A stretch of 64,000 nucleotides of DNA from Candidatus Thalassarchaeaceae archaeon (GCA_030748775.1 JASMLH010000001.1:1-64000), one strand, 5' to 3'; shown: positions 1-64,000, counted from the stretch's first letter. Numbers and translations are program-made. Notes: generated by a model from the letters alone, not told the origin.

Positions 1-432
1 ATTTCTGCCTCTTCCACGATTGCCCCTTCTTCCCATAGGTGGCTTGTTTGCAGGTCTTCTCCTGCCCGAAGGCCCTCCACTTGCCCTCCCTCGACCCTTT
101 GATTTCCGCCCCTTCCTGTGACCTTTGGACGGTTGTCGCTTGAAATTCCTGTCTCCCCTTACGTTTCCCCTATGGCGTTGCTTCTTACTCGTCCTTACTC
201 GTGGAGCTATCTCCACGGGGGAACCAACTGCCGCAACTGTGTCGATACCCTCCATCAAGGGGTGAACGTGGATAAGGGGGTCATCTACAGGCCCCAGAAC
301 AGTGTTTACCCTGCCTAGAATCTTCCCTCCCGAAATTCTGATGCTCGCACCCAGCCTAGGGGGTCGGCCTTCGAATGAAACAATCAGGCCTCCTTCATGG
401 GATGCTCCTTTCACCCTTCCAGAGAAACTCAT
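1..432 (-). CDS. gar1: H/ACA RNP protein Gar1-like, 3' end truncated by window edge; basic Gly/Arg-rich C-terminal tail
   Basis: Absent from the ORF track because it runs off the window. Manual translation from ATG at 432: MSFSGRVKGASHEGGLIVSFEGRPPRLGASIRISGGKILGRVNTVLGPVDDPLIHVHP...RKGRKSKGRGRASGGPSGRRRPANKPPMGRRGNRGRGRN. Gar1-like 'G.V...S..G.LIV' and 'G.V..V.GPV..P...V.P' patterns. ATGA overlap with the upstream ORF. Confidence 0.75.
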   Translation of the reverse strand, partial: MSFSGRVKGASHEGGLIVSFEGRPPRLGASIRISGGKILGRVNTVLGPVDDPLIHVHPLMEGIDTVAAVGSPVEIAPRVRTSKKQRHRGNVRGDRNFKRQPSKGHRKGRKSKGRGRASGGPSGRRRPANKPPMGRRGNRGRGRN

Positions 433-2471
433 TTCTCGACCCTCCTCCTTCCAATGAACATTGCAAACAGCATCGATAATGATATGGAGGCCAGTCCTGG
501 AGCAGGAAGCGAATCCTCGCTTGGCATATTGTCCTCTTCTTCCCTTGGCAATTCAGGCATCGCTTCGTTGATTATCTCAAATTCCTCGTAAGTACATTTT
601 CCGGACTCATCACATCCTGTTACAAACAACGGGTAATAATCCCCCAAAGACAAATCACTGTGATGAGCATTGAGCCAGATGACTTCCCACGTGTTTCCCG
701 TAATTTCGACCTCACTGAGTTCGACAGGAAAAGATGTCATGCCAATGGTGCAAGAAATGCTCACATCTTCCCCGTCAGGGTCACTATATTGACCAGCCAT
801 CTTCAATGTGGAGCCTTCCCAGACCGAGTTCGAGAAGAAAATCTGAGGGGGTAAACTCTCTTTGGATATTCCCAGATTGTACATTTTTTCCATGTCAGCT
901 TCTGTAGTGTGATAAGCTCTAAGCCAAACATTGACAGGTCCGGGAACCATTCCTGATGATGGAACTTCTAGATTCGAAACCCCGTCCGTAATTACCGTGA
1001 TAATATTCATCGGTTCCCCTCCTTGGACAAGTGAAACCTCAACCGAAATCTCTGGCCAACCCTCAGTTACTGAAACAGTGATCGGATGTGGATCCTCGAG
1101 AATAAGTGAGGAGGAAGAAACGGAAACTGGAACCCCTATGTGCCATGTCCTATTTCCGGATGACTGACCCGAAGAATCGACTGATTCGCATGTCACATCT
1201 ACTATCCCATCTACGTTTAGCCAAAGTGAACGGTCTATACTTTGACTCACACCATTCGACGAGCCATCAACTGAGCAGATTATTTCCAGATTCGAGACGC
1301 CTGACTCGTCCAGGAACCAGGAAGAAACGGATTGCCAGTTTGCCAGTTTGGCCTGTCCCTCTTCGGCAACTGGAATCCAAGAACCATCCGATGGGGCAGA
1401 ATCAGTCCAAGCTGGAGGATTGTCGATTGGAATTGGTGATGTGGTGAAGTCAGCGAATATATCTTCTCCAAGAGGCCAATCAGCCCTCTGGAAGCTCGGG
1501 AAAAGTGTGTATGTCAGACTGCCGTCTTCGTTTTCTGCCAACTCATGAGAAGACGAACCGTCGCCTAGACAGCTTCCTCTGATTGGAGCAGAGTCAGTCC
1601 CCGGGTTCTCCTCATCCGGGCCAACAAATCTCCCTTCGCACTCTTCCCAGGAATCAAGCCTAAGTTCTGGCAAAGGAGGGAAAGTGAAATCAAGCCTAGC
1701 ATTGCTCATGTTCGATGAATTGAAAGAAACGGTGAAGTCATTGGGGTCCGAAATCCCGTCAATTTCCATAGTCGCATTCAGCCAAAGAACCACTCTGCAC
1801 TCGTCAAGTCCTAGAGATTGGTTGATATCCGTGTCGCAGTCCCTTTCCGAAGAGGGAATAACCGGAATCTCGTAACACTCCCCGTCAAAGCTAGAATCGC
1901 AATCTCTCTTTTCAGAATGCCTCGAAGGAACTCCGTTGAACTCTCCGATACTCATGCCATCGTTCTGCCACGTCGTGTTCTGCCAATCTACGCCAGTACC
2001 TCCTCGGTGCGGAGCCCCATCACGAATCCCAATTCTAGTAATGCTGTACTGCAGGCAGTCCGCTGCAATCATAATCACAGAGCCAACTTCGTCGGTTGAA
2101 AGCCAGCCATCACCTCCAGAGGGGATGATATCTTCCAGATAAGCATCTAAGTCCTCTCTGATGTCGTCCGCCAGAGTCCAGTTTATCCAAGCCTTTGCCT
2201 CGACTTCCGCCGTCTCCCAATCATCTTGAATGCGAATGTCAAAAATAGCCTGGTCATAGATGAACATGTCTTCGAAGGTTATTGAGCCACACTGATCTTC
2301 CAGTGATCCGCCTCCTCCAAATTGGTTCAACCTCTCACCTTCTTCATCCAACTCTGACTCCGGAATTTCCAGAGTCCAGAGAGAAGAGAGCATCAATATG
2401 ACAATTATAATGGGGGGAAATCCAACTCTCGGCATACCACCCACTGACCTCTTCCAGATACTCAAGGACAT
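429..2471 (-). CDS. secreted/surface protein with N-terminal signal and C-terminal LPAPGL-TM-RRR sorting-type tail
   Basis: 680-aa ORF. Hydrophobic N-terminus (PPIIIVILMLSSLWTL), acidic extracellular-type body, C-terminus LPAPGLASISLSMLFAMFIGRRRVEK. Confidence 0.7.
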   Translation of the reverse strand: MSLSIWKRSVGGMPRVGFPPIIIVILMLSSLWTLEIPESELDEEGERLNQFGGGGSLEDQCGSITFEDMFIYDQAIFDIRIQDDWETAEVEAKAWINWTLADDIREDLDAYLEDIIPSGGDGWLSTDEVGSVIMIAADCLQYSITRIGIRDGAPHRGGTGVDWQNTTWQNDGMSIGEFNGVPSRHSEKRDCDSSFDGECYEIPVIPSSERDCDTDINQSLGLDECRVVLWLNATMEIDGISDPNDFTVSFNSSNMSNARLDFTFPPLPELRLDSWEECEGRFVGPDEENPGTDSAPIRGSCLGDGSSSHELAENEDGSLTYTLFPSFQRADWPLGEDIFADFTTSPIPIDNPPAWTDSAPSDGSWIPVAEEGQAKLANWQSVSSWFLDESGVSNLEIICSVDGSSNGVSQSIDRSLWLNVDGIVDVTCESVDSSGQSSGNRTWHIGVPVSVSSSSLILEDPHPITVSVTEGWPEISVEVSLVQGGEPMNIITVITDGVSNLEVPSSGMVPGPVNVWLRAYHTTEADMEKMYNLGISKESLPPQIFFSNSVWEGSTLKMAGQYSDPDGEDVSISCTIGMTSFPVELSEVEITGNTWEVIWLNAHHSDLSLGDYYPLFVTGCDESGKCTYEEFEIINEAMPELPREEEDNMPSEDSLPAPGLASISLSMLFAMFIGRRRVEK

Positions 2472-2495
2472 GATATTATCGGAAAATCAAGTGAG

Positions 2496-2511
2496 TTTAG
2501 GGTGACCTAAA
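2496..2511. promoter_or_regulatory. near-perfect palindromic operator candidate TTTAGGGTGACCTAAA
   Basis: Read directly; one mismatch from a full inverted repeat; second copy at 2539-2556 in the same divergent intergenic region. Confidence 0.6.
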
Positions 2512-2521
2512 TTTAATATAG

Positions 2522-2541
2522 AAATTATCACTCGATAATTT
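2522..2541. promoter_or_regulatory. inverted repeat AAATTATC-ACTC-GATAATTT between the two TTAGGT operators
   Basis: Perfect 8-bp arms, 4-bp spacer, read directly. Confidence 0.45.
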
Positions 2542-2556
2542 TAGGTTGACCTAAAA
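2539..2556. promoter_or_regulatory. perfect palindromic operator candidate TTTTAGGT-TG-ACCTAAAA abutting the PhnD-like start codon
   Basis: Read directly; ends at the base before ATG 2557. Confidence 0.65.
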
Positions 2557-3525
2557 ATGAGACAATTTGCAATAGGGATAATGCTAGTTCTACTTTCATC
2601 CACCATTTCTGGATGCTTGTGGACGGAAGAAGAGGAAAAAATTACGATTGCCTTCAAGATTCAAGACGACTATGATGACCCAAACGCAAATCCACAGAGT
2701 TTAGCAGATTTCATCCAAGCAAGAACTGGATATAAGGTAGAAATATACCCCATTTCAAGCGATGTGGCTGCTATAGAATCATTGAGGTTTGGCCACGCTG
2801 ATATTGCATTCTTGGACGGTGGTTCGGCCTGGATGTCTTGGAAGCAGCACAACTTCGAAGCAATCATTGCCGACACAAAGACAGATGGCTCTACCTTCTA
2901 CACTGCTTCAGCTTGGGTTTTATCTGATAGTGAAATTGAATCACTAGAAGACCTCAAGGGAAACGACTCATGTCACACTGGATGGCTAAAGTCTGCAGGA
3001 ATGTTGATGCCAATGGGGTATATGATTGGAAATGGCATAGTTGAGGTTTCTGGCGATCGCGAAGATATCAATAGCTTAAGGACAACAATCGAGAATCATT
3101 TCGGAAATGCAACCATCCCTTCAAGTGGAGACACATACTATGGATACAGTGGTGCGTTTAGATGCTTGACAGACGGTTTTGGTGACGTTGCGTTCGCAAA
3201 GACCAGCTCGTACGAAGATCACTGCCAGGGAAACGATTGGTGCTTGGCTCAATCAGAATACAGGATGCTTGAGCCTACTTTCGGCAAAGTCCCCAGCCAT
3301 TCAATAATGGTTAACCCGGAAGAAATTAGCCCTGAAATGAGATTAGTGATTATTGATGCCTTGATGGCCCTGAATTCAGACCCCCTTGGTCTAGAAATCC
3401 TAGAGTCCGTATTGAACACTGGAGGTTTGAAGGAAGTTAGCACTGAAGAACACTTGGGAACTTACAGCGAGGCAATAGGATCAATACCAGGAATCCAAAT
3501 TTACTTCGAAGAAAAATACGGGTAG
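2557..3525 (+). CDS. phnD: phosphonate/phosphite-type ABC transporter substrate-binding lipoprotein (PhnD family)
   Basis: Lipobox-like STISGC; PhnD-family features (ESLRFGHADIAFLDGG, LKGNDSCHTGWLKSAGMLMPMGYM); followed by ATPase and permease genes. Confidence 0.8.
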   Translation: MRQFAIGIMLVLLSSTISGCLWTEEEEKITIAFKIQDDYDDPNANPQSLADFIQARTGYKVEIYPISSDVAAIESLRFGHADIAFLDGGSAWMSWKQHNFEAIIADTKTDGSTFYTASAWVLSDSEIESLEDLKGNDSCHTGWLKSAGMLMPMGYMIGNGIVEVSGDREDINSLRTTIENHFGNATIPSSGDTYYGYSGAFRCLTDGFGDVAFAKTSSYEDHCQGNDWCLAQSEYRMLEPTFGKVPSHSIMVNPEEISPEMRLVIIDALMALNSDPLGLEILESVLNTGGLKEVSTEEHLGTYSEAIGSIPGIQIYFEEKYG

Positions 3526-3539
3526 CTAGTGACAAATCC

Positions 3540-4277
3540 ATGCCTGATCCTGGGAATCCAATTCTCAAAGCTAGTGCTGACATTGGATTCTCGAAGGAAA
3601 GACCCCTTGTCCGGAATTTGGACATATCAATAAATCAAGGAGAGATATTCGGGATCGTTGGCCGTTCGGGAATTGGAAAGACCACGATGATCAGAACAAT
3701 TGCTGGATTGATCCCCCCAATCTCTGGAAAAATCTCCTTTGATGGAAATCCAGTTTCCTCGGCACCCAGAGGATCAATAGGATTAATCCCGCAAAGGTTA
3801 GGATTGGTAAACCATCAATCAGTAGGATACAATGTTTTGATGGGCGCTCTTCCAAGAGCCAACTTAATTCAGACGATTTTTTCCCTACCCTCACGGGGGA
3901 TGAGGGATGCAACCAGAGAGGCGATCAGGTCGGTCGGCCTCTCCGAAAAATCATTAGATCCTGTCAATAGACTATCCGGTGGTGAGCAAAGGAGGGTTGC
4001 AATAGCCCGTGCAATGGTACAATCTCCCAAGCTTCTCTTAGCAGACGAGTGTCTTGGAGAACTAGATGCAGATACTGCCAAGGAGATAATAAATCTCCTT
4101 AGGGAAATTTCCCAATCTCTCGGCGTTGCAATTATCATTGTTGATCACAACCCAGCTAGGGCCAATACATTCTGTGACTCAATGTTTGAATTGAAGGGAA
4201 ACCGATTACTTCCACTTAGGGATGGTGACCTGCCCTTGCAAACCAGCCTCCCACAAATTGAGGGGCCAATCATATGA
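3540..4277 (+). CDS. phnC: phosphonate-type ABC transporter ATP-binding protein
   Basis: Walker A GRSGIGKT, signature LSGGEQRR, Walker B LLLADE; operon context. Confidence 0.8.
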   Translation: MPDPGNPILKASADIGFSKERPLVRNLDISINQGEIFGIVGRSGIGKTTMIRTIAGLIPPISGKISFDGNPVSSAPRGSIGLIPQRLGLVNHQSVGYNVLMGALPRANLIQTIFSLPSRGMRDATREAIRSVGLSEKSLDPVNRLSGGEQRRVAIARAMVQSPKLLLADECLGELDADTAKEIINLLREISQSLGVAIIIVDHNPARANTFCDSMFELKGNRLLPLRDGDLPLQTSLPQIEGPII

Positions 4278-5173
4278 ATTTCCTTAGCCGTGGATTGCAG
4301 ATTTTCGAAAAGCGGACTATGCCCAAATTACTATTGTTTATCGGAGTCGCCTCAATCATTTCCATTCTACATCTACAGATAACAATATCAAATCTCGGTA
4401 ACGCGATTTCGAATTTTTCCATACTCGGTAGAGAGGCATGGCCTCCTGATTTCACGGTAGTTACAAAGAGGGCCTCTTGGTCGCATCCGCCTTGCGAATC
4501 AGGCTCAGAATGGATTTGTAGCCCTGCCATAGTTGGGATGGTTCAAACACTCGAGATTGCGTTTCTTTCCACAGTATTTGGTACTATATTCGCTCTCCCT
4601 TTGGCTGTGATGTCAGCAACAAACCTTGCTCCCCCATTGATGGCCCAAATTACTAGGAATGTCCTAGCGGCTCTCAGGGTGGTGCCCTCACTAATCTGGG
4701 CACTAATCTTTGTTATCATTGTTGGAATTGGTCCTTTGGCTGGAGTAATTGCGATGACAATGTACACAGTGGGATATCTCGGAAAACTGCAGTACGAAGC
4801 TCTAGAAGGGGTAAGCAGAGAGCCATTGGAAGTAGCTAGGGCAATGGGCCTTCCAACCTGGCAAGTAGCTAGGTTTTTCGCAATTCCAGCGGCTGGAAAC
4901 TCACTCATCAGCCAGATGCTATTTATGTTCGAATACAATGTTCGCCACGGGTCGGTAATTGGTCTGGTAGGAGCCGGAGGAGTAGGTTGGTACATGCAGT
5001 ATTATCTAGAACCGTTCAAGATGTATGACAAAGTTCTGGCACTAATCATAGTGATGTACTGCACTGTAATCCTCATTGATCAGATATCACTAAGATTCAG
5101 GAGGAGGTTCATAGAGGAAGATGAGAGGATTCAAAGACCTAGGTGGAGGGATGTGATATTGCCTTCAAACTAA
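4274..5173 (+). CDS. phnE: phosphonate-type ABC transporter permease
   Basis: Multi-TM; PhnE-like EALEGVSREPLEVARAMGLPTWQVARFFAIPAA and EYNVRHGSVIGLVGAGGVG; overlaps the ATPase gene. Confidence 0.8.
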   Translation: MNFLSRGLQIFEKRTMPKLLLFIGVASIISILHLQITISNLGNAISNFSILGREAWPPDFTVVTKRASWSHPPCESGSEWICSPAIVGMVQTLEIAFLSTVFGTIFALPLAVMSATNLAPPLMAQITRNVLAALRVVPSLIWALIFVIIVGIGPLAGVIAMTMYTVGYLGKLQYEALEGVSREPLEVARAMGLPTWQVARFFAIPAAGNSLISQMLFMFEYNVRHGSVIGLVGAGGVGWYMQYYLEPFKMYDKVLALIIVMYCTVILIDQISLRFRRRFIEEDERIQRPRWRDVILPSN

Positions 5174-5178
5174 TTTTC

Positions 5179-5406
5179 CTAGTAGTCGGCAACAATCCTG
5201 ATAGCTCCTCCATCGTAGAATATCTGGATATTATCTCTGGCCTTGAATGATAGGGACGCCAAAGCCTCGTACACATCCTTCTCGTCCACTTTGAATGCCT
5301 CCGCCGCCCTCACTGTTGACCACGGCACTCCTATGAAATCAGAAGCAGATATCCACTTTAGCAGCCTCATCTCGAAGTCTGTCAGATCTGCCAACGCCAC
5401 AACCAT
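5179..5406 (-). CDS. small hypothetical protein, possibly winged-helix-like
   Basis: 75-aa ORF packed between neighbours; predicted helical pattern only. Confidence 0.45.
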   Translation of the reverse strand: MVVALADLTDFEMRLLKWISASDFIGVPWSTVRAAEAFKVDEKDVYEALASLSFKARDNIQIFYDGGAIRIVADY

Positions 5407-5444
5407 CGGAACAAGGCTAAGGAAATCAACTCTGCCCAGAATTC

Positions 5445-6467
5445 TTAGGAATTTCTTCTGACTTCGTAGGACTCCACCATGTTCCTAACGCACTCCTCTA
5501 CTCCGATATCACCATCTAGCAGCATTCCCAGGGCACTCAGGAAAGGTGATTCGTATCCAATGTTCTCTGCCCTAGAAAGGAACATCCTCGTCGCCCTAAC
5601 CCCTTCTGCTACCATGTGCATCTCGGATAGGGCCTCATCCAGATCCATTCCAGCTCCCAATTTCTCCCCAAGTGTCCGATTGCGGCTCCTGGGACTGGTA
5701 GCAGTGACATACAGGTCCCCAATCCCCGCAGGACCGAAGGCCGTGTTTGGATCAGCACCCATCATGCCTAGAAGGGCGATTCCCTCGCTGTATCCAGAAA
5801 GGACAAGCGCAGCCTTGAGGTTGTCTCCACCAATTGTGCCCTTCAGTCCGTCCACGAGTCCACAAGCAAGGGCAACGCAGTTCTTGTAGGCACCCCAGAG
5901 CTCAGCCCCCATTGGGTCTCTCGCGGGAGTTAGTACCAGTGAGTCGGTGGAAAGCCTCTCAGCGATCCTCTCGGCGACCCCCATGTCATGGCAGGCGACT
6001 AGTGCGTTCGTAATCACTCCTCGAGCTACCTCCGGTGCGATCGTAGGTCCGGTCATTACAACGACCGGGTTACTCATGCCCGAATCGGCCAGCCTCCTCT
6101 CGATAGCATCTGAAATCATCCCAGAACCCCCCTCTTCCTCGGGAGCTAGCCCCTTTGCGAGGTCGATTAGCAGGTGAGATGGCCTAAGGTGCGGAACTAG
6201 GATGTCCACCACATCAAGTATTACCGAGCTGGGTAGTGCTAGTACCAGAATCTCACAGTCTTCTGCGATATCCCCAATCTCCATTGTGCACTGAAGTTCT
6301 GGTATCTTGTATCCAGGGAGGTACTTCTCGTTCTCGCCACTGCTCACCATTCCTTCGTAGACATCCTGCTCAATTGTCCATCCCATCACGTTATGGCCGT
6401 CTTTACACCAGGCGAGAGCCAGGGCAGTTCCCCAGTTGCCTAGACCGATAATGCCTATTCTTGCCAT
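5445..6467 (-). CDS. gpsA: NAD(P)-dependent glycerol-3-phosphate dehydrogenase (bacterial GpsA type)
   Basis: GIIGLGNWGTALA nucleotide-binding motif, KNCVALACGLVDGLKGTIGGDNLKAAL, GIGDLYVTATSPRSRN. Confidence 0.88.
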   Translation of the reverse strand: MARIGIIGLGNWGTALALAWCKDGHNVMGWTIEQDVYEGMVSSGENEKYLPGYKIPELQCTMEIGDIAEDCEILVLALPSSVILDVVDILVPHLRPSHLLIDLAKGLAPEEEGGSGMISDAIERRLADSGMSNPVVVMTGPTIAPEVARGVITNALVACHDMGVAERIAERLSTDSLVLTPARDPMGAELWGAYKNCVALACGLVDGLKGTIGGDNLKAALVLSGYSEGIALLGMMGADPNTAFGPAGIGDLYVTATSPRSRNRTLGEKLGAGMDLDEALSEMHMVAEGVRATRMFLSRAENIGYESPFLSALGMLLDGDIGVEECVRNMVESYEVRRNS

Positions 6468-6568
6468 AATTGCCGTTTCCGCGGCACCAAGGGCCGGTTA
6501 TGACCCTATGGGGAAGTCTCTAGCCCATGCGTTGCCTTCTTGATGGGGAATAATGCCGACCGATTCAA

Positions 6569-6653
6569 GCAGGGGTACCCGAGTGGTCAAAGGGGCTGGG
6601 TTTAGGTCCCAGTGCGTAGTGCTTCGCAGGTTCGAATCCTGCCCCCTGCACCA
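6569..6653 (+). tRNA. tRNA-Leu (anticodon TAG), CCA encoded
   Basis: Acceptor GCAGGGG/CCCCTGC, anticodon arm CTGGG-TTTAGGT-CCCAG, long variable arm TGCG...CGCA, T-loop GTTCGAATC, then ACCA. Confidence 0.92.
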
Positions 6654-6712
6654 TTCTCAACAGAAATTGAAGTGCGCTGCATTGAAGTCGTATGCAAATA
6701 GGGAAGGCTCGA

Positions 6713-6797
6713 GCAGGGGTACCCGAGTGGTCAAAGGGGCAGCGTTCAGGTCGCTGTGCGTAGTGCTTCGCAGGTTCGAATCCTGCCCCCTGCACCA
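6713..6797 (+). tRNA. tRNA-Leu (anticodon CAG), CCA encoded
   Basis: Same acceptor, variable arm and T-arm as the first copy; anticodon arm CAGCG-TTCAGGT-CGCTG; ends ACCA. Confidence 0.92.
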
Positions 6798-9700
6798 TCA
6801 TCCGATTCTGACTCTCTTTGTCTTGAGCTTGGATACTTGCCTCTTCTTCCAGCCGAATAACCGGTAGCCCATTAGGCCGACGAACAGAGCGCTAACAGAT
6901 ATCATGGCCCATGTGACATTGCTGAATGGCCTGTTCGCGTCTTTCGAGAACTTTCCATCAATCCCAGATGCGTCTAACTTTCCGTCTGGCCCCATGCTGC
7001 ACCCCTTCCTAGTCACCATATTGGAGATTGGATCGCGCTCCTCCAAAACTTCGTATGCGCCGTCGCAGATTCCATCATCGTCATCGTCATCGTCGAAATC
7101 ATCTGTGTCCCCGTCACCATCTGTATCAAGCCCTTCTTCTTCCATTAGGATCTGTTGCAACTCGACAGGCTCCTCCTCTTCTATGGCCTCTGAAACAGGG
7201 CATCCCCAGGGGTTGGTTGCATTCAGATGGGCCCAGTTTACGAAACTCGAGTTCAGGCCTTGTTCGTATGGGCACTCGTCTGCGTTGTTGCCCACTTGAT
7301 CCCCGTCAGAGTCGATCCACTCATTGGGGTCTTCCGGAGCCCAATCGCTATTGTCGCCGAAGTAGTCCCCATCGGAATCAAGCCACTCGGTCGGATCGAG
7401 CTCAAATTCGTCTTCCGTGTCGTTGTATCCGTCACCGTCATCGTCCCAGTCGGCATTATTTCCTATGCTATCCCCATCGGAATCAAGCCACTCGGTTGAA
7501 TCGAGGGGGAATATGTCTGGGCCAGCATAGCAACCCCTTTCCAACCAGACGGATGTTCCATCGGAGTGGTATTGGTGAATAGCGGGGTCACCGGGAGCCA
7601 TATCGACCCCTTCCTCGCCATCGCAGATGTCGTCGTTGTCGTCATCCGGATCCTGGTTGTCTCCAATCCCGTCACCGTCGAAGTCTGACCATTCTTCCGG
7701 GTCATTTGGGAATACGTCGAATATGTCGTTTCTTCCGTCACCGTCGTCGTCAGGGTCGTTATTGTCACCGATGCCATCCCCGTCATCGTCTTTCCATTCG
7801 GCCTGGTTGTACGGGAACAGGTCTTCGCTGTCTTCGAACCCGTCATTATCGTCATCAGTGTCGATGCTGTCGGGGATGTTGTCTCCGTCTGAGTCTACCG
7901 ATACGTTGGGGTCGAGCGGGTCGAAGTCATATCGGTCCTCTACACCATCATTGTCGTCATCGGTGTCGATGTCGTCAGGGACAAGGTCCCCGTCGAAGTC
8001 TGGTCTGCATAGGTCGAAGTTGTTCGAAGCCTGCTGGAGTGTGGATTGGTACTCGGGGCATTGCGTCTGGTACTCGGCCAGGTTCTGGTCCACGTAGAAT
8101 CCAAAGTCCGCGGGCGTGCAAGTTGCCTGCCCCCTTAGCCCAGAGTAGTATCCTTTGTTGCATCCCGTTTGGCTCAGTGAACCAGGTAGGGGGGCGCTGT
8201 ACCCCCTGTCTGCCAGGATACACGATGTCTGTGACGCCTCTGGTTGGTAGGTTCCGGGGATACAGGCAATTTCTGCGCTGGACCCATGTCCAAGTATCGC
8301 GTCAGTCGGAGAAGAAGTGCTGTTGCTACTTCCATCGCCCAGTTGTCCTTCAGAGTTTAGCCCCCAGCACTTCAGCGTGGCATCGTCTAGTATTGCACAT
8401 GAGTGCCTCTGGCCCACGGAAATGGACAGTGCCTTCTTTCCAAGAGGGATGCTGACGGGCGTGGGAACCGCGCGGTCGCTTTGCGTTCCGTCCCCCACTT
8501 GCCCCTCTGAGTTCCCTCCCCAGCAAGACACATTCCCATCGTCGAATAATGCACAACTGTGGAATGAGCCCATGGAGACCTGAGTCGGGGACTGGGTCTC
8601 GATTAGGGCTACCCCGGTGGGAGAGGTCGTGCTTTGCGAGTTCCCGTTTCCGAACTGGCCATTGCCATTGTTGCCCCAACAGAACATTGATCCATCATTC
8701 ATACCGACGCATGTATGGAAAGAACCCCCATCGATTGTAACGGCCGAACTGTTACTGGGAATATCTATCTCAGTGGGAGAGAGACTGTCATCCAGGCCCC
8801 CGTCCCCGATCTGACCATGCCAGTTGTCCCCCCAGCATTTCACCTTCCTGTCATCCGTAATCGCGCACGTGTGGTATGCGCCTGCTGTGATTGATAGGGC
8901 ACCGACCGAATCTCCTAGGTCAGCGGAAACCGGAACGACCCTGTCTGTGATGGTCCCGTCTCCGAGCTGACCGTTGCTGTTGCCACCCCAGCACTTCACT
9001 GATTCATCATCCAGGACAGCACAGGTATGGGATCCTCCTGCTGAAATAGATACTGCGGTCCTTCCAGCTCCAAGGTTGACGCTGGCCCCAGTCAGCCTCT
9101 GCACTGTTGTACCGTCTCCAAGTTGCCCTGCCCCGTTCTCTCCCCAACACTTGGCTGAACCATCATCTAGTACAGCGCAGGTATGGTATGAGCCCGCTGA
9201 GACGTCAATGGCCTTTCTTCCCAAGGGGAGGGTCACCTTGCTTGGAGTGGATTGCGGGGTCCTTGTGCCGTCCCCTAGTTGCCCGTTGCTGTTGTCTCCC
9301 CAGCAGCTGATGGAACCGTCATCAAGGATGGTGCAGGTATGGTATCCCCCGGTCGTAACTTGGGTCAGTACTGGGACGCTGTACCCGGCTTGTGACCCAG
9401 TACATGCGCTCTCGTTTTTTTGCCCGTAGTCGGGATTGAACTTGCCACCAGGGCACGGGGTCCCGGACGACTGCCCGGTTGAGCCCACATAGTATCCTGG
9501 CAGTGCAGGGTCGCACTCGGTCTTACCAGTCAGTGCCTGGAAGGTCCCCTCATCGCATGCTGTGTCACTCGTTGCGCCACTATAGTTTACGTAGTGACCC
9601 GCCTTAGCGGGAGTCATCAAAGTGTTCCCCCATCCACTGACGAAGAATCCCGCAGTTGCCGGTTTGCAGGTGAACCTCCCGTAGTTTCCTGGACTGCAGT

Positions 9701-12700
9701 TTGCAGCCTTTGTTGGGTTGTTGGGAAAAGAGTCATCGATGGAGGGGAAACCGTCATGGTCGGCATCATCAGAGACGCCGACCTCGAAGATGTTGAGATT
9801 TGAGTCTCCGTCCAGGTCTCTTTCACCTGAAACGATGTAGGTCCATCTGGGGGTCTCAAACTCATCCGGTGAAGTTCCGATTGATAGTGGCCCGGAGCCA
9901 TGTCCTCCCCAGCACCTGAGTAGGTCATTGCTCGCTATCACGCACGAATGCGAGGCACCTATGGCTACAGATGTGGCTCCTAGGACATAGCCGAGGTCAA
10001 TTGCTGAGGGTGAGGTAACCGAGTCAGAGGTGCTGCCATCACCGACTTGCCCCTTCGCACTACCGCCCCAGCAATGTAGAACATTCGATGAGTCGATTGC
10101 ACAAGTGTGCTCATTCCCTAGGTCCACTGAGATTATTGAGGACAGAACAACCCCAACCGAACTTGCATCATGCAACTCGTTTGTATTGCCGTATCCTAGC
10201 TGGCCCTTTCCATTGGCCCCCCAGCACTTGAGGCTCGAATCTTCCAACAATGCGCAAGTGTGCGATCCACCGGCTGAAACAGCAACTGTATTCCCGCCTG
10301 TGGTCACCGAGTTTGGGGTGTTGCTAGTCGTCGGTGTGGAGCCAATTCCAAGTTGGCCATTGGAGTTGCTTCCCCAGCAACTCATCCCCCAGTCATCGAG
10401 AACTGCACACGTGTGTTGCCCACCAGCAGAAACTGCAAGTACCTTGCTTCCGCCGAAGGAAACGGACACCGGAGTGCTCTGATCGGTGTTCGTGCCATCT
10501 CCCAGTTGGCCGTCATTGTTCCGGCCCCAGCATTCCAGGCTCGCATCATCCAGTACTGCACAGCTATGCCATTTTCCAGAGGAAACTTGCACTGGAACAC
10601 CCGAGAGACTGACTGATACTGGCGAACTAGAATGGGTGCTTGTCCCATCTCCCAGTTGGCCGAAGTTGTTGTTGCCCCAGCACTTCAGGCTCGCATCATC
10701 CAGTATTGCGCAGGTGTGCTGCTGGCCTGTGCTCACAGAAACAGCAGTGCGGCCGGAGGCGAGCCCGACCTCCGTCAGTGTCAGCCTGTCAATTTCCGTC
10801 CCGTCGCCCAGTTGCCCAAACCCATTGTCGCCCCAGCAATTCAGTGACGAGTCATCGTATATCGCGCACAGGTGATTACCTCCCGATGCAAGGCTCGTCT
10901 CGGTAAATATCGAACCAGCCTGGAATCCTGCTACGTTCAGACCCAGAGCGTCTTGGACGGGTTTACTCATGTCCTGAAGTGAGCCATTACTAGAGGCAAC
11001 GTAGTAAGTCTGAGCTAGTGGGACGTTAACGCCATCGACTAGGATCTCCCAGTCCCCTCCGGATGGGTTCTCCAGCGTAATTCCGACAAGGTTGTTCAAG
11101 TCGTCGTTGCTGTAGGGTACTGTACTCCCGCTTGGGTCCTTCAGTGTGATGTCCAGGTCGTTGAACAGCTGCTTCGCCGCTAGGGGGGAGATGGGCGGAT
11201 CGTTCCAGGAGAGGACTACCCTGAGTTCGGGAACACCCACTGGAACTGTCAGTTTGATCGAGTGCCTCTCTCCGGTGGTGATTTCTGTCCCACCCAGGAA
11301 ATCGCTCTCGACCGCGCCTTGAAGATCGACCCTCCCCCATCCCTCATGTGGGTTGGGGGCGGCCTCTTGTGCCCCGTTCTTCCCATCTCCAGAACCGCAT
11401 GATGGGCAGAATGTCGTGTATTGCCCCTCCATGTCGTGGGCTCCCGCTACCAGGATCGCCTTAACCAACGCAGAGGACGGGTCGTTAGAATTCGTACTAT
11501 CGTCCGTGTAGCCTATGTTGCTGAGGTGCTCCAGAATTAGGGCCACCGAACCAGCTGTGATTGGAGTCGCCATGGAGGTCCCTGCATTGATGCAGTAATC
11601 GTTTCCCCCGGCCCAGTTGTTGCTTATGCAGGACATCGTCGCTTCACTATCCCCCGATAACGTGGATATGATGAACGTACCCGGCGCCACAATGTCGGGC
11701 TTGAGCCTCCCGTCGGCCGTCGGTCCCCTGTTGGAGAAGGCCGCCATCCCCTCTGGGTCGTTGTTCGTATTGTCGGTATTGAGTGGGGTCACTGGGAAGG
11801 ATACGGCTCCCGCAGAGGTCGATCCGTAAGTAGAGCCAAATCCGGGCCTGAAGTTTTCCGATGCCCCTACCGAGATGATGTTCTTGGCAGTGGCCTGATT
11901 GTTCATGTAGGCCAGATCTACCTCGCCATTCGAGTTCACATCCCGCCCGTCGTTCCCCATGGCGTACAGGATAACCATGTCATCCATGGAATAGGCTGAC
12001 TGATCTACCTTCAACGCCTGTGCGCTGTAGTAGGCGTCGCAGTTCTGACCGGCAGGGGCCGAGCACGGTTTATCCGGTCCCGTACCCCATGAGTTCGTGT
12101 GTACTCTTGCTCCGAAGTCGTACGCGGGCTGGAAAAGATCGTTCTCCAAGTCAGATGGGTTGTAAAGGCCTCCAGATCCACCACCACACTGAAGTGATTG
12201 CATGTACAATTGGGCTGCCGGTGCCATTCCAGCGTGGTTACTCCCCCCTTCCGACATTGCACCAGAGCCGAGGACAGAGCCCGCTACATGAGTGCCATGG
12301 CCATTGTAGTCGTTGGGCCCATCGTCACTACATGAACCATGGAAAGACTCCACATATGCGATTCTTCCATAGAAGTCAGGGTGAATCCCACTGGCCAGGC
12401 TGTTAACGGTGTTGCAATTCGAGATTCCGTTGCATTCCGATGACACGTCAAGTCCGGAGTCGGCAACACCTACGATGATTCCAGAACCCGTCAGAGCTCC
12501 TACCTCATCTAGCCACCCGACTTCTGACCCATCTGTGCGCCAGTTAGGCCTATGCTGGGCTGGGTCAGTGAACCAATCAACATTCACGACGTCGGATGCC
12601 GCCTCGTTGTCCAGGGATGTAGGATAGCTAGGCTCTAGCCACTCCACGAAGTCTTGGTTGGATAGCCACGATATTCCTTTCTCGTCAGTCACCAAGGTAG

Positions 12701-13328
12701 CGAACCTTCCTGCGAAGGTCTCCCTTACTTCGAAGGGACCGGCCATCAAGTCCTCGAAATGACCATCACCCGAAAGCAAGACACTAATCACGAATCTCTC
12801 TCCCTCCATCTCCGCAAATCCGATCAGCTCATCGTTAACTAATGGCATAACATCCGGCGCGATCTTGTCCGTGGGATCCAATCTGAACAGGCCGATGATG
12901 TCTAACTCCATTAGCGTGCCAATCGCCAAATCCGGAACGTCACAGTGGAATCCCTGTGGAGACACGAAGGTTTGGCAAGCCAGTCCAGCCTCACCGAGCT
13001 CATGCCACCAATCACTGGGAATCGGATAGTCGTGACCGACGACGTGCCATCCAGAGACTATCCTATCTCCTGTCTGCTGCTGCCACTCGTCGAGAGGAAC
13101 GTATACTGCCTTCCTGTGATACAGAAGGGCCTCTCCAACCCCAATCCCCGAACTGCCCCATCCCCTGGATGGGTCTTCATCCATTGCGATACCCAATTCT
13201 GTAGGTGGGTTCACCCGCTCCTTTTCCGGCTCAATCGCAAGTGCAGAGAACGATATGATTGTGGGAACTAGCATCAGTGCGATGAGAAGCAAGGAGACCC
13301 TTGCCCGACCCGCGTTTCCACTAGGCAT
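6798..13328 (-). CDS. giant secreted subtilisin-like (S8) protease with two RCC1-like repeat blocks, Cys-rich GCC2/GCC3-like segments, thrombospondin type-3-like Ca-binding repeats and C-terminal TM anchor
   Basis: Triad motifs VADSGLD, NGHGTHVAGS, GTSMATP; repeated HTCA.LDD.S.KCWG.N..GQLGDGT; DSDGDNIPDSIDTDDDNDG repeats; C-terminal TM then KKRQ. Start placed at MPSGNAGRARVSLLLIALMLVPTIISFSALA (13328) rather than 13469, because of the signal peptide and the divergent neighbour. Confidence 0.88.
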   Translation of the reverse strand: MPSGNAGRARVSLLLIALMLVPTIISFSALAIEPEKERVNPPTELGIAMDEDPSRGWGSSGIGVGEALLYHRKAVYVPLDEWQQQTGDRIVSGWHVVGHDYPIPSDWWHELGEAGLACQTFVSPQGFHCDVPDLAIGTLMELDIIGLFRLDPTDKIAPDVMPLVNDELIGFAEMEGERFVISVLLSGDGHFEDLMAGPFEVRETFAGRFATLVTDEKGISWLSNQDFVEWLEPSYPTSLDNEAASDVVNVDWFTDPAQHRPNWRTDGSEVGWLDEVGALTGSGIIVGVADSGLDVSSECNGISNCNTVNSLASGIHPDFYGRIAYVESFHGSCSDDGPNDYNGHGTHVAGSVLGSGAMSEGGSNHAGMAPAAQLYMQSLQCGGGSGGLYNPSDLENDLFQPAYDFGARVHTNSWGTGPDKPCSAPAGQNCDAYYSAQALKVDQSAYSMDDMVILYAMGNDGRDVNSNGEVDLAYMNNQATAKNIISVGASENFRPGFGSTYGSTSAGAVSFPVTPLNTDNTNNDPEGMAAFSNRGPTADGRLKPDIVAPGTFIISTLSGDSEATMSCISNNWAGGNDYCINAGTSMATPITAGSVALILEHLSNIGYTDDSTNSNDPSSALVKAILVAGAHDMEGQYTTFCPSCGSGDGKNGAQEAAPNPHEGWGRVDLQGAVESDFLGGTEITTGERHSIKLTVPVGVPELRVVLSWNDPPISPLAAKQLFNDLDITLKDPSGSTVPYSNDDLNNLVGITLENPSGGDWEILVDGVNVPLAQTYYVASSNGSLQDMSKPVQDALGLNVAGFQAGSIFTETSLASGGNHLCAIYDDSSLNCWGDNGFGQLGDGTEIDRLTLTEVGLASGRTAVSVSTGQQHTCAILDDASLKCWGNNNFGQLGDGTSTHSSSPVSVSLSGVPVQVSSGKWHSCAVLDDASLECWGRNNDGQLGDGTNTDQSTPVSVSFGGSKVLAVSAGGQHTCAVLDDWGMSCWGSNSNGQLGIGSTPTTSNTPNSVTTGGNTVAVSAGGSHTCALLEDSSLKCWGANGKGQLGYGNTNELHDASSVGVVLSSIISVDLGNEHTCAIDSSNVLHCWGGSAKGQVGDGSTSDSVTSPSAIDLGYVLGATSVAIGASHSCVIASNDLLRCWGGHGSGPLSIGTSPDEFETPRWTYIVSGERDLDGDSNLNIFEVGVSDDADHDGFPSIDDSFPNNPTKAANCSPGNYGRFTCKPATAGFFVSGWGNTLMTPAKAGHYVNYSGATSDTACDEGTFQALTGKTECDPALPGYYVGSTGQSSGTPCPGGKFNPDYGQKNESACTGSQAGYSVPVLTQVTTGGYHTCTILDDGSISCWGDNSNGQLGDGTRTPQSTPSKVTLPLGRKAIDVSAGSYHTCAVLDDGSAKCWGENGAGQLGDGTTVQRLTGASVNLGAGRTAVSISAGGSHTCAVLDDESVKCWGGNSNGQLGDGTITDRVVPVSADLGDSVGALSITAGAYHTCAITDDRKVKCWGDNWHGQIGDGGLDDSLSPTEIDIPSNSSAVTIDGGSFHTCVGMNDGSMFCWGNNGNGQFGNGNSQSTTSPTGVALIETQSPTQVSMGSFHSCALFDDGNVSCWGGNSEGQVGDGTQSDRAVPTPVSIPLGKKALSISVGQRHSCAILDDATLKCWGLNSEGQLGDGSSNSTSSPTDAILGHGSSAEIACIPGTYQPEASQTSCILADRGYSAPLPGSLSQTGCNKGYYSGLRGQATCTPADFGFYVDQNLAEYQTQCPEYQSTLQQASNNFDLCRPDFDGDLVPDDIDTDDDNDGVEDRYDFDPLDPNVSVDSDGDNIPDSIDTDDDNDGFEDSEDLFPYNQAEWKDDDGDGIGDNNDPDDDGDGRNDIFDVFPNDPEEWSDFDGDGIGDNQDPDDDNDDICDGEEGVDMAPGDPAIHQYHSDGTSVWLERGCYAGPDIFPLDSTEWLDSDGDSIGNNADWDDDGDGYNDTEDEFELDPTEWLDSDGDYFGDNSDWAPEDPNEWIDSDGDQVGNNADECPYEQGLNSSFVNWAHLNATNPWGCPVSEAIEEEEPVELQQILMEEEGLDTDGDGDTDDFDDDDDDDGICDGAYEVLEERDPISNMVTRKGCSMGPDGKLDASGIDGKFSKDANRPFSNVTWAMISVSALFVGLMGYRLFGWKKRQVSKLKTKRVRIG

Positions 13329-13329
13329 G

Positions 13330-13352
13330 GTCCTCCTACGGAGTAGGAGGAC
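13330..13352 (-). promoter_or_regulatory. 10-bp inverted repeat directly upstream of the giant protease start; sequesters an AGGAGG
   Basis: On the minus strand GTCCTCCTAC-TCC-GTAGGAGGAC-C-ATG; perfect arms read directly. Confidence 0.55.
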
Positions 13353-13437
13353 ATTAAAATTGCCTTCACAACCATTGTTTTTTGGGCTCGGACGAGTAAA
13401 AGACAGCACTCGAATTGGGATTTGGAAAAATACGATT

Positions 13438-15678
13438 ATGAGAAAAATTGCAAACAACCAATATACCACCGCCGTCCTCTATCCGCATGTGTCCAGCGTA
13501 GTCGACGACTCTCTTGAAGAGCATCTATCGGAAGCGGACGAAGAGCTTCAAGAAAGTGAGAATGAAGGAAAATCAGAGGACCAACAGGAAAGGGTCGATC
13601 AGGAATTATCGCGAATTCGAGAGAGGCGCGAGAATCCTGGAAAGAGCTTCTTGGTCAACTCAATCGTCCCAAGAAAATTTGATGATTATACCTTGGTTTT
13701 CGGTCTGATTTCTGGCTTTGTGTTCTTCGGGCTAATTTTCTTATCATCATCCGGCCTCGTTTTGGCGGATTCAATAGTCTTGGATGAGACCCTTTCCGGA
13801 ACCCCACTGGATCCATCCGAATGTGTCGATAAGAGGGATGAGATTTGGTTTGAGTCCTACGTAGATCAAGATCAGAATCTAATTATCAGAAGTAACAATG
13901 TTGACTCAGAATCATCTTCGGCAATGTTTGTCACTCTTTGGAACCAAACTGAAGGCTATGACATCACAATAGAATCAGAAATTGCAGAAGGTGGGCAAGG
14001 CGATATCTCAATAGAAATTGAGCATGAAGGCCTTGAGGATGGAGACTATCTCGTACTGGTCCAGGTATATGCGTGGTCCGAAGAAAGTGAAGATTTGTCG
14101 AATCGTTCATCCGATTATCTATCGGGTTTGGTTTCAAATGCACAGCACGATATCTACGCATCGAAGGATTTCGACATCAGAGTTGACACGGTGAAGTCAT
14201 CGTCACTATTCGGATCCGGTGATTATCATAGGGAGGTAGAAGAATTCGATGACGAAACAAGGGCATGCTTCACTATTCAGAAGATGGGTGCTTGGGGATG
14301 GGGGCTGATGGCTGCCGAGTGGTTCGGTGGAAGGGAGACTGCAATGCTGACCGGAGGAAACGCAAACGTCCCCCCATGGTACATGGCCACGGTCTCGCTA
14401 GGAATGTCCATTTTCTTCCTTTGCGTGCAGTACCCGCTTATGCATAGATTGTATCACAGGGAATCAGATGACTTACTATCCAGTGAGCAAATGGGTAGAT
14501 TGATTGAGAAGACCATAGAATCAGCAAGCGAGAGACTTCACATTAGGCCAGACTATGATTCTCTGAAAGTCCAGGATCGCTCCATTTCAGTAGACGTCTA
14601 CGTTCAGTATCGGACCACGGGAAGGACTATTGTGGACTCTATCGAGGTCAAGGGAACTATCATCAAGGCCATCCTGTCAGAATTCAGGATTTTTGGGGAG
14701 ATGAGACCTCTTCAGATTAAGACAGTATGTACGGATAGAGTTCGGGAGGAAATACCCTCCCAAGACTTCCAACTCTCTCCCGAGAAGTGGACCAATGCCC
14801 CTCTATCCGAGGACTACACGACGTTCTTCGAGACTATGGGAAGGTTCGGGAATCTCGAGGAATCGTTCCGCGAAAGCATGTCGCGATGGTTCAGGAAGCA
14901 TGAAGTTGCTGACTACGGTTCTGCAATAATGGCAGATGAGGATGCGGTCTTCGTCAGGGTGATATACAGGCCAATTACCAAATTCGCATACTTCCTTTTC
15001 AAGCCAACATATCAACATCTCCAGGGCGATCTAAGGGAACAGCTGGGAATTGACCTGAAGCCATTCCTAGAGGGCAGGACTCTGGTGGTGAGTGCTAGAA
15101 ACGAGAAGTCCACATTGGGCGACAGAGCCGTTGCAGGGAGGGTTGAGCAGTCAAAGGCCAAGACAAACAGATTCGATTGGGCCGGACTCTCGAAGAACGA
15201 AGACTCGGAGGAACTCATCGGAGAGGCAATGGTTGCTAAGCGAGGGGGAATCCCAGGTGCCCTGCTCCAGAACCCCTTCATGGGCGACATACTCTCCTCA
15301 GTGGAGTACGTAGCCCAGAAGAATCGCTCTCGGATCGATCGATATGGGTTCTGGGGATTGATAGTTTTCGTCTGGATCCCCTTCATGGCAAGTGGGGTTC
15401 TGGTGGGTGCTATGTTGGGACTGGTCGCTCGTATGAGGTTCGAGAGGGTTTTGGCTGCTTGCTTCATAGGTGGAACTGCGGCATCAATAACCTGGGCCTA
15501 CACTGCTCGGGGGATCATCGAGGTCATGGAGAGGTACCATGCAGAGGCACTAATTCCATTCATCATATTGCTAGCGATATTATTTACGTGGATTAAGATA
15601 TCAGACAACAAGCGACACAGGAGGGAGGAGCTCTTCCGCGACTCAATGGCCTTCTTTGCAGGGGCCAGTGAATCATGA
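13438..15678 (+). CDS. large membrane protein of unknown function, likely partner of the downstream ABC/FtsX genes
   Basis: ORF from ATG 13438 (MRKIANNQYTTAV...); several TM segments; upstream part of the track ORF (13255-13437) overlaps the divergent gene and was trimmed. Confidence 0.65.
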   Translation: MRKIANNQYTTAVLYPHVSSVVDDSLEEHLSEADEELQESENEGKSEDQQERVDQELSRIRERRENPGKSFLVNSIVPRKFDDYTLVFGLISGFVFFGLIFLSSSGLVLADSIVLDETLSGTPLDPSECVDKRDEIWFESYVDQDQNLIIRSNNVDSESSSAMFVTLWNQTEGYDITIESEIAEGGQGDISIEIEHEGLEDGDYLVLVQVYAWSEESEDLSNRSSDYLSGLVSNAQHDIYASKDFDIRVDTVKSSSLFGSGDYHREVEEFDDETRACFTIQKMGAWGWGLMAAEWFGGRETAMLTGGNANVPPWYMATVSLGMSIFFLCVQYPLMHRLYHRESDDLLSSEQMGRLIEKTIESASERLHIRPDYDSLKVQDRSISVDVYVQYRTTGRTIVDSIEVKGTIIKAILSEFRIFGEMRPLQIKTVCTDRVREEIPSQDFQLSPEKWTNAPLSEDYTTFFETMGRFGNLEESFRESMSRWFRKHEVADYGSAIMADEDAVFVRVIYRPITKFAYFLFKPTYQHLQGDLREQLGIDLKPFLEGRTLVVSARNEKSTLGDRAVAGRVEQSKAKTNRFDWAGLSKNEDSEELIGEAMVAKRGGIPGALLQNPFMGDILSSVEYVAQKNRSRIDRYGFWGLIVFVWIPFMASGVLVGAMLGLVARMRFERVLAACFIGGTAASITWAYTARGIIEVMERYHAEALIPFIILLAILFTWIKISDNKRHRREELFRDSMAFFAGASES

Positions 15679-15718
15679 AATGGGCTCAATAATACAACAG
15701 TAAATTGGAGACGAGAAA

Positions 15719-16522
15719 ATGAAATTGGTAGAGATGTCCGATATTAAACGCCATTATGCAATGACATCGGGAACTGTGAAAGCCCTAGATGGAATCGACT
15801 TAGAAATTGATGAAGGTGAAAGGATAATTCTCCTTGGTCCTTCAGGTTCAGGAAAGACCACCCTTCTGAATTGTCTATCCGCCTTGGACACGCCCACGTC
15901 CGGCAAATACATGTTCGATGGGAAGGAAGTCCCAGTGGCGCCAGAAGAAAAGAAGAGGATATTCAGAACTGGTATCGGACACTGGTCATTGAGGCCCATT
16001 GATTGGGCGCTAAGCATAGTCTTCGCCCCCGTGGAGTACTTCACTCACTCTAGGCCTAAGGCGAAGGCGAACGAACTCATGACGTCATTCAGGAGGGACA
16101 ACATCGGATACGTCTTCCAATTCTTCAACCTACTTCAGGATCTGACGGTCCTCGAGAACATCCTCCTCATCCAGGAGCTGGCTGACGGGAGGAATGAGGA
16201 GCGAGCACGCCACTTGCTCAAGCTAGTTGGATTAGAGGATGAGATGGACCGATTCCCCGCAGAGATCAGTGGGGGCCAGCAGCAGAGGGTCGCCATAGCC
16301 AGGAGCCTCGCGAAGAGGCCCCGGCTGCTTCTGGGCGACGAGCTAACTGGGAACCTGGACACACAGACCTCAAACACCGTCATGGAGGTCCTAGTCAAGG
16401 CATGTGAGGCGGAGGGAATCACCTGCGTGTTCGTTACTCATGACGAGTCACTGGTCGAATACGCCACCAGGGTAGTGAGATTGGATAGCGGAATAATCCT
16501 TTCAGACGAGATTGTCGGCTAA
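15719..16522 (+). CDS. ABC transporter ATP-binding protein (LolD/MacB type) with insertion between Walker A and Q-loop
   Basis: GPSGSGKTTLLN, NIGYVFQFFNLLQDLTVLEN, SGGQQQRVAIARSLAKRP, LLGDELTGNLD. Confidence 0.88.
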   Translation: MKLVEMSDIKRHYAMTSGTVKALDGIDLEIDEGERIILLGPSGSGKTTLLNCLSALDTPTSGKYMFDGKEVPVAPEEKKRIFRTGIGHWSLRPIDWALSIVFAPVEYFTHSRPKAKANELMTSFRRDNIGYVFQFFNLLQDLTVLENILLIQELADGRNEERARHLLKLVGLEDEMDRFPAEISGGQQQRVAIARSLAKRPRLLLGDELTGNLDTQTSNTVMEVLVKACEAEGITCVFVTHDESLVEYATRVVRLDSGIILSDEIVG

Positions 16523-18953
16523 GGTGGTTTTTTTGTCTGCGCTACTCACAAAAAGACTCGCTAGGAGCCTCTGGAAAACGAAGCTCAGACTGACGGCAGT
16601 AGTCCTGATGGTGACAGTGGGCGTCTTCGCAGGAATTTCTTTCGGCACTTATGCCAACTCAACTCAATCGATGTACGCGGATATTTACGAGGATGACGAA
16701 GACGGAGTCAATCTCCCGGATATTTGGGCTGAGAACACGGTCGGCTTCTGGGAGGGAGAAGACGCCGAATCACTCTGTCAGGAGATTTCCGAAGAATGGC
16801 CATCTGAATCAGTCCCAATGAGCTACTGTGAGCCTAGGGTCAGGGTCAGTGGACTAATGTTCGAGTCCGAATCAATAATTCCTGCAATCTGGTATGGCAT
16901 AGACGAGGGAGTGGTTGACAGGGTTTGGATGCCAGAGGATGACTGCTGTCCTGGAAGGCTCGCCATACAGGAGGACGAGATAGTCCTAGATGGGCATGCA
17001 GTTGAAGGATTGGGAATAAGTGTCGGCGACAATGTAACCATTGGGGCAGGGCAGGGCAGACTGGACTACCAAGTGGTGGGAATAGGGTACTACTCGTCCC
17101 TCCTATACTTCGCTTTAGATGGGTCCATTGTCCCTGCAGAGTCAGGAACATTGGCCTCGGGATATATGTCTGAATCGGGGATGTCCAGACTCACTAATCT
17201 GTCCCTGGGGAGTGCTAACCTCCTCCTGATAGACGTTGAAGGTACTCCTGGGTACGACCTTCAGGACACAGATCAGAACGAGGGAGAGGCCCTCAACGTC
17301 ATTATTGAATCAGTAAACTCAGTCTTGGAGTCGTCTTCTGAATCCCCAGTAATAACCTACGACCGATCCGGCGTTCAATCGGTAGAATTCCTGCGTCAGG
17401 ACGCCAAAGGGGCTGCTGACACGTTCCCATACATCACCGGGATGCTAGCCATGGTTGCTGGGATCACTATCTTCCTCAGCCTGCAGAGGCTCATACAGTC
17501 TCAGTCTAGGGAAATAGCAATTCTCAGAACTCTGGGGATACCTAGGTCGGCAATCATTCCCGGATTCATGGCGGCCCCCCTCGTCATGGGATTAATCGGA
17601 TCTGCTTTGGGAATACTCCTCGGGGCCTTTTACGGTGGACCAGCCATGGTATCAGTTTACGAGTCTGTTATCGGAATTCCTGCCATAGGATTCTACACAG
17701 AAACCTCACTGATTTTCGAGATTTTCGCGATTACAATGCTCGTTGTCATGGTCTCCGGCATCAGGCCGGCATTGCAGGCCTCGAGTACGCAGCCATTGGA
17801 GGTTCTTAGGGGCGAAAACGAAATCAGGCTGTCATCGAGATGGGTCCAGGTAGCAACATCCAGGCTACCCTCAACAATGGGCCTGACGGTCAGGTCAAGC
17901 ATAAGGAAGCCAGCCCGCATGCTCCTGACTTTCCTAGCAGTCGGACTCTCGATGCTAATCTTCGGAACCATGACCATGATGATGGACTCCATGGACGATA
18001 TTTTCGGGAATGATGGCATCAACTGGGATGCCCAGGTCAACGTCTTACCAGGAGGGGAGGGACCCGTCATCGAATGGGCCAATGAGGCGGGGGCAGATTA
18101 CGAACAACTCCTAGTTTTCCCAGGGAGTGCCGAGGGGGACGGAAGAATATTCTCGGCATACGGTTTGGACGAATTCTCCACCTCACGTGAGTCCATGATA
18201 ACGTTGGAAATAATGGAAGGATCGATACCGGAGAAGGACAGAGATATTCCACAGGTTTTGGTCGATGAGGGGACCATGAAATTCCTGGGATGGGAGGTAG
18301 GGGAGACGCACACACTAGTCTTCGGCACCAAGTCCTCCGATGTTGAAATTTCAGGGACCACCTTTGAAATGGCCAGAACGGTGTACTTCCACCGCAACGA
18401 CCTCTCGCAGATAACGGGCATCGAAGCGACCTCGATCCTCCTCTCACTCCCGGAGCAGGTCGAAGTAGATGGCCACTTGGCGGACCTGTCGGTGGGAATC
18501 ACCGAGAAGCAGGACCTCATCGACTCCTTCGACGCTCTCAAGGAGTTCCAGCAGGGATTCTTCAACGCTATCATGGCACTGGGGATCCTCATAGCGATCG
18601 CCGTACTGTTCAACACGCTTCTGATGAACCTCTCCGAGAGGGATACAGAGTTGGCCACGCTGAGGGTACTGGGAGCTCCTATCTCCAAGATCAGGATGAT
18701 GATGCTGGGAGAGAACATAGCAATAGGGCTGATCGGCGGAATCCTAGCAGTGTTCTTCACCGTCCTAATGGCCCAGTCATTCATCGCCTCACTGGTAAAC
18801 TGGTCGTTTTACTTCACTCTTCAGCCCCAAGCCTCAGCGATATTCGAACTAGTGGGGGTTGTGGTTGTAATCTCCGTCCTCTGCACGCCCTACGGATCTT
18901 GGAGGGTCAGTAGGATGAATCTAGTGGAGAAGGTAAAGGACCTATCTCAGTAG
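16512..18953 (+). CDS. FtsX/MacB-like ABC permease with duplicated FtsX domains
   Basis: 813 aa, two FtsX-like regions (IFLSLQRLIQSQSREIAILRTLGIPR; LFNTLLMNLSERDTELATLRVLGAP); overlaps the ATPase gene. Confidence 0.82.
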   Translation: MSAKVVFLSALLTKRLARSLWKTKLRLTAVVLMVTVGVFAGISFGTYANSTQSMYADIYEDDEDGVNLPDIWAENTVGFWEGEDAESLCQEISEEWPSESVPMSYCEPRVRVSGLMFESESIIPAIWYGIDEGVVDRVWMPEDDCCPGRLAIQEDEIVLDGHAVEGLGISVGDNVTIGAGQGRLDYQVVGIGYYSSLLYFALDGSIVPAESGTLASGYMSESGMSRLTNLSLGSANLLLIDVEGTPGYDLQDTDQNEGEALNVIIESVNSVLESSSESPVITYDRSGVQSVEFLRQDAKGAADTFPYITGMLAMVAGITIFLSLQRLIQSQSREIAILRTLGIPRSAIIPGFMAAPLVMGLIGSALGILLGAFYGGPAMVSVYESVIGIPAIGFYTETSLIFEIFAITMLVVMVSGIRPALQASSTQPLEVLRGENEIRLSSRWVQVATSRLPSTMGLTVRSSIRKPARMLLTFLAVGLSMLIFGTMTMMMDSMDDIFGNDGINWDAQVNVLPGGEGPVIEWANEAGADYEQLLVFPGSAEGDGRIFSAYGLDEFSTSRESMITLEIMEGSIPEKDRDIPQVLVDEGTMKFLGWEVGETHTLVFGTKSSDVEISGTTFEMARTVYFHRNDLSQITGIEATSILLSLPEQVEVDGHLADLSVGITEKQDLIDSFDALKEFQQGFFNAIMALGILIAIAVLFNTLLMNLSERDTELATLRVLGAPISKIRMMMLGENIAIGLIGGILAVFFTVLMAQSFIASLVNWSFYFTLQPQASAIFELVGVVVVISVLCTPYGSWRVSRMNLVEKVKDLSQ

Positions 18954-18961
18954 GACTTGGC

Positions 18962-19744
18962 ATGCGTGTCGTCACATGGAACCTGAATGGCATCAGGGCG
19001 GCACACAGGAAGGGACTCGATGACTTCATTGAGAGGATCGATGCTGACATCATGCTATTCCAAGAAGTAAGGGCACTTCCTGAGCAGATGCCTAAGGAAT
19101 GGTCAGAGCCAGAGGGATATGAGGTAATATGGCACCCAGCAGAGAAGAAGGGTTACTCGGGGGTTATGTCATGCTCTCGAGTCGGGATGGACGAGATAGA
19201 GAGAGGGATTGACACCGATCTCGATGAGACTAGGGACCCAGAAGGCCGAGTGCTTGTAACAAAACATGGCAATCTGAGTTGCATCAACATGTATTTGCCA
19301 AATGGCTCGGCTAGACAAGAGCGTCAGGACTACAAGGATCAGTGGCTGGAAGACATGCTTCTTTGGAGTCAAAAATTCCTCGATTCGGATGAACCCGCCC
19401 TGCTCTGTGGGGACTTGAATATTGCACATACGGAGGATGACATCTGGGATCCGGTAGGAAACAAGAGAACTTCCGGCTTCCTTGAACATGAGAGGGAATG
19501 GTTCGACAGGCTTCTTTCTGCGGGATGGAATGATCTGCTTAGGATCCATGTCGGCCCAATCAAGGGTCCATATTCATGGTGGTCCAACTTCCGGCGGGCA
19601 AGGGAGAGAGACAGGGGATGGAGAATCGACTATATTTTGGCCAATTCAGCAGCTAGGCCACTCATGCAATCAACAGAGGTGATGCGTGAGGGGGGGCTTG
19701 TTGTTTCGGACCATGCTCCTGTGATTGTTGACTTGGACCTTTGA
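18962..19744 (+). CDS. xth: exodeoxyribonuclease III / AP endonuclease
   Basis: MRVVTWNLNGIRAA, LFQEVRAL, CGDLNIAHTEDD, WRIDYILA, SDHAPVIVDL. Confidence 0.9.
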   Translation: MRVVTWNLNGIRAAHRKGLDDFIERIDADIMLFQEVRALPEQMPKEWSEPEGYEVIWHPAEKKGYSGVMSCSRVGMDEIERGIDTDLDETRDPEGRVLVTKHGNLSCINMYLPNGSARQERQDYKDQWLEDMLLWSQKFLDSDEPALLCGDLNIAHTEDDIWDPVGNKRTSGFLEHEREWFDRLLSAGWNDLLRIHVGPIKGPYSWWSNFRRARERDRGWRIDYILANSAARPLMQSTEVMREGGLVVSDHAPVIVDLDL

Positions 19745-19823
19745 TTCGCTCCCTACGGGAGCGAAATTAGCCCTGAAACGAGTAAACGCGACCTTTCAAG
19801 TGATGAAGCACTGGCGAGTATGC

Positions 19824-20621
19824 ATGGCCGATGTCCTAGCAGGGCGAATCGAAGCAATTCTTCCTGGTGGAAGAGGAGTGTGGATCCCAATGGACCATGG
19901 TGCTTCCGGGTTCCCAGAAGCAGGACTTGAGGATTCTGACTCGGCAGTAGATTATGCGATCGAGGGAGGTGCCGATGCAATAGTTCTGCATAAGGGGGCT
20001 GTCTCTCACCACTCAAAGAGAACCGGCTGGGGGAGATTTGTGTGTCATCTCTCAGCATCGACAGTTCATGGTGGGAACCAGTCACAAGACAAGGTGATAG
20101 TGGGTAATGCTTCGGAGAGTATTTCTCGTGGAGCAATAGGAGTTTCTGCCCAAGTAAACATCGGTGAAGATTCCGAACCAATGATGATCGAGAGGTTTGG
20201 GGCAATTTCTTCTGATGCTTTCAAGCACGAATTGCCGATACTCGGAATGTTCTATCCACGGGGCCCAAATTTGTCCTTGGATCCTTCCGACCCAACTAAG
20301 GGAGTAGCTCATGCAGCTCGATTGGCGTGGGAACTTGGTTGCAACGTGGTCAAGGTTCCTTGGACTGGCTCGGTTGAGTCATTCAGACTCGTGACCTCAT
20401 GTGTCCCCATCCCAGTGTTGATTTCCGGCGGTCCAGGAGGGGATGCAGGATTCTCGGATACATTGGAAGCCGTCGAGAAATCAATTATCGCCGGGGGCTC
20501 GGGGGTCTGCATAGGAAGGAAGGTTTTCGGTGCCGACGATCCGGTTTCCCACATCAGAGCCCTCAGGGCCATTGTCCATGATGAGGCAACTGCGTCAGAG
20601 GCCGCTAGACACTTGGGGTGA
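19824..20621 (+). CDS. 2-amino-3,7-dideoxy-D-threo-hept-6-ulosonate synthase / class I FBP aldolase-like
   Basis: Starts MADVLAGRIEAILPGGRGVWIPMDHGAS; NVVKVPWTGSVESF; PVLISGGP; directly upstream of DHQ synthase II. The earlier start in the ORF track (19725) overlaps xth. Confidence 0.8.
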   Translation: MADVLAGRIEAILPGGRGVWIPMDHGASGFPEAGLEDSDSAVDYAIEGGADAIVLHKGAVSHHSKRTGWGRFVCHLSASTVHGGNQSQDKVIVGNASESISRGAIGVSAQVNIGEDSEPMMIERFGAISSDAFKHELPILGMFYPRGPNLSLDPSDPTKGVAHAARLAWELGCNVVKVPWTGSVESFRLVTSCVPIPVLISGGPGGDAGFSDTLEAVEKSIIAGGSGVCIGRKVFGADDPVSHIRALRAIVHDEATASEAARHLG

Positions 20622-20624
20622 ATT

Positions 20625-21560
20625 ATGGAGATTTGGCTAAACTCTGCGGACGGAGTGACTTCCAGCTCCGAGGGCATCGATAGGGTCTGGTCTGGGAGCG
20701 CCACGGATGTTTCTGAGGTTGTCATCGAAGATGATAGCAGCCAGAATGATGCTCTTTCTCTGATTGGGATGGTCCCATGGCTGTTGGTAAGATGCTCTGA
20801 CTGGACCATGATTCCATTGGAGAACCTAGTGGCCACATCAAGAGGCTCCGGAACTAGAATCGCTGCCGCTGTGAACCAGGAAATCGATCTTAACGGGGCT
20901 GTTTTCGCACTGGATCATGGAGTGGATGCAATTCTTGTTGAATTTGATTTACTCGAAGCCGCGATTCTAGCAGCTAGTGAAAAGGCCCCTGTGGAGTATA
21001 CGGAAAATGAGCAAAAATCCAGGGTACAATCAGCAAAGATAACCTCAATCGAAAGTGGGGGTGTGGGCGAGAGAGTCTGCATCGATCTTACTGTCCGGCT
21101 TCAAGAGGGACAGGGAATCGCTACTGGATCAGTTTCCCAATTGCTATGCATTGTTCATGGGGAGACGCTTTCTAACGAATTCGTCCCTCCAAGGCCATTC
21201 AGAGTGAATGCGGGGGCCATTCACTCATACGCACTAATGGCCGATGGGAAGACAAAGTACCTTAGCGAGTTGAATTCTGGGGATGAGATCGCTGTGCTGT
21301 CGAGTGAGGGCATCGTCGGAAAGGCAGCAATAGGACGTCTGAAGATTGAGAAAAGGCCTCTAATGATTATTAGATTCGAAGTTGGCGAAGTCAAGTCCCA
21401 GATTATCGCTCAGCAAGCTGAAACTGTTCGCCTAATTGCCCCCGATGGGGGGGTATTGCCAATCACTTCCGCTGCTTTGGGAGACAACATTGCTGTGTTT
21501 TCAGATAATCGAGTTAGGCACATCGGGCAACCTCTCGAGGGGAGGGTGAATGAGAGATGA
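20625..21560 (+). CDS. 3-dehydroquinate synthase II (archaeal type)
   Basis: RVNAGAIHSYALMADGKTKYLSELNSGDEIAVL; VKSQIIAQQAETVRLI; operon context. Confidence 0.85.
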   Translation: MEIWLNSADGVTSSSEGIDRVWSGSATDVSEVVIEDDSSQNDALSLIGMVPWLLVRCSDWTMIPLENLVATSRGSGTRIAAAVNQEIDLNGAVFALDHGVDAILVEFDLLEAAILAASEKAPVEYTENEQKSRVQSAKITSIESGGVGERVCIDLTVRLQEGQGIATGSVSQLLCIVHGETLSNEFVPPRPFRVNAGAIHSYALMADGKTKYLSELNSGDEIAVLSSEGIVGKAAIGRLKIEKRPLMIIRFEVGEVKSQIIAQQAETVRLIAPDGGVLPITSAALGDNIAVFSDNRVRHIGQPLEGRVNER

Positions 21561-22417
21561 ATGTCCTAGGCTCGGGAAGTGCAAACGGAGGAATCTCTTT
21601 GCTTCACGCCTTTGGGCTCGGTAGGGGATCCTCCGTTGGAATCGAACTCTCCACAAGGGTATCAATTGTTGAGGGCCCAAATAGGGAGGTAGTGGGAGAC
21701 TATCATCGACTACTTGACGCAGTGATTTCCACTTGGAATTCAGAGGGACTACCCAATCACGGCATGTTCTACTGGAAGGTCGAGAGCAACGTCCCTATTG
21801 GACAGGGACTAAAGTCGAGTTCGGCATTAGCCTGTGCAGCACTTAGAGCTCTGGACTCAATCTCTTGGACTGGCCTCTCTGTTGAAGAGATTGCAGACCT
21901 TGCCGTAACATCTCAGAAGCTAGCAAAATGCACAATTACCGGAAGTTTGGATGACGCATGGTCGTCGCTTAGCTGTGGTTGGAAGTTGGTAGACCCAGAA
22001 TTGCCAGCATCACAATCTGTATTGCTCGAAGGAGAAATGGATCCGGGTCTGGAAGTGCTAATCGGACTCCGGGGAATTCGATCCTCGACAGTCTCGAGAG
22101 AGAAGTTTTCGGAGAACTCACATCTCTTCGAGAGGTCATTGGCATCGATAGTGAACGGGGCTCCTCTGGAAGCACTATCCGCAAACGGATTGGCAGTCGC
22201 AGCCTCGACCGAAGACTTCGATGCGCTGAGAATTTGCAATCATTCAATCGCCCATGGAGCAATCGCCTCAGGAATGAGCGGCTCAGGTCCAGCAATAGCA
22301 GTGATTTGCTACGAAAGCGACAAGGAGACGATTATCGCAAATCTTTCAGATTTCGGGATGGATGTCATCAGCACCAGATTCTCAACCACCGAGTCAGTTG
22401 TCGAGGAGGTTCATTGA
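21557..22417 (+). CDS. aroK: archaeal GHMP-family shikimate kinase
   Basis: VPIGQGLKSSSALACAALRAL, KLAKCTITGSLDDAWSSLSCG, ASGMSGSGPAIAVI; between DHQ synthase and chorismate synthase. Confidence 0.87.
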   Translation: MNVLGSGSANGGISLLHAFGLGRGSSVGIELSTRVSIVEGPNREVVGDYHRLLDAVISTWNSEGLPNHGMFYWKVESNVPIGQGLKSSSALACAALRALDSISWTGLSVEEIADLAVTSQKLAKCTITGSLDDAWSSLSCGWKLVDPELPASQSVLLEGEMDPGLEVLIGLRGIRSSTVSREKFSENSHLFERSLASIVNGAPLEALSANGLAVAASTEDFDALRICNHSIAHGAIASGMSGSGPAIAVICYESDKETIIANLSDFGMDVISTRFSTTESVVEEVH

Positions 22418-23523
22418 TGGGAATGGGATTGGGAGACTCCCTCAGGGTTACCCTATTCGGAGAGAGTCATGGCCAGTGTGTAGGGGCACTAGTAGAAGGA
22501 ATTCCCCCCGGAACGCCCATTGATAGCGACTCATTAGCAAGGGATCTTTCAATGAGGAAACCGGGTAGGAAGGGCTTGTCATCACGTTCAGAGCTAGATA
22601 ACTGCGAGATAGTTTCTGGCATTCACGAAGGGAAGGCAACCGGTTGGCCGGTACTGATGCTTGCTAGAAATGAAGACGCCAAATCATCAGATTATGGATT
22701 CCTTCCCGAGCACCCAAGACCAGGTCATGCCGATATGGTTGAGGCTATCAGAAACGAAGGCCATAATGATCCAAGAGGCGGCGGTTCACAGTCTGCTAGG
22801 CTGACTTTGGGAATTGTAGCCGCAGGAAGCCAAGCCCGCTCCCTACTAGATGGAGCCGAATGGTCGTGTAAGGCGCATCTTCACAGCATTGGTGGCATCT
22901 ATTCACGCCCATTGTTCGAATTGGATATGACAACTGAATATGTGGAGGGGACCGACATGGCCCGATTGAACTGTCTTGACCCGGATGCTGTAGGCCCCAT
23001 GTCCGAATTGATTGAGTCAGTTAGGATGGATCGTGATACCATAGGGTCATCTGTCGAATTGATAATTGACGGTCTTCCAATAGGAGTTGGAGAGCCCTGG
23101 TTTGACGGAATAGAACCATCTCTTGCTAGGGGCTTGATGGCAATCCCCGGTGCAAGGGCCGTTGAGTTCTCTCATGGAACCGAGTCTTCACGAATGAGGG
23201 GTTCAGAGCATAACGACATGTGGTTACCCGGAGGTGACACCCCCACACTCGAGGGTTCCGATTCCGGAAGGGCCGATGGTTCCTTGGGCGGCCGTTCTAC
23301 TGGAGCCCCAATACGTGTTATCGTTCATTTCAAGCCACCTAGCAGCCTTCCTAGGGAGCAGTTCACACTACACCTGCCAAGCAACCAAGTAAGATCGCTG
23401 AAGGTCGGAGGAAGGCATGACCCGGTCATCGGACCTCGCGCTGCTCCCGTTGTAGAGGCAGTCGCCATTCTCGTTATTTGCGACCTAGGAATGATGGGTG
23501 GATTCTTGGGGAATCATGACTGA
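22417..23523 (+). CDS. aroC: chorismate synthase
   Basis: MGMGLGDSLRVTLFGESHGQCVGALVEGIPPG; RPGHADMVEAIRN; start re-annotated to the TGATG overlap with aroK. Confidence 0.92.
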   Translation: MGMGLGDSLRVTLFGESHGQCVGALVEGIPPGTPIDSDSLARDLSMRKPGRKGLSSRSELDNCEIVSGIHEGKATGWPVLMLARNEDAKSSDYGFLPEHPRPGHADMVEAIRNEGHNDPRGGGSQSARLTLGIVAAGSQARSLLDGAEWSCKAHLHSIGGIYSRPLFELDMTTEYVEGTDMARLNCLDPDAVGPMSELIESVRMDRDTIGSSVELIIDGLPIGVGEPWFDGIEPSLARGLMAIPGARAVEFSHGTESSRMRGSEHNDMWLPGGDTPTLEGSDSGRADGSLGGRSTGAPIRVIVHFKPPSSLPREQFTLHLPSNQVRSLKVGGRHDPVIGPRAAPVVEAVAILVICDLGMMGGFLGNHD

Positions 23524-24443
23524 CGCTCTGTATACTGTTGAATCCTTAGGGGCAAATTGATTGCGAACATAGACGCGATGATGATGAACACTAGTATTGT
23601 ACCGAGCGCTACACCATAGACACTGGTCAACTCCACGCTTTCCTTGAGGCGGTTAGCTGCCACGGGATCCAGGATTCCCACGAAAGCAGGTATGATCAGA
23701 TTGATGAAGAGAGTTAGCATTGCCACGAATCCTGCAACAGCAGGAGTCACACTTAGTGCCCGGGTGTACCTGCGAGTAATTGCATTGACGTTCATCACGT
23801 AAACCTCTCCAGTCCTAATCGACGTATCGAGCATCGAGAATCTGATTATTCCACTGGATATCTCGACGTACATTACTAGGAAAACCGCATAAAGAATTAG
23901 CAGAATTTTCTGGATTGTTTCGTCTTCGGGAAGGAAGCTTAGGCCATACTCAACCTTGCTTCCAGCGAACCTAATTGTTACTAGGATTAGGGCCACATAT
24001 GAGGCCAATAAGGCCCGCTGATCCCTCTGGGAGATGCCAAAGAATCCCCCAATCAAGCCAATTAGAATCAGAATCCAGTGAATGGCAAGTCCAATGAAAC
24101 CTATCCCAAGAATGTTCGATAGGGTGAACCACGCAGTTCCAGAAACCGGTGTGAGCATGAATGTTAGGAATATGAGAACGAGAAGTGATGCAGATGACCA
24201 GATCTGTAGGGAAACAACCATTCTGTCAGGAGGCAGGAACTTCCTCGTGGTTAGGACCGGGCCACCAAAAATGGTCTCAATCCATCCTGGGATTTCTACC
24301 TCAGGGACTGCATCGTCAGGAATCCCCGTGTCTCTCTTGATTGTACCTGCCGCCTTTACCCTACTAGGAGCAGACGATCTAACGACCTTCCCATCGTATA
24401 GATGGGCAGTGTCCACGGGCCCCTTTGAATTCTCTCCCGCCAT
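23514..24443 (-). CDS. multi-TM membrane protein, unknown function
   Basis: Several hydrophobic segments; downstream of the DUF58 gene. Confidence 0.6.
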   Translation of the reverse strand: MAGENSKGPVDTAHLYDGKVVRSSAPSRVKAAGTIKRDTGIPDDAVPEVEIPGWIETIFGGPVLTTRKFLPPDRMVVSLQIWSSASLLVLIFLTFMLTPVSGTAWFTLSNILGIGFIGLAIHWILILIGLIGGFFGISQRDQRALLASYVALILVTIRFAGSKVEYGLSFLPEDETIQKILLILYAVFLVMYVEISSGIIRFSMLDTSIRTGEVYVMNVNAITRRYTRALSVTPAVAGFVAMLTLFINLIIPAFVGILDPVAANRLKESVELTSVYGVALGTILVFIIIASMFAINLPLRIQQYTERQS

Positions 24444-24452
24444 CTTTTCACC

Positions 24453-25772
24453 TCAGAATCCTCTAGCTCCTGCCAGTGCTGTGAACAGTAGCATGTCAGG
24501 CTCCCAGTCCATCACATAGGCACCCAGGCCCCTAAGCTCAGTCATCAGAATGTCTCTCTCGGTCTTCAGTACCTCGTAACCTGTCCTGTCAATTCTTCTA
24601 GCATCGAACTCGAACTCAAGGCTACTAGGGGAAAGAACGGTGACTTCGAAATTTCTAGCTCTCAGGTCCCTCACTGCGTCAATTATCGTAGGGTCGTCTT
24701 CTAGGGGTGAGAGGATGATAATGGGACTCCCTCTGTGTATGTGTGGCATTATTCTGTTTGTGACGATCTTTAGTGGAGTATTGCCCTTTGCCATGGCTCC
24801 TGCCAGCTTTGTCAGGATGATGTACAACTGCTTCTTGCCAGTGTCCCTGTCTACCGAGACGATTTCATCCCCATACACCACCAAGCCCACTGAGTCTCTT
24901 CGTGAGAGGAAATACTGTGTAAGGCTAGCAGCGGCCCTAGTGCTGTAAACCAGAGAGTTCCGACTAACGGGACCTGTCTCGCTAACTGCTCTGCTATCTA
25001 CTATCAGGATTACGTCACTCACCGCGTCTCTCTCGAATTCGTTAACCATCATCTTCCCGTCTTGTCTGGCGGTAGCCTTCCAGTTTACTTTCTTCATTGG
25101 GTCTCCGGGGATGTATTCCCTCAGGTTGTAGAAATTTGACCCCTCTCCTGGGTTCCTAATGTTCACCGCACCAGTGAAAATCTTTGGAACTCTGCTTTTT
25201 ATCATCGCGTCTTTGATGTCCTCCATTTTGGGAAAGACAAGGAAATCGTCGTAGAGTAGGATTTCTTTTTCGTTGTGGAAAAGGCCCAATTCGTCTTGAA
25301 CTCTGATGCAAACAGGGCCAATAGTGTAGAAGCCCCTCAACGGGGTTTCTATGGTGTAAGAAATCTCGGTTTCCCTCTTTGGTCCAATTTCCATTAGGAC
25401 GTAGTTTGCCCCTTTCTTTATCCTCATCACTTCTGGAACCCTATCACGGAGTTCGAGAACCTTGGCCACTCCGGACCTGTTCTGGATCCTTAGTGTAACA
25501 TCAATTTCCCCATCTTCAAAAACACGCGAAGAAGAAGTTTTGCGCATGGCCACGATGCTCTGCAGTTGGACGCCTTCGTCCATCACGGAATCTTCCATCC
25601 TCTTTCCGGTGGAGGCAACATCCCCATGTGCTGTTCTAAGTGCTGCCCATGTGAGGAAGGATAGCAATACAACCGCTACGGTCACAAGTTGTTGGTTTCT
25701 CAATACTAGGCCTAGCAGGTACATCGCAATAGACAGCGACGCGAACATCGCTGACTTCCGGCTCCAAGCCAT
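24453..25772 (-). CDS. DUF58-family protein (vWA-like)
   Basis: IRNPGEGSNFYNLREYIPGDPMKKVNWKATARQDGKMMVNEFERD; adjacent to MoxR. Confidence 0.87.
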   Translation of the reverse strand: MAWSRKSAMFASLSIAMYLLGLVLRNQQLVTVAVVLLSFLTWAALRTAHGDVASTGKRMEDSVMDEGVQLQSIVAMRKTSSSRVFEDGEIDVTLRIQNRSGVAKVLELRDRVPEVMRIKKGANYVLMEIGPKRETEISYTIETPLRGFYTIGPVCIRVQDELGLFHNEKEILLYDDFLVFPKMEDIKDAMIKSRVPKIFTGAVNIRNPGEGSNFYNLREYIPGDPMKKVNWKATARQDGKMMVNEFERDAVSDVILIVDSRAVSETGPVSRNSLVYSTRAAASLTQYFLSRRDSVGLVVYGDEIVSVDRDTGKKQLYIILTKLAGAMAKGNTPLKIVTNRIMPHIHRGSPIIILSPLEDDPTIIDAVRDLRARNFEVTVLSPSSLEFEFDARRIDRTGYEVLKTERDILMTELRGLGAYVMDWEPDMLLFTALAGARGF

Positions 25773-25792
25773 TGCTCCCTACCCCGCATTGC

Positions 25793-26857
25793 TCAGACTG
25801 TCGGGACGTTTGCGGCATTCTTCCCGTGGAGGATGTCTCTAACTACCTCCCCAGTCTCCAGACCCTTAATCTGGTGCTCGGGCTTCAGAATGAGCCTGTG
25901 TGCTACAGCCAATTCAGCAATTGATTTCACGTCATCCGGGGTTACGAAGTCCCTTCCTCTCATCGCTGCCACGGCCCTACTAGTCTTCAGTAGAGCCTGT
26001 GAGCCACGAGGAGAAGAGCCGACCAGAACTCGGGGGTCTTCCCTTGTCCTTGCGACAATGTCTACCATGTACTCCCTTACGGACCTGTCAACGTAGACCT
26101 CTTCGCAGGACTGTTGCATCTTGACCACAATGCTCGGATCGGTTACCTTGTTCACTTCCACCTCGTCCTTCTTCCTGTCTATTCTTCTCTGGAGGATCTC
26201 GTTCTCATCGGCCCTGTCCGGGTATCCGACCATCATCTTCATCATGAATCTGTCAAGTTGAGCTTCTGGGAGGGGGTATGTCCCCTCTTGCTCGACAGGG
26301 TTCTGGGTCGCCATTGTGAGGAAAGGGGCTGGGAGTTTGTGAGTTACAACCCCGACTGTCACCTGCTTCTCCTGCATGGCCTCTAGAAGTGCTGCTTGCG
26401 TTTTTGGTGGGGCCCTGTTGATCTCGTCCGAAAGAAGGAGGTTGCAGAAAATTGGTCCGGGTTTGAAACTGAACTCTCCCTTCTTGGCATCGTAGATGTT
26501 GGTTCCGGTAATGTCTGCAGGCAATAGATCAGGTGTAAATTGCACACGCTTGAAATCGCACCCCAGGGCATCTGCGAATGTGTTAGTCATCAGAGTCTTT
26601 GCTAGTCCAGGAAAATCCTCGAACAGGAGGTTTCCATTGGAAAGAATGTCCACCATGACGTTGTCAATTACGTGTGCTTTCCCAATAATGACCTTCTGAA
26701 CTTCCGTGCTTATTGCTTGCCCCATTGCGCCCGTTGCATTCAGAATCTCGTCGACTTTGTTTGAACCTCTAGCGGCTTCCGCCTTCTTTGCTAGAGCAGC
26801 TTCATGTCCACCCTGACTCGGTGCTGGCACCCCTTCTGCTGGTTTTGTCTCACTCAT
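25793..26857 (-). CDS. MoxR-family AAA ATPase
   Basis: FEDFPGLAKTLMTNTFA, QFTPDLLPADITGTNIYD, LLSDEINRAPPKTQAALLEAMQEKQVT, ATQNPVEQEGTYPLPEAQLDRF. Confidence 0.93.
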   Translation of the reverse strand: MSETKPAEGVPAPSQGGHEAALAKKAEAARGSNKVDEILNATGAMGQAISTEVQKVIIGKAHVIDNVMVDILSNGNLLFEDFPGLAKTLMTNTFADALGCDFKRVQFTPDLLPADITGTNIYDAKKGEFSFKPGPIFCNLLLSDEINRAPPKTQAALLEAMQEKQVTVGVVTHKLPAPFLTMATQNPVEQEGTYPLPEAQLDRFMMKMMVGYPDRADENEILQRRIDRKKDEVEVNKVTDPSIVVKMQQSCEEVYVDRSVREYMVDIVARTREDPRVLVGSSPRGSQALLKTSRAVAAMRGRDFVTPDDVKSIAELAVAHRLILKPEHQIKGLETGEVVRDILHGKNAANVPTV

Positions 26858-26874
26858 TTTTTCCTCTCCGTTTT

Positions 26875-28464
26875 TCAGTTATTCTTTCCCCATCGCCTGA
26901 TGGCCTGCATCAGCTTGCGCAACTCTTGGGGCGAGTACGTACGGCTTTGGCTATAAGCCAATTCCACAAGGCGAGGATCACCAATCATCGCCTGAACCTC
27001 CGGTGGAAGCATTGCAGCCATCTCATCCCGAGTTAAATCATTGTGAATTCTGACCTTGGTCATTAGTGACTTTCGAACCCTGTCTCTGTACGAGCCGGGC
27101 TCCAGTTTGTTTGGTCTTTGGTTGAACTTTGTTAGGTCAAAGACATGTCTCCAGTTCTCTTTTTCTGGGACTACCATCATGGCAACCAATAGCAGTAGGC
27201 CAACGTTCAGCACGACTAGCCACTTGAGGAATTGGTTGGATGTCAGAAGGACAACAGTACCCATAGTTTCCACGAAGGGTGCTGAAACCACCCCCGTAAT
27301 GTGCCTGCTCTCATCGAAAACTACCTGGAAGTTCCCTTTGTCGTTCTTTACCTGAGCAGATAGGTTCGCATTATCGAATTCCATCATGTCATGCACTAGG
27401 AGTTTGAAGTAACGCTGGTTCCCAGCCCACTCATTGTTGTTCAGAATCTCCTTAGTCCAACAGTTGTTGAGGGTGTAGCCTGCAACAGATTGGCAATCGC
27501 TGTTCAAACCCCTTTCTAGGGCAATGCTTTGGTCCCATAGCATATTCGAGAAAGCCTCTTCGTCAGCGACAAAAACTATGCTTCCAGTGACTTCAAGCTC
27601 CCCTATTCCAGAAGAGAAAGCCCCTCTCCCTTCATTGGGTAGCTCGTCGAAAACGGTGATTCCCGGATAGTCAAATCTCATGATTAGCCTGAGATCTCCG
27701 GGCGCTGGATTCTCCAGGTTGGTTGGATCTCCGTCTCCTGCGATGTCGATGAATGCTGAGGAAGATGACTTGCCAAGTGACATTATTTCTCTGTGATCTG
27801 GATTCTCAGTGTCCCTGAGAAGGGGTTCAAACTTGAGTCCTGTTGGTGATCTGAACATTACAGGAAGCCTACAGTCCTTGAGGCCATCCGGGTTTTCTAT
27901 CTGGAAAGTCGTGCATCCCTGCATCTGTGCACCCGGAGACATTCCATCCACGTCTTGGCCGACAGAAGCTGCAGTCCAGACGTTCTTCCATGAAATTGCA
28001 TTTGCCTGGTCGTTGACGACGAAATGCTGCTTCTCATCCATCAGGGGGGAGTTGAAGAAGGTCACACCAAACATCCCTGCAAGCCTGTTTGCGTTTGTGT
28101 TGTCTGCTGCAACTATCACCTTCCCTCCTTTCTCGGTGACGAATCTGTAGATTTCTTCTGCTTCGGTGTCATCAATTGGCTTCTCGGGACCGACGATTGC
28201 TAGGAGGGTCCTATGGGGGTCCTTCCAATCATTAACAAGCATGGGGGTAGACATGGTGTTGGCTACATAGTAACCCTCTTCCTCGTCGAACGTGTCCCTC
28301 ATTTTGTTCACTTGGTAGTCCTCTCCGGTTTCGTATGCCGAATAGGCTGTCTCCTTTCCCACTACGAAGAACATTGGAAGAATTAGCAGTAGTACTGATG
28401 TCACGACTAAGGAGAGCATTACGTATCTGTTGAACCTCTCATCAATATCCGGTTCTTCAGGCAC
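26875..28464 (-). CDS. DUF4350-like membrane protein of the MoxR/DUF58 cluster
   Basis: N-terminal TM, FVTEKGGKVIVAADNTNANRLAGMFGVTF, second TM near the C-terminus; gene order. Confidence 0.65.
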   Translation of the reverse strand: MPEEPDIDERFNRYVMLSLVVTSVLLLILPMFFVVGKETAYSAYETGEDYQVNKMRDTFDEEEGYYVANTMSTPMLVNDWKDPHRTLLAIVGPEKPIDDTEAEEIYRFVTEKGGKVIVAADNTNANRLAGMFGVTFFNSPLMDEKQHFVVNDQANAISWKNVWTAASVGQDVDGMSPGAQMQGCTTFQIENPDGLKDCRLPVMFRSPTGLKFEPLLRDTENPDHREIMSLGKSSSSAFIDIAGDGDPTNLENPAPGDLRLIMRFDYPGITVFDELPNEGRGAFSSGIGELEVTGSIVFVADEEAFSNMLWDQSIALERGLNSDCQSVAGYTLNNCWTKEILNNNEWAGNQRYFKLLVHDMMEFDNANLSAQVKNDKGNFQVVFDESRHITGVVSAPFVETMGTVVLLTSNQFLKWLVVLNVGLLLLVAMMVVPEKENWRHVFDLTKFNQRPNKLEPGSYRDRVRKSLMTKVRIHNDLTRDEMAAMLPPEVQAMIGDPRLVELAYSQSRTYSPQELRKLMQAIRRWGKNN

Positions 28465-28487
28465 AACACCACCCTACCCACTTAATC

Positions 28488-28504
28488 TTGGGCCTAAGGC
28501 CCAA
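28488..28504. promoter_or_regulatory. palindrome TTGGGCCT-A-AGGCCCAA upstream of the MoxR-cluster leading gene
   Basis: Perfect 8-bp arms read directly; 24-40 nt upstream of the start at 28464. Confidence 0.45.
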
Positions 28505-28583
28505 ACAGCGTCACTGCGACCCTCGGTTCACGGTTATATGTTGCTGAGCATAGTTCAAGTCTAATTACAAAACAAATCTGATA

Positions 28584-29540
28584 TTAACCGATAGTATCAC
28601 TCTTTTCTCTGCGCCCGATTGCAAAGCCAAAGAGTACCGAAGCAATGGAAGAAATAAGTCCTGGAGCAGGAAGATTGGACTTGACAGACTCAACAGTCCC
28701 TTCATTCTCCCCATCCGAATCCTCGGGCTCTGACTCCCTAAGGGGAGGCTCAACGGACACTCTGGACTCATCGCTAACAACAACGCTCCCCCCTGTATTC
28801 ATTGCCCCATTCGATGAAACAGTCACGGTAATGTCACAGTGTCTTCGTGGATGACTCTCCGAGGCAGAGACCATTAGATCTCCTTCAGCTTTCTTTCCAG
28901 GAGCTATGTTTCCCACCATTAGTGAATCCAGACCATTATCAGTGGTCAGGAGAGGGCAGTCATCCGATACTTGTACGTCTCCTACCTTGTCCTGGACGTT
29001 CCCTGTGTTGGTCACTATGACTCTCAATATCGTATCTGAACCTGCGTTCATAGGCCCGATCGGATCTCCCACTTCGATCCTTAAATCGTAAATTGTCGGG
29101 ATAATCAGATCCCCCTCTTCGTTTTGCTGTGTGTTTAGGGGGTCAGGAACGCCCTGCCTTTCTGTGATAGTCGCAGTTATTGAGAACGTCTCAATCTTTC
29201 TGGCTTCGAAGCTGAAAACATCAATCCCAGAGATTTCTAGGTCGTATGTTTCGTTGGTCCCAGCAGGAATCGTATCGCCTTCTGGACCATCATGCTCGCC
29301 ACCGAAAGGTATGTCATAGTCGAACTCAACTGTGATCTCTACAAATCCCGAGTTCTCGACGAAGAACTCAACCTTCACTTTGCCATCCTTGGAAACCTCG
29401 AATGGGTTGCCAGCGTCTTCGTTTGGATACATTATCCCTAGCTCCCAGGAGTCCAACTCCTGCCCCATTGCAGGGGATAAAGGTACCAATAGTGAAATTA
29501 CAAACAATCTGAGAAGCAGGGAATCAATTCTCCGAACCAC
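28584..29540 (-). CDS. secreted protein with CARDB/NEW3-like domains and LPAPGL-TM-GRR C-terminus
   Basis: Signal peptide; EVGDPIGPMNAGSDTILRVIVTNTGNVQDKV; C-terminus LPAPGLISSIASVLFGFAIGRREK. Confidence 0.7.
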   Translation of the reverse strand: MVRRIDSLLLRLFVISLLVPLSPAMGQELDSWELGIMYPNEDAGNPFEVSKDGKVKVEFFVENSGFVEITVEFDYDIPFGGEHDGPEGDTIPAGTNETYDLEISGIDVFSFEARKIETFSITATITERQGVPDPLNTQQNEEGDLIIPTIYDLRIEVGDPIGPMNAGSDTILRVIVTNTGNVQDKVGDVQVSDDCPLLTTDNGLDSLMVGNIAPGKKAEGDLMVSASESHPRRHCDITVTVSSNGAMNTGGSVVVSDESRVSVEPPLRESEPEDSDGENEGTVESVKSNLPAPGLISSIASVLFGFAIGRREKSDTIG

Positions 29541-30532
29541 TACCTCACCAGCAACTCGCTGCAGGCCCGCTTCGTTAAGACCTTCACCATCTTGCGTCTA
29601 TATGAGGGGGAGAACCAAGTGTTCTGCACGGGCTTCACAGCTTTCCTGATTGACTCCGCAAGCTCATCAACTGAGTCCTTCCCTTTCCAATCAGCAACTG
29701 CTGCTTCAGCCTCCTCGAGATGAATTCCTGGAATCGACTCCAGGCCCGTTGTAGCGACCCGAAGAGAGCTGGGAATTCCCGAACTATCGGATTTCCACAT
29801 TACTGCCACTCCTGCTTCCGGGAAATCCCACGAGTCTCGCTGCCTCAGCTTCTGGTAGTCACCATCCCATTCCATAGCCCCCTCTGGCAGAGTCAGGTGG
29901 GTAACTAGCTCCCCGGGCTCCAGGACATTCCTAGTCATCCCATCTAGTTCAAAGAAGTCAGAAAGTGGCATGGACCGAGTTCCAGAGGGGGATGCTAAGT
30001 GAATAGAGGCTTCCAAACACAATAGAACCGGAGCAAGATCTGCCTGGTATGTTGCAACGCATAGGGTGTTTTGGTTGGGTATTACTCTGCAATCTGCTTC
30101 AGTTCCACAGTCGCACTTGTGGCACCAGTCTATTGACTCCCTCCAAGTTTCAGATTGGTTGAACCAATAGCAACGAGTGTCAAGGCAAATGTTCCCCCCT
30201 ACCGTTCCCGACCGCCTAATCATTACACTTGCAATTGAATTTGCAGCCTTCGCTAGAACACTGTGTGTCACATCTGATGTTGCCAGATCATGAACCTTGA
30301 CCATTGAACCGATGTGTGACTCTGATAGGGTTGTCAATTCCTCTATCCCAGCCAGAGAAATGACATGCCTCTTCACGTTGATGTGCCATTTGTAATTTGG
30401 CAGTAGGTCCGTTCCTCCGGCTACCCAGTCAAACTCTTCACCCGAATCACTGAGTTCCGAGGCCTTCTCCAGGGCCTCAGCTAAGGAGGTCGGCGAATAG
30501 AGTTCGAATGGTGGCATTTTCATCTTAGCCAC
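29540..30532 (-). CDS. molybdenum hydroxylase FAD-binding (medium) subunit with Cys-rich (4Fe-4S-type) insertion
   Basis: WVAGGTDLLPNYK, MIRRSGTVGGNICLDTRCYWFNQSETWRESIDWCHKCDCGTEADC; HcrB-like loop. Confidence 0.85.
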   Translation of the reverse strand: MAKMKMPPFELYSPTSLAEALEKASELSDSGEEFDWVAGGTDLLPNYKWHINVKRHVISLAGIEELTTLSESHIGSMVKVHDLATSDVTHSVLAKAANSIASVMIRRSGTVGGNICLDTRCYWFNQSETWRESIDWCHKCDCGTEADCRVIPNQNTLCVATYQADLAPVLLCLEASIHLASPSGTRSMPLSDFFELDGMTRNVLEPGELVTHLTLPEGAMEWDGDYQKLRQRDSWDFPEAGVAVMWKSDSSGIPSSLRVATTGLESIPGIHLEEAEAAVADWKGKDSVDELAESIRKAVKPVQNTWFSPSYRRKMVKVLTKRACSELLVR

Positions 30533-33308
30533 CGCTATTCCTTCTTTCTGTGTGCATCCAGGCCCTTCCTGCTAGCCGTGGGGACTCCAGATATTCCTCA
30601 TCGGGGAGGACTCTTACTGACCAACGTGGATCTGCCTCTTCTGGAGGCACCTCGGGATCAAGTCCGAAAATTGCCCCATTATGGTATGGTCTCCTATCCT
30701 GGTCCATTCTCCTACTTCTGTCCCTTTCTGAATGAAATGCAGCCCTTTCGTCTAGCTTTTGCTGTAATTCAGAGAACTCAATTCGGGGAGAATCTAGTTC
30801 TAGTGGCTCTTCTACTCCTTCTTGCTTGCATCGCTTCTCGATCCTCTTGTATAGTCTGTCAGGGGTTATGGGTAGTTCCGAAGTCCTGACTCCTATCGCG
30901 TCGTATACAGCATTGCAGACAGCTGGGAGAATTGGAAGAAGGGGCCCCTCCCCTGCTTCTTTAGCCCCAAAGGGACCTTCTGGGTCATTCGACTCAACGA
31001 TGATTGGCACCACCTCTGGCATTTCATGGACACTTGGAATCTTGTAGTCCAATAGATCAGGATTTAGCAGATTCCCGCTACGTCCGTATCTCATTTCCTC
31101 GGAAAGGACCTGCCCCATCCCCATGTGACATGAACCGATGATCTGGCCCTTAACTGCCAGAGGGTTTAGCGCCTTTCCACAATCGTGAGCCGCCCAAACC
31201 CTGTCTACCTTTGTTCCCCCAGTCTCCACGTCCACTGAAACTTCTGCTACGTAGGCCGAAAACGAGTAAGCTGGTGCCAGTCCTGCTGCTGCTCCTTTGT
31301 GCATCTTGCCCATGGGTGGAGTCCTGTATGCTCCAGAAGAGACCAGTGCCCCCTTATCCTCTTGCGCTTTGTGGAGTGCTTCCAGGTAAGAGACTCCCAC
31401 TGCAGGGTCTTTCTTCAGGAAAATCCTCCTGTCCCCAATAACCAGGCCCCCCTCTTCCGCCCCAGTAATTTCTGCAGTGGCTTGAATCAATTCACTTCTA
31501 ATTTGCATGGCAGCAGAAATAGCCGCATTTGCATTCATGAAAGTGACTCTGGACGAGTACGACCCAAGATCTACGGGAGACGTGTCCGAATCCCTGGATT
31601 TGACCCTAATCATATCCAATGGCAGCCCTAGAACCTCTGCTACAGACTGGGCCACTACTGTATCTGAACCCTGCCCTATTTCTGCAGCCCCGGTATGGAT
31701 GGTTACACCCCCATCCATGTCAATCTTCAGGTGAACTGTCGCATGTGGGAACTTGTTTGGGTCCCAGTGAATCGGAAGACCACTTCCAGAAATGAAGAAT
31801 CCACAGCCTATGCCTATTCCCTTGCCCAGTGGTAGTTTTCTGAACTTCTTTTCCCATCCACTGGCTTCCCTGACTCTCTCCAGGCACTCCCTCATGCCGA
31901 TGCTAGTGACTCTAAATCCGGTAATTGTGGCTGAGTGGGGTGGCAGGAGGTTTGCCAGCCTGAAAGAAATCGGATCTACTGAGAGTTTCTCTGCCAGGTC
32001 ATCCAAACCTACCTCAACCGCACATCTTGAGTTCACCGCACCGTGCCCCCTCATGGCCCCGCTTGCGGGTTTGTTGCTCCACACCCTTGCTCCAGTGTAG
32101 TGGAATGCCCCAATTTCGTAAGGGGCGGTGTGAAGAACCCCATTGTAGTAAGTAGTCACATGACCAAATGATGCAAATGCCCCCCCGTCAATCAGCGCAT
32201 CTGTTTCTATTCCACATAGCCGGCCCTCAGAATCGGCATGCAGATTCATCTCTATATGGGATGGGTGACGACCTCTGTTCACCCAGAAAACCTCCTCCCT
32301 GTCGAAGTTGATCCTGACCGGCCTTCCCGATTTTCTAGCTAGAATTGCAGCGCACATCTCATGTGGGAAGGGATCTGACTTTCCTCCAAAACCCCCTCCA
32401 ACGAATGTCCTATGGACATTGATTTGATGCATTGGGACTTCTAGAACGTCTGCTAGTGCCCTGTGGACGTAGTGAGGGACTTGCTGAGGGGTGTACAAGG
32501 TCAGTCTTCCAGAAGGGTCCCAGTGAGCTACTACTGCGTGAGGTTCGGTGAAAGCATGGTTTACCCCTGCAAAGAACCAGTTCTGCTTGTGGCTAGCCAC
32601 TGCTGACTCGTTCATCCCTCGTATGTCTCCGAATTCTTGGAATACTCTCTTCTGTACGTTTGAGTTGCCGATGTGGTATTCTCCCCTGTCGTGAATTGGC
32701 TCCTTACTATCTTCTAATCCATCTCTCATGTCGTGAATCGAGTCGAGCTCCTCGTACTCCACTTCTATTAGGCGCTCGGCCTCCCTTGCCGTCGCTTCGT
32801 CCTCTGCAGCAACACAAGCAACAAGGTCACCTGCATGCCTTACCTTGTCAACTGCCATTGCATGCTCGTCTTTTGTTACAGGCAGTACTCCGAATTTGCT
32901 CTTGGCGTCTTGCCCAGTGGCGACAGCTACCACCCCTGGTAATTCCAGAGCCTTTGTGCAATCAATGGAGAGAACCCTAGCATAGTGATGTGGAGAACGA
33001 ACAATCCTCCCAACCAATTCCCCTGGTAGCCTTACATCGTCCCCATAGTGAGCTTGGCCGGTAACTTTCCAACGACTATCGACCATTGCGGTTGGCTTGC
33101 CAATGATCCGCCCACTAACTAGTTCATCATGGCGATGCGGGCCCCATGGCTGTGCCAGTTTCCCTCCTTGGGATTCCGGTATCATTTCTTGGTCTACCGC
33201 CTTGGAGAATCTTGAGCTCCCTCCAGAACCCGGCTTAGAGAATGGCAACTTTCCTGGTTGCTGCCGGTATCCAACCATCTCCTTTTTCTCTTTCTTTGAA
33301 CCCATCAA
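30525..33308 (-). CDS. molybdenum hydroxylase large (Mo-MCD) subunit, xanthine dehydrogenase / 4-HBCR family
   Basis: RTFVGGGFGGKSDPFPHE, SGAMRGHGAVN, GAAEIGQGSDTVVAQSVAEVLG, PFGAKEAGEGPLLP. Confidence 0.9.
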   Translation of the reverse strand: MMGSKKEKKEMVGYRQQPGKLPFSKPGSGGSSRFSKAVDQEMIPESQGGKLAQPWGPHRHDELVSGRIIGKPTAMVDSRWKVTGQAHYGDDVRLPGELVGRIVRSPHHYARVLSIDCTKALELPGVVAVATGQDAKSKFGVLPVTKDEHAMAVDKVRHAGDLVACVAAEDEATAREAERLIEVEYEELDSIHDMRDGLEDSKEPIHDRGEYHIGNSNVQKRVFQEFGDIRGMNESAVASHKQNWFFAGVNHAFTEPHAVVAHWDPSGRLTLYTPQQVPHYVHRALADVLEVPMHQINVHRTFVGGGFGGKSDPFPHEMCAAILARKSGRPVRINFDREEVFWVNRGRHPSHIEMNLHADSEGRLCGIETDALIDGGAFASFGHVTTYYNGVLHTAPYEIGAFHYTGARVWSNKPASGAMRGHGAVNSRCAVEVGLDDLAEKLSVDPISFRLANLLPPHSATITGFRVTSIGMRECLERVREASGWEKKFRKLPLGKGIGIGCGFFISGSGLPIHWDPNKFPHATVHLKIDMDGGVTIHTGAAEIGQGSDTVVAQSVAEVLGLPLDMIRVKSRDSDTSPVDLGSYSSRVTFMNANAAISAAMQIRSELIQATAEITGAEEGGLVIGDRRIFLKKDPAVGVSYLEALHKAQEDKGALVSSGAYRTPPMGKMHKGAAAGLAPAYSFSAYVAEVSVDVETGGTKVDRVWAAHDCGKALNPLAVKGQIIGSCHMGMGQVLSEEMRYGRSGNLLNPDLLDYKIPSVHEMPEVVPIIVESNDPEGPFGAKEAGEGPLLPILPAVCNAVYDAIGVRTSELPITPDRLYKRIEKRCKQEGVEEPLELDSPRIEFSELQQKLDERAAFHSERDRSRRMDQDRRPYHNGAIFGLDPEVPPEEADPRWSVRVLPDEEYLESPRLAGRAWMHTERRNSGG

Positions 33309-33877
33309 GAACCCTCCTCGAACCCCGGATGCGGATCACTCTTGGGAGTCGTCGAGTCTTCGACACCAATCCCCGAAACTAGAATCTCCGAAGCTGCTCG
33401 GATGGAATCAACGATCTGTTGGAATCCTGTGCACCGACAGAGATTGCCCTCAATCGCAGTCTTAATTTCTTGATCTGAAGGTTCAGGATTCTCTTCTAGG
33501 AGGGCAGAAATGACGACAAGGAAACCAGGCGTACAGAATCCGCATTGACTACCGCCGTACTCGGTAAAGGCCTCCTGAATTGGATGAAGGTGATGCCCAT
33601 CAGCAAGACCCTCTACGGTGGTGATACTTGCCCCCTTGGTTTCAGAAGCTAGGGTTAGGCAGGACAATCTAGGATTTCCGTCAATAAGAACTGAGCAGCA
33701 CCCACAAGTCCCCATGTCACAACCTCTTTTTGTCCCCAGACTTCCAACCTGATCCCGCAACACATCCAGAAGAATCGCGTTACTCTCGATCGCTATGGAA
33801 AAGTCTACTCCATTTACACTCGCGTTCCAGCCTACTTCTCCAGGATTCGGAAGCATAGGTAACCGGAACTGCACCAT
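33305..33877 (-). CDS. molybdenum hydroxylase 2Fe-2S (small) subunit
   Basis: LLDVLRDQVGSLGTKRGCDMGTCGCCSVLIDG; QCGFCTPGFLV; NLCRCTGFQQIV. Start placed at ATG 33877 (MVQFRLPML); the track starts at a TTG at 33892. Confidence 0.92.
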   Translation of the reverse strand: MVQFRLPMLPNPGEVGWNASVNGVDFSIAIESNAILLDVLRDQVGSLGTKRGCDMGTCGCCSVLIDGNPRLSCLTLASETKGASITTVEGLADGHHLHPIQEAFTEYGGSQCGFCTPGFLVVISALLEENPEPSDQEIKTAIEGNLCRCTGFQQIVDSIRAASEILVSGIGVEDSTTPKSDPHPGFEEGS

Positions 33878-33888
33878 ATTGAACCCAC

Positions 33889-33922
33889 ACAAACCGAGTC
33901 ATGCTTTGAGCATTCGGTTTGT
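33889..33922. promoter_or_regulatory. inverted repeat ACAAACCGA-N16-TCGGTTTGT upstream of the molybdenum hydroxylase small subunit
   Basis: Perfect 9-bp arms with nested ATGC-TTTGA-GCAT; lies between the HTH gene end and the small-subunit start. Confidence 0.5.
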
Positions 33923-33933
33923 ATTGCGGGCAT

Positions 33934-34578
33934 CTATGAAAGACCTTCGCCCGCTCTCTTCATTATCTCAGACTCGACTCTTTTGAGGTGCTCCCCGATG
34001 GTACTCCTTGCTATGCCCATCTCGTCAGCCAGTTGCTTTAGGGTGACATCCGAACCCTCGTCATAGTAACCCCTCTTCACAGCTAGTTCCAATACCTCTC
34101 TCTGCTTTTCAGTTAGGAAGTCGTAATCCGACTCCCCATTGGTCTTGAATGTCTGGACGCTGATACTGTCAGGAGGCATAACCGCCTTAACCAGTCCAAC
34201 GAATCTCCGAATGGAATCTGAAAGCCCGTACATCCTAATCTCCATCCCCCTTTCCGAATCAATTCCATAAGGGGGGTAAACGTAAATGTTTGAGAGCTCA
34301 ATTGCAGTCTTTGCGAATGGGTGAGTGCATAGGATACTGGCCAATATCCCATTTTCGTCCTCCTCATGTTTTTCTATTAATTCGAAACTCTTCAAATCAG
34401 AGATTTCTGAAAGCTCATGGCCTGGTTGGAGACTCAACTCCACGAGCTGGGTAACCCCATCCTCGCCCAATGACAAATGCCCAATGACTTCTATCCTCTT
34501 TGCAATATCCAGAAGTCCACCTATTTCTTCCAGGCCACTAAGGGAGGGGACCTTCCACCTCAGGAGGACCTTCCTCAT
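33934..34578 (-). CDS. Bat/HTH_10-type transcriptional regulator
   Basis: C-terminal DFLTEKQREVLELAVKRGYYDEGSDVTLKQLADEMGIARSTIGEHLKRVESEIM. Confidence 0.82.
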   Translation of the reverse strand: MRKVLLRWKVPSLSGLEEIGGLLDIAKRIEVIGHLSLGEDGVTQLVELSLQPGHELSEISDLKSFELIEKHEEDENGILASILCTHPFAKTAIELSNIYVYPPYGIDSERGMEIRMYGLSDSIRRFVGLVKAVMPPDSISVQTFKTNGESDYDFLTEKQREVLELAVKRGYYDEGSDVTLKQLADEMGIARSTIGEHLKRVESEIMKRAGEGLS

Positions 34579-34677
34579 GCCCGCCGGAGATGTTCATCAA
34601 TATTGAACTCGTCGAAAACTCAACCCCAGTAGGCTTCTCTCAATGCTTGGTTTGTTTCCAAGCACATCACCACGTCA

Positions 34678-35514
34678 CTAGGCATTTGCCCCTTTATCCA
34701 GTGAAAGAATCTCCGAACACACAGCTAGGGCAATTTCTTCGGGAGAATCTGCTCCAATCTGTAGTCCTATTGGGCACCTAACCGAGTCCACATCGACCTT
34801 GGAAATTCCCGCCCCAATTGCAGAATTGCTGAAAGACTTCCATTTCGACTTAGATCCGATTGCTCCAATCCTCGGCCTCCTACCATTGCCTCTTTCCTTC
34901 AGAATCCGAATTAGGAAATCCTCGTCTACTGCCCAATCGTGCCCCAATAATAGTACATCGGAGAATCTCTCCAATGAATCCCTGTCTTCACCGGCTAGGA
35001 ACCCCCCTACATCGTTCGCGTGCAATTCCGTTGCGAATGGAAAACGGTCCTCGTTTGCATATTCTTCCCTAACATCGAATACGCTGTATGACCAACCCAT
35101 TGTGTCACAGACAATCGAGATACATCTTCCTACGTGACCCCCTCCGACAATTAGGACATGGGGCATTGGAACTAGGACCTCCATTGCAACTGTAACCTTA
35201 CCGCCACATAGGCTGTCCAATGACGTCACTTCTTTTTTCTTCCCGTCCTTGTGAAGTAGAAAAACCTCCACTTTGCCTCCTTTTTTTCTCGAGTATCCAC
35301 CTTCTCCGTTGAGCATTTTTCTAAGCCCATCTTCAACCCTGAGCTCTAGCCCGGCACCCCCTACGGTCCCGAATCTTTTTCCATTTGATGAAATCGCCAA
35401 TCGCGCTCCTGGCTTCCCTGGAACGCTCCCACTAGCTTCTATCACTGAGGCCATGGCTACCCTCTCCCCTCCTTCTAGCCTATCCAGGACCCAGGACAGT
35501 ACGGACTTGGTCAC
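34678..35514 (-). CDS. xdhC: XdhC/CoxI-family molybdenum hydroxylase maturation protein
   Basis: VIEASGSVPGKPGARLAIS, GTVGGAGLE, HVLIVGGGHVGRCI, GAIGSKSKW, CPIGLQIGADSPEEIALAV. Confidence 0.87.
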   Translation of the reverse strand: MTKSVLSWVLDRLEGGERVAMASVIEASGSVPGKPGARLAISSNGKRFGTVGGAGLELRVEDGLRKMLNGEGGYSRKKGGKVEVFLLHKDGKKKEVTSLDSLCGGKVTVAMEVLVPMPHVLIVGGGHVGRCISIVCDTMGWSYSVFDVREEYANEDRFPFATELHANDVGGFLAGEDRDSLERFSDVLLLGHDWAVDEDFLIRILKERGNGRRPRIGAIGSKSKWKSFSNSAIGAGISKVDVDSVRCPIGLQIGADSPEEIALAVCSEILSLDKGANA

Positions 35515-35553
35515 GGGTCACGAGAGAAGGACTCTTGCCTTTGGTATTGCCCT

Positions 35554-36363
35554 CTAGCCTAGGGCAACATCAAGAACCATCATTATGGTGAATCCCACCA
35601 TTACTCCCATTGTTGCAATGTCCCCATTCTTTCCCCTATGGGCTTCGGGAACCAACTCCTCGACTACGACGAATATCATCGCACCCGCAGCGAAAGAGAG
35701 TGCATAGGGCAATATTGGTGTCATGTAGATTATTGCCGCCGCACCCAAAACTGCCGCAACAGGCTCAACCAACGCGGAAAGTTGCCCCCACCAGAAACTC
35801 TCTCTGATGGACAACCCTTCTCTTCTCAGAGGGACCGAAACCGCAGCTCCCTCTGGAAAGTTCTGAATCCCGATCCCTATTGCTAGTGCCACGGCTGCAC
35901 CCAGACCCTCTCCCGATGCCGCTGCTCCGAATGCAACACCTACTGCCAGTCCCTCTGGGACGTTGTGCAGAGTAATTGCTGCAATCAACAGCTTGCTCCT
36001 GTGCCATGTAGTCTTCACTCCTTCAGCTTCTTCGGGTGGGGCACCTGGGTGGAGGTGTGGAAGGAATGCGTCAATTATTCTCATGCAGACCCCACCGAGA
36101 ACAAAACCAATTGCTGCGGGAAGGACTTTGACTAGCCCCTCTCCGCTAGTTTGGTCGATTGCAGGCCCCAGTAGTCCGAAGCAGCTTGCTGCAATCATCA
36201 CTCCTGCTGCAAATCCAAGCATTCCATCTAGGACTTTCCTGTCAATGTCCCGAAAGAAGAAAACAAGTCCAGCACCTGCTGCAGTCATGAACCATGTGAA
36301 TAGTCCGGCAATCAGAGATTGCTGAATTGGGCCATATCCATCAATGAGGCCAATAATATCCAC
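35554..36363 (-). CDS. ZIP-family metal transporter
   Basis: ITLHNVPEGLAVGVAFG and GIGIQNFPEGAAVSVPLRREG. Confidence 0.87.
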   Translation of the reverse strand: MDIIGLIDGYGPIQQSLIAGLFTWFMTAAGAGLVFFFRDIDRKVLDGMLGFAAGVMIAASCFGLLGPAIDQTSGEGLVKVLPAAIGFVLGGVCMRIIDAFLPHLHPGAPPEEAEGVKTTWHRSKLLIAAITLHNVPEGLAVGVAFGAAASGEGLGAAVALAIGIGIQNFPEGAAVSVPLRREGLSIRESFWWGQLSALVEPVAAVLGAAAIIYMTPILPYALSFAAGAMIFVVVEELVPEAHRGKNGDIATMGVMVGFTIMMVLDVALG

Positions 36364-36397
36364 ATATCAGCGTCAAACCTCTTTCCTAAATATCTTC

Positions 36398-36985
36398 TCA
36401 ATGCAATGTATTGCTGTATTGACTCATTAGTGATTTGAAATCCTTCATATCTTTCTGCGTATCAACGTTCAAATGAAGAAAGGGGTCCTCAACTTCGAAT
36501 TTTTCTGACGCAACCAATGACCTAAGGGAGGCCTCTTTAGGTGCATTTCTGACAATTTCTACATCTTCTTCAGAGAGTAGGATTGGATGGCCCCCTCTTC
36601 CGCCTCTTGATGGGCAGCACGAAATCATAGACTCCTTCAACTTGGAAATTGTAGAGTCTGAGAATCCGGGCCTGTCAACTGGAACCACGATTAGCCTGTA
36701 GCTCCCTTCAGAAATCTCGTCAAGTTTAGAAATGCCAATAATTATGCTACCAGTCCTACCTTTCTCTGGACTCGGATTCACCACTACATCACATGGCCTG
36801 ACGGCCCTTTCAACTTCATCCAGAATCTCCTCCCTCGTAACAACAAGTGGACTCATTCCCTGGTCGGACAGTCTTCTGGTGATCCAACCAACTAGGGCCC
36901 CCTCTCCGGTTTCCAGAAGGGCCTTTTCTTCTCCTAGTCTATTGCTGAAACCTGCGGCTAGTACTACACAGCCAACGTTTGTCAC
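36398..36985 (-). CDS. MobA/MocA-like nucleotidyltransferase (putative molybdopterin cytidylyltransferase)
   Basis: CVVLAAGFSNRLGEEKALLE, VVPVDRPGFS, GGRGGHPILLS; near the molybdenum hydroxylase operon. Confidence 0.75.
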   Translation of the reverse strand: MTNVGCVVLAAGFSNRLGEEKALLETGEGALVGWITRRLSDQGMSPLVVTREEILDEVERAVRPCDVVVNPSPEKGRTGSIIIGISKLDEISEGSYRLIVVPVDRPGFSDSTISKLKESMISCCPSRGGRGGHPILLSEEDVEIVRNAPKEASLRSLVASEKFEVEDPFLHLNVDTQKDMKDFKSLMSQYSNTLH

Positions 36986-37015
36986 GCAACTGGGTATCGG
37001 TTGTAGGTAATAGTG

Positions 37016-37978
37016 CTATAGAACTCCCACATACAACAGGTAGGACATGTATGCAACGTAAGAGGCAATCATGCCCATGCCGATGTTTTTGCTAATTTTT
37101 CGTTCTGTTAGTAGCATCCAGGAGATGAACCCCGATGTGGCTAAAACTATCCAAATATCTCTTTGAGCAAACTCCGATGCGATCGTCAGCCCGGCCCCAG
37201 GTGCGTAAATTGCTGCTGTTCCTAGGATTCCTAGAATATTCATCACATTCGAACCCAGAACATTGCCGATGGCAACTCCCCCTTGCCCTCTTAGTCCTGC
37301 TACCAGTGTTACTGCAAGTTCAGGCAGGGAAGTGCCTAGAGCAACAACGGATAAGCCGATCACGTCTTCTGGAATGTTGTACCTGGTTGCTATCCCTGTA
37401 GCTCCTTCGACTAGGAGTATTGCTCCCTGCCAAATCAAAGCCCCCCCGATAATACACGATGGAACTGCCAGAGTAACTTTGTCGGGTAGCCAAGTGTCTA
37501 CCGGGTCTATCCTCTCTCCTGTTTTTCTCGCATCCGTGTATGCGTACCAGTAGTATCCAACTAGGGCAGCAACCATTGCAATGCCACCAAGAAGGGGTAT
37601 TTCCCCTCCCATCACGAAGACAAGAAGGAATAGAGTTGCCAACATTACAGCTATCGAATCCCTACCAATCCCTTTGTCTGGTTCAGAGCAAGCACCCAGC
37701 AATGCAGCACTTCCAAGGACAAGCATCACGTTTGCCACATTTGATCCAAGAACACCTCCGACTGCTATATCTTCAGCCCCCTCGCCAACAGCCTGCAAAG
37801 CCACTGCCAGCTCAGGCAAGGAGGTCCCCACTGCCACTACTGTGAAACCCACAAGAAGTGGTGGGACCTGCAACTTTCCCGAAATTCTGACTGCTCCCTG
37901 TACTAGCCCCTCTCCCCCGGACATTAGGAAAATGAATCCAACCAAGACGTATACCACATCTAGAAACGACTCATCCAC
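37016..37978 (-). CDS. Na+/Ca2+ exchanger (CaCA family)
   Basis: Duplicated FTVVAVGTSLPELAVAL.. and LSVVALGTSLPELAVTL.. repeats with GNVLGSNV. Confidence 0.9.
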   Translation of the reverse strand: MDESFLDVVYVLVGFIFLMSGGEGLVQGAVRISGKLQVPPLLVGFTVVAVGTSLPELAVALQAVGEGAEDIAVGGVLGSNVANVMLVLGSAALLGACSEPDKGIGRDSIAVMLATLFLLVFVMGGEIPLLGGIAMVAALVGYYWYAYTDARKTGERIDPVDTWLPDKVTLAVPSCIIGGALIWQGAILLVEGATGIATRYNIPEDVIGLSVVALGTSLPELAVTLVAGLRGQGGVAIGNVLGSNVMNILGILGTAAIYAPGAGLTIASEFAQRDIWIVLATSGFISWMLLTERKISKNIGMGMIASYVAYMSYLLYVGVL

Positions 37979-38026
37979 AGTTCTCCCCGGGGAAGAAGTA
38001 CTGATGACTCTTTGCTCGAATTATTG

Positions 38027-40915
38027 TTAATTCAGGCACGCCCTCTCAACGTGTCGTGCAACCAGTGCCGCCTTCGGAACGGTATGGTCCTCCAAAGTCG
38101 GCGAGAATGGGACCGGAGTATCTAGTGCACCGATAACGACCGGGGGAGCCTCCAGACTCCAGAAAGCCTCCTCGATTATCCTACTGCTGACTGTATGGCC
38201 CATACCTCCGGTCCACTGTGCTTCCTGTAGTACTAGCAGTTTCCCGGTCCTAAGTACAGAATTAACACATGTTTCCGAGTCCATTGGGATTATTGTTCTA
38301 AGGTCAATTACTTCTACTTCGACCCCATTGTTGGCGGAGATATTTGCTGCCTCCAGGGCAACATGTACCATGGCGCCCCAGGTAACAATGGTTAGGTCCC
38401 TACCTCCACGAACAACTCTCGCCTTCCCAATTGAACTCAATCCTTGACTGAGATTCTCGTGGACCGTTCTTTCGTCCACAATTTGGTTTATCGAAGTCCC
38501 CCAACCGGTGTTACCACCTCTAAGCCCGTATAGACCAATGTGCTCTAGGTAAATTACCGGATCTGGAAGTTCATGTGATTCCACCAGAAGGTCATACGCA
38601 TCTTGGGGGATACTAGGGGCAACAATCACCAATCCCGGATCATTGGAAAACCATGATTCAATCATGTTCGCGTGAAATGGTCCACTTCGAGTCTTTGCAC
38701 CCAGCGGGATCCTAATCGTCATTGGGACTTCTGCACCCCACCTCCACCTAAGTTGAGCTGCGTTGTTGACTATTGGGTTCATCGCAAGGGCCGCGAATCC
38801 TCCGAATTGAATCTCGGCCATAGGCCTCATCCCTCCCAGGGCAGCCCCAGTAGCAGAATGCACGATGATGGATTCAGATAAGGGCATGTCCAGCAACTTA
38901 TCCTGATGCCCCCTTGCCTTCAGTGGAAGATTCATTCCAAATGCGCCAGCAATTTCCATGTCTTCTCCCATGAAAACAACCTCATCACCATAATTCTCTG
39001 CCAGCGCTGCCATTCCATTTTGGATGGCTTTGCTGTATGTCCAAGATTTTGGAGAGTCTGAGAATTCGATTGAAATCTCTCCGGGTTTGAGTGTAGGGTC
39101 CTGCTTATTCGAACCAGACTCTATCCTCGAAAGTTGTTGCTCATGAGTGGAGGCGTCATGGAGTGAAGTTACCCCCCTGGTAACTGTATGGCCTTCTGGC
39201 CATTCCATTTCCCCTACTTCAGTACGTGCCCTTTCCACCTCCGCCTCTTCTGATTCCTCCATCTTTCGAATTTCCCCTTCGTCCGTTCCAAGTTGAATCA
39301 GGAGCTCCCGATGATTGGGAACTGGATCCTTTTCAGCCCAATATTCTAGCAAACCCCGGTCAACATATCCAGGCGGGTTCCCACTCGATGCTCCAAGGTA
39401 TAGGTCATCGTGATGATGGGCATGCCCACATCCACGCATCGTTTCAACGTGAATCAAAGTAGCTCCACCGCCATCTATTGCGAACTCTCTAGCTACAGAA
39501 GTTGAACAGTAGAACATAGCAGGATCGGAACCATCTATTGTCCATGAGGGCAGGCCCATTGCATGGCCCTTGTCTCCGAAAGTCTCAGCTCCTGACTGTC
39601 CCGATGCAAATGTATCCAGAGCAATTTGATTGTTTTGAATCATGTAGCAAATAGGCAGTCCCCTGGCACCTGCGAAGTTCATCGCCTCCCAGAACTCTCC
39701 GCTGCTGCTGCACCCCTCTCCCACTGGAGCTAGGTGAAAACGATCAATACCCAGCCTTTTTGCAGCCAATGCAATACCAGTCGTTGTTGCGCTTGCTATG
39801 GGTAGTGGAGCCGTAGGGGGCAAAACTCCCTTTTCCCAGTTGCCAATATGAAGGTCCCTCCCACCACATCCGGGCATTCCCCCATCCATGTAGGAATCCG
39901 ACTTCCCCATTTGGGCCGAGAATATCTCGATTGGCGTCTGACCCATCGCAATTGCCAGGCCGACATCACGGATCATTGGGGCTACAATGTCCCCTCTTTT
40001 CCTATCGGCAGGGGAAAGATCGATCGACCTCCTTAGGGATGATGCACAAGCAACGATCCCCTCTTGCCAGGTTGATCTGAATCCCTTCCCCCCAAAATTC
40101 CCCCCATCCGGGGTCGGAAGTCCATTGGAGAATAGCTCCTTGAGTTGCTCATCCACAAGTCTGGTACGAGTCATCCATCTTTGCCAATCATTCCTCTGTT
40201 CCATTGTTATTGAAGCATAGTAAGCAATCCTTCTCAGGCATAGTGCTAGATCGATAAGAAACCTAGCTCCCCTCCTGCCTAGGTACAATTCTCCTTTTCT
40301 CATGGGGATTATTTCACCCCGAATCAAAGGGGCAAACTTTGGATCGAGCAACCTTTCTGATAGGCGATTCTCAATAGATTTCAACAATATTCGAGAAAAC
40401 TCATGAAATTCTGTGCCACCCAGTCGATTTTCATTTCCGATTGAATCCCAGCAATCCGAAACCAATCCGAGATAGCCATCATGGCGCTCTGCAACAAAAC
40501 ACAGTAGATCCCCTCTAGCCATTTTCTGGTCAATTGGAGTAGTAAAATCCAATGCCTTTTCTGGCCACCAACCCGCTCCCCATATTGGAGGGAGGTCTGC
40601 AGGGGAGTCATAATCCGCCGAACTGGGGTGTTGCCCATTAAACCCGTAAATTCCATTTCCAGAATCAGAATTCCTTCTATCCGCCTCCTCCAATAGGTCT
40701 TCAGGACTAATTGACAGCGTTCTTTCCCATATCTCCACCTTCCTTCCTCTACCCTTCCCACTTTCTGAACGATCTATTGTTACACGGGCTCTTTCACTGC
40801 ATTTCTCACATTTCCTGTCCAGTTTAATCGAATCTCTAGATCTTGTTTTCCACGTCTGATGATGTCTGCATTCGGGGCACTTCCATATCCCCTGCCGACC
40901 TATTGCCATGAGCAT
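38027..40915 (-). CDS. 2-oxoacid dehydrogenase E1, fused alpha+beta subunits, with N-terminal zinc-ribbon segment
   Basis: E1-alpha motifs (GDIVAPMIRDVGLAIAMG; MPGCGGRDLHIG; GEGCSSSGEFWEAMNFAGARGLPICYMIQNN) and E1-beta motifs (FMGEDMEIAGAFG; DMPLSESIIVHSATGAALGGMRPMAEIQF; VEVIDLRTIIPMD) in one ORF; N-terminal CPECRHHQTW..CEKC. Start chosen at ATG 40915 (or 40909). Confidence 0.88.
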   Translation of the reverse strand: MLMAIGRQGIWKCPECRHHQTWKTRSRDSIKLDRKCEKCSERARVTIDRSESGKGRGRKVEIWERTLSISPEDLLEEADRRNSDSGNGIYGFNGQHPSSADYDSPADLPPIWGAGWWPEKALDFTTPIDQKMARGDLLCFVAERHDGYLGLVSDCWDSIGNENRLGGTEFHEFSRILLKSIENRLSERLLDPKFAPLIRGEIIPMRKGELYLGRRGARFLIDLALCLRRIAYYASITMEQRNDWQRWMTRTRLVDEQLKELFSNGLPTPDGGNFGGKGFRSTWQEGIVACASSLRRSIDLSPADRKRGDIVAPMIRDVGLAIAMGQTPIEIFSAQMGKSDSYMDGGMPGCGGRDLHIGNWEKGVLPPTAPLPIASATTTGIALAAKRLGIDRFHLAPVGEGCSSSGEFWEAMNFAGARGLPICYMIQNNQIALDTFASGQSGAETFGDKGHAMGLPSWTIDGSDPAMFYCSTSVAREFAIDGGGATLIHVETMRGCGHAHHHDDLYLGASSGNPPGYVDRGLLEYWAEKDPVPNHRELLIQLGTDEGEIRKMEESEEAEVERARTEVGEMEWPEGHTVTRGVTSLHDASTHEQQLSRIESGSNKQDPTLKPGEISIEFSDSPKSWTYSKAIQNGMAALAENYGDEVVFMGEDMEIAGAFGMNLPLKARGHQDKLLDMPLSESIIVHSATGAALGGMRPMAEIQFGGFAALAMNPIVNNAAQLRWRWGAEVPMTIRIPLGAKTRSGPFHANMIESWFSNDPGLVIVAPSIPQDAYDLLVESHELPDPVIYLEHIGLYGLRGGNTGWGTSINQIVDERTVHENLSQGLSSIGKARVVRGGRDLTIVTWGAMVHVALEAANISANNGVEVEVIDLRTIIPMDSETCVNSVLRTGKLLVLQEAQWTGGMGHTVSSRIIEEAFWSLEAPPVVIGALDTPVPFSPTLEDHTVPKAALVARHVERACLN

Positions 40916-40930
40916 CCCTGGAGCAATTAG

Positions 40931-41083
40931 TACAACAATTATTCGGTCTACTAAATAATATAATACCACAATTATAACAAATAATGTGAATAATTATTGA
41001 AATGAGGATAATTATTGAATAAATACCACAATTAAAAGGCATTCTTATATCTATTTTACCACAATTAATACTTAATTATTGAA
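40931..41083. repeat. AT-rich intergenic iterated motifs: TACCACAATTA (3 exact + 1 variant) and TAATTATTGAA (3 exact)
   Basis: TACCACAATTA at 40964-40974, 41024-41034, 41057-41067; TACAACAATTA at 40931-40941; TAATTATTGAA at 40991-41001, 41009-41019, 41073-41083. Confidence 0.75.
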
Positions 41084-42168
41084 GAATCTACTGTATCGGA
41101 CCATTCGTGGATTCCTCCAGATAGGTTGTAAACACTGTGAGATGGCCATCCCGATTCCACAAGAAATCTGGCAACTGCAGCAGACCTTCCTCCTACCCGA
41201 CAGTAAATCACGACTTCCTCATCTTTGGGAATTTCATCCATTCTAGATGGGACATGCATGTGCTGGATACGCAAATCGGTTCCTTCCAATTTCACAATTT
41301 CTTCTTCATCAGATCTACGAACATCCAAGAGGAATGGATTCCATCCCTCTTTAGTACGGTTTACGAATTCAAGAGGAGAAATCTCAGAGAAGCTACTTAG
41401 TTGTTCAATGTCCGCTAAACAGGCCCTTTTTCTGCTAGAATTCGCCTTGAACGATAGTGTACGCATCTCCATATTCCTTGCATCAATTGTCAACAACTTT
41501 CCAGAAAGAATTTCACCAACCCCCAAAATCATCTTTATTGCCTCTGTGGCTTGGATTGTTCCAACAATTCCCGGGAGGACGCCCAATACTCCCGCTTCTG
41601 CACAGTTGGGAGCAAGCTCGGGAGGCGGGGCTTCGGGAAACAGGTCCCGGTAATTTGGACCATTATCGTAATTGAATGACGAAACCTGTCCATCGAATCT
41701 GTGTATACTGCCGAAAACCCACGGCTTCCCCAATGCCTCGCACGTATCTCCAATCAAGTATCTTGTTTCGAAATTATCCGTTCCATCAAGCACCAGATCG
41801 AAATTTTCAATAATTCCGATTGAATTCTCGTTAGTTAGCTTCTCCTCAATTTCAATCACTTCAACATCAGGGTTTAGGCCATGAATCCTCTTTGCAGCGG
41901 AGCCAACTTTTGAGTCGCCAATTGATCCACTAGAGTGAATGACCTGTCTTTGTAGATTGGATAGACTAACAGTGTCGAAGTCCATTACTCCTATTCTTCC
42001 CACACCAGCTGCTGCCAAGTATAGTATTGCAGGCGAGCCAAGACCTCCAGCACCCACTACAAGTACAGATGAGTTTAGCAGAGACAATTGGCCCTCTTCG
42101 CCTACATCTGGCAGGGCCAGGTGCCTTGCGTACCTATCGCTCTGCTCACTACTCAGCCCATTAGCCAT
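41065..42168 (-). CDS. ThiF/MoeB/HesA-type adenylyltransferase with C-terminal rhodanese domain
   Basis: VLVVGAGGLGSPAILYLAAAGVGRIGVMDFDTVSLSNLQRQ; VLDGTDNFETRYLI; C-terminal VVIYCRVGGRSAAVARFL. Confidence 0.88.
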   Translation of the reverse strand: MANGLSSEQSDRYARHLALPDVGEEGQLSLLNSSVLVVGAGGLGSPAILYLAAAGVGRIGVMDFDTVSLSNLQRQVIHSSGSIGDSKVGSAAKRIHGLNPDVEVIEIEEKLTNENSIGIIENFDLVLDGTDNFETRYLIGDTCEALGKPWVFGSIHRFDGQVSSFNYDNGPNYRDLFPEAPPPELAPNCAEAGVLGVLPGIVGTIQATEAIKMILGVGEILSGKLLTIDARNMEMRTLSFKANSSRKRACLADIEQLSSFSEISPLEFVNRTKEGWNPFLLDVRRSDEEEIVKLEGTDLRIQHMHVPSRMDEIPKDEEVVIYCRVGGRSAAVARFLVESGWPSHSVYNLSGGIHEWSDTVDSSIIKY

Positions 42169-42218
42169 GGGGCCTCCAGGCGGGGTCAGGGAAATGGGTT
42201 ATTCGGTCAATTTGGGAT

Positions 42219-43166
42219 TTAGTGCTGATCTTCTAGCCACCTTTCCGCATCAATAGCGGCCTGACAACCCATTCCTGCAGCAGTAATTGCTTGGCGGTAC
42301 CTCTTATCGACTACGTCTCCCGCTGCGAAAACTCCCGGAGAACTTGTCATAGTGTTGCTGCTATGGATGATATAACCCTCCTCATCGGTTTCCACTTGCC
42401 CTTCTAGGAATTCAGTAATTGGTTTGTGACCTATAGCAATGAACGCCCCAGAGCAACTAATTTCTTCTTCCGAACCGTCCCTCGGGTCTTCCAGTATTGC
42501 TCCCGTAAGACCCTCCTGATTTGCAAGCCACTTCTTCACCTGCCTGAAGGTCTTGATCTCTATTTTTGGATGTTCAGAAGCCCTTTCGTACATTACCTTA
42601 GATGCCCTGAAAACATCTCTTCGGTGAATGATGGTAACCTTGCTTGCGAATCTGGTCAGGAATGTTGCCTCCTCCATCGCCGAGTCACCACCTCCGATGA
42701 CAAGTATCTCCTCATCCCTGAAGAATGCGCCATCACAAGTCGCACATGTGGAGATTCCCCTACCTTTCTGCTCCTCCTCGCCATCTGCTCCAAGCCAGAT
42801 GGCCTCTGCTCCGGTGCAAATAATCAGGCTTTCTGCCCTGAACTCTTCACCTTCTACCCATACGCGAAATGGCCTTTCCGAGAGATCGACTCTCTCAACG
42901 TTCTTGTCCTGGACTTCCAATCCGAATCGCTCTGCTTGCTCCCTCATATGGATCATCATTGCAGGGCCCTCTACTCCCTGCGGATAACCTGGGAAATTTT
43001 CGACATCAGAGGTAAGCATTAGCTGCCCCCCCGACATATAACCGGCAAACATCAGCGGTTCAAGCAATGCCCTAGCCGCATACAGGCCTGCAGTGTACCC
43101 TGCTGGCCCGGAGCCAACGATGATGACGCTTCTGACATCCTCGCCCATAGTGGTGACGAGGTGCAC
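42219..43166 (-). CDS. trxB: thioredoxin reductase
   Basis: IIVGSGPAGYTAGLYAAR, GGQLMLTSDVENFPG, STCATCDGAFF, VIGGGDSAMEEA, GVFAAGDVVDKRYRQAITAAGMGC. Confidence 0.93.
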   Translation of the reverse strand: MHLVTTMGEDVRSVIIVGSGPAGYTAGLYAARALLEPLMFAGYMSGGQLMLTSDVENFPGYPQGVEGPAMMIHMREQAERFGLEVQDKNVERVDLSERPFRVWVEGEEFRAESLIICTGAEAIWLGADGEEEQKGRGISTCATCDGAFFRDEEILVIGGGDSAMEEATFLTRFASKVTIIHRRDVFRASKVMYERASEHPKIEIKTFRQVKKWLANQEGLTGAILEDPRDGSEEEISCSGAFIAIGHKPITEFLEGQVETDEEGYIIHSSNTMTSSPGVFAAGDVVDKRYRQAITAAGMGCQAAIDAERWLEDQH

Positions 43167-43215
43167 GGCATCTCTTCAATCTTGAGAGTGCCCAATTGCA
43201 AATCTTTGCCTACTT

Positions 43216-43250
43216 TTTCGTGGGGTAACCGTAATATACACTCCACGAAA
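43216..43250. promoter_or_regulatory. inverted repeat TTTCGTGG-N19-CCACGAAA flanking a TATA-like element upstream of the GYD gene
   Basis: Arms at 43216-43223 and 43243-43250; TAATATAC at 43232-43239, 22-29 nt before ATG 43261. Confidence 0.55.
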
Positions 43251-43260
43251 CTCCGGAATC

Positions 43261-43584
43261 ATGCCCAAATTCATGTATTCGGGAAGCTATACTGCTGAAG
43301 GCGCTGCTGGTGTTCTAAAGGAAGGGGGAACCGCCCGCAGGGATGAGGCCGAAAGGATTGCCAAGTCCTTCGGAGGAACATTGGAGGCATACTATTGGTG
43401 CTATGGAGAAACAGATTTCATGTGCATTATGGATGTCCCCGACACCATCAAAATTACCGCATTCTCGTTAGCGGTAGGCGCCTCTGGAGTCTTCAACGGA
43501 AAGTTAACCCCTCTGATTACTGTAGAAGAGATGGATGAGATATCTAATGCAGATTTAGGTGATTTCCGCCTCCCAGGGCAGTAG
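43261..43584 (+). CDS. GYD-domain protein
   Basis: MPKFMYSGSYTAEGAAGVLKEGG..R..EAERIAKSFGGTLEAYYWCYGETDFMCIMDVPD. Confidence 0.85.
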   Translation: MPKFMYSGSYTAEGAAGVLKEGGTARRDEAERIAKSFGGTLEAYYWCYGETDFMCIMDVPDTIKITAFSLAVGASGVFNGKLTPLITVEEMDEISNADLGDFRLPGQ

Positions 43585-43587
43585 CTT

Positions 43588-43983
43588 CTATTCAGACATT
43601 GCTGCAACCGCACCCACGGCGGCACGGGCATGAGGCTCAAGCCTTGGCCCTATGTGCTCGGGCTCCGCTCCCGGTCCGATAATTCCAAGCCCGATTGGCT
43701 TGTTATGCTTGATTTGCAGTTCGATAACTGCCCCAGTGACCGATTGTCCCATTACTAGGCCGTGATCGGTTTCTCCACGCTCGATTATTCCCAATACAAC
43801 AGCACCATGTATGGACTCTTGCTGAAGCATTCTATCAAGTGCGAGGGGGGCTTCCATAGAACCTGGAACCCAAGCCACATCAGCAACATTCCAGTTCTTT
43901 GAGGCGGCCTCTTCCTTAGCAAACTGAAGCATTGCCTCTACATCTTCACGGTGGAATGAACCACATACAATTCCTAGGTTCAA
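43588..43983 (-). CDS. ribH: 6,7-dimethyl-8-ribityllumazine synthase
   Basis: NVADVAWVPGSMEAPLALDRML, HGAVVLGIIERGETDHG; adjacent riboflavin genes. Confidence 0.88.
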   Translation of the reverse strand: MNLGIVCGSFHREDVEAMLQFAKEEAASKNWNVADVAWVPGSMEAPLALDRMLQQESIHGAVVLGIIERGETDHGLVMGQSVTGAVIELQIKHNKPIGLGIIGPGAEPEHIGPRLEPHARAAVGAVAAMSE

Positions 43984-44585
43984 GAATCTCCCTCCATTTT
44001 CCTCATCATCGTCTCCACAATAGCCTGAGTACGTGAATCAATCTCAATATTGACCATGCTACCTACTTCTTTTTGGCCTATTGTTGTGACTCTCAGTGTC
44101 TCTGGAATGATATGTAGTGCAAAGGACTCATCCGTTACTTCGCCGACCGTGAGGGACATACCATCGATGGCAATGAAACCCTTCTCCATCACGAATGGTC
44201 TGACACTCTCCGGATTCTCAACCAGGATGTACAAACCCTCTCCCCTAGCATGTCTATCTGTGATTTTTCCCATTGTCATCACATGACCGGATAGGATATG
44301 GCCACCTAGTTCGTCACCAACTTTCAGAGAGCGCTCAACATTTACAACTGCGCCTTCCTCTACTTGACCAAGCGTAGTCCTCTCTAGAGTCTCATCGATT
44401 GCATCAAAGACCACTTCCTTCCCATCTATTGAAACTACGGTCATGCAAACTCCGTCTATTGCCACGCTGGCACCTACCTCCAGATCTTCCAAGTATCTCC
44501 CTAGGTCAATCGTGAGTTTCCGAACTCCTTCATTCTCTTCTATTTCTACTACTGGTGCAATGCCGGCGACAATTCCCGTGTACAT
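43980..44585 (-). CDS. ribE: riboflavin synthase, bacterial-type (two lumazine-binding domains)
   Basis: MYTGIVAGIAPV, VAIDGVCMTVV, GGHILSGHVMTMGKI, KGFIAIDGMSLTV; overlaps ribH. Confidence 0.9.
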   Translation of the reverse strand: MYTGIVAGIAPVVEIEENEGVRKLTIDLGRYLEDLEVGASVAIDGVCMTVVSIDGKEVVFDAIDETLERTTLGQVEEGAVVNVERSLKVGDELGGHILSGHVMTMGKITDRHARGEGLYILVENPESVRPFVMEKGFIAIDGMSLTVGEVTDESFALHIIPETLRVTTIGQKEVGSMVNIEIDSRTQAIVETMMRKMEGDS

Positions 44586-44586
44586 G

Positions 44587-45045
44587 CTAGTCCTCCTCGT
44601 ACGGGCCGCCTTCCGAACCAGGCCATAGATCTAGGATTCTGGCAATAATCTTCCTGGTTCCGTCGAGATCGTCCGAAAGCCCCTCGACTCTTGTTACTTT
44701 TACATGCTCGAAACCATGACTCTCCAATCCATCTCTGATGGCGTCAATGGAGTGCTTCTGGTCGTATCCTAGTGCAATCAGATCAGGCTTTACGGCCTTC
44801 AAAATCTCAAAAATAGGAACTCCTGGGGGATTTCCCACAATTGCCCTGTCAACCGGTTTCAATCCTTCAACCATCCTTCTGCGGAGCTCTTGACCTGTAA
44901 CTGGCTCATGCTTTTGCCTTCTAACCGTCTCATCATGTGCTATGACTACAACAAGCTCGTCACCTAGGGATTTGGCTTGCTCCACGTAATGTAGATGCCC
45001 TGCATGCAGAAGGTCGAAGATTCCGACTGCCATCACCCGAACCAT
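44587..45045 (-). CDS. ribL: archaeal FAD synthetase-like cytidylyl/adenylyltransferase
   Basis: VMAVGIFDLLHAGHLHYVEQAKSLGDELVVVIAHD; riboflavin cluster. Confidence 0.85.
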   Translation of the reverse strand: MVRVMAVGIFDLLHAGHLHYVEQAKSLGDELVVVIAHDETVRRQKHEPVTGQELRRRMVEGLKPVDRAIVGNPPGVPIFEILKAVKPDLIALGYDQKHSIDAIRDGLESHGFEHVKVTRVEGLSDDLDGTRKIIARILDLWPGSEGGPYEED

Positions 45046-45072
45046 GTAATGAACTCCTAGGTTAAACCCCGC

Positions 45073-45804
45073 CTAATCTTTTTCATCCATCGCCGCAGTG
45101 ATTTCTTCTCCGGTAATCATCGGAACCCCATGTTCGAAAGCATACCTCATTGCATCATCAACTGAAAGAGCCCCATCGCCATCGGGCTCAAGCATCTCCG
45201 CTCCTATAGTGCATGGCACCAGTCCTGCCAACCTTGCAATCGCTACGGCTAGTTCGGTGTGACCTTGCCGGCCCGACAAACCACCGGGCGACTCCCTACA
45301 TACCGGAATATGGCCAGGTGTCCTAAACTCCGAACCGAGTGCGGAAATCGCCTCCTCGTGACTCATCTTTCTATCAAGTACCTCCATTGCCAGCTCCCCG
45401 AACCTCCTAGTGGTTAGGGACCTGTCCCTGTCGGTGATTCCAGTATAGGTATCCCTGTGATTCAATGAAAGTGTGAATGCGGACCTATTATCGTACTGAA
45501 GATCATTGGTGATCAGGTGGCCCAGTACGGGATTTTCATCCAACAGTGAGGGGTGCGTGTGGATGTCTTGTAGCCAAGGAAGCCCGAATGTCTCCCCTAT
45601 TTCGTTTCCAATAGCAAGAAAGAGAAGGCCACCACAGTCCTTTCTCAACCTCCTCATGACTTCTGGGGAGGCTGCTGTAGCAGGCCAGAGCAGGTCGGTT
45701 TCTCTCTCCCGATAGGCCGAGTCGAAAATCATCACGGGCTCACCTCGTGAGAAAGCGTCGACTGCGGCCTCCACGCTCGGGTCCATGATGCCCGGAGGGG
45801 TCAC
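45073..45804 (-). CDS. ribB: 3,4-dihydroxy-2-butanone 4-phosphate synthase
   Basis: SLNHRDTYTGITDRDRSLTTRRF, FRTPGHIPVCRESPGGLSGRQGHTELAVAIARLAGLVPCTIGAEML. Confidence 0.88.
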   Translation of the reverse strand: MTPPGIMDPSVEAAVDAFSRGEPVMIFDSAYRERETDLLWPATAASPEVMRRLRKDCGGLLFLAIGNEIGETFGLPWLQDIHTHPSLLDENPVLGHLITNDLQYDNRSAFTLSLNHRDTYTGITDRDRSLTTRRFGELAMEVLDRKMSHEEAISALGSEFRTPGHIPVCRESPGGLSGRQGHTELAVAIARLAGLVPCTIGAEMLEPDGDGALSVDDAMRYAFEHGVPMITGEEITAAMDEKD

Positions 45805-45863
45805 AAGTACCCGTTATTTTCGGTCCCAGTAACAATGATGACTCTCGCAACCATGCCAGGGTC

Positions 45864-46742
45864 GTGGCAGAAAGGAGACAGGCCTCGTCCCCAGTTCGAG
45901 TTGATTTGGCAGGGGGCTGGACAGATGTGGGCCCATATCCAAGGGATTTTGGAGGCGAAGTGGTTAATTTCGCAATCAACAAGAGGGTTCGGGCAACAAT
46001 TGGCCAGGACTCGAAGCCGGACGATTTCGAATTGTCATTTGATACTCCCAGGGGATCCGGTTTGGGGACTAGCAGTGCGATGAATGTAGCTATCTCCGGC
46101 CTCCTTTCAGATCCCAATGACACTGTGAACCGCGAAGAAATCGCCGAGATGGCCTTCGATTTGGAATCAAGAGGGGGCATGATTTGTGGACGGCAAGACC
46201 ATTGGGCCTCCGCTAGGGGGGGCTTCAACCACCTCCTATTCATTGGTGAATCTGTGGAAATAATGCCCTTCGAGCCGATTAGGTCGGCAAAGATGTGGTT
46301 ACACAAGCACCTTCTGTTGGTGTATTCCGGCGAAAGTAGGAACTCCGGAGAAATGCAGGAAAGGGTCTGGAAGAGGTACTCCGAAGGTGCCCAATCCGTA
46401 ATCGATGGACTTCACAGGATTAGAGCTGCAGCAAGGCCAATGGCAAATGGCCTCCAACTAGATAGAAGGGACATGGTAGTGGGCTCCTTGAGGGAAGTTT
46501 GCAAGGGGGTGGACTTGATCGATAGATCAATTCACGACCCTTTCCGGGGTGTTGTGGACCCACTAATTGCAAACGGCTCATTGGCTGCATGGAAGGCCCT
46601 AGGTGCTGGTGGGGGGGGCTGCGCAGGCCTCTTATGCAATCCAAATTCCATGGAGGCAGTGAAATCTTCTGTTGAGTTAGCAGGTTGGCAGGTAATCGAG
46701 TGGGACTACGACGAGCAGGGATTGGAGATTACTGGTGAATAG
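45864..46742 (+). CDS. GHMP-family sugar kinase (fucose/heptose-kinase-like)
   Basis: PVRVDLAGGWTDVGPYPRDFGGEVVNFAI; GSGLGTSSAMNVAI; LGAGGGGCAGLL. Confidence 0.78.
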   Translation: MAERRQASSPVRVDLAGGWTDVGPYPRDFGGEVVNFAINKRVRATIGQDSKPDDFELSFDTPRGSGLGTSSAMNVAISGLLSDPNDTVNREEIAEMAFDLESRGGMICGRQDHWASARGGFNHLLFIGESVEIMPFEPIRSAKMWLHKHLLLVYSGESRNSGEMQERVWKRYSEGAQSVIDGLHRIRAAARPMANGLQLDRRDMVVGSLREVCKGVDLIDRSIHDPFRGVVDPLIANGSLAAWKALGAGGGGCAGLLCNPNSMEAVKSSVELAGWQVIEWDYDEQGLEITGE

Positions 46743-46769
46743 CCCCGTCCTAATCCTCAAACATGACCA

Positions 46770-49700
46770 ATGGCCCGTAGGGCCATGAGCGCACGCAGGG
46801 GCAGCTTGTCACTCCTCATGGTCCTGGTCTTATTTGCCCCCATTGCAGCATCCTCAATTGCCCCAGAAAATAATCCTCGGGGGGGATTCGATGCAGAGGG
46901 CAATTGGCAGCCGAGCGTGGAGCTAGAAATCCACTCTAAATGGTGGGAACACTGGAGCCGGGACAAGGACGCAAACTCTCTCGATGACAGGCTCGAGTGG
47001 CTAATCGAACAACCAGAGGAGACCCAGCGAGATTGGTGGAGGAGGGCATCAGAGGACCATGCAAGGATTTTCGTTGACTACGACCACCATCCATCCGATG
47101 CTGATATTGAAGCCCTTGAATCCGTAGGAGTCGAAGTAACATTTCGCTTCAGTTATCTGGATACCCTGTCTGCTACAGCACCAATTGAATCAATATTGGA
47201 TCCAGAGGGAATAAGGGCACTCCCCGGAGTTGTCATGATCGAGGATCTTGGACTTGCCGAGACAAATATGCACCAAGCCGTTCCCAACATGGGAGTCGAT
47301 TTGGTCTGGCAGGACTTCGGGTTCGATGGAACCGGCTCAGTTATCGCAGTGCTCGACACGGGCGTCAGAGGAGATCATGAGGGACTCAATGATATGGATG
47401 ATGACCCATTCACGTGCCTCGATGATCCACCAGAACCCGATCCCCTCGATCCCGACCCAGAACCCATCCCATCCGACTGCGACCCCAAGATTATCGCCTT
47501 CTACGATGCGGTATTCACAGATGAGGAACAGGATCCCTCGACCTCCTACGACTCGGGAACGCACGGGACTCACGTAGCCGGAATCGCCGCAGGAACAGGA
47601 GGGGGCCAGACAGATCCAGAAACCGGACTCAGATATGTCGGTGCAGCACCTGGGGCCTACCTGATCAACATCCTGGGCTGCTGTGACGGCGATATCGAGG
47701 ACGTTATGCAAGGTGCCCAGTGGGCCATCGATAACAAGGAAAAGTACGGAATCGACGTAGTAACCTCCTCCCTGGGCGAACAGCAGTTCGAAATTCACGT
47801 CGACAACGACGGAAACTCGGCATGGAGCCGCCAGATGGACATGGTCGTGGAAGCGGGAATCATCACCACCCTATCAGCTGGAAACGAATTGGGTGGGATA
47901 ACCCTAGCCGGTTGCAATACCATCGACAGCCCAGGCGATGCCAGATTGCCAGTGACTGTGGCTAGTCTGGACAAGGATCTCGGACTGGCCATCTACAGTA
48001 GTAGGGGATACACATCTGACCTCCGTGTAAAGCCGGATGTCGCAACAATCGGGTCCAGCATCATGGCACCGGATGCTGCAACTCAAGACGGCTATACCAG
48101 CAAGTCCGGCACCAGTATGGCCACTCCCCTGATGGCTGGAATAGCAGCCCTCATGGTTCAGGCCAACCCGGATATCACCCCAACCGAGTTCAAGGACATC
48201 ATTGGTGCCCACTCAATCGAACGTGAAATCCAGCTTCTGGATGATCCCGGCTTCAATGACTGCAGTCTGCTAGAAACGCGTCCCGACAACGAGTTCGGAT
48301 ACGGCCAAGCCGACCCGGTGGCATTCGTAGAGGCTGCAGGAAGCATAGACCGTTCACTCAATGTCTCGATGGACCTGGAGACGCTACAAGAAGTCGGCAA
48401 TGAGAGCTACATCTCCGGAACCTCATCAGGCGGTGCACCCGGGTTGGGTGTAGTAGAGGTCAAGGTTGGTGGTGGTGAATGGAAGGGTGCCGCAGACCTG
48501 TCGAAGAATGGTGACTGGGCGACCTGGAGAGTCAAACTAGATCCTCACACTGAATCTGGAAATTCAACGATCTATGCCAGGCTGGCCATCTCAGAGGACA
48601 GCATCTCTCCGATTGATGCCCGAAGAGTTGTACTGATCGACGGTCAGTCTGCATCAGGAGCGTTAGGGGACCTGACTTCCATGGGCTCATGGGTGTTCTT
48701 TGTGCCCTTTGCATTCGCTTTGGCTCTGCTTGGCTTCATCATGATCACTGAGAGGTGGGACAGGAAGTTCTTGACCGCCATGCGAAAACCAAAACCAGAT
48801 TTGAGCTCCATACCTGTTGGTGAAGCACTACAAGATGGTGTCAGAACTAGTAGCAGTGGAAATCCCATCATGTCCTTCTTCGTAGGGTTCATCATTGGTG
48901 GAATAATGGCATTCATCCAAACACTTGGAGCATTCGTCAGAGGTCTTCGTAATGGCGAGGCACTGACTGAGAACAAGGCATCGAGAACCATCGCTCTGTG
49001 TATCCTCTATGTCGCACAAGGTCTCCCTTCCGGCTTCGCTAACGTGGCCTTCGTCGCCTTCCTCGTGACCAATGGAATAGCGGTTGAGCAGATTGCCTTG
49101 CTGTTCGCTACCGTCTACCTTCCCTGGACATTCAAGTTCATCTGGGGCCCGGTCATCGACATGGTAACTTTCCCACGATACGGAGTTAGACGGCCTTGGG
49201 TTCTGTTTGCCGAGACTGGGATGATCCTCTCCCTCGCTACCTTGCTGTTGGTACCAGATCTAGTCGCTTCAATTCAACTGGCCACCATACTGCTGTTCAT
49301 CCATAATCTGTTCTCATCTTTACAGGATGTCAGCGTAGATGCACTGGCTGTGGATATCCTCGAGCCGGATGAAGTAGCCACTGTGAATGGGCTAATGTTC
49401 GCCTCCAAGAGAGGTGGAATCATCTTTGGAGGGGCCGTCCTTGGAATGCTAGTAGTCCCGTATGGAATCAAGTCAGCGATCATGGTTCAACTGCCACTAT
49501 TGGCGCTGATTATGATGGTACCACTCTTCCTACGTGAGAGGCCAAGTAACAGCCTGTTCCCTTGGAGCAGAAAGAGAGAGAAGGAAGAGGAGGCTAGAAT
49601 GAGCAGGGACGATGTCACGGGCGAGAGGATCGACCCCATAACCGGCGTGAAGATTAGTGAGTACGAGGATCCGATTGAGGCAGAAGCGGTTCTACCTTGG

Positions 49701-50723
49701 GAAGCAGATCATCCAGAGGAGTTCACACAAGCACGATGGGTCGCTACCAACCTGCACGAGAACAGAATCTCCCCCGCAGCTCTAGTCCTATGGCTCAGTA
49801 TCGGATTCTTTCTGCTTTGGGGGCTATTCGCCATCATTCACCAACTGACGAGCACGTATACAGGAGACTGGGCCCTGACGTTTGGAGACATCGCAGCTCC
49901 TATGAAGTCAATCGGGAAGTGGGGACTTCTAGTCTCAGCCTTGATAATTCTGGCTGAAAGACTTGGAGCATCAATCCCTGAGATTAGAAATCCTGTTCCT
50001 GCTTCCACTCTCGCATCTACAACTGCTTACAACATTGTCAAGGGATTCTCCACTCGCTCTTCGTTCATCCTGATATTCCTCTGCCTGCTCTCGGAGTTGT
50101 ACTTGTTCACCGACCCGATTGTGGTTGACATATTCATCAACGAGGCAGGGTGGTCGCAGACCAAGTATAATGCAATCATGGGAGGCGTAGTAATCGCCTT
50201 CATGATGTTCGGACAGATCGTCGGAGGGATGCTCGGGGATAGGTTCGGAGTCAGAGAAATCTCGATGATCGGCTTCACCCTGCTCGCCCTGTCAAATGCT
50301 ACTCTTGCCCTGATTAGCGATCACTGGACTAACACCAATCTCATGGTCACATACCTATGCGTTCGAGCCATCATCAACGGAGTAGCTTGGATATGCGTCA
50401 TCGCAGTAGCGATGAGGCTAACATTCTCCAAGGCCGGTGGCTCTCAGTTCACAGCCTACATGTCGATGTTCAATCTCTCAGCGGTTATGGCCTATCTGTT
50501 CACAGGAACAATGACCCAGAGATTCGATTACATCACGTGCCTGTACATCGGTGCTGCTCTGACCCTATTCACCGTGATTCTCCTCTGGTTCATCGACCCA
50601 GACGAGGTCGACAGAGTCCTTGAGGGTCGCTTTGGAGATGACGAGGAAGAGTTCGATGGCGATCTCGGTGAGAGGCCCGAGGCGTGGTATGAGGGAGGGG
50701 AGCCAGCTGTCTCAGGTGCGTGA
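46770..50723 (+). CDS. fusion of secreted subtilisin-like (S8) protease with C-terminal AmpG-like MFS permease
   Basis: Single 1,317-aa ORF. Signal peptide; VIAVLDTGVRGDHEG, GTHGTHVAGIAAG, TTLSAGNELG, SGTSMATPLMAGIAALM; then TM segments and ASRTIALCILYVAQGLPSGFANVAFVAFLVTNGIAVEQIALLFATVYLPWTFKFIWGPVIDMVTFPRYGVRRPWVLFAE. Confidence 0.87.
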   Translation: MARRAMSARRGSLSLLMVLVLFAPIAASSIAPENNPRGGFDAEGNWQPSVELEIHSKWWEHWSRDKDANSLDDRLEWLIEQPEETQRDWWRRASEDHARIFVDYDHHPSDADIEALESVGVEVTFRFSYLDTLSATAPIESILDPEGIRALPGVVMIEDLGLAETNMHQAVPNMGVDLVWQDFGFDGTGSVIAVLDTGVRGDHEGLNDMDDDPFTCLDDPPEPDPLDPDPEPIPSDCDPKIIAFYDAVFTDEEQDPSTSYDSGTHGTHVAGIAAGTGGGQTDPETGLRYVGAAPGAYLINILGCCDGDIEDVMQGAQWAIDNKEKYGIDVVTSSLGEQQFEIHVDNDGNSAWSRQMDMVVEAGIITTLSAGNELGGITLAGCNTIDSPGDARLPVTVASLDKDLGLAIYSSRGYTSDLRVKPDVATIGSSIMAPDAATQDGYTSKSGTSMATPLMAGIAALMVQANPDITPTEFKDIIGAHSIEREIQLLDDPGFNDCSLLETRPDNEFGYGQADPVAFVEAAGSIDRSLNVSMDLETLQEVGNESYISGTSSGGAPGLGVVEVKVGGGEWKGAADLSKNGDWATWRVKLDPHTESGNSTIYARLAISEDSISPIDARRVVLIDGQSASGALGDLTSMGSWVFFVPFAFALALLGFIMITERWDRKFLTAMRKPKPDLSSIPVGEALQDGVRTSSSGNPIMSFFVGFIIGGIMAFIQTLGAFVRGLRNGEALTENKASRTIALCILYVAQGLPSGFANVAFVAFLVTNGIAVEQIALLFATVYLPWTFKFIWGPVIDMVTFPRYGVRRPWVLFAETGMILSLATLLLVPDLVASIQLATILLFIHNLFSSLQDVSVDALAVDILEPDEVATVNGLMFASKRGGIIFGGAVLGMLVVPYGIKSAIMVQLPLLALIMMVPLFLRERPSNSLFPWSRKREKEEEARMSRDDVTGERIDPITGVKISEYEDPIEAEAVLPWEADHPEEFTQARWVATNLHENRISPAALVLWLSIGFFLLWGLFAIIHQLTSTYTGDWALTFGDIAAPMKSIGKWGLLVSALIILAERLGASIPEIRNPVPASTLASTTAYNIVKGFSTRSSFILIFLCLLSELYLFTDPIVVDIFINEAGWSQTKYNAIMGGVVIAFMMFGQIVGGMLGDRFGVREISMIGFTLLALSNATLALISDHWTNTNLMVTYLCVRAIINGVAWICVIAVAMRLTFSKAGGSQFTAYMSMFNLSAVMAYLFTGTMTQRFDYITCLYIGAALTLFTVILLWFIDPDEVDRVLEGRFGDDEEEFDGDLGERPEAWYEGGEPAVSGA

Positions 50724-50973
50724 GCATCTCGAGTCCGCAAATACGGACTTTCTGTTCTTCTCCCAGACAATCTGCCCATACTGCACTAGGGCAGAGAGGA
50801 CGTTAGATGCACACGGCCTCACATATACAGAAGTTAATCTCGACCACCATGATGGGCTGAGAGAACAGGTAGTTGCCGAGACTAGGCACCGAACTGTCCC
50901 AGTTGTCTTTGATTTGAGAGGAGATGAGCCAGTTTTCGTTGGCGGCTCTGACCACCTGCTGGAGTATCTCTAG
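50689..50973 (+). CDS. glutaredoxin-like protein
   Basis: FLFFSQTICPYCTRAERTLDAHGLTYTEVNLD, RTVPVVFD; overlaps the end of the fusion gene. Confidence 0.85.
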   Translation: MREGSQLSQVREHLESANTDFLFFSQTICPYCTRAERTLDAHGLTYTEVNLDHHDGLREQVVAETRHRTVPVVFDLRGDEPVFVGGSDHLLEYL

Positions 50974-51947
50974 AGTGACCAGGAGCTAGTTATCCCGCCC
51001 GCTATCTTGATTCTGAGATAGGTGTTTCCAGTAAAGGTCGCCGTCAGTGTATATTCCCCGGATGGGTATGGGATGGTGCCAAGGGTCCCGTATTCGCTGG
51101 CTCCCGGACCCCAGACTCTCTCCAATGCAGAGACGGAGAGATGGTCCCTGAGAGTCAGTGTGATACTAGATGAGCCCGAACCACACTCTGCGTCAATGAA
51201 GTAGATCATCTCGTCCCACTCGCCATCGCTCGGGTGGTCGCTAACAAGGAAACTGTCTCGGAACTCGAAGTCAGTTCCAGAATCCTCCCATGTGTTTCCG
51301 AATAGGTCCCCCCCTCTGACGAAGTAGACATCACCAGTATGCCCATCTCCTGTATCGGAAAGCATCATCCTCAGTTGCTCTTCACCTGAGGAGTCTTTCC
51401 AGATGAACGAGGAAAAGAAGCCAAAATTCGAATCGTATACGTAGTCCAGTCTTGAACCATCAGCAGATGACGCCATTATGATTGCTGAACTTCCCGAGAT
51501 CCCGGTCACAGTCGTTGACCACTCGACGGAAAACAGGTTGAAAACCCACGATTCTCCTTCTTCCAGCGGGAAGGCAAGAACCGGCTGCGGGACTCCATTC
51601 TCATACGCACTCAGACCGTCATGAGTCATCCTGCCTAGGAACGGATTATGGTTTAGGACAGCATGCCTTCGAGCCTCAGTCAGGCTTGAAATAGCCAGCA
51701 TATAGGCCGTCCCCCCCTCCTCGCTAGTGCTGGCTACAACGAGCCTAGCTGTATCATCGCTGTAGTCAGGCGTCGAGAATGTGTATAGCCACCAGTCCCC
51801 TGTTTCCCAGACAGGAACTTCCATCGATTGCGAAGATCCGCCCCCACCTCCATTGTCAGAGAGTCCGGCACAGCCGGACAGTGAGGTGACAAGAAGGAGG
51901 AACGCCAAAGCCAATGCACGAACTTCGCTCATGGCCTCCGCATGCAT
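50970..51947 (-). CDS. predicted lipoprotein, unknown function
   Basis: MSEVRALALAFLLLVTSLSGCAGLSDNGGGGG lipobox; rest unrecognised. Confidence 0.65.
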   Translation of the reverse strand: MHAEAMSEVRALALAFLLLVTSLSGCAGLSDNGGGGGSSQSMEVPVWETGDWWLYTFSTPDYSDDTARLVVASTSEEGGTAYMLAISSLTEARRHAVLNHNPFLGRMTHDGLSAYENGVPQPVLAFPLEEGESWVFNLFSVEWSTTVTGISGSSAIIMASSADGSRLDYVYDSNFGFFSSFIWKDSSGEEQLRMMLSDTGDGHTGDVYFVRGGDLFGNTWEDSGTDFEFRDSFLVSDHPSDGEWDEMIYFIDAECGSGSSSITLTLRDHLSVSALERVWGPGASEYGTLGTIPYPSGEYTLTATFTGNTYLRIKIAGGITSSWSL

Positions 51948-51981
51948 TAGTCAATGAAGAGTGTGACGATTGCCAGTCCAT

Positions 51982-54042
51982 TCAGAACAGGCCACTCGAG
52001 GCGCCAACTACTGCAACGATCGACATCAGCTTGATGAGGATGTTCAGTGATGGCCCGCTAGTGTCCTTGAACGGGTCTCCAATCGTGTCGCCGATAACTG
52101 CGGCATCGTGCGAGGAGTCGCCCTTCGATGCCCCTTCAATGTGTCCTTGCTCTATCGCCTTCTTGGCGTTATCCCAGGCTCCTCCGGCGTTTGCCATGAA
52201 TAGGGCCATTAGAACACCAGAAACAAGAGACCCTGCTAGTAGTCCCCCGAGTGCCTCTGCTCCTATGGCCATGCCAACCACAATTGGAGCCGAAACGGCG
52301 ACTACACCTGGTAGAATCATCTCCCTCAGGGCTGCTTCGGTGGAGATCTCCACGCATCGCTGGCTATCTGGCTTTACTCCCTCTCGGCCTTCTAACAGAC
52401 CGTCAATCTCCGCGAATTGTCGACGGATTTCAACTACCATGTCATTAGCGGCCTTGCCTACAGAAGTCATAGTCATGGCCGCGACAACGAATGGTAGTGA
52501 TCCCCCGATTAGTAAACCAATCACTACCTCTGGTTCGGTTAGAGCCAGATCCTCTGGCTGAAGTCCTGCCGCAGTACCATATGCTGCGAAAAGGGCGAGT
52601 GCAGTGAGCGCCGCACTGCCGATTGCGAAACCCTTGCCAATTGCTGCCGTGGTATTTCCTATGGAATCGAGGCTGTCTGTGATTTCCCTTACTTCTGAAC
52701 CCAGCTCGCCCATTTCAGCTATACCACCAGCATTGTCCGCAACCGGGCCATAAGCATCAACAGTCATTGTGACGCCAACGGTGGCAAGCATCCCCATTGC
52801 TGCCATTGCAATCCCATAGAGGCCGTGTTCCGCCGAAGCCCCGGTAGTCTCCATCATTGCCCAGTTAGCTGAATAGATTCCCGCTGCAATTAGTAGAATC
52901 GGGAAGAATGTAGACATCATACCCACGGAAAGACCAGCAATCGCATTTGTTGCAGGCCCAGTCTTGGACATCTCTCCAATATGGGGTATGGCCTTGACCT
53001 TGAAGCCAAAAACGTCCTCTATGCCCGTGTAGTATTCAGTAACTAGTCCGATTAGTATGCCGACCAGTGAACCGGCGATCACCGCCATCATTGGCTCTGT
53101 ACCTGTCTCTAGGCCAAAGTAGTCGATTCCAAACCATCCGCCGATCCAGAAAAGACCAGCCCCTATGAAGGTAGTATTCCGAAGAGCGGCAGCCGGATCT
53201 CCTCCCTTCAGGACCTTCATGCTGAAAACTCCAACAATCGATGCCGCGTAGCCTACCAGGCCAAGCATTATGGGGAGGGTGACATAGTCCGCTCCCATAT
53301 TGTCTGAGGCTTGTGCAATAACCATAGCAGCGATTATGGAACCAACGAAAGACTCGAAGATATCCGCCCCCATTCCTGCAACGTCCCCCACGTTGTCCCC
53401 CACGTTGTCTGCAATCACGCCAGGATTTCTGGGATCATCTTCCGGGATGCCCGCCTCCACCTTTCCAACTAGGTCGGCTCCTACGTCAGCTGCTTTGGTG
53501 TAGATTCCTCCGCCCACTCTAGCGAACAGGGCAATAGAGGAGGCACCCATCCCGAAACCAGCTATGTTCTGAACCTCCTCTCCTGTACCTAGCCAATAGG
53601 CCATCAATGAGATCCCCAGGAGGCCTAGCCCTCCGACAGACAGGCCCATTACAGCCCCTCCATTGAAGGAAACTTCCAGTGCAGCAGGCTGTCCCCCATT
53701 GGACGCAGCCATCGCGGTTCTTCCGTTGGCGCTAGTTGCAGACCTCATTCCCGAATATCCTGCAGCAACACTGCATAACGCACCAGCTAGGAAGGCGGCC
53801 GGAGTCTCATACTCGAAGTCATTTACGTAGTATAGAAGTCCCGCTACAACGACTATGAAAATGCTAAGATATCTGTATTCAGCATTCAGGAAAGCCATTG
53901 CTCCAGCTTGAATCTGCCCTGTAATATCAGCTACCGTTTCGTTCTCAATCTCAATTTTCTGCACCTGGCTGTAGAGGTACATTGCAATAGCCAGACCGAC
54001 TACTGCCATTCCCATTGCTATTTCTGGTATGTTCTCAATCAT
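51982..54042 (-). CDS. hppA: membrane-bound pyrophosphatase, K+-dependent type
   Basis: [78 protein letters not shown]. Confidence 0.95.
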
Positions 54043-54115
54043 ACTCTCACCTGTCGAACCGCCGACCTAGGTCGCGTATTTAATCCAAATCCACTGTCTA
54101 ATCAGTCACGGTACA

Positions 54116-55069
54116 TTAGGACTGATTTCTAATCACCACAGCAGCAAACGAGCCCAGTATGCCAGCCCCATCGTGCTCTCTTCTGAAGGCCTCTAGTTCG
54201 TCTTCAGTTATGTGCCCCCATTCGAACGCTCTTTCGACCCTGGCCTTTGCAGCCTCAGGGTGAAATTGCACCCCCCATGCTGGAAGTGGTTCGCCCCTCT
54301 CATCCAGAACCCTGACTGCCGTGACGCCGTTGTGAATGGTTGATCCAAGGAGGCTACAGCAATCTGGAACTGACATCACATGATCCTGGTGAGTGAAAAG
54401 TACAGCCGGAGAATTTCCAGCACCACTCCTTCTCGAGGAGAAAATCTCGTCACTGTCCCCTTTCTCGGTCAGATTGAGGTCCCAGACTCCGTTGGATAAC
54501 GACTCAGCCCTCTCTACGCTCGCCCCAAGAGCCTTGCAAAGCAACTGGTGCCCGAAGCATATTCCGATCGTAGGTATCCCCATGTTCGATGCGCATCTAA
54601 GAACCGATGCTCCACCAGCCATCCATTCCTCCCACATTGAGACATTCCTTCGTGAACCGCTGCAAATGACAGCATCCGGGCCCAAGGCATCTAGCCACCT
54701 AGAAGTCAGGAGATCGTCACCATGTAGTGGCATTGCTATCCTCCTGAACAGGACTGAGTTCCCAGAGATTTCCATAGTTAATTCGTCCCAGAAGGGGAAA
54801 TCGTAATCCCAGTTCGGAACATCTGACTCGGAAATTTTCACGATTCCTTCTTTTTGCGCCCTTTCTCCTGACTCCGGAGATTGCATTTGGGGCGTCAAGA
54901 GGAGGACTTCTACACTGCCAAACTCGGCAATCGGTGCCAGAATCTCTTGGTTCCCCCCATGGCCAAACTCCGATCGCTCAACTAATAGGTCCAAAATGAC
55001 CACTCGAAAATCTGCCGCCACGGGCCTCCGAAGAGGCAATTGTTTGAAAGACCCCCGCCCGACCAGCAT
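54116..55069 (-). CDS. class I glutamine amidotransferase (GMP synthase glutaminase-like)
   Basis: IPTIGICFGHQLLCKALGASVERA and WGVQFHPEA triad motifs. Confidence 0.8.
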   Translation of the reverse strand: MLVGRGSFKQLPLRRPVAADFRVVILDLLVERSEFGHGGNQEILAPIAEFGSVEVLLLTPQMQSPESGERAQKEGIVKISESDVPNWDYDFPFWDELTMEISGNSVLFRRIAMPLHGDDLLTSRWLDALGPDAVICSGSRRNVSMWEEWMAGGASVLRCASNMGIPTIGICFGHQLLCKALGASVERAESLSNGVWDLNLTEKGDSDEIFSSRRSGAGNSPAVLFTHQDHVMSVPDCCSLLGSTIHNGVTAVRVLDERGEPLPAWGVQFHPEAAKARVERAFEWGHITEDELEAFRREHDGAGILGSFAAVVIRNQS

Positions 55070-55083
55070 ACGGAGGGAGTACG

Positions 55084-55359
55084 ATGGTGGACAAGCAGCT
55101 AATTCTTGATTCAGTGGGTCCTGTGCAGGCTGTTCTAGATGCTCACGATGGCGTAGTCAACGTAGTCGACACAACAGATGGAGTGATCATGATTTCACTA
55201 GAAGGAGGATGCACAGGCTGTAGCGCGACGCCAATGACTGCGATGCAGATATACTACTCTCTGATGAAGCTGGAAGAGGTCGAAGATGTAGTTTTCGTTA
55301 ACGGGGAGTTGCCTGCTTACATGCGCTCTTTCATCGATAACAAGTTGAATTCAGGTTAG
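55084..55359 (+). CDS. NifU C-terminal-domain (Fe-S scaffold) protein
   Basis: VISLEGGCTGCSATPMTAMQI-type motif (translated ISLEGGCTGCSATPMTAMQIYYSL). Confidence 0.83.
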   Translation: MVDKQLILDSVGPVQAVLDAHDGVVNVVDTTDGVIMISLEGGCTGCSATPMTAMQIYYSLMKLEEVEDVVFVNGELPAYMRSFIDNKLNSG

Positions 55360-55360
55360 A

Positions 55361-55900
55361 TCACTCCTCTTCCTTCCTGGCTTTCATTATCTTGTGGGGA
55401 TTGGCCTCACCTTGGACGTCCTTTCCCTTGATATTCATCATCGAGGCCAGAGCAACTATCACTGCGATTACTGCGAATGGCCTAGCTATGTTCCTTGAAC
55501 CCCAGAGCTCCCCTCCAGAGCCATGAAGGGCAAATAGCGTCACCGCTGAAATCAGGCACAGTCCGGCAATAACCCTCTGTGCCAATATTTCGCTTCTTCT
55601 GGTTCTGGATAGAGTTCCTATGGACATCCACAGGATTGTCGCAATACCACAAAGACCCAGTGCTAAGGACTCTAGAATCTCTACGTAACCCATACCCGTT
55701 CGTGCAGGACCCGCCTTGAGTATGTTCTCCCAATCAACAACCCAATAAATTGCTATTGCCAGAGCGTGCCATGGTGATTTCCCCTCGCTCTCGTTGGTCC
55801 AATCGGGATGACAGCTCCTACGGGGAAAAACCCGAGCAGAAAAATTGGAGGCCGTCAATACACAAATGGAGGCAGGTGAGGGGGGATTCTGGAACTCCAA
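55361..55900 (-). CDS. hypothetical membrane protein; start uncertain
   Basis: TM-rich ORF; 5' part overlaps the opposite ORF at 55750. Confidence 0.5.
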   Translation of the reverse strand: MEFQNPPSPASICVLTASNFSARVFPRRSCHPDWTNESEGKSPWHALAIAIYWVVDWENILKAGPARTGMGYVEILESLALGLCGIATILWMSIGTLSRTRRSEILAQRVIAGLCLISAVTLFALHGSGGELWGSRNIARPFAVIAVIVALASMMNIKGKDVQGEANPHKIMKARKEEE

Positions 55901-56169
55901 TGCTGTTCATCGGTCAAGCGATCGGTATTGCCGCTCTGGCGATGCTCCATTCGGGAGTCGAGTCTGCGAATGAAGCCACAGCATCAGATGGATTTCGATG
56001 GGGCGCAGGCGAATCTGCATTCCTGGCAACCCTAGGATTCTCGGCCCTTTCCGTATTGATCCTCTTTCGGGTTTCCCGGTCTAGAAAAGCCACAAACGGT
56101 CGTCGGAGGTTTGCTCGACTCTCGCTCCTTTCGCTAATCGGGGCATGCATCTACATTCTTTCAATTTAA
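55750..56169 (+). CDS. hypothetical membrane protein; start uncertain (may begin near MLFIGQAIGIAALAML)
   Basis: C-terminal hydrophobic segments; head-to-head overlap suggests the true start is downstream. Confidence 0.4.
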   Translation: MLLPERAMVISPRSRWSNRDDSSYGEKPEQKNWRPSIHKWRQVRGDSGTPMLFIGQAIGIAALAMLHSGVESANEATASDGFRWGAGESAFLATLGFSALSVLILFRVSRSRKATNGRRRFARLSLLSLIGACIYILSI

Positions 56170-56196
56170 TATCTCAAAGTAACGCAATTCACTTGA

Positions 56197-57114
56197 GTGC
56201 TCACCAACTGCGAAAGCCGGTTATTGTACATGCGAGTACCAGTATTGGCGTTTGTTTCATTGGGCGGAACCCTGTTTTTCGTGGGGGCTCTATTCATGCT
56301 AACTGCAACAGACATCCCATTCTTCGCAGAAGAAACCGAAGAAGAAATCAATATCGCTTTCTATGGTTCATCAGGGAATCTTTCCTACTCCCAGTCTTCT
56401 TCCGGGGACAGTCTCGGCTGGGCAGTTTACGTTTTTGGAGAATACGAAGACTCGAATGAAGACGGAAAGTGGGACTCTTGCCCCGAGATTCAGGTATTAC
56501 CAATTAACGAATCGGGAGAAGACCAAACTCCGAATCTTGGAGCTAACAACAGCTTTTACCAGATTTGTGGTCCAGGTTACGAGAGAAACGACTCTCCTTC
56601 AATGATTTACGTAGGACAGATTTGCCACAACCCGGTAAACGACTCGATTCCTGATTGCGAAGTCGGAAACTACAGCATTGAGTCGAATCAGATAGTTCGC
56701 CTCATCGAAGAGTTTTCCGAGGAAAAAAAGCCAATACTTTCTCTCATTGTAGACACCATTGCAGAAGGCCTTCGTACTGGCCGCTCGTTCTTATGCGGGG
56801 GCATCATTCTGGTGATTATTGGTGTCCTGCTACATGTAATTCTTGGCAGCGAACTACAAGTGTCGATTACCAAGACAGATGGATCTAAGGCCGAGTGGAG
56901 GGCCTATGCTCTTTCCCAAACCGAACGTGGGAACGATGGATTACCGAAAGCCTTCAGCAGACACAAGACGACTAAGGATAAATTCAGCAAACCAAGGAAG
57001 GGAAACGTAAGAGGGGGGGTGCATAAAACAGGAGGCCTCCACCTTTCTGGTTGGACCTCAGAGGACTCTGACAAGGAGTACAAAAAGAAGGTTCAGGACC
57101 GTAGAAAAAGGTAG
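56197..57114 (+). CDS. hypothetical membrane protein with extracytoplasmic domain
   Basis: N-terminal TM, acidic Ser/Asn-rich loop, second TM, basic cytoplasmic tail. Confidence 0.6.
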   Translation: MLTNCESRLLYMRVPVLAFVSLGGTLFFVGALFMLTATDIPFFAEETEEEINIAFYGSSGNLSYSQSSSGDSLGWAVYVFGEYEDSNEDGKWDSCPEIQVLPINESGEDQTPNLGANNSFYQICGPGYERNDSPSMIYVGQICHNPVNDSIPDCEVGNYSIESNQIVRLIEEFSEEKKPILSLIVDTIAEGLRTGRSFLCGGIILVIIGVLLHVILGSELQVSITKTDGSKAEWRAYALSQTERGNDGLPKAFSRHKTTKDKFSKPRKGNVRGGVHKTGGLHLSGWTSEDSDKEYKKKVQDRRKR

Positions 57115-57270
57115 TCAGAATAGGAAAGGTGCGAACATCAGTAACATTCCCAGTGCCACAATGATCACAATTCCCCGTCTTAGGTACTTGAAAATCGACT
57201 CTAGTACCAATCCGCTGTATGGCTCGCGATTTTTCCTGACGTATACCGGGGCGTAGTCTTCTTCTTCCAA
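57115..57270 (-). CDS. small single-TM protein (TTG start), not in ORF track
   Basis: Manual translation: (M)EEEDYAPVYVRKNREPYSGLVLESIFKYLRRGIVIIVALGMLLMFAPFLF*, filling the gap before nadE. Confidence 0.45.
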   Translation of the reverse strand: MEEEDYAPVYVRKNREPYSGLVLESIFKYLRRGIVIIVALGMLLMFAPFLF

Positions 57271-57296
57271 TTCATCACCCTGAACTCAATTGACCA

Positions 57297-58112
57297 TTAT
57301 TCATCAGAATCAATCTGGCTTCTGAAATAGACCGGGATCGGTTTCATCTTATGGGAGTTGGAATTATGGAAACTCTCGAAAATTTCCATGACTTCTCTCT
57401 GCCTTTCAGTCCATTCATCTTTATCCTCGCTATCCATTTCTGCCATGGCCCACTCCAGCTCTTTGTAAGTGGCGCCCATTTGTTCCTCATCGGTCCTACC
57501 ATCCACCCACAGGCCATCAGTAGGAGCCGCCCTTTGGATTTCTTCGACAACCCCCAATTCAGCTCCAAGGGCATAAACCTCAGACTTATTCAGGTCTGCT
57601 ATTGGGGAAATGTCCACGCCCCCATCTCCATATTTCGTGAAAAATCCTACTCCGAAGTCTTCCACTTTGTTTCCAGTTCCTACTACTATCCCCCCAGTAG
57701 AACCTGCGACTGCATAGAGAGTCGTCATGCGCAAGCGTGCACGGGAATTGGCCAGAGCTAGATCTGACAATTCATGTTTCGACATCTCGTCTGCGAAGGT
57801 TTCGAAGGTTCCCGTCAAGTCAACAAGTCTACCCTCGACGTTCTCAAAATTTGTTTTGAGCCACGTGATGTGCTGATTCGATAATTCGTACTGCTCGGGG
57901 TCTTGATGAATTGGCATATTGAGAACAATCGTCGAGAGTCCGGTTCGCGCAGATAGCGTTGAGGAAACAGCCGAATCTATCCCCCCCGATACTCCCACGA
58001 CTAGGGTAGAAATTCCATTATCGTCAGCGTATTCCCTAATCCAGGAAGTAATTTCGTCAGCAAGTACATTCCAATTCTGCACATTCTCACCTACATCAAT
58101 GACAAGCCACAC
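57297..58112 (-). CDS. nadE: NAD+ synthetase
   Basis: LVVGVSGGIDSAVSSTL, GTGNKVEDFGVGFFTKYGDGGVDISPIADLNKSEVYALG. Confidence 0.92.
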   Translation of the reverse strand: MWLVIDVGENVQNWNVLADEITSWIREYADDNGISTLVVGVSGGIDSAVSSTLSARTGLSTIVLNMPIHQDPEQYELSNQHITWLKTNFENVEGRLVDLTGTFETFADEMSKHELSDLALANSRARLRMTTLYAVAGSTGGIVVGTGNKVEDFGVGFFTKYGDGGVDISPIADLNKSEVYALGAELGVVEEIQRAAPTDGLWVDGRTDEEQMGATYKELEWAMAEMDSEDKDEWTERQREVMEIFESFHNSNSHKMKPIPVYFRSQIDSDE

Positions 58113-58776
58113 CGTACTTCTTCAGACGCCAATAATTGTATGGCCAGGGCGTTAGGAATCCTGCCACTAGCATGGGGAGAATCACCCACCAGGTCAGTTT
58201 GGCCCCACCTGTCAAGACTAGGTCAACTACATTCATTGCCGCTTCCATCGAAATCATGGATATTAATGACATACCAATGGCAACTCTGAATGCCTCTCTC
58301 AAAGCCATCTGGGCCGACAGAATTACCGTCTCGAGAGCTATGGATGTCATTATTCCATTGAACATAGCAAGTGCCATGATCATCATGGGTGTCCAACCCG
58401 ATTCAGTGAATACAAACTGGAAAGCAGCGATAGTCCCGAAATCTCCGATACTACAACCAATTAGGCACCATTTTGTATTTTGGGCAGACTGTTTCCATAC
58501 GCTCCTGTCTTTCCAATGGAAGTCTTCGCTCAATCCATCCACGGTGTAACCAATTCCCCTTACTGCACTTGCCAGAGTCTCGCGAGACGCACCCCGGTGC
58601 GACACCAGAGCCGTCCCTACCTCGTGAGACACCTCTGCGGAGGTTACTCCGGATACTCCTTGCAGGGCATCTCTAACCCTCGAAGCGCATCCGTCGCAAG
58701 TCATTCCGCCAACTTCGAGAGACATGGAATCGGACATGGTCATGACCCTGCGTAGCCCGCCTTTGAACCCTTCCAA
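58096..58776 (-). CDS. heavy-metal-associated (HMA) domain fused to DUF4396-like membrane domain
   Basis: LEVGGMTCDGCASRVRDALQGV; C-terminal NTKWCLIGCSIGDFGTIAAFQ...PWPYNYWRLKKYGVACH. Confidence 0.75.
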   Translation of the reverse strand: MEGFKGGLRRVMTMSDSMSLEVGGMTCDGCASRVRDALQGVSGVTSAEVSHEVGTALVSHRGASRETLASAVRGIGYTVDGLSEDFHWKDRSVWKQSAQNTKWCLIGCSIGDFGTIAAFQFVFTESGWTPMMIMALAMFNGIMTSIALETVILSAQMALREAFRVAIGMSLISMISMEAAMNVVDLVLTGGAKLTWWVILPMLVAGFLTPWPYNYWRLKKYGVACH

Positions 58777-58841
58777 TTAGCCGTAGGAGCCCTTCGGGCG
58801 ACCCCCTCAACTTCAAGACGGCACCACAGTTCGACCGCCTG

Positions 58842-61800
58842 ATGGTAGTGCCCACGCCGGCAGGCGACCTCGACCCCGTCGCCCTTGAGACATCCTTGAT
58901 GCAGACCTGGAGCGATGAGAATACATTCGTACAGAGCATAGAGGCACGCCGTGACGGCGCATCCCCATTCACTTTCCTGGAAGGACCCCCCACAGCGAAC
59001 GGAAGGCCAGGAATTCACCACGTGATTTCTCGTCTGTTCAAGGACATGGTATGTCGGTGGAAGACAATGGAGGGGCACATCGTCGAAAGAAAAGGCGGTT
59101 GGGACACCCACGGGCTACCCGTCGAGATTGAAGTACAGAAGCAGTTGGATCTGATGAGTAACGAGGCAATTGAAGCGTTCGGTATGGAGGCTTTCAACCA
59201 GAAGTGCAAGGAAAGCGTCTGGACCTACGAAGAGGCCTGGAGGGAAATGACCGAGAGGATGGCATTTTGGGTTGACATGGACGAGCCGTATGTCACATTG
59301 CATGATGAGTATATCGAGTCGGCCTGGTGGTCCCTAAAGCAAATGTTCGACAAAGGGTTACTGTTCCGAGGCCACAAGGTTCTGCCCTACTGCCCACAGA
59401 CTGGAACTAGTTACTCCACTCACGAGGTCTCACTTGGATACAAAGAGGTCTCCGAACCAGCTGTTTTCGTGAAGTTCAGAATTGAGGGTGATGACGCCTC
59501 TATTCTTGCGTGGACCACTACTCCATGGACGCTGCCTGGAAACGTTGGATTGGCCGTAGGGCCGGAAGTAACATACTGCCGAGTAAGAATCACAGAGCCA
59601 CCGTCCAAAACATGGGAGGGACGCGGCGGAGCGGAGGTAGGAGAAGAGCTGATTCTTGCCAAGGATCTGATTGGAAACGTACTCCGAAATCAGGCAGAGG
59701 TCTTGGAAGAGTTCCCTGGCTCTGAACTAGTTGGTAAGGCATACTTGCCTTTGTTTCCAGGAGCCATCGATCGCGGCGACTCAGATTCAGCCTGGACCGT
59801 AGTCGCTGCTGACTTCGTTACTACGACCGATGGAACTGGCGTGGTTCACACCGCTGTAATGTACGGCGAGGACGACTATAGGCTTGGCATGGAGGTCGGC
59901 TTCCCTGCCCAACACACCGTTGGGATGGACGGTGCGTTCGTTGAGGGGGTTCACGATTCCCTGGATGGGAGATATGTCAAGGATTGCGATGATGATATTA
60001 TCAATTTGTTAGTCGAATCCGGACTTCTATACCGAGAGCACACATACACTCACGACTACCCTCACTGCTGGCGTACAGATCACCCTTTACTGTACTACGC
60101 AATGGACAGTTGGTTCGTAAAAATGACTGCCGTTAGGGATCAGATATTGTCTCACAATTCCAGCGTTGAGTGGGCCCCGGAGTGGACTGGGACAAAGCGA
60201 ATGGGAGAGTGGCTTTCCAACATCAAGGACTGGGCGATAAGCAGGGAGCGATACTGGGGGACCCCCATCCCTGTTTGGATATGCCCGGAATGCGACAATG
60301 AGCACTGCATTGGCAGCATCGAAGAGATGTCTAATATGAAGACAGAATCATCTCCGATGCCACCAGAACTGCACAGGCCCTACGTCGATGATGTCCTACT
60401 GAAATGCCCCTCTGAGGGGTGTTCTGGAGAGATGTCCAGAGAACCTTACGTGATGGACTGCTGGTTCGACTCGGGATGTGCTTCGTTCGCTCAGTGGCAC
60501 TATCCTTTCGAAAATAAGGATAAGTTCGCTGGCTCATTCCCTGTTGACTACATCTGCGAGGCAGTAGATCAAACCAGAGGATGGTTCTATTCCTTGCTTG
60601 CAGTTGCCACTACGGTGTTCGATGAGCCTTGTTTCCGTCGATGCCTTTCACTGGGTCACATTCTCGACAAGGAAGGCAAGAAGATGAGCAAGTCCCGAGG
60701 AAACGTCGTCAATCCGTGGGACCATTTCAACAAGGAGGGCGCAGACTCGATTAGATGGTATATGACTACGCAGAGTGCCCCTTGGTCGCCTACAAACTTT
60801 GATCCAAATGGAGTCAGAGAATCATACGCTAAGATGTTCTTGACACTATGGAATGTATACCGGTTCCACTCCGATTACGCATCACTCGACGATTTCGATC
60901 CATCTAGGGAGGCCGGTTTCGTAGATGTCTCTGATAGGAGCCCCCTGGATAGGTGGATTTTGTCCCGAACCACTGCGATGGCAGACCAATATAACGAGAA
61001 TTTCCACACTTGGGACTTCCACAAAGCTGGCAGAATCCTCGAGGACTTTGTCGTAAACGATCTTTCAAACTGGTATGTCAGAAGATCGCGAAGGAGACTA
61101 TGGGATGAGGATGACAGCACCGACAAGAGGGCATGTCAGCACACCCTGCACGAGGTCCTTCTTGTAGTCTGCAGGCTTATGGCACCAGTATCGCCCTTCA
61201 TGCCAGACGAGATTCATAGGGGTTTGACTGGTACCTCTGCCCACCTTGCAGACTGGCCAACCGGGTCTTCATTGGTTTCCAGATCTCTCCCTACCAGGGA
61301 AAGGGACGTAGAGAAGCAGATGGAATTGGTTAGGTCCCTTGCAGAAGCTGGTAGGAGGACCAGGGTTGAATGCAATCGCCGCCAAAGGCTTCCATGCAGA
61401 ACTGGCTGGATTGTCGGCGGCCCGGATCTCTCCGACTTTCACGATACACTGGCAGAGGAACTCAATGTGGAGAGTCTCGCCACTGAGGAAGACTTGGATG
61501 TATTCCAGCGGATCGTTCTAGAGCCCAATAGGAAGGCCCTGGGCAAAAAGTGCCGGTCCGACCTGCCCGCGGTTCTAGCACAACTTGATCTGGCTGATCC
61601 CGATGCCCTTCTATTGGAGATCGAAGCAGGAATTGCTGCCTTGGCGGGATACGAGATAACGATGGATGATATCGAGATACGAAGGGTCGAGAAAGAAGGA
61701 TTCGCAGCACAGACTCTTTCTTTCGACGAAGGCGATATTTCCATCGTGCTCGACATGGACCTCGATGCTGAATTGCTTTCCAAGGGCCTGGCCAGGGATA

Positions 61801-62024
61801 TAACCCGAAGGGTTCAGGCCAAGCGCAAAGAACTCGATTTAGATGTCGAGTCAACTATCCAACTATCTGTTTGGGTGGACGGACTGGAACTGTCGGATTC
61901 AGATTGGACGCATGTCCAGAGGGAAACAAGAGCAGGCGACGCATCTCTGAACTCTGGAAAACCAGCAGATGGAGCCGAATCATTCGAGGTAGACGGAACC
62001 AGCGTCTCTTTCTTGATTTCTTGA
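58842..62024 (+). CDS. ileS: isoleucyl-tRNA synthetase
   Basis: FLEGPPTANGRPGIHH, VERKGGWDTHGLPVEIEVQKQL, ISRERYWGTPIPVW, KMSKSRGNVVNPWD. Confidence 0.95.
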   Translation: MVVPTPAGDLDPVALETSLMQTWSDENTFVQSIEARRDGASPFTFLEGPPTANGRPGIHHVISRLFKDMVCRWKTMEGHIVERKGGWDTHGLPVEIEVQKQLDLMSNEAIEAFGMEAFNQKCKESVWTYEEAWREMTERMAFWVDMDEPYVTLHDEYIESAWWSLKQMFDKGLLFRGHKVLPYCPQTGTSYSTHEVSLGYKEVSEPAVFVKFRIEGDDASILAWTTTPWTLPGNVGLAVGPEVTYCRVRITEPPSKTWEGRGGAEVGEELILAKDLIGNVLRNQAEVLEEFPGSELVGKAYLPLFPGAIDRGDSDSAWTVVAADFVTTTDGTGVVHTAVMYGEDDYRLGMEVGFPAQHTVGMDGAFVEGVHDSLDGRYVKDCDDDIINLLVESGLLYREHTYTHDYPHCWRTDHPLLYYAMDSWFVKMTAVRDQILSHNSSVEWAPEWTGTKRMGEWLSNIKDWAISRERYWGTPIPVWICPECDNEHCIGSIEEMSNMKTESSPMPPELHRPYVDDVLLKCPSEGCSGEMSREPYVMDCWFDSGCASFAQWHYPFENKDKFAGSFPVDYICEAVDQTRGWFYSLLAVATTVFDEPCFRRCLSLGHILDKEGKKMSKSRGNVVNPWDHFNKEGADSIRWYMTTQSAPWSPTNFDPNGVRESYAKMFLTLWNVYRFHSDYASLDDFDPSREAGFVDVSDRSPLDRWILSRTTAMADQYNENFHTWDFHKAGRILEDFVVNDLSNWYVRRSRRRLWDEDDSTDKRACQHTLHEVLLVVCRLMAPVSPFMPDEIHRGLTGTSAHLADWPTGSSLVSRSLPTRERDVEKQMELVRSLAEAGRRTRVECNRRQRLPCRTGWIVGGPDLSDFHDTLAEELNVESLATEEDLDVFQRIVLEPNRKALGKKCRSDLPAVLAQLDLADPDALLLEIEAGIAALAGYEITMDDIEIRRVEKEGFAAQTLSFDEGDISIVLDMDLDAELLSKGLARDITRRVQAKRKELDLDVESTIQLSVWVDGLELSDSDWTHVQRETRAGDASLNSGKPADGAESFEVDGTSVSFLIS

Positions 62025-62028
62025 CTGA

Positions 62029-63486
62029 TTAGTGATTGTGTCCAGACATGAACTGATCTGCTATCGGCTTGTATGAATTCGGTATCAATAGCTCCACTCC
62101 GAAGAGTGGGTCAGGATCCGAAGAGTCATGGTATGCAATGAAGGACCCCCCATCTGGCAATATGCCCATGCTCGCGAAGTCGAACCTAATGTCGTTCCCT
62201 GCTCCTGAAGTTGAATCCAGATCCCCCAGTCCCAGGTATGTCAGTGTGTCCGGCTCTAGACTTTCCGAGAACTCTCTAACGTGCCAAGCGATATCCACGT
62301 CTGGCCCGTCTGCGCTCTGGAAACGAACATTGAGCACAAACAGGTCATGCTCCCCGTTGGAGTGGAATTCCCACTCCTCTATTTCAGTGGCCTTGTCTGA
62401 GAGGTTGTAGGACTGGTTCTCCCAGCTCTCTCCGCCATCCCAAGATAGCATGTGCTTGAACTCAGTTCCTGATGCAAGAACACAGTGTAGGGCCGTGGAA
62501 GAGTCGAAAGCGCAATACTGCGAAGGCAAGGAAGAACCGTTCATGGTCACCCCTGTCCACCAATTTAACGATGTATCGAGATATGCATCACTACCGTCAA
62601 TGAAGTAATTCGGGAAGTAAAGCCCCCCAGAGGGAACCGGAAAGGCCCTCATTTCCTTGTGAGGCTTCGTATAGTCCCATTCCCTACCGAGGCTATCTGG
62701 ATTGAGATCTACCTCCATTACATCCAGGCTATCGTCCCGATCTGGGAATCCGAAGTAGTCGTAATTCAGGCCATCAGTTGACAACTGCCCCCCTATGTTC
62801 TGGACCTGGTGCCAGAAGTTCGAGATCACAAGGCTACCCCATGGTCCGTTTCCGTACAATCCACCGTTTATTGGGCCCACTATTTCCACTTGCCAGGACC
62901 TATCGTAGAATGGCTCTGGCGTTCGATTGAAGCACCAACTCCACTCCTTATCCGCCGAGTCATAGAAGAATGCGTAGAACTGGTCCACTCCGCTAGTGCT
63001 GGGGTAAGGGAACCACCCCATTGAGATCAGATCACCATTTGTTGCTTGCACAATGCTGCCTTCTCCAAGGCCCTCCTGCCCTGGGACCGTAGGCTTGGGC
63101 TCCATGCAACCAAATTGGGAGAATATTGTCGGCAGGTACTCCTGCCAAGTATGCCCCCTGTCTTCAGACCAGGTGGGGTATTCCCCTCCAAAGTTTAGAA
63201 TCCAGCCTTCTTTGGTAGCTGCGAGATAGTGTTCACAGCAGTTCCCACCATGCTCGTTTCCGTATACTGACCATGAGGAGTTCCCCCAAGTCTCATTTTC
63301 CCATGGGTGGGATACGGTGAAGTTCCTTGCATCATCATAGCTGCTAGGTGGGTCGATAAGGTAGTACTCTTTGTCCCAATCAGGACCTTTCTCGTCAGAC
63401 TGGCTTTTCTCAACACAACCGGACATTAGCATGATTGTCGAAATAGCAATTGCTGCCAGTGTCCGGCTTGTTCTAACGGCCTGCAC
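62029..63486 (-). CDS. predicted lipoprotein with BNR/sialidase-like features
   Basis: AIAISTIMLMSGC lipobox; repeated 'WSEDRGHTW' and 'SWDGGESWENQ' BNR-like motifs. Confidence 0.65.
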   Translation of the reverse strand: MQAVRTSRTLAAIAISTIMLMSGCVEKSQSDEKGPDWDKEYYLIDPPSSYDDARNFTVSHPWENETWGNSSWSVYGNEHGGNCCEHYLAATKEGWILNFGGEYPTWSEDRGHTWQEYLPTIFSQFGCMEPKPTVPGQEGLGEGSIVQATNGDLISMGWFPYPSTSGVDQFYAFFYDSADKEWSWCFNRTPEPFYDRSWQVEIVGPINGGLYGNGPWGSLVISNFWHQVQNIGGQLSTDGLNYDYFGFPDRDDSLDVMEVDLNPDSLGREWDYTKPHKEMRAFPVPSGGLYFPNYFIDGSDAYLDTSLNWWTGVTMNGSSLPSQYCAFDSSTALHCVLASGTEFKHMLSWDGGESWENQSYNLSDKATEIEEWEFHSNGEHDLFVLNVRFQSADGPDVDIAWHVREFSESLEPDTLTYLGLGDLDSTSGAGNDIRFDFASMGILPDGGSFIAYHDSSDPDPLFGVELLIPNSYKPIADQFMSGHNH

Positions 63487-63532
63487 GAACTCCCGCAGAT
63501 ATGGGGCTTTATCGCACTTTCATACAACAGTG

Positions 63533-63997
63533 CTATTCTAATCTCCAAGTAGGGCCTTCGGGACCGTCTTCCACAATGACGCCGATGGCTGACAACTCTT
63601 CTCTTATTTCGTCCGCCCTTGGCCAGTCTTTTGCCTCTCTAGCAGAGTCTCTTTCTGAGAGTAGAGACTCTACTTGACTTGCGAGATTACTACGCATCGA
63701 TTCTCCTTCGGCCTGTGCTGCTCTGACCGCGTCTGTGTCTGGCAGTAGGCCGAGTAGGGTTCCGGCGAATTCATTGAGCCATCCGACGCTCGCAGCGACG
63801 AGCCCTGGATCGGCACCGGAGTCGAGCAGGGCTCGTAACTCGCGAACCACAGTTTGAACTTCGACCATTGCGGTTCTAGTGTTGAAATCGTCATCCATCC
63901 CGGCTGTAAACCGCTCAGCGGCCGTCTCGAGGTTATTGTGCCCCCCCCATTCGCCTATTTCCGCCGCCACCAGCGCCTTGCCATAGACTTCCATCAT
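63533..63997 (-). CDS. cysS: cysteinyl-tRNA synthetase, C-terminal part (5' end beyond window)
   Basis: AERFTAGMDDDFNTRTAMVEV and RDSAREAKDWPRADEIREELSAIGVIVEDGPEGPTWRL. Confidence 0.88.
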   Translation of the reverse strand: MMEVYGKALVAAEIGEWGGHNNLETAAERFTAGMDDDFNTRTAMVEVQTVVRELRALLDSGADPGLVAASVGWLNEFAGTLLGLLPDTDAVRAAQAEGESMRSNLASQVESLLSERDSAREAKDWPRADEIREELSAIGVIVEDGPEGPTWRLE

Positions 63998-64000
63998 GCG

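Follow-up and report, generated by a model that had tools for sequence, protein, structure and literature searches.

A 64,000-nucleotide stretch of DNA from a Candidatus Thalassarchaeaceae archaeon (the window) carries one open frame of 1317 codons, with an ATG start, in which a predicted secreted subtilisin-like protease of family S8 is joined to an AmpG/SLC33-like transporter of the Major facilitator superfamily (MFS). The reading favoured here, with a probability of about 0.52, is that the product would be a single-chain device that captures or cuts and then imports. The predicted architecture, consisting of a signal peptide, the S8 domain, a beta-sandwich, one transmembrane (TM) helix, a linker and the MFS transporter (Table 1), is well supported. 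A broader proposal, held tentatively and at slightly less than even odds, is that this protein may represent a class-wide family of secondary importers in archaea, with a constant MFS core and a plug-in catalytic or metal-binding ectodomain, swapped at one slot and partly recombined between genera, with each lineage coupling its own outer reaction or capture to uptake.

Table 1. Predicted features of the fusion gene and its surroundings, in positions of the window.
Feature	Position	Strand	Basis or remark
S8-MFS fusion ORF	46770..50723	+	1317 aa; end includes stop
Signal peptide region (aa 1-31)	46770..46862	+	hydrophobic stretch aa 13-31 behind 4 basic residues
Inhibitor-type propeptide (aa ~97-165), probable	47058..47264	+	inferred from weak alignment with N-terminal part of Tk-SP (3afg), 9.5 bits
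Peptidase S8 catalytic domain (aa 187-512)	47328..48305	+	PF00082 E 5e-43; motifs VIAVLDTG, GTHGTHVAG, SAGN, SGTSMATP
Beta-sandwich domain, protease-membrane spacer (aa 531-623)	48360..48638	+	strands mostly pLDDT 81-90 in AlphaFold2 model
TM helix (aa 641-660), out to in	48690..48749	+	Kyte-Doolittle 2.49, strong TM call at aa 642-660; helix with pLDDT ~95 in model; also in ectodomain-MFS relatives
Cytoplasmic linker (aa 661-728), variable	48750..48953	+	includes lineage-specific hydrophobic stretch aa 705-723; unconserved in relatives
AmpG/SLC33-like MFS transporter (aa 729-1317)	48954..50720	+	PF07690, PF13000, TIGR00901; predicted 6+2+6 TM helices
Recombined tract, ~2.7 kb, about aa 490 through glutaredoxin	48237..50973	+	identity profiles, AU tests; edges approximate; g9-like donor
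Riboflavin biosynthesis cluster beside slot	43588-45804	-	DHBP synthase by profile; rest read by eye
GHMP-type kinase, upstream slot border	45864..46742	+	PF00288; synteny
Glutaredoxin (CPYC), overlaps fusion 3' end	50689..50973	+	PF00462 E 5e-14; ATG 50689 or GTG 50716; conserved by slot
Predicted lipoprotein, 325 aa	50970-51947	-	conserved in synteny; no Pfam/NCBIfam match

The N-terminal signal peptide noted in a preliminary description of this DNA corresponds to the hydrophobic segment at aa ~13-31, and the complete S8 catalytic set claimed there was recovered as well. The S8 domain scores 147.8 bits with PF00082 against a gathering score of 21.8 and covers positions 1-288 of the 288 in the profile (Pfam), and the Asp, His, Asn and Ser active-site motifs of the family are all present. 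With its catalytic set complete, the domain is predicted to be an active peptidase of family S8, for which the nearest solved structure is the subtilisin Tk-SP (3afg, E 8e-37). An AlphaFold2 model of aa 150-1317 was built from 70 sequences and has a mean pLDDT of 71; its S8 part is poor, probably owing to the shallow alignment.

The AmpG-type identity earlier assigned to the C-terminal half holds by Pfam, NCBIfam, PDB and Foldseek comparisons, though at scores below the NCBIfam AmpG cut-offs. MFS_1 (PF07690) matches aa 743-1071 (E 2e-31; 109.7 bits against a gathering score of 33.4), while Acatn (PF13000) matches the N-terminal part only (E 8e-7; 28.4 bits, cut-off 23.7). The AmpG family model TIGR00901 aligns over aa 738-1274 with an E of 6e-36, but at 124 bits against a curated cut-off of 350, and NF008238 reaches 48 of the required 756 bits. 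AmpG is also the best PDB match by sequence (E 1e-10; profile E 1e-17), followed by SLC33A1. A Foldseek search again ranked AmpG first, and its best matches were MFS structures, with efflux pumps such as EfpA also among those matched. The modelled helices, counted by eye, would be consistent with a 6+2+6 arrangement of 14 TM helices. From sequence and predicted fold, this half is classed as an AmpG/SLC33-like member of the MFS. A second TM helix proposed between the halves (aa 705-723) did not survive comparison. The stretch is lineage-specific, the linkers of other fusions being hydrophilic, amphipathic or nearly absent, and since it is unconserved in relatives and a real helix at this point would invert the transporter, it is read as not genuine.

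The uninterrupted S8-MFS frame was found again, in the same frame, in more than 60 independently assembled MAGs (a count of the open frames listed for relatives), which rules out an assembly error or frameshift at the junction. Some match was given by 60/60 of the nearest genomes. Joined frames of 1238-1350 aa occur in seven genera of Thalassarchaeaceae (MGIIb), and five genomes of f3, another family of the same class that is probably Marine Group III judging from its kinship, carry S8-MFS frames, 1168-1206 aa long, at another locus; the single frame is thus conserved across seven genera and f3. The four S8 motifs are fully preserved in 38/38 full-length fusions of Thalassarchaeaceae, showing none of the loss of catalytic residues that had been raised as a possible objection. 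An internal start giving a separate MFS protein was rejected, there being no conserved in-frame start and 15 of 40 fusions lacking any in-frame ATG near the junction. A viral origin was likewise discarded, as no relative was found among viral contigs. Relative to the window, the f3 fusions are 49-51% identical in S8 and 43-46% in the N-terminal half of the MFS. Grouping of f3 with S8 paralogues was not rejected by the S8 data (p-AU 0.21), nor was grouping of f3 with f1, the window's family, by the MFS data (p-AU 0.24), and these sequences leave undecided whether the fusions of the two families go back to one ancient fusion or two.

The suggestion that homologues might be split into separate frames proved correct for some relatives with a stand-alone S8 gene, but not for the more than 60 genomes in which the frame is joined. 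In G030 and in L196-L201, an S8 paralogue has beside it a stand-alone S8 bearing a TM at its C-terminal end, and in some species a membrane-anchored solo S8 lies elsewhere and the transporter bears another ectodomain. The S8 genes of L196-L201 are in tandem, the second being a free-standing orthologue of the fused S8 with the C-terminal TM. In the window, a further S8-like stretch lies at 11514-11816 on the minus strand, within an open frame of 2226 codons.

Used as a query, the MFS half found matches in 191 of the 293 genomes of the order, and about 90 MFS frames were taken from relatives for comparison of ectodomains. Complete frames run from a signal peptide through an ectodomain, one TM and a linker to the MFS, the exception being an ectodomain-less paralogue of ~440-455 aa in family f2 (L153-L156). 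The TM-to-MFS linker is almost absent from type II fusions and is elsewhere variable and sometimes long, while the conserved transporter keeps invariant charged residues. The ectodomains form five clusters without detectable mutual similarity, namely S8 (39), B (20), A (17), Peptidase_M28 (8) and plastocyanin (3). The M28 domains (E 1e-17 to 8e-19) have complete ligand motifs in 8/8 cases, and the plastocyanin domains (L065, L068, L150; E about 1e-13) have the type-1 copper ligands in 3/3. Domain A has a MYFWGD-like motif, and domain B starts with a lipobox-like LxGC motif (L067, L127-L133, L140-L149), suggesting that it may be doubly anchored, by lipid as well as TM. Neither A nor B had a significant match to Pfam or PDB sequences. 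A beta-sandwich fold is predicted for A, whose Foldseek matches, CBM4/CBM27-type jelly rolls included, have TM-scores of 0.11-0.36, too weak to name the domain from them. At least 11 changes of ectodomain label are needed on the MFS trees against a minimum of 5, implying that exchange happened repeatedly; most branches of the second tree are starred. Ectodomain exchange on a constant MFS family is thus a well-supported interpretation of the trees.

In the window, the slot occupied by the fusion is bordered by the riboflavin cluster and the GHMP kinase upstream and by glutaredoxin, the lipoprotein-like gene and a pyrophosphatase downstream. The same genes flank the slot whether the ectodomain is S8, A or M28, and the version can differ between species, including species of a single genus. 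Most species of genus g1 have S8 at the slot, with A in G015 and G024; in g4, A is found in G030, G127 and G273 and S8 in G060, G092 and G068; and g18 has both versions. M28 occupies the slot in g3, where glutaredoxin lies on the other strand and the neighbours seen were just the downstream ones, and in g16, a genus of f2. Among the genes examined, those with plastocyanin or B and those of f2 with A sit at other loci.

The two halves of the window's gene differ in their kinship. In the S8 tree the window groups with G011 and G021 of its own genus, and in the MFS tree with genus g9. A constraint joining the window to g9 and G068 cost the S8 data 152 log-likelihood units, one joining it to G011/G021 cost the MFS data 604, and both were rejected by AU tests, as was a single MFS clade for g1 or for g4; the groups tested were picked after the trees were seen. 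Over aa 1-480 the window has 91% identity with G011 and 83% with g9 (G225). From aa 481 it is 88-94% identical to G225 through the S8 end, beta-sandwich, transporter and glutaredoxin, with 52% and 72% identity to G011 in the transporter and glutaredoxin, and at the downstream pyrophosphatase it returns to 97% for G011 and 84% for g9. The transporter half and glutaredoxin are therefore attributed, from these profiles, to another genus, by recombination of ~2.7 kb. Domain shuffling at the linker was rejected as the source of the differing MFS halves within the genus; since the breakpoint falls within the S8 domain, at about aa 490-540, and the tract extends through glutaredoxin, the pattern is better matched by homologous recombination between alleles of the fusion.

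In the proposed mechanism, the signal peptide would export the N-terminal half and the subtilisin would stay outside, its propeptide probably self-removed. The beta-sandwich and single TM helix would tether it to an MFS importer with a cytoplasmic N terminus. The protease would then cut extracellular protein at the membrane surface, and the AmpG/SLC33-type transporter, probably ion-driven by analogy with its family, would import the small products, short peptides or amino acids being the likeliest, before these are lost by diffusion. With an MFS that stays constant throughout a class-wide family, the exchangeable outer module would presumably fit uptake to differing sources. We infer the direction of transport, the peptide substrate and the local hand-off from protease to transporter from several lines of evidence. 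The strongest clue for peptide or amino-acid uptake is the presence of two unrelated peptidase folds, S8 and M28, on one importer family. Import is favoured by the kinship with AmpG and SLC33A1 and by the genome context of the closest free-standing relatives, in Verrucomicrobiales (41-46% identity), which are divergently paired with a 4-hydroxyproline epimerase in 6 of 7 contigs, four of which also have a D-amino-acid dehydrogenase. The fused M28 and these hydroxyproline and D-amino-acid neighbours thus lend indirect support to cutting followed by import. The plastocyanin, A and B ectodomains on the same MFS fit poorly with a purely proteolytic role.

Such diversity of ectodomains would suit an arrangement in which the MFS imports something that the ectodomain does not make and the fusion mainly anchors and co-expresses the two. 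The transporter half has moreover been exchanged beneath a conserved protease half, indicating that the halves need not be mutually tuned, and S8 is anchored in some species by its own TM without a transporter. This arrangement is nevertheless considered unlikely: two unrelated peptidases on one transporter family are hard to account for without a functional link, and a single TM would be enough for anchoring, which does not call for a conserved transporter whose charged residues are invariant. A distinctly unlikely alternative is that cystine peptides, or peptides resembling oxidised glutathione, are trimmed by the peptidase, imported by the MFS and reduced inside by glutaredoxin. Glutaredoxin adjoins the slot in f1 and in g16 of f2, overlaps the fusion end in the window and was moved together with the transporter in one recombination tract; the family relative SLC33A1 carries oxidised glutathione (PMC12889552), and a passage of one survey reports sulfate uptake genes missing in some MGII (PMC6864105). 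However, glutaredoxin is absent at f3 loci and most f2 loci and is reversed in g3, and its adjacency may be incidental.

It is also conceivable, if quite improbable, that the fusion is a precursor yielding two ordinary proteins, the subtilisin freeing itself or another protease cutting the linker. Subtilisins process themselves, and autoproteolysis could release the S8 half; the variable, at times long, linker and the solo S8 forms are in keeping with this, yet type II fusions have nearly no TM-MFS linker and the fusion has been retained across two families of the class. Very improbable, finally, is a role for the MFS in exporting a peptide or precursor for trimming by the outer peptidase. The closest relatives by sequence and fold are AmpG, an importer, and SLC33A1, the free-standing relatives sit with amino-acid catabolism, and no precursor gene was seen at the slot, although the direction of an MFS transporter is unreadable from its sequence and the fold search also matched efflux pumps (EfpA).

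If capture or cutting followed by import is correct, a protease joined to its importer would directly answer how digestion products are kept. Marine Group II count among the most numerous archaea of the plankton and are believed to feed on protein, and the retention of digestion products is a gap in this picture. Passages of published surveys describe MGII as having extracellular S8/M28 peptidases and highly transcribed subtilases and as lacking amino-acid biosynthesis (PMC6336850, PMC6461757, PMC6864105, PMC9723583); in one of them the MGII genomes lack the genes for making amino acids and look proteolytic (PMC6461757). A word search of the main texts of PMC6336850, PMC6461757, PMC6864105 and PMC9723583 found no mention of fusions, and no protease-transporter fusion was found in the open-access literature, on which the S8-MFS and exchangeable-ectodomain architecture is provisionally judged to be undescribed. 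For annotators, the 'extracellular S8 and M28 peptidases' of such surveys may include transporter halves. 'Selfish' protein uptake in MGII would, if the proposal is true, become testable with one expressed gene, and swapping of outer domains would be a possible route for transporters to change function.

Among known systems, AmpG of the PAT family of MFS (9j9z, 8zbb, 8zgz, 9c3f) resembles the transporter half in sequence and fold, and perhaps in its 14 TM helices, if the count predicted for that half is right; unlike the fusion it has no ectodomain, and the NCBIfam AmpG models score the archaeal half far below cut-off. AmpG imports muropeptides, and since archaea lack murein, the substrate here must differ and muropeptide transport by the archaeal protein is unlikely. 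SLC33A1 (acetyl-CoA transporter 1, or ER oxidised-glutathione exporter) shares Acatn and N-terminal motifs with the MFS half, but has no ectodomain and matches in sequence over the first TM helices only; it moves oxidised glutathione toward the cytosol (PMC12889552). Tk-SP and other archaeal S8 subtilisins (3afg) have the same catalytic domain and four motifs, but enzymes of this type are secreted or singly anchored and unjoined to a transporter, while the Verrucomicrobiales AmpG-like transporters, at 41-46% identity, are about 440-460 aa long and without an ectodomain. An enzyme or capture domain does share one chain with a transporter in LplT-Aas fusions and in ABC importers with fused binding domains; the LplT-Aas enzyme, however, is cytoplasmic, and the ABC fusions carry binding domains, not proteases, on transporters outside the MFS.
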